Virus record (IMG/VR): IMGVR_UViG_3300046656_000237
Location: 1-20,982 of that record
Source of the DNA: a virus
DNA: 20,982 nucleotides
Reading direction: 5' to 3' (one strand)
The notes beneath the pieces were generated by a model. It saw only the letters and a program-made list of their open reading frames with translations, did not search any database and was not told the origin of the DNA. Position numbers and translations under genes: made by a program. Of this stretch, positions 1-20,982 are shown piece after piece; position 1 is the stretch's first letter; each line of letters opens with the position of its first letter.

Positions 1-349
1 CGGTGGGGCCCGTTGCTCCAGTGGCACCGGTGGCGCCAGTGGCGCCCGTCGGGCCCGTTGGCCCAGCGGGACCAGTCGGTCCCGCTGGGCCAACTGATTC
101 CATTAATATCCACGTTCCTGGCGTCCCGGCGACCGTGCAACGCCACTCCACGAAGTCAACGTCACGGTACACCTGATTTAGTTGCCAGGTGCCAGTCGTC
201 GGCGCTCCGCTCGTGGTTACTGGAGTCCCGCTAACGCGCGTTGGCGTGCGAAAGAAAACGTCCTTCTCGGTTTCCTCGAAGTTGTACTGGCTTACCTGCT
301 CCGGGTTTATCGCGAGCGTGATGTCGTGGAGAACGCCTTTGGTTGCCAT
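1..349 (-). CDS. Collagen-like tail fibre protein, N-terminal part (cut by window edge)
   Basis: The gene runs off the left edge, leaving 116 codons. The first 86 or so residues form a non-repetitive domain. It contains a proline/threonine/glycine loop and a motif ending in GTPGTW, of a kind common in phage fibre proteins. From about residue 87 the protein turns into strict Gly-X-Y triplets, ten in view (GPA, GPT and GAT types). These should form a collagen-like triple helix in a trimeric fibre. The ATG overlaps the stop codon of the tip-protein gene (TAATG), and a GAGG ribosome site lies about 8 nt upstream inside that gene. Its place directly after the tip gene suggests a distal fibre or adhesin acting in host binding. 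Total length and C-terminal domain are not visible. Confidence 0.85.
   Translation of the reverse strand, partial: MATKGVLHDITLAINPEQVSQYNFEETEKDVFFRTPTRVSGTPVTTSGAPTTGTWQLNQVYRDVDFVEWRCTVAGTPGTWILMESVGPAGPTGPAGPTGPTGATGATGATGATGPT
57..94. repeat. Perfect 17-bp inverted repeat with 4-nt loop
   Basis: Positions 57-73 and 78-94 are exact reverse complements separated by AGTC. The repeat lies within the Gly-Pro-Ala/Gly-Pro-Thr codons of the collagen-like gene. Alternating GPA/GPT codons partly explain the symmetry, but a perfect 17-bp stem also depends on synonymous codon choice. It would form a strong hairpin in the mRNA. Confidence 0.85.
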
Positions 350-2736
350 TAGATTTTCCTCACGAATAGAGTTGCGTAGGTGGCGGACCGAACGCCGTTC
401 ACGCTTTGATAGGCGCGGACGTGAAAATCAGTTTCACTCCCGAGCACCGTGACCAGATCGACGTTCGTCCATAGATACGTCTGGACACCAAGGCCAGGAA
501 ATATTGTGGTCATCAGCGTAGTTCCTGCCGCATCGTAAATCTCCAACTCGGCACAGGTTAGCTCTGTTACCAGCGTGAACTCTGGATCGAAAGCCGTCAG
601 GTCCCAGGCGAACGGTATATTCTGGCCCGTGGTGTAAGCGGGATTCAAACGGTCGTCGAACGCGCGAAGGTTCTGCGGCGGCGGCGTGTCATTGACCGCG
701 ACGTTGATCGATATTGGAGTAAGGGTCGTAATGTCCGCCCGGCGACCAGCCAACGCGGGTTGCAACAGGAATTTTTCCTCTGCAAATGGGGCTGGCAAAC
801 CAACGCGCGCAAGCGTGTCCGAAGAGAACATTGCGCAAACCGATTGCACGCCGCTGGTGCTCCAAGCATCATGCGCCGCATCGATCGTTCCCCATTGGCC
901 GCGAACTGCCGTCACCTGATAGCGGCCCGTCCCTCCGCCCGGGACCAAGGCGGTGACTTTCACGATCTCGACTGGGTCGCCGAACCCACCGCAGTCCAGC
1001 GCCAGAAACACCTTGCCCGCTGCAATGTCGGCCGAAGGAAACGCATCGAAATTTGGATCTCCAATACCGAGCATCCCGCCGAGCATCGCTTCCGGACCGA
1101 GGTAGATCTCAAAAGTCGTTGCCCCAATGGCCACTGTCGAACCGTACAAGTAGAGCTCCGGAGACCAGGCGGCATATTGTGGTCCGATGTCCACGTAGTC
1201 GCTGGATGCGTCCGGCGATTCGCGCCAGATGAAAAAGCCATTGTGAAGAAGCGTCGGCGCAACCGCGGCAAACCCAAACCAAGCGTGTGCATTGTCCGGC
1301 ATTCCATCTCCAAAAATCTGAAACCCGAACTGGAGCGGCGTGAGAACCGGAGTCACGACATTGCTTGGCGGCACCAAATATTCCGGCGGCACGTAGAGCC
1401 CTGCCATCGTCTGCGTGTTATCCGCCTCGTAATCGACTACGATCTCCGGTTGTCCCGGTGCTGGCCACTCGATGGCAGTGGCAATTGCGCGCAGGTTAGT
1501 GCAGGAAATTTGCGGGAAGTGAAACTGGAAACGGTCCCCGGCTTGGAGCGTGCTTATCTTCGACTTTCGCAGCCTGATTACTCCACCTCCAGCCGGTATG
1601 CCGTTTCTTTGCGCCATCGCGTTCGAGACTTTTTGCGCCAGGTTCGGATCGGTGATGAATGGCCGGTCTATCGACGGTGCATCCGGCCGGCCGGTGAGCG
1701 AGAAGTTGGCCGGGTTGAAAGCTGAGGCCACATCGTCGTTGAGGTACAGCGCCCCGTTTTTGAACCGCACTTGCGCGCCACTCGATGTTTGCGTCCACGA
1801 TCCGACACTGATTTTTGGCGTCTCGGTCATGTCGTCCGGGATGAATTCGGGCACCACTACCGAGACCGGTCGATGGAGTCCAAACGTGATTTTTCCGGTG
1901 CGGCTTTGGCGAAAGAATCCATCGAACGACTGACAGATTTCGAGCAATGCTTCCCGCAGATACTTGGTCGTTGTGATGACCGGGCTCAGACCAAAATCCT
2001 CCAAATCCAATTGGGCTGCGACCGCTTTCAGCGAGTCGATATCAATCAATTCAGAGTCAATCGGATTCGCGCGCGGGAGCGTGAGCAGGTCCCAGATGCC
2101 TGCCGCTGCATTGATATCCTCGCCGATCTTTACCGAGCCAAGAACCCACCATGGCGGCTCCGGATAACGAGCCGCGATGACTTCGAGGTTAGGAGCTGGA
2201 ACGTCACCGCCAGAAAATTGGCCAAGGAGCCATTTCAACGACCGCACATAGCAGAACCCGCGGTAGGCTGGATGCGTGATTACCGTGGCGTCTGGCGTCG
2301 GATAAACCAGTCCTGGGTCCGCCACTTGTGTTTCGGTTCCCCAGTAAATGCGGAGCGTGCCCATGCTCTCTACCGTCAAATCAACATAGTCCACGCCAGC
2401 GCCAGGACGGTAGAGTGGGGTGCCGCCCACGCCGGGCCAGAGGATGTCGTCATTCAGGATCACATTGTAGATCGCGTCGACCGCTCCGAAACCAACGAGC
2501 GCTGCGAACCCGGCCGAATATTTGTAGCCGGACAATTCTCCACCTTTACCACCGCTGTGAACCGGCGTTCGGACGACGTCGAACATCCGAGAGACATAGG
2601 TTACACCTACTCGCGCCTTGCCGCAGAACCAAGGAAGCGGAACGCCCTGTTCATTTGTCGCCGTGCGCAGCGCATCGAGTCCGGCCATTTTGCGGCCAGG
2701 TTTCGTCAGCTTATCGGTGTTGCCGGAGGAAAACAT
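349..2736 (-). CDS. Tail tip / host-specificity protein (GTA g15-like)
   Basis: A 795-residue protein likely to sit at the distal end of the tail and contact the host. Residues 33-65 (PLPWFCGKARVG, then VVRTPV) and the segment at 157-190 (AYRGFCYV followed by PNLEVI) match the pattern of tail-tip proteins related to GTA gp15 and gpJ-like central proteins. The conserved form there is an AYRGLAYV block before a PN.xFEV strand. The middle contains a long beta-rich region. The C-terminal 100 or so residues look like a fibronectin-type beta sandwich (FAWDL, LEIYDAAG, FHVRAYQ). It follows the NlpC/P60 gene after a 9-nt gap and overlaps the fibre gene. No clear ribosome site precedes the ATG. The protein is shorter than typical GTA gp15, and no TIM-barrel glycosidase domain is recognised. 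Confidence 0.75.
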   Translation of the reverse strand: MFSSGNTDKLTKPGRKMAGLDALRTATNEQGVPLPWFCGKARVGVTYVSRMFDVVRTPVHSGGKGGELSGYKYSAGFAALVGFGAVDAIYNVILNDDILWPGVGGTPLYRPGAGVDYVDLTVESMGTLRIYWGTETQVADPGLVYPTPDATVITHPAYRGFCYVRSLKWLLGQFSGGDVPAPNLEVIAARYPEPPWWVLGSVKIGEDINAAAGIWDLLTLPRANPIDSELIDIDSLKAVAAQLDLEDFGLSPVITTTKYLREALLEICQSFDGFFRQSRTGKITFGLHRPVSVVVPEFIPDDMTETPKISVGSWTQTSSGAQVRFKNGALYLNDDVASAFNPANFSLTGRPDAPSIDRPFITDPNLAQKVSNAMAQRNGIPAGGGVIRLRKSKISTLQAGDRFQFHFPQISCTNLRAIATAIEWPAPGQPEIVVDYEADNTQTMAGLYVPPEYLVPPSNVVTPVLTPLQFGFQIFGDGMPDNAHAWFGFAAVAPTLLHNGFFIWRESPDASSDYVDIGPQYAAWSPELYLYGSTVAIGATTFEIYLGPEAMLGGMLGIGDPNFDAFPSADIAAGKVFLALDCGGFGDPVEIVKVTALVPGGGTGRYQVTAVRGQWGTIDAAHDAWSTSGVQSVCAMFSSDTLARVGLPAPFAEEKFLLQPALAGRRADITTLTPISINVAVNDTPPPQNLRAFDDRLNPAYTTGQNIPFAWDLTAFDPEFTLVTELTCAELEIYDAAGTTLMTTIFPGLGVQTYLWTNVDLVTVLGSETDFHVRAYQSVNGVRSATYATLFVRKI

Positions 2737-2745
2737 TATTCAGTT

Positions 2746-3204
2746 TTATGCAGTTTGAATCGGTCGGTAAGATGCCACGAATCGCTTTGCCCAGGTGGGG
2801 TCGAGGAGCGTGCGCTTCATGACACCTTCGCCACTGATTGCGTGGATGAAGAGTTGAGAACCATCGTCCAAGTACACCCCGAGATGGTACACTACGCGAC
2901 CGTGGGTAAAACAGAGCAGATCGCCTACCGCATGTTCTCCGCTCTCGATCTTCCGAAAGCACGGGCAGTTCTCAATCCATTCGACCACAGGGCTCGCACG
3001 CAGCCCTTTCCACGCGCCAATCGTGTACGGCGGCGCGGTGAACTCGTTCAGCAATCCGGTCTCCAGGTACAGCGCGACCGCGAGTTGGATGCAGTCGACT
3101 CCGATGCCGCGCGTTCGCCAGTGGTCTCTGAAAGGGGTCCCACACCACGAGGCGGCGGAAGTCTTGAGGAGATACTGACGGTTAAGATTGAAGTATGAGA
3201 TCAT
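2746..3204 (-). CDS. NlpC/P60-type tail peptidase (cell-wall hydrolase)
   Basis: A 152-residue protein of the NlpC/P60 cysteine peptidase type, expected to cleave peptidoglycan stem peptides during DNA entry. The catalytic cysteine is probably C38 in GVDCIQL, where the family usually has G.DC.gL. The histidine is probably H107 in VVYHLGVYL, and H121 in FIHA is a candidate third polar residue. The length fits the compact single-domain form found in GTA gp14 and lambda gpK-like proteins. The ATG overlaps the stop of the preceding hub gene (ATGA), so translation is probably coupled. The order hub, peptidase, tip protein matches the GTA g13-g14-g15 order, which supports the call. No signal peptide is seen, as expected for a virion component. 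Confidence 0.85.
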   Translation of the reverse strand: MISYFNLNRQYLLKTSAASWCGTPFRDHWRTRGIGVDCIQLAVALYLETGLLNEFTAPPYTIGAWKGLRASPVVEWIENCPCFRKIESGEHAVGDLLCFTHGRVVYHLGVYLDDGSQLFIHAISGEGVMKRTLLDPTWAKRFVASYRPIQTA

Positions 3205-4679
3205 TTTTTACCTGCGGTTCCGCTTGCGACCTCGATGGCCTTGATTGTTGGATTGACTCGTGGAACGTCCACGAATCCAGGGAAATTGATCTCGTTTCCG
3301 AAAACGTCTTTGCACGTCGAGTAGAATCGGTCGCACCCGCGCCGAATGATTCCGGCCACTGGGACCGTCTGGTGGACAAATCGTTGGGAGAGTTTAAGCA
3401 CAACCGCACCACCAGAGGCAGCCCCGGAAGCGACTATCATGCGCTCCTCAATAGCCGGTTCGGTACCAACCCGAATCCACCCGCCTGCAAAAAAGTCCGT
3501 CGGATAATCTCCAGGATCAGTTCCGAATTTAGTAGCGGTAACGGTAACGGTGGTATCGCTTTGAACCGTCATAGAAATAATCAACTCGAAGTCCGGGTCA
3601 GTATGAGAAGCAGCAACGGCCTTGCATGTGAGCGGGTCGTACAGGTGATAATGGCAACGCGGTTGAATCGTCCGCCCGGGAAATTGCCGGCGGACCGCAT
3701 CAAACCAATGATCGAATGGAAGCCGACATTGTGCTCCGTCGAACTCTGGTCCGGAACATTCGCCGGCGAAATACAAGGTTCGCAGACTAGGCAACGGTGC
3801 ATTGACCTCATACAGGTTCAGGTTGAGCGGTCGCGTGGATGGAAACGGTAGTTGCAAAGCCCATGGAGCGTCGGCGTGCCAAACTGCGTCAATGGAGATC
3901 TCGGAGCGGTCGGCCTTTGTCGACTGTTTGTGTGAGCCGTGCGTGAGGTTGAACGGCTCGAACACGTCGCCGGCGCTGGTGATCTGCGCAGCGAATGAGG
4001 TATAGCGCCAATGGTGCTCGGTCGAGTCTCCATTGTCCTGCCAGAAATCGTACAGGTAAACCGGCCGCTGTCCCGTATCGGCTCCGGCATATTCCTCCGG
4101 CAACTCGACGACTTTGACGCTCTGTGTGTAAACGCCTTCTGTGTGCGCCACGGAGCGCTCGACATCGTCGGCCAGACGGACGTACAGCAGGCGATAAAAT
4201 CGCCACGTTGAGTCAGGCGTGGCGCCTAGACTCGTGGCCACCGTGACGCGCTCCACTCCGGCAGACGGTGAATTCACCGACACGACGGCCAGAGCGATCG
4301 TCGTTCCATCCGGCTTGACCACGTACAAGTGAACGCTGGAGTCGTCAGTCCAGGTCTGCGCGAGATTCTGGGTTTTAATGTCAAAGACAGTGTCGCTCGT
4401 GGCGCTGAGAACGAACCATTGCAATGCGAGGTTCGGGAACCAAAACCCGTCGAGCTTGCCAGTTCGCGCGGCGGTGAAGGTGGAAAAGTCCGCGAACTCC
4501 TGCGCTGTCCCGAATGTGAAATCCATCGACCAGCCGCGAACGACCATCCTCTGCGTCGGCGCGTAAGTAGACGATCCAAACCCGCGCCGAATGCCACGCA
4601 AGTCGTAATCGAATTCCTCGACCGGGCCAGTGAGCCAGTTCGGTTTTACTTCTAGGATGGGACGAAAGAGATAGCTCAT
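3201..4679 (-). CDS. Tail hub protein, DUF2163/BR0599-like (GTA g13-like) with distal-tail-like N-terminus
   Basis: A 492-residue structural protein. The C-terminus carries the conserved cysteine-rich signature of the BR0599/DUF2163 family: GCDR at C449, then C456, then FGNEINFPG and VPRVNP. A second pair of cysteines occurs earlier (CHYHLYDPLTC). In GTA this family forms the hub above the peptidase and tip protein. The first 100 residues (LRGI, RGWSMDF, EFADFSTFTAARTG, FWFP) resemble distal-tail (DUF2460-like) proteins instead, so this may be a fusion of two neighbouring tail functions. Both ends overlap neighbours by 4 nt. A full GGAGGTGA ribosome site lies 7 nt before the ATG. Residues 81-95 are encoded by the 46-bp segment that recurs in the methyltransferase gene. 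Confidence 0.7.
   Translation of the reverse strand: MSYLFRPILEVKPNWLTGPVEEFDYDLRGIRRGFGSSTYAPTQRMVVRGWSMDFTFGTAQEFADFSTFTAARTGKLDGFWFPNLALQWFVLSATSDTVFDIKTQNLAQTWTDDSSVHLYVVKPDGTTIALAVVSVNSPSAGVERVTVATSLGATPDSTWRFYRLLYVRLADDVERSVAHTEGVYTQSVKVVELPEEYAGADTGQRPVYLYDFWQDNGDSTEHHWRYTSFAAQITSAGDVFEPFNLTHGSHKQSTKADRSEISIDAVWHADAPWALQLPFPSTRPLNLNLYEVNAPLPSLRTLYFAGECSGPEFDGAQCRLPFDHWFDAVRRQFPGRTIQPRCHYHLYDPLTCKAVAASHTDPDFELIISMTVQSDTTVTVTATKFGTDPGDYPTDFFAGGWIRVGTEPAIEERMIVASGAASGGAVVLKLSQRFVHQTVPVAGIIRRGCDRFYSTCKDVFGNEINFPGFVDVPRVNPTIKAIEVASGTAGKK
4394..4439. repeat. 46-bp direct repeat, copy A (inside hub gene)
   Basis: Exact copy of positions 19660-19705, same orientation. Here it encodes residues 81-95 of the hub protein (FPNLALQWFVLSATS on the minus strand), which fit the surrounding fold. 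This is therefore probably the original copy. The segment contains the 10-bp palindrome CATTGCAATG, with CGAACC and GGTTCG as flanking inverted arms. Confidence 0.95.
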
Positions 4680-6256
4680 GTTACGGTCACCTCCCCATCC
4701 CCGGTCGCAACCTGCTCTTTGCTCCGGAAAACCTTGAACAAGTGGCCATGAAAATCCTCCACCTGTTGCCAGCCGAACCCGTTGGTTTCGCCTCGACCAG
4801 CTCCGGCTCCGCCGAGTTCCGCGAGGCTGGCCATATCAATCGAGAAAGTGAGCGGCTCCCACGGGGCCTCGTCCGCGATAGCAAACACCCAGAAGCCGGG
4901 CAATGGGTGGTAGTGCCAGATCATTCCCACGCTCACCTCTACAGTTTGAGATTCGATGTCAACGGCTGGCTCGTTGTCGGAAACTACGGTAGTAACGTGA
5001 ACATTAGCTGCCCCATCTGAATTGAAAGTTACTCCGCCACTACCGATAAGAGAGGCCCATTCCGGGCTGGATGAAGTAATGGTTTCGCTTGCGCTGCTGG
5101 ACCCGGTGACTGGAAATGTAGCACCGCTTGTCCCGTCATAATCGAGAGTTCCATCATACGTTGGAAGTGAAACCGAGGTCGGTACGGTGGTAGTTAGTGT
5201 GTCAATTGGGTTGCTGCTTGGCCAGTAGAAAGAGCCGTCACCAGCGATCGAAATCACCGCAGTCAAAGCGGGAATATTTACGTTCTCAACTTTCAGCCCT
5301 GCCGATATTGCCAGCGAATAAACAACCTCGACGGAGAGCGGTGTGCCGTAGATCGATGAGTCGAACTTTAGAACCGGAATACCAACGGGTCCCCAAGGCA
5401 CGTCTGCCGGTGAGGCATTGATGCCGCTATATGCTATGGTCTGAACCAAATCCCCAGGAATGCCGGTATAAAGGTAGGTACCGGGCAATTCAACCTGCTC
5501 AACATGGGTCAACTTGTTGTTCTCCAGGCCACCCCAGAAAAGTTTTTCCATATCCAGCAGGTCGTTGAAATCCTGTATCCACTCCCCTTCGGCGTCGAGT
5601 CCAACACGGCCGTGGTATATCCCATAAGTCAGCTCTGCTGGCGGCGGGCAGACTCCTATCGGAAGGGTCGGTGGGGCGTCCTGCTCAATGGCGAACGTCC
5701 ACGCGCCGAGGTAGCCAGCGATCATCGGGTGGGTGTCACCAGTGAAGGCGCCAACGATCATCGGGTAGCAGAGCGTCCCGGCCCTCCACGTTCGCGACAG
5801 GGGATCGTCAATCGTGATGACGTTGCCGGCGACGGAAGCCACGGTGCGCACATCGAATGACGGCTGGCTGGCGTCGCTCTGCTCGAGGATGATAACGAAG
5901 TCCCCGGCCGCCGGCAGCCATGGGCTCGAGGCCACGGTGACCGTGCTGGCGCCGGAAGCGGCGGTCACAATTCGCATCCCACGGCCGAACCAAGGCGCCG
6001 CGGCACGCCCTGAGCGTTTGGCGGCCTGCATGCGCGCCTCTACCCGAGCTTCCTCCTGCTCGTTTAGGGTGGTAACCGACCAGCGCAGCGTGTGCACCGG
6101 GACGGCTCGGACCGCAGACCGTTCCTCGATCCCGGTGAGTCCCAGCGCGACTTTCGTTTCCCACCGGCGGGATAGCTGGGGCTCGGTAGACCAGTCGGCC
6201 CGGTGCGGCAGGAGGACGTAGTCAAGCCCGCCCGTTGTAACGACCTCAGCCGACAT
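4676..6256 (-). CDS. Distal-tail-like structural protein
   Basis: A 526-residue protein between the tape measure and the hub. The N-terminal 200 or so residues follow the same plan as the N-terminus of the next gene product. Both have a W-rich start, a conserved R.SGRAAAPWF (compare AARTGKLDGFWF), then about 90 residues of beta structure, then CYPMIVG...GAWTFAIEQD (compare LLYVRLA...TQSVKVVEL). This suggests a distal-tail fold used twice. The central part (about residues 265-420) is rich in serine, threonine and valine and AT-richer, and may be an inserted surface domain. The C-terminus (WHYHPLPGF...FGWQQVEDFHGH) is distinctive but not recognised. The ATG overlaps the tape-measure stop region and has a GGAGG site 6 nt upstream. 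The role is inferred from gene order. Confidence 0.6.
   Translation of the reverse strand: MSAEVVTTGGLDYVLLPHRADWSTEPQLSRRWETKVALGLTGIEERSAVRAVPVHTLRWSVTTLNEQEEARVEARMQAAKRSGRAAAPWFGRGMRIVTAASGASTVTVASSPWLPAAGDFVIILEQSDASQPSFDVRTVASVAGNVITIDDPLSRTWRAGTLCYPMIVGAFTGDTHPMIAGYLGAWTFAIEQDAPPTLPIGVCPPPAELTYGIYHGRVGLDAEGEWIQDFNDLLDMEKLFWGGLENNKLTHVEQVELPGTYLYTGIPGDLVQTIAYSGINASPADVPWGPVGIPVLKFDSSIYGTPLSVEVVYSLAISAGLKVENVNIPALTAVISIAGDGSFYWPSSNPIDTLTTTVPTSVSLPTYDGTLDYDGTSGATFPVTGSSSASETITSSSPEWASLIGSGGVTFNSDGAANVHVTTVVSDNEPAVDIESQTVEVSVGMIWHYHPLPGFWVFAIADEAPWEPLTFSIDMASLAELGGAGAGRGETNGFGWQQVEDFHGHLFKVFRSKEQVATGDGEVTVT
4687..4694 (-). promoter_or_regulatory. Strong Shine-Dalgarno site for the hub gene
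   Basis: The minus strand reads GGAGGTGA, a near-complete anti-16S match, 7 nt before the ATG at 4679. It lies inside the 3' end of the upstream coding region and fixes the start of the hub gene. It is the strongest ribosome site in the window. Confidence 0.8.
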
Positions 6257-8693
6257 GCCCGACCTCCAGGGACTGCTCCATCCCCATCCGCGTGTAGATC
6301 GACCGGCCCTTACGGCTCTGGGCCATCTTCTCCGCCGCCGCCATGCTGTCGACCACGATGAAATGCGTGGTTCCCTGCGCTCCGCCGGGGGCCACTCCGG
6401 TGCCCTCGTGCAACGCGGCTAGTGTCGGCACCCCGATGCGTTGCACTGCCGGCGCCGAGAAGACGTACTCGCCGGCATGGACGATTCCGGCCGGCTGGGA
6501 GGCTGGCCCAGGGCCGGTGAACCCGCCAGCCTCGAACGCCCCGGCGGCAGCAGCAGCGACCAGCCCAACGCCCGCCAGCACGGCAGCCAGCCCCAGCCAG
6601 CCCGCTGCCCCGTAGGAAGATACGGAGGTGAAGAATGCCACGATGCCAGCCCCGACCGCTTCAATGGAATTCGCCGATGTTGCCGCCGCCTGCTTCGCCC
6701 AGATGCCAGCGATCCAGGCCGCGAACATCCTGACGATCCCCTGAATGACCGCGTCCATCACGTTGGTCCCGATGTTCATCAACGCGTTGCCCCAGGTCAT
6801 TGTGCCACGTAGAACGCCGGAGATCCCGGCGGAGATTCCGGAGAACGCGGTCTGGAACACGTTGCCTACGGTCTGCGCGGTCGCGCGCGCGAAGGTGCCG
6901 ATGGCGTCGAGTTGCTTTTTCCACTCCGAAGCCATCTGCTTCGGGAAACTGAAGGGGTCGGCACCTTGCGCGTCGAGTTGACGGCCGACTTGGATTGCCT
7001 GCGCATCGAATCCGGAAGCCCTGCCAAGTGCAGCGTCCGCCTCTTTGCCAGACAACCGGCTTGCCGCCTCGCGTTGCAACTCCGCTTGCCTGGTGCGAAT
7101 CTCCAACTCCTCCAGCAAGATAGCCCGGCGCTTTTGCCACTTCTCTGCCTCGGTCATGGCGAAATCGTTTTCGATGGCGAATCGCTGCTGTTCGAGTTCA
7201 TTAAGGCGCGCGGCCTTCACTTGCATTTCGTCCGTGACGTCGCGTAGTTTGGAATATGTGACCAAAAGATTTGAGCTTGAATGGTTCAACTCTTCGGTCG
7301 CGTGGTGGCTCCCTTCGATGGCCTTGGTGACTCCACCTTGCGCCTCCTCCATGAGCTTAGCCATCCGCTGCTGAGGACTACCGGCCCCGCCAAGTCCGCC
7401 AGGAGTTCCAGCCGAACCGGCCGCTCCAGGTATGAGCGCCAGGATTATGCTGCTATTCCAATCGTCCAAAGTCGCCGTGAATTCATCCAGCTTTGCCTCC
7501 ATCTCCTTTCCTCTGGCGGCCAGAGCTTCCTGAAATCCAAGGCTTTTCCGCTCCAATGGAGGAGCGTTGCTAACGGTTATGCCGATAGCTCCATATAATG
7601 TTTTTATTCCCGAAGAAATCTTGTTCAATGATTCATTAAACTTATCTTGAAAAGCGCTTAAAATGTAGTCGATCGTTCCTATAACTGTCGTTAGGACTGT
7701 TATCAACGCAGTCCCTACTGCCTTTGTGAGTCCGAACAAACCAGTAGAGATCGCTGACAGTATTATTTTGCCAATATCCCAAGCCTCCACGAGCTTGCCC
7801 ATTCTTGACAGCGCCTCGTTGAATAGTTCGACTGTTTTGTCAAAGCCGATCTCAAAACTCAGCGCAACGAACTCGCCGAACCGGCCGGCCTTCCAAGCAT
7901 TGATTGCAGCAATTACGAACGCGCCAAACTTCTGACCGATGGCCGTAAAGTCGACGGAATTGGAAATGGCTTTGATTCGATCAGCCAGTTCAGTGATTGG
8001 CAGATTGTCAAGTATGCCGGCAAACAGCTTAACTCCGAATGATGACAGCACGGAAAGCGAAACGTGTAGCTCATGCAAAGGATGGGCCAGTCGGGCCATG
8101 GCTTCCCCGAATGTTCCAGCACCGCCGGCCAGATTCTTAAAAAAGCTTCCATCCAACAGAGCTGGCAATATCTGCCCGCCGGCCCGGCCAAAAATCTCAA
8201 TGGCCAGCGCAGCTCGTTCGGCCGGATCATTTATACTCACCAATCCGCGGGCGATTGTCTCAAACTGCTTCGTTGTATCTTGAGACAGCAGGTCGCGAAA
8301 CGAAATGCCAAGTCGGGTAAACTTTTCCTCTCCAACGCCACCAGAAACAGCCACGTCATAGATGGCCTTCTCCATCTTGTTAATGAGCGGTCCAACTTCC
8401 TCAGCAGACGATCCTCCAAGCTCAAAGGCCTTTCGCAAAACTATCAACTGTTGGATCGCAATCCCAGTCCGCTTCGTTAATATGTCTAGCGAAACGCCCA
8501 GCTCATAGACTTTATGAATGTTTTGGGTGGAAACAATCGCCCCAATTACTGCCGTCACAGGGGCCGCCCACTTCGCCACGAGACCCGTAATTCCGGCCAA
8601 GCTATGCTCGATGCTCTTGAACGCATTCAGAACGGAGTTGAGCCCCGTAACTCCCAGGGCAATCTGAATGCTATTTTGAGTTTGCGTCGCCAT
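6246..8693 (-). CDS. Tail tape measure protein
   Basis: An 815-residue protein that sets tail length and is ejected on infection. It is the largest gene after the chaperone pair, as expected for lambda H-type proteins. It has long helical stretches with E/K/R/Q-rich coiled coil (about residues 440-600) and several hydrophobic segments, the clearest near residues 690-718. The C-terminus contains AGGFTGPGP...GIVHAGEYVFSAPAVQRIG, a hallmark of lambda-type tape measures. Taking about 1.5 Angstrom per residue, the tail would be roughly 120 nm (inference). The start overlaps the frameshifted chaperone gene by 23 nt, with a weak GGGAAA ribosome site. The stretch at about 7560-7760 is visibly AT-richer than the rest, suggesting mosaic exchange. 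Confidence 0.9.
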   Translation of the reverse strand: MATQTQNSIQIALGVTGLNSVLNAFKSIEHSLAGITGLVAKWAAPVTAVIGAIVSTQNIHKVYELGVSLDILTKRTGIAIQQLIVLRKAFELGGSSAEEVGPLINKMEKAIYDVAVSGGVGEEKFTRLGISFRDLLSQDTTKQFETIARGLVSINDPAERAALAIEIFGRAGGQILPALLDGSFFKNLAGGAGTFGEAMARLAHPLHELHVSLSVLSSFGVKLFAGILDNLPITELADRIKAISNSVDFTAIGQKFGAFVIAAINAWKAGRFGEFVALSFEIGFDKTVELFNEALSRMGKLVEAWDIGKIILSAISTGLFGLTKAVGTALITVLTTVIGTIDYILSAFQDKFNESLNKISSGIKTLYGAIGITVSNAPPLERKSLGFQEALAARGKEMEAKLDEFTATLDDWNSSIILALIPGAAGSAGTPGGLGGAGSPQQRMAKLMEEAQGGVTKAIEGSHHATEELNHSSSNLLVTYSKLRDVTDEMQVKAARLNELEQQRFAIENDFAMTEAEKWQKRRAILLEELEIRTRQAELQREAASRLSGKEADAALGRASGFDAQAIQVGRQLDAQGADPFSFPKQMASEWKKQLDAIGTFARATAQTVGNVFQTAFSGISAGISGVLRGTMTWGNALMNIGTNVMDAVIQGIVRMFAAWIAGIWAKQAAATSANSIEAVGAGIVAFFTSVSSYGAAGWLGLAAVLAGVGLVAAAAAGAFEAGGFTGPGPASQPAGIVHAGEYVFSAPAVQRIGVPTLAALHEGTGVAPGGAQGTTHFIVVDSMAAAEKMAQSRKGRSIYTRMGMEQSLEVGHVG
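6263..6267 (-). promoter_or_regulatory. Shine-Dalgarno site for the distal-tail gene
   Basis: The minus strand reads GGAGG, 6 nt before the ATG at 6256 and within the tape-measure coding region. It supports that start and translational coupling of the two genes. Confidence 0.65.
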
Positions 8694-9009
8694 AATTTCC
8701 CGCCGCTTTCAAGAGTTCACCGCGGACTTTCTCGTACCCACTCCGGCTTTCGCGTGAAGCCCCCATCCCAGTTGCTCCAATCGCGGCCGTGACCGCGTCG
8801 AGTAACCGAAGCTGGCTGCGCGCATTTTTTCGCAGGCAAGCAGCCTCTAAGTCGAAAAGCCAGCCGAGAGGTTCCTCGATCAGCACTCCACGGCTGAATC
8901 CGCTCTCGGCTGACAAATCGGCCAGCCATTGGATCAGAGACCGGGCGGCTTCCCGAGCATTTCGGTTAGCGTTTTTCCAACCCGCTCCATTCCGTCTTTC
9001 CAGGCGCGA
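8671..9009 (-). CDS. Tail assembly chaperone C-terminal extension (gpGT-type, made by -1 frameshift)
   Basis: This open frame has no good start of its own: the first usable codon is a TTG at 8916 with no ribosome site. It is open without a stop back past the run of seven T at 9009-9015 in the upstream gene, in the -1 frame relative to it. Slipping there joins 86 residues of the upstream product to 112 residues encoded here, giving a protein of about 198 residues. That layout is the same as lambda G/GT and many long-tailed phages. The extension is helical (LIQWLADLSAESG, LFDLEAACLRKN, LRLLDAVTAAIG) and ends 23 nt inside the tape-measure gene. In lambda the T domain binds the tail tube protein during assembly. 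Confidence 0.8.
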   Translation of the reverse strand, partial: SRLERRNGAGWKNANRNAREAARSLIQWLADLSAESGFSRGVLIEEPLGWLFDLEAACLRKNARSQLRLLDAVTAAIGATGMGASRESRSGYEKVRGELLKAAGNYGDANSK

Positions 9010-9266
9010 AAAAAAGGCTCGTTCAGCTTCACCCCTTCCTCAACGATGGCGAACAGGCTATCAGGTTGCACCTGCTCGCACCAATCCGCCGTCTTGCCCG
9101 TGAATAGCTGCGCGGCCTGTATCGGGTCCTTCAGCGCTTCCAATGTCTGCTGCGCTGTCTTGAGCGTGATCGCTTTGATGCGGACTTTGTCGCGCGTTCC
9201 GTCCAGCTTGAGGTACTCGACCTCTTTTCCGGCGCGGATCTTAACCCAGTCGGTCTCCTCGCCCAT
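8934..9266 (-). CDS. Tail assembly chaperone, unshifted form (gpG-like)
   Basis: A 110-residue protein lying between the tail tube region and the tape measure. It is lysine- and glutamate-rich with mixed helix (ITLKTAQQTLEALKDPIQ, LFAIVEEGVKL). Lambda-type gpG proteins coat the tape measure before tube polymerisation and are not in the finished virion. The identification rests on position, size and the slippery run T TTT TTT at codons 84-86 (CCT TTT TTT), which links it to the -1 frame downstream. No sequence similarity to lambda gpG is claimed. The ATG follows the preceding stop by 1 nt (TAATATG) and has no evident ribosome site, so translation is probably coupled to the upstream gene. Confidence 0.8.
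   Translation of the reverse strand: MGEETDWVKIRAGKEVEYLKLDGTRDKVRIKAITLKTAQQTLEALKDPIQAAQLFTGKTADWCEQVQPDSLFAIVEEGVKLNEPFFRAWKDGMERVGKTLTEMLGKPPGL
9009..9015 (-). other. -1 ribosomal frameshift slippery heptamer T TTT TTT
   Basis: Seven consecutive T on the minus strand. In the zero frame of the chaperone gene they are read as the third base of CCT followed by TTT TTT. This is the canonical X XXY YYZ arrangement, so both P- and A-site tRNAs can re-pair fully after slipping back one base. The -1 frame is then open for 113 codons including stop. No obvious stimulatory pseudoknot was identified by eye, and lambda also lacks an obvious one. Confidence 0.8.
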
Positions 9267-9267
9267 A

Positions 9268-9645
9268 TTAAGGCTGGGCCAGAACGGTTACGGTGCCGTT
9301 CGTACCGATGCACTTCAGGATATTGCTCACGGCGAAGACTACGAAACCGTTCGTCGGCGTTCCGGGAGTCGAAGCGAAGTTCTGAAGCAAAAAAGCACGC
9401 GCTCTGAAGTCCGCATCGGCGGAATCGCTTGCCGTGCGAACCTGCAAAGTTGCCCCGCTACGCTTGAGTGCCGGATAGCTGGCGCTGGTTCCGCCGAAAC
9501 ATAGGCGAGCGTAGTCAGCCCCGGTGTTGTCCATCAGCAGATGAATGCCAGTGCCTATTGGAATTATGTAACTGTCGAGCGTTGTGGCAGCCACGACGGC
9601 GAGCGCGCTGCCTGCCAGGATGAGGACTTTGAATTTGGTGCGCAT
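9268..9645 (-). CDS. Secreted small tail-region protein 2 (signal peptide, fibre-like C-terminus)
   Basis: A 125-residue protein with a clear Sec-type N-terminus: MRTKFK, then a hydrophobic run (VLILAGSALAVVAA), then a polar mature region starting about residue 21. The middle (FGGTSASYPALKRSG, then LQVRTASDSADADF) resembles a motif found in many phage fibre and appendage proteins. The last 30 residues match the last 30 of the upstream gene product at about half of positions (shared pattern PT.GF..FA..N.LK.IG.....TV.A.P), so the two genes are related. No ribosome site is seen; the leader is A/C-rich and G-poor. Function is unknown. An exported protein inside a tail operon is odd and could act at the cell envelope, or the hydrophobic N-terminus could have another use. 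Confidence 0.7.
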   Translation of the reverse strand: MRTKFKVLILAGSALAVVAATTLDSYIIPIGTGIHLLMDNTGADYARLCFGGTSASYPALKRSGATLQVRTASDSADADFRARAFLLQNFASTPGTPTNGFVVFAVSNILKCIGTNGTVTVLAQP

Positions 9646-9663
9646 AGGTAATTTGTTTTGGTT

Positions 9664-10266
9664 TTAAGGAAGGGCGATAACCGTGATATGGTTGCTGACT
9701 CCGATTACCTTCAGGACGTTTGTCTCGGCGAAAAGTATGAATCCGTCCGTCGGGGCGGCCGGTGCGGAGCTGCTGGCAATCCGCATCTTGGCGATGACGG
9801 GAACTCCGTTGAAGATTGGAGATGTCACGTTAGCCTTCAAAAGCAATTCGTCGTTAAAGTCGTTCGTTATTGCACTGATAGTTGCGTTCCACTCCAGCGT
9901 AGAAGGAATCCCGGAGCCGACATAAGCTATCGCGTTGGTGATGCGTGCCGACAGTGCGTAGATGTTCGTGTTGTCCGGTATATCCAAATATACATGACGA
10001 TCCGGTGCTGCCGTCCACATTTCGTAAATCCCGGGCTTGAAGTCGCCTGTGAAAAATCCGTTCGTGGTCGTTCGGTAGATGAACCTTGAACCAATGATCA
10101 AATCCGGGTCATCAAGCAGCGGGGTACTCAATGGCTTGAAAGTGACGGGCCCGTAGTAGGCCGTTCCATTGCCATGCAGGAATGTGTTCGTGAGCGTTGC
10201 GGACTGGACGGCGAGCACGCCTATGGCGAGCACCAGCGCGACGAGCGAAAGGTATTTTGAGCGCAT
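9664..10266 (-). CDS. Secreted small tail-region protein 1 (signal peptide, paralogous C-terminus)
   Basis: A 200-residue protein with a Sec-type N-terminus: MRSKY, a hydrophobic core (LSLVALVLAIGVLAV), then a likely signal peptidase I site after QSA at about residue 23. The mature part is beta-rich and Asn/Thr-rich. A segment near residues 75-100 (FKPGIYEMWTAAPDRHVYLDIP) may form a beta-sandwich, and residues 141-155 (LLLKANVTSPIFNG) resemble fibre-type linkers. Residues 171-200 match the C-terminus of the following gene product at about 15 of 30 positions. It sits 5 nt after the tail tube gene. No Shine-Dalgarno sequence precedes the ATG. No family is recognised with confidence; tail appendage, head-tail decoration or envelope protein are all possible. 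Confidence 0.7.
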   Translation of the reverse strand: MRSKYLSLVALVLAIGVLAVQSATLTNTFLHGNGTAYYGPVTFKPLSTPLLDDPDLIIGSRFIYRTTTNGFFTGDFKPGIYEMWTAAPDRHVYLDIPDNTNIYALSARITNAIAYVGSGIPSTLEWNATISAITNDFNDELLLKANVTSPIFNGVPVIAKMRIASSSAPAAPTDGFILFAETNVLKVIGVSNHITVIALP

Positions 10267-10271
10267 ATTGC

Positions 10272-10805
10272 TTAGGCTTCAATGATGGTGTTCGCGGCAG
10301 CCATATAGACATCGACCATAAGAGACGTGGTCACTACGTCGTTTCCGAACGTGACATTTCCGTCCACCTTCCCGCTGCCGTAGAAATCATGCGTGAACAG
10401 GTGCGCATTTTGCTGATCGTACTGCTCCACACGAAACCACCCTTCGCGCCGCGGGATTGCGAAGGGCGTGATTGGGCTGGCTTCCTCCAGGTCCTGCGCT
10501 CCGAAGATCCAGCGCAAGAGAACCGGGTCGAGTTCTTTCAAGGTAAATTTCCAGGCCGCTTCGTACTCCGTCGTTAGGGTCGCCGTGAGCACTCGCGCGC
10601 CCGGGTTTGGGCAGAAAACTTTTTTATCCTGACTGGTCTGGGTCAGTTCGGCCGAATCAACGCAGGGCAAAACAAATCCTGCATCGTCGTCCGTTTCTGC
10701 CACCGGCTTATTGGTTATGCTCACAACACCTGTAGCCAGCGTGGCGCCAGCCGGCCAGAACGTCAGGTGGTTGCCGATTATCATGCTGCGGGAAGTAAAG
10801 GACAT
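10272..10805 (-). CDS. Major tail tube protein
   Basis: A 177-residue, beta-rich protein in the usual tail tube slot, after the tail terminator and before the chaperone pair. Features that fit include a strand-rich N-terminus (ITNKPVAETDDDAGF), a central segment with alternating hydrophobics (LTATLTTEYEAAWKFTLKELDP), and a C-terminal TTSLMVDVYM strand of a tube-forming beta sandwich. It resembles tube proteins from GTA-like or metagenomic siphoviruses more than lambda gpV in length, having no extra Ig domain. The ATG is 12 nt after the previous stop. The leader (AACCCTTTATTGAT) lacks a Shine-Dalgarno sequence even though this should be one of the most highly made proteins. Confidence 0.7.
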   Translation of the reverse strand: MSFTSRSMIIGNHLTFWPAGATLATGVVSITNKPVAETDDDAGFVLPCVDSAELTQTSQDKKVFCPNPGARVLTATLTTEYEAAWKFTLKELDPVLLRWIFGAQDLEEASPITPFAIPRREGWFRVEQYDQQNAHLFTHDFYGSGKVDGNVTFGNDVVTTSLMVDVYMAAANTIIEA

Positions 10806-10817
10806 ATCAATAAAGGG

Positions 10818-11312
10818 TTATGGTGCTGGTGTGTAGGCGTCGAGATTCTTCATTTTGAATATCACCACGAAGCGAACGAAGATGCCGGTGAAGGTTTTAG
10901 CGCGTTCGTCGACGCGCATCTCGTCTCCCTGATATTCGGTAGTGACCACGAGTAGATCGCCTTCCCCTTGCCATTGTCGGTTGAATCGGAAGAGCGAGAT
11001 AACGTCAGCCCATATTTTCCGAGCCTCGGAGAGCGAGTCGGCCCCGTCCGGTGGCACCAGTGCGGCCTCGCATCGGAGCCGGTATTGCGCACAATTGGCG
11101 TTGCTGGGTTCGGCGGGATCGAGCCCAACGTCGCGCAAAACGATTGCCGGCAGCCGCGCTTGATCGAGCGCGTCTGTTTTCCAGACGAAAACATTTTGGC
11201 CGGCGTTGGTCTCATAATTGTTGACGATTAAAATGGTTCGGAACCCGGCCGCTATGGCGTCAAAAACCCGCTGCCGAATGTTGGTTGAAATCGGTGCATA
11301 GGGTGGATTCAT
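10818..11312 (-). CDS. Tail terminator / tail completion-like protein
   Basis: A 164-residue protein between the joining protein and the tail tube gene, where lambda has Z and U. The N-terminus (NIRQRVFDAIAAGFRTI) forms a helix followed by a strand. LPAIVLRDVG lies mid-protein and a late strand pair (GIFVRFVVIFKMKNLD) closes it, which fits the alpha/beta fold of gpU/DUF3168-type terminators that cap the tube and bind the head connector. The ATG overlaps the previous stop by 4 nt (ATGA). The call depends on position and fold pattern; a Z-like or minor tail protein is the alternative. Confidence 0.55.
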   Translation of the reverse strand: MNPPYAPISTNIRQRVFDAIAAGFRTILIVNNYETNAGQNVFVWKTDALDQARLPAIVLRDVGLDPAEPSNANCAQYRLRCEAALVPPDGADSLSEARKIWADVISLFRFNRQWQGEGDLLVVTTEYQGDEMRVDERAKTFTGIFVRFVVIFKMKNLDAYTPAP

Positions 11313-11626
11313 GTTTCTGTCAGCGTGCAGACGGTGACCCCCAGGCCGTCCTTCTGTGGATCCAGGATCGAATACATCTGGTCGTTAATCTGGAGCAGGT
11401 CTCCCTCGTTCGCGTCCGACCAGTCGGCGGTAGCAAACGCGACCTGGTCCGCACTCGATTCGATGTCCGCGCCGACATTTTGCGCGATGAATGCTTTATC
11501 GAGCGTGACGTTGATCGAGTTCCAATCCAATTCTCCCGATCGCTTGAACGTCGCCGCGATCCCGAACCCGGAGGCGGGATCGAAAAACGTGGCAACATCG
11601 GCCGCAATCTGGTCGATTAGGGTCAT
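11309..11626 (-). CDS. Head-tail joining protein, gpFII-like
   Basis: A 105-residue protein just after the capsid block. It starts with a helix carrying an FFDPASGFG turn, then strands, and ends with YSILDPQKDGLGVTVCTL. A closing strand with a P..DG.G.T.L pattern is typical of gpFII/phage_attach proteins, which form a ring at the head-tail connector. The length is close to lambda gpFII (about 117). It overlaps the tail-terminator gene by 4 nt and starts 1 nt after the previous stop. No ribosome site is present, so coupling to the upstream gene is likely. Confidence 0.65.
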   Translation of the reverse strand: MTLIDQIAADVATFFDPASGFGIAATFKRSGELDWNSINVTLDKAFIAQNVGADIESSADQVAFATADWSDANEGDLLQINDQMYSILDPQKDGLGVTVCTLTET

Positions 11627-11627
11627 G

Positions 11628-11930
11628 TTATCGATTGCGTTGGCCTGTTTGCTCCGCCCGGCGGTAGGCTGGGCGGGCCTGTTCCTGATCTTGCTGCGAT
11701 GGCCGGAGTGGCGGGGCTGACGGGATCTCCGCCGGCTTCCCGAAACGAGCCGTCCTCATGCGACCGCCGCCGGAGTCCCAGAGTTCCACCCGCTCGTAAA
11801 GTGGGTTGGTGGCCTCCTGGCGCAGCAGCTTGAAGGCTGATCGCTGGGTAATAATCGGAACGTCCGGTAGCGAGACGACTTCCGTTGGCTTGCCACCATG
11901 CCGGATCCCGATAGTGATCGCGGTGCGCAT
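11628..11930 (-). CDS. Unknown small protein after the capsid gene
   Basis: A 100-residue protein. A longer reading that starts inside the capsid gene is possible, but the ATG at 11930 lies 4 nt after the capsid stop, so this start is preferred. Residues 1-65 (TAITIGIRHGGKPTEVVSLP, then LWDSGGGRMRTARFG) look like a small beta-rich domain. The last 35 residues are rich in Pro, Gln, Arg and Ala and are probably disordered. It occupies the position of lambda FI, which helps terminase bind proheads, but no similarity is visible. It may be a neck or capsid accessory protein. No ribosome site is seen. Confidence 0.6.
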   Translation of the reverse strand: MRTAITIGIRHGGKPTEVVSLPDVPIITQRSAFKLLRQEATNPLYERVELWDSGGGRMRTARFGKPAEIPSAPPLRPSQQDQEQARPAYRRAEQTGQRNR

Positions 11931-11934
11931 TGGA

Positions 11935-12837
11935 TTAGGCGCTGACAATGCGCTTGAGCGCGGCGGCCTCGCCCTTGGCATAGCCGTAATTGCATTCCAG
12001 AACGATGCGCGCGGAGTCGACATTCGGCTCGCCCCATTCGCGATATTCCAGTGTGAGACCGGTGAGCGGATCAGTCACGGTGCGGTACATCTTCAACTCC
12101 ATCATCACATCAGGATGTGGAGTGATTGGTGAGAACGCGACCAGGAGCGCCGATCGGTACATGATGAACCCGACGAGGTTTTCGCCGTTCGTTGGAATGA
12201 GCGGATTCTCAAAATAATCGAAGCCGCAAAGAACCGGAATTTCGCCGCGCTTGATGACGCCGTCGTCGCCGTACGCGTAAGCGGCTTTGACGGCGTCGTC
12301 CTTTTGAAGCGCGGTATCGTAAGCTGAATCGAGCACCAGGGATCGTCCGTCCTTCGGCCAATTGGCCACGTTCGCGACGCCGCGCAGGTCGGCCACATCA
12401 TCGGAATCGAATGTGCTGGCGGCCCCGGTGAACGCGGCGGCGCCGTAGTTCGCGGCAGTTACCACGCTCAGCACGTCAGCTACGACATCGGCCGCGAGCT
12501 TCTCGCCCTTGATCTTGCCGTGCAATTCCCAGTCAATGTTGGGCTGCCGGTTCCATTCGTCGCTCGTGATCGACATCGACTGATACTTGCGCTTGTTGAT
12601 GTTGATCTCGCGTTGCTGCGTGACCGTGTTTCCGAAAATGTATGTGCCATTGAAGTCCGTGCTGGCGGCGGTTTCCAACGGGTAATATGGAATCTGGATC
12701 TTGTTCGTTCCCTTCAACTGAACGTCCCGGTACACCGTGGAGAAATTACCTAGTGGGAAGGTTCTAAGCGAGAAGGCTCGAAGTGCAGCCATGAGCATCA
12801 CGTCAACCTGAAGCTCTGTCGGGATTGTATTAGCCAT
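11935..12837 (-). CDS. Major capsid protein
   Basis: A 300-residue protein directly after the protease/scaffold gene, the usual place of the HK97-fold shell subunit. The sequence has an N-arm-like start, an E-loop-like stretch (NKIQIPYYPLETAASTDFNG), a long helix (GKIKGEKLAADVVADVLSVV, spine-helix-like) and a C-terminal strand-rich A-domain (RSALLVAFSPITPHP, MMELKMYRTVTDPLTG, IVLECNYGYAKGE). It lacks an N-terminal delta-type scaffold region, consistent with a separate scaffold domain on the protease. The leader is 32 nt long, G-poor (AACCCTTAATCGCTACAATTT) and without a Shine-Dalgarno sequence, although the gene must be strongly expressed. Confidence 0.85.
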   Translation of the reverse strand: MANTIPTELQVDVMLMAALRAFSLRTFPLGNFSTVYRDVQLKGTNKIQIPYYPLETAASTDFNGTYIFGNTVTQQREININKRKYQSMSITSDEWNRQPNIDWELHGKIKGEKLAADVVADVLSVVTAANYGAAAFTGAASTFDSDDVADLRGVANVANWPKDGRSLVLDSAYDTALQKDDAVKAAYAYGDDGVIKRGEIPVLCGFDYFENPLIPTNGENLVGFIMYRSALLVAFSPITPHPDVMMELKMYRTVTDPLTGLTLEYREWGEPNVDSARIVLECNYGYAKGEAAALKRIVSA

Positions 12838-12869
12838 AAATTGTAGCGATTAAGGGTTTCGGTGGCTGG

Positions 12870-13340
12870 TTAGTTTCGCGCGTCTTGGGTCTCGGCGATG
12901 CGCTTGATTCTGGCCTGGTGCTTCAGGTAAAACTGAGAGCGCGCCTTTCCGTGGAGCGCATTGAAAGTCTTCACGAGTTCCTCGTCGGACTCGGCGACCG
13001 CGGCTCCATTGTCCTTCGGAAGCGGGGCCGGAACTCCCATGTTGCCGAGTAATTCCTGCGCCTTGATTGGAACGGTGACAGCCTTCTTTTCTAGCTCGGC
13101 GATCTTGTCCGTTGCGGCCTTGTGATCCGCCTTGGCCGTGGCCAGGTCGGTAGTCAGCTTGAGATTCTCCGCCTTGATTTCCTCCACCTTTGCCGCCAGC
13201 GCAGTCACCACGAAGTCTGGCTTGCCCTCTTTCTCGGCGGCGGCCAGTTGCTCCTCGGTGACACCCAGGGCGGTGACGACGGAGACCAGGAAGGTTTCTC
13301 GAGCGGATGGACCGCCGAACAATTTAGAGAGTGCGCTCAT
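12870..13340 (-). CDS. Nested scaffold protein (in-frame internal start, Nu3-like)
   Basis: An in-frame ATG at protease codon 210 (PMSALSKLFGG) would give a separate 156-residue scaffold containing the coiled coil. The sequence before it (ACCAAAACCTAAACCC) is A/C-rich and G-poor. It resembles the leaders of other genes here, such as the one at 9645, which also carries AACCAAAAC. Lambda, SPP1-like and other phages make scaffold this way. There is no Shine-Dalgarno motif, so this is inferred from domain border, leader similarity and the lambda precedent. Confidence 0.5.
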   Translation of the reverse strand: MSALSKLFGGPSARETFLVSVVTALGVTEEQLAAAEKEGKPDFVVTALAAKVEEIKAENLKLTTDLATAKADHKAATDKIAELEKKAVTVPIKAQELLGNMGVPAPLPKDNGAAVAESDEELVKTFNALHGKARSQFYLKHQARIKRIAETQDARN

Positions 13341-13967
13341 GGGTTTAGGTTTTGGTGTTGCGGAAATTGGTGGCAATGACTTGTAGTTTTTGAACTTGGA
13401 AAGGTCGGCGTGAGCGGCGGCTTGAACCGGGCCCGTGATGGAATCGACGAAGCCAGCGTCCAGGGCGTCTTGCGCGGAAAACCACGTTTCCGCGTCCATC
13501 CAGTCGGTGACTTGCTTCTCTTTCGCCCCGGTTTCCGCCTGGTAGGTGCGCACGAGCGATCCCTTGAAAACATCGAGAACGTCCGCGGTCTTGCGCATCT
13601 CGGCGGAGTCGCCAAACGCAATTCCAGATGGGTTATGAACCATCATCAGGCCGTTTTCAGCGATGCTAACCTGGTCACCTGCAAGGGCTATGACGCTGGC
13701 AATGGAGGCGGCCACCCCGATTACGGAAGTGTCGACATTGCCGCGTTGGCTAAGGTAATTGTAGATCGCCAGGCCGTCGGTCACGGCGCCGCCCGGGGAA
13801 TTGATCAGGACGTTGAGCTTTTTTCCGCGGTGCTGCTGAATGTCATTGATGAAACTCTTGGCCGATACGCCATCGCCCCATCCCCAGTCGCCAATTACGT
13901 CGAATATGTAAACCTCCACCGCTTCGCTGGAATCAGCGGCGGCTTTTATCGAGTACCATTCGCGCAT
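12870..13967 (-). CDS. Prohead protease, ClpP/S49-like, with fused scaffold domain
   Basis: A 365-residue protein. Residues 1-185 are a ClpP-fold serine protease: INSPGGAVTDGLAIYN at 55-70, the nucleophile S88 in GVAASIAS, H111 in MMVHNPSG, and D158 in WMDAETWFSA as probable catalytic acid, followed by ALDAGFVDSI. Residues 186-210 are a Pro/Lys-rich linker. Residues 211-365 are a scaffold-like part with coiled coil (VEEIKAENLKLTTDLATA, then DKIAELEKKA) and a basic C-terminus. This matches lambda gpC, whose C-terminal part is also made separately as Nu3. The product should cleave scaffold and portal or capsid ends during head maturation. The 30-bp direct repeat lies just upstream of the ATG. 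Confidence 0.9.
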   Translation of the reverse strand: MREWYSIKAAADSSEAVEVYIFDVIGDWGWGDGVSAKSFINDIQQHRGKKLNVLINSPGGAVTDGLAIYNYLSQRGNVDTSVIGVAASIASVIALAGDQVSIAENGLMMVHNPSGIAFGDSAEMRKTADVLDVFKGSLVRTYQAETGAKEKQVTDWMDAETWFSAQDALDAGFVDSITGPVQAAAHADLSKFKNYKSLPPISATPKPKPMSALSKLFGGPSARETFLVSVVTALGVTEEQLAAAEKEGKPDFVVTALAAKVEEIKAENLKLTTDLATAKADHKAATDKIAELEKKAVTVPIKAQELLGNMGVPAPLPKDNGAAVAESDEELVKTFNALHGKARSQFYLKHQARIKRIAETQDARN

Positions 13968-13981
13968 CTACCCTATGCGCA

Positions 13982-14011
13982 GAATCGGAAATTAGATCGG
14001 AAATTAGGATT
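13982..14011. repeat. 30-bp direct repeat, copy 1 (before protease gene)
   Basis: Identical to 15747-15776. It consists mainly of two tandem copies of the 12-mer CTAATTTCCGAT (minus-strand reading; 13984-13995 and 13996-14007). The portal stop codon TAA lies in it, and a second in-frame TAA follows 12 nt later. It ends 14 nt before the protease ATG. Confidence 0.95.
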
Positions 14012-15467
14012 CGCCCGGAACGGGTTCGGCGCCGGTAGGATTGGCACCGATGGCCGGCGGGTTTGACGAGCGCTGCTGCAACATATCCAGGGCTTTTTCT
14101 ATGGTGATTCCGTGCTTTTTGGCGATTCTCCCGGCCCGCTCCAGCAGGTCATCGATTTCGCGCTCTTGCTGATCCCTGGAAACCTCGTAATCGAAACCGC
14201 GCTCGGCGTAATCCTCCGATACCGTCCGCAACCCAGCGAAGATGTCGTTGCGGTTCTCCTTCGAGTCCCGGCCCTCGTCGACGGTGATTTTGCGCGGTGT
14301 CTGCCATACCACACGCCACCAGTCGTCGTTTTGCGGCAAGTCGCCGCGTTTGGCGGCTTTGCTGACGACATAGCCCCAGTCCCGGGTGGCCAGTTTGATG
14401 AGCAAACGTTGGCGTTCCTCGAATTTCCGCTGGGCTTTTTGGATGGCCAAACGGTTCGTGCTGCCGCCCAGCTTCGAGGCGTCCCAGACGAATTCCCAGG
14501 GCACGCCCAGGCCATTGGCCACGTCGCGCAGGAGGTAATCGAGAAATCCAGAGAATGTCGTCGCCGGCCGGTCTGATTTGTGCGACGTGACCTTCTCGCC
14601 CGGCAGCAGGCGCGGGATGGCGCCGGCAAGCAACCGATCCAGCTTCATTTCGTTTCCGGCCACCTGCTGTGTGCCCTGCGTGCCAAAAAAGGTGTTGTCC
14701 GCCGATCCATCCAGGTTGGATAGCTCGATGATCATCGCCAGGGTCGAGTTGATCTTCACCGCAAGCTTCTCGGCGACAAGGATTTCGTGAATGTCCCGGA
14801 TCGTGTTTAAGGCATGGTGGAACGCGGTCTTTCCGCGTACCTGGTCCACCCTGTCCCGGTCCATTGTGAGCGCGAAATTGTCGGACCCGATCTTGCGGTA
14901 GTCATTGTCGCCAACGCGGATTGAGTAGACGCGCGGCGCGCCGAATTCATCGGTCCGAACCCCGTCGCGGTAGGCCTCGTCGCTTCCATCGTCCTCGATC
15001 CGGTGCGACTCGATCAATTGCAGCTTCGGGAAGCCGGTCGGGGTCTCGGTGTATATCTGCCCGATCTCGCCGGCAACATCGATAGCCTGCGAGCGCATCC
15101 GGCAGATTTCCTCGTAATTGTGCTGGTTCGTTACCTCAGGAATCTTGGCCCATTCGGTGAAGTACTTTTCGTAAGCGGACCGGACGGAAAGGTCCTGTAT
15201 ACGGCTCTGCGGAATCAGCCCGGAACCAACGGAATACCGAGCAATATCACGCACGGCGCCCTTAACAAAACCGACGTTCTCGAATAGAACTTGCGCAATC
15301 GAAAGCATCGTCCGGCGGGTCCACGGGGTCAGCAATTCGGAACTGTCCTTATCCGCCCGCGTAATCCAGCCGCGATGCCGGGTTTGACGAGCTCCCTCGA
15401 ACACGTCCGAGAGGGCGGTGATCTGCCGCCCGAACTGGTCAACAATCTGGAGTGCGCCGCGGTTCAT
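14004..15467 (-). CDS. Portal protein, lambda gpB type
   Basis: A 487-residue dodecameric ring protein through which DNA enters and leaves the head. Characteristic blocks include the N-terminal R..S....PW..R (ELLTPWTRRTMLSIAQVL), IARYSVGSGLIPQ, GFPKLQLIESHRI, RGKTAFHHALNTIRDIHEIL, and the late DYLLRDVANGLGVPWEFVWDASKLGGSTNR followed by FEERQRLLI. These match the Phage_portal_2 family of lambda and relatives. Length is close to lambda gpB (533). It overlaps the gpW-like gene by 4 nt (ATGA), so the two are coupled. Its last codons and stop lie in the 30-bp repeat. The C-terminus (NPTGAEPVPGES) is probably disordered. Confidence 0.93.
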   Translation of the reverse strand: MNRGALQIVDQFGRQITALSDVFEGARQTRHRGWITRADKDSSELLTPWTRRTMLSIAQVLFENVGFVKGAVRDIARYSVGSGLIPQSRIQDLSVRSAYEKYFTEWAKIPEVTNQHNYEEICRMRSQAIDVAGEIGQIYTETPTGFPKLQLIESHRIEDDGSDEAYRDGVRTDEFGAPRVYSIRVGDNDYRKIGSDNFALTMDRDRVDQVRGKTAFHHALNTIRDIHEILVAEKLAVKINSTLAMIIELSNLDGSADNTFFGTQGTQQVAGNEMKLDRLLAGAIPRLLPGEKVTSHKSDRPATTFSGFLDYLLRDVANGLGVPWEFVWDASKLGGSTNRLAIQKAQRKFEERQRLLIKLATRDWGYVVSKAAKRGDLPQNDDWWRVVWQTPRKITVDEGRDSKENRNDIFAGLRTVSEDYAERGFDYEVSRDQQEREIDDLLERAGRIAKKHGITIEKALDMLQQRSSNPPAIGANPTGAEPVPGES

Positions 15468-15733
15468 TGGGCAAAATAGGTGAAGTCGGCATAGGCTGTC
15501 CGGCCGGTTGCCAATCCGTCCTGGCGGCGGATCTCCTCGAGGATTTCCGAGAGCGTTGCCTTGATGCTCGGCAGGTCGCTCCGGGTCACGCTGCGGCTGC
15601 TTTGAACACCGTCCCGAGCCACCACGGCCAAATTATAACTTTGCGCCGTGGCCAGGCCTTGGATCGCGCCAAGGTACAGGTCCCGTGTTTCCTCCAACCA
15701 GGCATAGGAGACGCCGTAAAATGCACTCGCCAT
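15464..15733 (-). CDS. Head-tail joining protein, gpW-like
   Basis: An 89-residue protein between the terminase and the portal gene, exactly where lambda has W. Its core follows the gpW pattern: a first helix (YLGAIQGLATAQ), a two-strand hairpin (YNLAVVARDGVQSSRSVTR), then a second helix beginning with an aspartate (SDLPSIKATLSEILEEIRRQDG). Lambda W likewise has a hairpin ending in SVSDLKKYIAELE. The protein completes the filled head and provides the tail docking surface. It is about 20 residues longer than lambda gpW at both ends. No ribosome site precedes the ATG; the 30-bp repeat sits 13 nt upstream. Confidence 0.75.
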   Translation of the reverse strand: MASAFYGVSYAWLEETRDLYLGAIQGLATAQSYNLAVVARDGVQSSRSVTRSDLPSIKATLSEILEEIRRQDGLATGRTAYADFTYFAQ

Positions 15734-15746
15734 CTACTTTACGGCC

Positions 15747-15776
15747 GAATCGGAAATTAGATCGGAAATTAGGATT
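15747..15776. repeat. 30-bp direct repeat, copy 2 (before gpW-like gene)
   Basis: Identical to 13982-14011, same orientation, with the same tandem 12-mers (15749-15760 and 15761-15772). It ends 13 nt before the gpW-like ATG. The base patterns after both copies also agree at the ATG (GTAGATG in each). The stop of the small open frame 15769-15954 falls at the same point as the portal stop in copy 1. Confidence 0.95.
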
Positions 15777-15954
15777 TTCGGCGGAGCCGTCCCAAAAGCG
15801 CGGAGGAGCCGGCGGAAAACCCGGAGGAGCCGTGCGCTTTCTGGCCTTTCTGGCTTACGGTTAGCTGCGACTGCATTCCGTGAACTTTTTTTGAACTATT
15901 CACGACTCTTAAAACCTCTGCATCACAGCCGTTTGCGCTGTTTTGTTTGAACAT
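15769..15954 (-). CDS. Doubtful small open frame, 61 residues
   Basis: An ATG-started frame ending in SALLGRLRRKS, with its TAA inside the 30-bp repeat. The sequence is Ser/Gly/Lys-rich with no recognised domain, and there is no good ribosome site. It could be a remnant of a gene once joined to the repeat, as the portal end is in copy 1. It may equally be chance. Confidence 0.2.
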   Translation of the reverse strand: MFKQNSANGCDAEVLRVVNSSKKVHGMQSQLTVSQKGQKAHGSSGFSAGSSALLGRLRRKS

Positions 15955-16078
15955 TCCGTGAATTCCAGGGTGGCCTTTTTTTGGGGCTGGAGTTTGAATT
16001 TTCGATCCTGAATGCCAGCTTGCGGCACTGGTATTGCGGGTTTGTCTGTGGTGGGTGGTTCCGAATCAAGCCCACCAT
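15923..16078 (-). CDS. Doubtful small open frame, 51 residues, with ribosome site
   Basis: The ATG at 16078 is preceded by AGGA at 5 nt spacing. The product would be basic and Asn/Pro/Gln-rich (starts MVGLIRNHPPQTNPQYQC, ends QTKQRKRL). It begins 34 nt after the large terminase stop. No family is recognised, and composition looks non-coding, so it is kept only because of the ribosome site. Confidence 0.2.
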   Translation of the reverse strand: MVGLIRNHPPQTNPQYQCRKLAFRIENSNSSPKKRPPWNSRNVQTKQRKRL

Positions 16079-16112
16079 GGTTTTCCTGATAATCAGCCGC
16101 GCCCCGGGGGAC

Positions 16113-18023
16113 TTAATTGCCTGCCGGGGTTTCCGCTTCCGGCGCCGCCTCATCCGCCACCGTCCCGCTCTGAATCAGCCCGTCGTTGATTGCGGCGGTT
16201 AGAATCATGCACTCGCAATCCCGGGAGTGGCAGCCGGCCCGGCCCACATCCATCCACTCCCAGGTCTTTTCCCCGGTTCGCTTGTTCGTCTTTTCCTTCA
16301 GCCGCTCCCCGTTGATTTGGTCCACGTAACTTTTTGGTGCATCCGCCGGGACACCCCAATAGACTCCGCGGCCTTGCTGCAGACGCCAGAGGTGGGTTTT
16401 AATGGATGGATTCGACCAGGAGAACCAGCGGGCCCGGGATCGCACCTTGACCTTGGTAGCCTTGCCTTCGACGTCCACTCCGTCCCGCAGAAATTCGTAA
16501 ATCTTCCCGGCGCTGGGCACTGAGTATGGCAGCACAATCTTCCGCTTCAGCGCAGCCTTGTAATGGCTAAAGCCACGTTGCTCCGACCCCATGGTTGCCC
16601 ACCAGCCATGGAAAGCGCAATGCTCGTCGACTTCATCGGTGCGGTATTTTCGGTCCACCAGCACCCGCACGGGCTCCACGGCCAGCCGGTCCGCCAGGTC
16701 CTTGACGTCCGCCCAGGTGTCCAGTCGCTCCGCGGCCACGAGCCGGCTTTCACCCGTGGCGGAGAATGCCCGCGCTACCGCCCACATGTGGTCAAGCTGC
16801 ACGTCCACTGCCATGAACCGCGTCTTCTCGGGTTCCCAGAATTTGCCAGGAATCATGTCGGCGCCGGCCAGCTTGTAGCCGTCTCCGGTCACGGTCAGCG
16901 TCTCGGTGCGAAAGAAAGTAGGTTCGTCCCAGGGCTCGCCCAGATCCTCGGTGATGACCTCAATCAATGGTTCCTGATTTCCCTTTCGGAATTGCGCGGC
17001 GGCCTTGATGAACCGGCAGGCGATCTCGGCCCAGTCGCACTGAGCCCACGGCATGGAAAGCTGATTCCAATTGAAGCTGCGCGCGTGGCGTTGTGGGGCT
17101 GGATTGTAGTCTTGCGGATGAATTGTGGCAATCAGCGCATACTTGTCCGCATTGTGATATAAGTGTCCGCACTTCGGGTTCTCGCACTGATACCGGACAG
17201 TCGTTCGGAGTGCGTCGAAGTTATATTTCCCGCCCGGCTTCGTGGTTTCGTTTTTTTCCCAGACGATGCCGCCGCACTCGCGGGCTTCATGGTGGAGCAC
17301 GGTCGGCACCTTAGAGAAACGGAACGGCTGCGAGTGCCCGCAATGAAGGCAGCGGAAGTGAGCCATCGTGCGCGTGCCCTCCAGCCAGTCGATGTGCAGC
17401 TCGTCCTCCATCGCCCCGGGTGTGCCCATGGAGAATTCAAGGGAATTGTGAAAGGTCGTCGTCCTCTTTCGCAGCATGTCCATACGCCCCGGCTTCCACT
17501 CCCGGCGTTCATCGCAGAAGATATAGCGCACCGGATCGGATTGAAGCCCAATGCGCGAGTTGGCCCCACGCATCATGAGATTCATACTGTCGAATTGTAT
17601 GAGTCGCTTGCTCTTTTTGTTTCGGTCCGACGGGTGAAGCGCCGCAGTTTTCTCGCAACGCATCAGCGCCGGGTACAGCCGCTTCTGGCCGAACTCTTCG
17701 GAGGAAGACATTGATGCCCCTACCCACATCGCCGTACCTGGTGCCTCGCAGATGACGTAGGCCAGCAGGTTAATACCCATCTGGGTCTTAGCCACCTGAG
17801 CGCTGGTCATGCACACGATCTTGCGACAGTACGGGTCCTGTGCCGCGTCCGCCACCCAGCGAACAGCGGGCGTGATCTCGGTCGAGTAGCGGCCTTGGAT
17901 GGGGGAATCGTTTCCTAGGACTATGTTTTGATGCCACCACTCCCACATTGGAAGGGCTGACGGCGGGGCAACGTCGCGGGCAATGTGGGCATCGCAGACG
18001 GCGAGCCATTCGGCGGAAGTCAT
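16113..18023 (-). CDS. Terminase large subunit, lambda gpA type
   Basis: A 636-residue packaging motor and nuclease. The ATG at 18023 is chosen because it overlaps the preceding stop (ATGA); an upstream extension would run through the neighbouring gene. Residues 74-81 (SAQVAKTQ) are a deviant Walker A as in the gpA family. YIFCDE at 167-172 is Walker B plus catalytic glutamate. C225/C228 and C280/C285 form a zinc-ribbon-like pair typical of gpA relatives. The nuclease region shows FMAVDVQ with D407 and VLVDRKY with D457. TPGAMEDELHIDW and GRAGCHSRDCE are also family-like. It probably makes cohesive ends or a related cut with the Nu1-like small subunit. Normal partners follow (gpW-like, portal). 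Confidence 0.95.
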   Translation of the reverse strand: MTSAEWLAVCDAHIARDVAPPSALPMWEWWHQNIVLGNDSPIQGRYSTEITPAVRWVADAAQDPYCRKIVCMTSAQVAKTQMGINLLAYVICEAPGTAMWVGASMSSSEEFGQKRLYPALMRCEKTAALHPSDRNKKSKRLIQFDSMNLMMRGANSRIGLQSDPVRYIFCDERREWKPGRMDMLRKRTTTFHNSLEFSMGTPGAMEDELHIDWLEGTRTMAHFRCLHCGHSQPFRFSKVPTVLHHEARECGGIVWEKNETTKPGGKYNFDALRTTVRYQCENPKCGHLYHNADKYALIATIHPQDYNPAPQRHARSFNWNQLSMPWAQCDWAEIACRFIKAAAQFRKGNQEPLIEVITEDLGEPWDEPTFFRTETLTVTGDGYKLAGADMIPGKFWEPEKTRFMAVDVQLDHMWAVARAFSATGESRLVAAERLDTWADVKDLADRLAVEPVRVLVDRKYRTDEVDEHCAFHGWWATMGSEQRGFSHYKAALKRKIVLPYSVPSAGKIYEFLRDGVDVEGKATKVKVRSRARWFSWSNPSIKTHLWRLQQGRGVYWGVPADAPKSYVDQINGERLKEKTNKRTGEKTWEWMDVGRAGCHSRDCECMILTAAINDGLIQSGTVADEAAPEAETPAGN

Positions 18024-18649
18024 TTCGGAGGGTCGAGTTTTCTGCTCAACATATCGGCCCTCTCCCTGCTTCCTACAGCAACCCAACCGTGCCAACTGCA
18101 CAATTTTCCATCATCGCTCATAAGTTGGGCAAGCCTTTTCGAGGCATTGCACGAAAAATCTTTCCATACCACATCGCAAGGATCAAACAGGTGCGAATTC
18201 TCTCGAATGAGATGGCTGAGATTGAATCCCTCAATGGTGAAACCTGCGGGGCTTCTAAAATGCCACCACTTCGCCTTCCAGTGGTCAGGACCTTTCGCTG
18301 CCCGTCCCGGAGGATTAGGTTGGCCTTTGTGCGCCAACCCGATGGCTCTTATTTGGGCCTTGGTATTAGGATTTTGCCCGTTGATTCGACCGCCCATTCT
18401 GGAATACTTCAATCGATCCTCGCTGGTAAAATTGCAGATTCTCCCGGCCGCAGCGTGCAACTTGTTTTTGATGGCCACGGATTCATACATTTCCGGCGGA
18501 GGCAACTTCCGAGTTCCTGATGCCCATTTGGCGCTAAGTGCTGCCGACAGCTTGCGCCTTGTTTCTTCTGATTTAGGCGCGGCGGTTGCCTTCCACTCCT
18601 TCCACGCTTGTAACCTTTTCGCCTCGCCCTCTGGTGTTCTATTTTTCAT
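18020..18649 (-). CDS. Putative NUMOD3-like DNA-binding protein between terminase genes
   Basis: A 209-residue protein overlapping both neighbours by 4 nt (ATGA). The N-terminus carries a basic helix (SEETRRKLSAALSAKWASG) of the NUMOD3 type found in GIY-YIG and HNH homing endonucleases. A second similar segment lies at about 75-95 (SEDRLKYSRMGGRINGQNP). The C-terminal region (HWKAKWWHFRSPAG, NLSHLIRENSHLFDP, then SCNASKRLAQL and SWHGW) looks like the DNA-recognition module of such proteins. No HNH or GIY-YIG catalytic motif is visible, so it may be a nuclease derivative that kept only DNA binding. Base composition is AT-richer than the terminase genes, suggesting recent gain. A ribosome-site-like AAGAAGGTGGA precedes the ATG. 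Confidence 0.5.
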   Translation of the reverse strand: MKNRTPEGEAKRLQAWKEWKATAAPKSEETRRKLSAALSAKWASGTRKLPPPEMYESVAIKNKLHAAAGRICNFTSEDRLKYSRMGGRINGQNPNTKAQIRAIGLAHKGQPNPPGRAAKGPDHWKAKWWHFRSPAGFTIEGFNLSHLIRENSHLFDPCDVVWKDFSCNASKRLAQLMSDDGKLCSWHGWVAVGSRERADMLSRKLDPPK

Positions 18650-19008
18650 TCCACCTTCTTTGTCCGATCAATTTCTCTAATTATTTTAGCGGTGCGTTTT
18701 TGCACCAATCGGTTCAAGCTTGCGAATTCCTCCGACACTCTCGTCCAGTCATCTTTATCAAAATCTTTAAACCGAGCCTCTTTCAGAAGTTTTAAAACCA
18801 ACTTCTTTAGCGTTATCACCCGGCCTTTGATCAATGAGTTTTCAATGTCCGAGATGCATACTTGCAATCCGCTTTGGTGCGGCCAGATGCTAATATCCGC
18901 GGTCGGCATTATAACGGCGTTAAGCTCTTCGAGAATGCTGTCGCAAAATTCACTATCTAGCGTGATGGTGCTTTCTCTGGACGGCCGGTTTTTGAACTTG
19001 ATTTTCAT
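18646..19008 (-). CDS. Unknown accessory protein between terminase genes
   Basis: A 120-residue protein with no family recognised. It starts MKIKFKNRPSRESTITLD; the ATG at 19008 is chosen for its AAGGAGG site 4 nt upstream and its ATGA overlap with the small terminase stop. The N-terminal part is strand-like (ISIWPHQSGLQVCISDIEN). The rest is strongly helical and charged (LKKLVLKLLKEARFKDFDKDDW, ending REIDRTKKVE), with spacing suited to an oligomerising coil. It is AT-richer than its neighbours and probably came with the next gene as a cargo pair. A role in packaging control is possible but unproven. Confidence 0.7.
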   Translation of the reverse strand: MKIKFKNRPSRESTITLDSEFCDSILEELNAVIMPTADISIWPHQSGLQVCISDIENSLIKGRVITLKKLVLKLLKEARFKDFDKDDWTRVSEEFASLNRLVQKRTAKIIREIDRTKKVE

Positions 19009-19640
19009 GCTGCCTCCTTCGCCCATTCGCACTTCGCCAGTTCGGATAGCGCCTCATTGATCCCGAGCCGCATCGCTTCTCTGATTTCCGTCGGGTCTGC
19101 CATGACCGCGAACCGTTGGGCGAAGTTGTCGGGCAACGTGAGCAGGCGCGTCTTAAATGCAATTATCGCCCGCGTAAAACTTCGACGCATAATCTCGGCC
19201 GGTATCAGTGTCCGGCGCTGAGTCGCAACAATTATCTCGGCGCGATCCGCCTTCGCCCGCAGGTAGCGGGATTCGCTCAGGTGCTTCGGCTCGCTCTTGT
19301 CCGGCTCGACATTGTGGTCCGCGAGCCATTTTCTGAACGTCGGCAGGTGGACGGTGTTATTGCCCCGGAACGCCGGGCACCCCTGACGCTTGGCCTCGCG
19401 GGCAACGGCCATCGAAGTGCCGAGCATGTTCGCGGCCTGGCTCATGCTGCCGGCTAGGTCGATGTCGGCGGGCGTCTTGGTCTTGCCCGTCTGCACCCCC
19501 TCAAGCTCATCGACCTCGCGCTTTGTCAGCGTCACCCCGCGGGCCAACTTCTTGGCGATGTTCGCGCGGTTGGCTTGCAGCATCTGCTCGGCTTGATCCG
19601 GTGAGAGCGCGGGAGATTTGGACTTTGGCTTTCGTTTCAT
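19005..19640 (-). CDS. Terminase small subunit, Nu1-like
   Basis: A 211-residue protein. The ATG at 19640 is preferred; a much longer frame upstream only mirrors the methyltransferase gene. Residues 67-105 (SQAANMLGTSMAVAREAKRQG, then HLPTFRKWLADH) form a MerR/Nu1-type winged helix-turn-helix that would bind the packaging site. The region after it (ESRYLRAKADRAEIIVATQRR) is a Nu1-like helix, followed by a conserved RSFTRAIIAFKTRLLTLPDNFAQRF segment for assembly with the large subunit. The N-terminus is basic. The start now lies 1 nt after the methyltransferase stop. The 3' end has an embedded AAGGAGG that serves the next gene. Confidence 0.85.
   Translation of the reverse strand: MKRKPKSKSPALSPDQAEQMLQANRANIAKKLARGVTLTKREVDELEGVQTGKTKTPADIDLAGSMSQAANMLGTSMAVAREAKRQGCPAFRGNNTVHLPTFRKWLADHNVEPDKSEPKHLSESRYLRAKADRAEIIVATQRRTLIPAEIMRRSFTRAIIAFKTRLLTLPDNFAQRFAVMADPTEIREAMRLGINEALSELAKCEWAKEAA
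19013..19019 (-). promoter_or_regulatory. Shine-Dalgarno site for the 120-residue accessory gene
   Basis: The minus strand reads AAGGAGG, 4 nt before the ATG at 19008. It lies within the small terminase 3' end and decides the start over the earlier ATG in the same frame. Confidence 0.7.
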
Positions 19641-19641
19641 T

Positions 19642-20955
19642 TCAGCAGGCGCGGTTTGCCGCTCGTGGCGCTGAGAACGAACCATTGCAATGCGAGGTTC
19701 GGGAAGTGGCGTCGGCCCATCGCTGAATAGCGACGGCCACATATCCGGGATCGATCTCAATGGCGCGGCACTTCCGGCCCAGTTGCTCGCAGGCGATGAT
19801 CGTCGTACCGGATCCGCAGAATGGTTCGTAAACCAGATCTCCGAATTGGCTGCTGTTGCGAATTGGCCGGGCCATGCACTCAACTGGCTTTTGAGTGCTG
19901 TGACCGGTGTCACTCCTCGAAGGTTTATTGATTTCCCAAAGCGTCGTTTGGTCCCGTCCGCCGCTCCACCGCCCCGGCTTTCCTTTGCGTACAGCGTACC
20001 AACAAGGCTCGTGCCTCCAGTGATAGTCACCGCGGCCGATCGCGAATTGCTGTTTGGCCCAGATTATCTGGCACCGGATTTCAAACCCAGCGGATTCAAT
20101 GGAGACTTGAACCTCGCTGGCACGCCGACCGGCGTGCCAGATGTATGCAACGTCGCCCGGAAACAGCTTCCACACCGGCGACCAGTCGGCGCGGTCGTCG
20201 TTCGCAACCTTCCCGATGGCTCGCCCATCGCTGGGCGAGCCATCGGCCCTCATTGCCTTGTTCCGCCAGTCCGCATCGTACTCCACGCCGTAGGGCGGAT
20301 CGGTGACCATCAGGTGCGGCTCGTCGCCATCGAGCAATGCTCTCACGACTGCCGGATCCGTGGAGTCTCCGCACGCCAACCTATGCGCCCCCAGCTCCCA
20401 AATCTGCCCCAACTTCACACCCCACTTCTTCGCCAACTCCGCGGCCATGTCGATCTGCGGCTCGGCGTCAACCGTGCTCTCGGGCGCCAAACTCGCCACA
20501 AGTTCCGCCAGCTTGTCCGCATCAAACCCCGTCAGCGCGCGTAAGTCCACATCGAGCCCGGCCACAATCTTCGCCAGGGCCGCGTCGTCCCACGTCCCGG
20601 CATGGTTGTTTGCCGCCAGCATCGCGGCCTGCTCGCGCTTGAGCGGCCATTCCACCTCGCGGTATGGGCATTGCACCCCGCCGAGCATGACGTAGCCACG
20701 CGCCACGGTTCCCCATTTGTCACGCGGGAAGCTGTCCTGAATGTGCAGCTTCGTGCCCGCTTCCTTGAACAAGGCCACCCGTTGGTTGCCGCCCACCAGA
20801 TGCCCGGTGGTGCGGTTATTCACAATGCCGGATAGGTCGCCGAATTCTTCCAGAGCATGGCGCAATGTTTCGGCAGCTTCCGGGGTTATGGTGCGCGGGT
20901 TCGCTGGGTTCAGCGCCAGCGTTGAAATGGGGGTTTTGGTCGTTTTGTGGGACAT
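19642..20955 (-). CDS. ParB-like nuclease/DNA amino-methyltransferase fusion, C-terminal frame altered
   Basis: A 437-residue protein. Residues 5-110 are a ParB/sulfiredoxin-like domain with its signature GHLVGGNQRV at 51-60. Residues 185-415 are an N4/N6 amino-methyltransferase: DPPYGVEYD (motif IV) at 219-227 comes before FCGSGTT (motif I) at 379-385 and AIEIDP (motif III). This is a beta-class order, so it should methylate adenine N6 or cytosine N4. Such fusions are common beside phage terminases and may protect DNA or mark packaging sites. From T417 to the stop, 20 residues come from a frame altered by a copy of a 46-bp hub-gene segment. Without 44 nt of it, the protein would end WADATGKPRLLK with its stop overlapping the terminase ATG. 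Catalytic motifs precede the change. Confidence 0.88.
   Translation of the reverse strand: MSHKTTKTPISTLALNPANPRTITPEAAETLRHALEEFGDLSGIVNNRTTGHLVGGNQRVALFKEAGTKLHIQDSFPRDKWGTVARGYVMLGGVQCPYREVEWPLKREQAAMLAANNHAGTWDDAALAKIVAGLDVDLRALTGFDADKLAELVASLAPESTVDAEPQIDMAAELAKKWGVKLGQIWELGAHRLACGDSTDPAVVRALLDGDEPHLMVTDPPYGVEYDADWRNKAMRADGSPSDGRAIGKVANDDRADWSPVWKLFPGDVAYIWHAGRRASEVQVSIESAGFEIRCQIIWAKQQFAIGRGDYHWRHEPCWYAVRKGKPGRWSGGRDQTTLWEINKPSRSDTGHSTQKPVECMARPIRNSSQFGDLVYEPFCGSGTTIIACEQLGRKCRAIEIDPGYVAVAIQRWADATSRTSHCNGSFSAPRAANRAC
19660..19705. repeat. 46-bp direct repeat, copy B (3' end of methyltransferase gene)
   Basis: Exact copy of 4394-4439 from the hub gene, same orientation, about 15.3 kb away. 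Here it is read in a different frame from copy A. It replaces the natural end of the methyltransferase, which identifies this as the inserted copy. Confidence 0.95.
20117..20140. repeat. Perfect 10-bp inverted repeat with 4-nt loop
   Basis: CTGGCACGCC (20117-20126) and its exact reverse complement (20131-20140) flank GACC. It lies in the methyltransferase coding region at the WHAGRRAS residues. It may only reflect codon choice. Confidence 0.8.
20213..20246. repeat. Perfect 15-bp inverted repeat with 4-nt loop
   Basis: Positions 20213-20227 and 20232-20246 are exact reverse complements around TCGC. The repeat is in the methyltransferase coding region, in the linker DGSPSDGRAIG shortly after motif IV. 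It would give a strong mRNA hairpin within the gene. Confidence 0.9.
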
Positions 20956-20982
20956 AATTAAGAGACTCAGTTTCGCGTTACC

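Follow-up and report, generated by a model that had tools for sequence, protein, structure and literature searches.

Two adjacent genes in the tail operon of an uncultured virus, here called A and B, form an unusual feature that sequence analysis supports as real: they encode proteins of fibre-module type that start with Sec-type leaders, and they occupy a cargo slot between the tail tube and tail assembly chaperone genes. Our preferred reading, which we hold tentatively, is that A and B are accessory fibre-type proteins in a variable slot that are routed through Sec and most likely act on the envelope of the infected cell. The evidence pulls in two directions, as the other occupants of the slot look like virion parts, whereas the leaders of A and B look like working export signals.

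The window, i.e., the whole 20,982-base fragment that was analysed, carries a siphovirus-type head and tail operon on its minus strand. The head part is ordered terminase, adaptor, portal, Clp-type protease, capsid, head closure, and tail completion; the tail part continues with tube, B, A, chaperone, tape measure, and distal tail genes. These are followed by an NlpC-position protein, a tip protein, and a collagen-like fibre (GPTGPTGATG; positions 2-349) that runs off the contig end and is likely the main fibre. Relatives of the window portal reside almost entirely within Verrucomicrobiota genomes, and the virus is a predicted phage of Verrucomicrobia-type bacteria. P8625 is the only isolated relative, with similarity in the head genes and tape measure; none of its proteins possesses a signal peptide according to its authors (PMC4642752). 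The original prediction had located A and B at positions 9268-10266, inside the tail operon between tube and chaperone, which the ORF list and the gene order on the minus strand bear out:

10272..10805, minus strand: tail tube gene, bounding the slot upstream, homologous to the tubes of contigs L206 and L044
9664..10266, minus strand: gene B (200 aa), an ORF with a signal-peptide-like leader, an unrelated middle, and a C-terminal module common to A
10201..10266, minus strand: signal-peptide-like leader of B, MRSKYLSLVALVLAIGVLAVQS, from the signal test, with a predicted helix at 2-31
9667..9771, minus strand: C-terminal module of B (aa 166-200), from alignment to the end of A
9268..9645, minus strand: gene A (125 aa), an ORF with a leader (aa 1 to ~20), a fibre module (~aa 31-82), and a C-terminal module (aa 91-125)
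9586..9645, minus strand: signal-peptide-like leader of A, MRTKFKVLILAGSALAVVAA, from the calibrated signal test
9400..9555, minus strand: fibre module of A (aa 31-82), with 27-45% identity to each of 19 fibre segments of other phages
9271..9375, minus strand: C-terminal module of A (aa 91-125), 49% identical to the end of B (E=3e-10)
8934..9266, minus strand: tail assembly chaperone, bounding the slot downstream (E=0.015 to PHROG 1442, tail assembly chaperone)

The window tube matches those of L206 (E=1e-22) and L044 (E=3e-5), the latter of which matches a PHROG major tail protein, and the window chaperone gene is homologous to the chaperone-position genes of both contigs. Downstream of the chaperone, and overlapping it in another frame, lies an open frame without a good start (8671-8990). 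Similar start-less second frames are found in L044 and L251, possibly reflecting a programmed frameshift of the lambda G/GT type.

The claim that both proteins carry Sec signal peptides was upheld by a rule-based test that looks for a charged n-region, an uncharged hydrophobic core, and small residues at -3 and -1. Calibrated on the 46 proteins of a 50-kb stretch of E. coli K-12, this home-made rule set found all exported proteins (13/13) and flagged 2/33 of the others; it also flags 6/20 tape-measure homologues. Among 22 window proteins, A and B pass and the other 20 do not. Both n-regions read MR[TS]K (charge +2/+3), the h-regions of ~14 residues are short for a membrane span or anchor, and the cleavage options take the form A/V-x-A/S. 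By these rules, A and B display the hallmarks of Sec signal peptidase I substrates (positive n-region, core of 7-15 residues, small -3/-1 residues), and some Sec export of the two proteins is probable. A chance origin of the leaders is unlikely because of this anatomy and its recurrence on the fibres of other phages described below. Neither leader contains a lipobox cysteine, the first 48 residues of A and the whole of B being free of cysteine (A has two in total, B none). A and B are therefore not lipoproteins, and a reading of them as Llp/Rtp45-like lipoproteins was ruled out.

Downstream of its leader, A contains FGGTSASYPALKRSGATLQVR, one unit of a widespread phage fibre module recognizable by the motif FGGT..xPALKR. 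A DNA pattern for this motif retrieved at least 119 stretches from IMG/VR; among the matches listed, 82 ORFs carry the motif and read as fibre-type proteins, some with many tandem copies (e.g., L086). Single units match A with per-domain E values down to 8e-14, and proteins with the module include PHROG tail fibres. The unit in A shares 27-45% identity with 19 aligned segments from environmental phages. The difference is that proteins carrying the module are typically some 240-1600 aa long and mostly lack a signal, whereas A has 125 aa and a signal. In B, the link to fibres consists of a short stretch, LLLKANVTSPIFNGVP, whose likeness to a fibre repeat is apparent by eye only, and of the C-terminal end common to A. 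At the sequence level, A belongs to the fibre-module family, and A clearly and B probably appear to be built from tail-fibre modules. An origin of the A module in a host envelope gene was rejected: the module occurs in only 2/387 sampled Verrucomicrobiota genomes, both times as a weak match, and owing to this rarity it is regarded as phage material.

Database searches with the complete proteins were less productive. No relatives of B and no full-length relative of A were detected, and single-protein searches of IMG/VR with A, B, tube, and capsid returned no direct relatives. Against 50,697 phage records, tblastn yielded nothing for A and chance-level hits only for B. Pfam offered no family for either protein, A matched PHROG 19576 (unknown function) weakly (E=0.01), and sequence matching to solved structures gave nothing. 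A model of A built from 20 sequences (mean pLDDT 64, pTM 0.33) places a small number of beta strands in the fibre module, and its best fold match in the PDB falls short of significance (E=2.4). The single-sequence model of B (pLDDT 38) is uninformative beyond the leader, which is modelled as a helix spanning residues 2-31 (pLDDT 75-79 for aa 1-20).

A and B had been described as paralogues whose last 30 residues agree at about half of positions. The agreement was confirmed, with 17/35 residues identical over the last 35 (49%; 26/35 similar; E=3e-10). The likeness does not extend to full-length paralogy: the first 38 residues match weakly (34% identity, E=0.03), the middles do not align, and the fibre module of A is absent from B. 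Because the ends are alike and the middles unrelated, A and B are module-sharing neighbours rather than full paralogues. Modular fibre genes often have common ends and differing middles. For the C-terminal module common to both, a search with a DNA pattern found no match and a profile gave chance matches only; a resemblance to the ends of L101, L104, and L135 is visible by eye only.

The slot was surveyed in 12 other contigs with homologous tube and chaperone genes, and accessory genes fill it in 12/12. In four of them, the slot holds a leucine-rich-repeat protein that begins 3-4 nt past the tube stop, right after the tail tube:

L044, 16145-17149: leucine-rich-repeat protein (Pfam LRR_4, E=3e-35)
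L204, 17645-18586: leucine-rich-repeat protein
L250, 4771-5775: leucine-rich-repeat protein
L251, 4686-5747: leucine-rich-repeat protein

Such proteins of verrucomicrobial phages are unusual as candidate tail accessory proteins. The slot of L252 encodes a 919-aa protein. In the closely related contigs L206 and L253-L258, it encodes a repeat protein (~200 aa) together with a ~350-aa protein, whose L206 version matches a PHROG tail fibre (phrog_4176, E=1e-18). The contents in the 12 relatives perhaps represent three independent lineages. In this survey, which had been proposed as a check, the slot thus emerges as a predicted site of accessory cargo of tail or fibre type. No slot gene of the 12 relatives has a supported signal peptide (one short, unsupported L253 ORF was flagged). 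Within the tail type of the window, signal peptides are so far special to the window. As the relatives' cargo lacks a supported signal and one of its members is a predicted virion fibre, the slot taken by itself points to a virion role. The phrog_4176 fibre of L206 and L253-L258 resembles the A/B arrangement in that an accessory gene pair occupies the same slot between homologous tube and chaperone genes, but it possesses no signal peptide and no sequence similarity to A or B.

Sec-like leaders recur on fibre proteins of other uncultured phages. A strict version of the signal test was passed by 8/85 distinct fibre-module genes versus 0/216 head and tube homologues (terminase, portal, protease, capsid, and tube; Fisher P=3e-5). 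Tape-measure homologues did not enter this comparison, since hydrophobic segments in their interior set off the rule. The carriers are L137, L139, L129, L194, L147, L181, L093, and L156, several of which clearly place the gene in a phage, beside portal, capsid, or tape-measure genes. The L137 protein (3874-6123) is a cysteine-rich tailspike with a signal peptide, a pectate-lyase domain, and an endosialidase N-terminal extension, and its gene adjoins the portal gene. The L139 protein ends in an S74 chaperone domain (above the Pfam cut-off) and matches PHROG tail fibres, the L129 protein matches a PHROG tail fibre (5e-31), and those of L194, L181, and L156 are encoded near capsid, tape-measure, or virion genes. 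Several of these signal-bearing fibre genes have a second signal-bearing neighbour; in L139, two adjacent short genes encode signal peptides, one of them with the fibre module of A, in a layout much like A/B. In the same contig, at 3003-6842, a run of about four short genes whose starts resemble signal peptides lies, with little space between them, directly before an endolysin-type gene (phrog_873 match). The proteins of the eight contigs thus resemble A and B in combining a Sec-like leader with a fibre module, and differ in being larger, in belonging to other phage types, and in gene position, which is close to portal, capsid, or lysis genes and not in the tube-chaperone slot. A limited literature search found nothing on signal peptides on tail fibres and was consistent with the original statement that no described system of this kind was known at the tube-chaperone position. 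It is possible, if doubtful, that some phages route a class of tail fibres and tailspikes through Sec, with periplasmic maturation, and that it takes lysis for these fibres to reach the virion or to mask receptors; A/B would be a minimal two-gene example.

Two alternatives would make A and B parts of the virion. They could be fibres that are exported and cleaved by Sec, fold and assemble in the periplasm, and join finished tails at lysis. This would accord with the tail fibre among the relatives' slot cargo and with the true fibres and tailspikes, bearing chaperone or beta-helix domains, among the other signal-bearing proteins. Cysteine content adds only a hint of a periplasmic route, as the 10.4 per 1000 in signal-bearing fibres versus 4.5 in the rest (P=0.014) comes from a post hoc comparison of six proteins in which host was not controlled; A has just two cysteines, however, and B none. 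For fibres of such a type, attachment after lysis is hypothetical, we know of no tailed phage that assembles fibres via Sec and the periplasm, and we regard this alternative as rather unlikely. Also unlikely is that A and B are ordinary cytoplasmic accessory fibres of the virion and that their hydrophobic N-terminus, instead of being a working signal peptide, is an anchor for assembly or for contact with the membrane. Their position in a virion operon, the accessory fibre and repeat proteins in the relatives' slot, and the fibre module in A would all suit such proteins, but the charge, length, and small-residue ends fit cleavable signals, none of the 216 control structural proteins looks alike, and the relatives' slot proteins do without such an N-terminus.

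Two further explanations appear weaker still. The variable, non-core nature of the slot cargo and the precedent of lambda Lom (PMC12309495) would be compatible with lysogenic-conversion cargo (a moron), in which secreted adhesin-like proteins alter the host surface for the benefit of the host and not for phage exclusion. Promoter and terminator signals that could set the pair apart are at chance level around A and B, which speaks against a moron and leads us to expect expression with the late genes; we consider this explanation improbable. That the leaders arose by chance or from misassigned start codons is highly improbable. No clear Shine-Dalgarno sequence precedes either ATG and internal GTG codons are present, yet the B ATG lies 5 nt past the tube stop and that of A 18 nt past B, the two starts read MR[TS]K, and each leader passes a test that 20 other window genes fail.

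In the preferred reading, exported accessory fibre proteins acting at the envelope, A and B would be synthesised along with the tail proteins, after which Sec would export them and they would be cleaved. Their site of action would be the periplasm or the cell surface, in an infected (or lysogenic) host. Their most likely use would be to occupy or mask the surface target recognised by the fibres of the window phage, such that the dying cell and its debris would neither soak up new virions nor admit a second phage. Given Sec export, an envelope role is favoured because the envelope is where exported phage proteins with a known function act. T5 Llp (PMC9586334) and Rtp45 (PMC12685063) are small exported proteins that block a receptor, as is Cor, covered in a review (PMC11436027), and lambda Lom has a signal peptide and is encoded between tail spike and fibre genes (PMC12309495). 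As small phage proteins acting at the host envelope, all four resemble A and B (PMC12309495, PMC9586334, PMC11436027, PMC12685063). The differences are that Lom is a beta-barrel, that Llp and Rtp45 are lipoproteins while A and B are not, and that none of the four has reported fibre modules or detectable sequence similarity to A or B. As no homology to these proteins was detected, the envelope role of A and B is an inference.

Four options had been offered for the pair. Fibre components gained support for A (module E to 8e-14; tail fibre in the relatives' slot), lipoprotein-like decoys were weakened by the missing lipobox, and envelope exclusion has the Sec signal that it requires, although no similarity of A or B to any known exclusion protein was found; an anchoring N-terminus is the unlikely alternative described above. 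The fibres of tailed phages are generally regarded as products of the cytoplasm. Cargo genes in tail operons, Lom for example, and tail fibres are each of a known kind; A and B combine a fibre module with a Sec-type leader. If fibre modules with Sec signals are truly exported in several phage groups, they would constitute an unrecognised periplasmic branch of fibre assembly or, alternatively, a case of phages re-using their own receptor-binding parts as secreted blockers.

The window also contains two pairs of direct repeats. A 33-nt repeat (97%) at 13979-14011 and 15744-15776, itself ATCGGAAATTAG twice in tandem, sits just upstream of the Clp-protease gene and of the adaptor gene and is possibly a regulatory element; ATCGGAAATTAG occurs as four perfect 12-mers in the window, with five matches at ≤2 mismatches versus 1.4 expected. 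A 49-nt repeat (98% identical) at 4391-4439 and 19657-19705, with 15.3 kb between copies, has one copy within a distal tail gene and the other at the 3' end of the DNA methyltransferase gene, and may be a recombination scar or an assembly effect.
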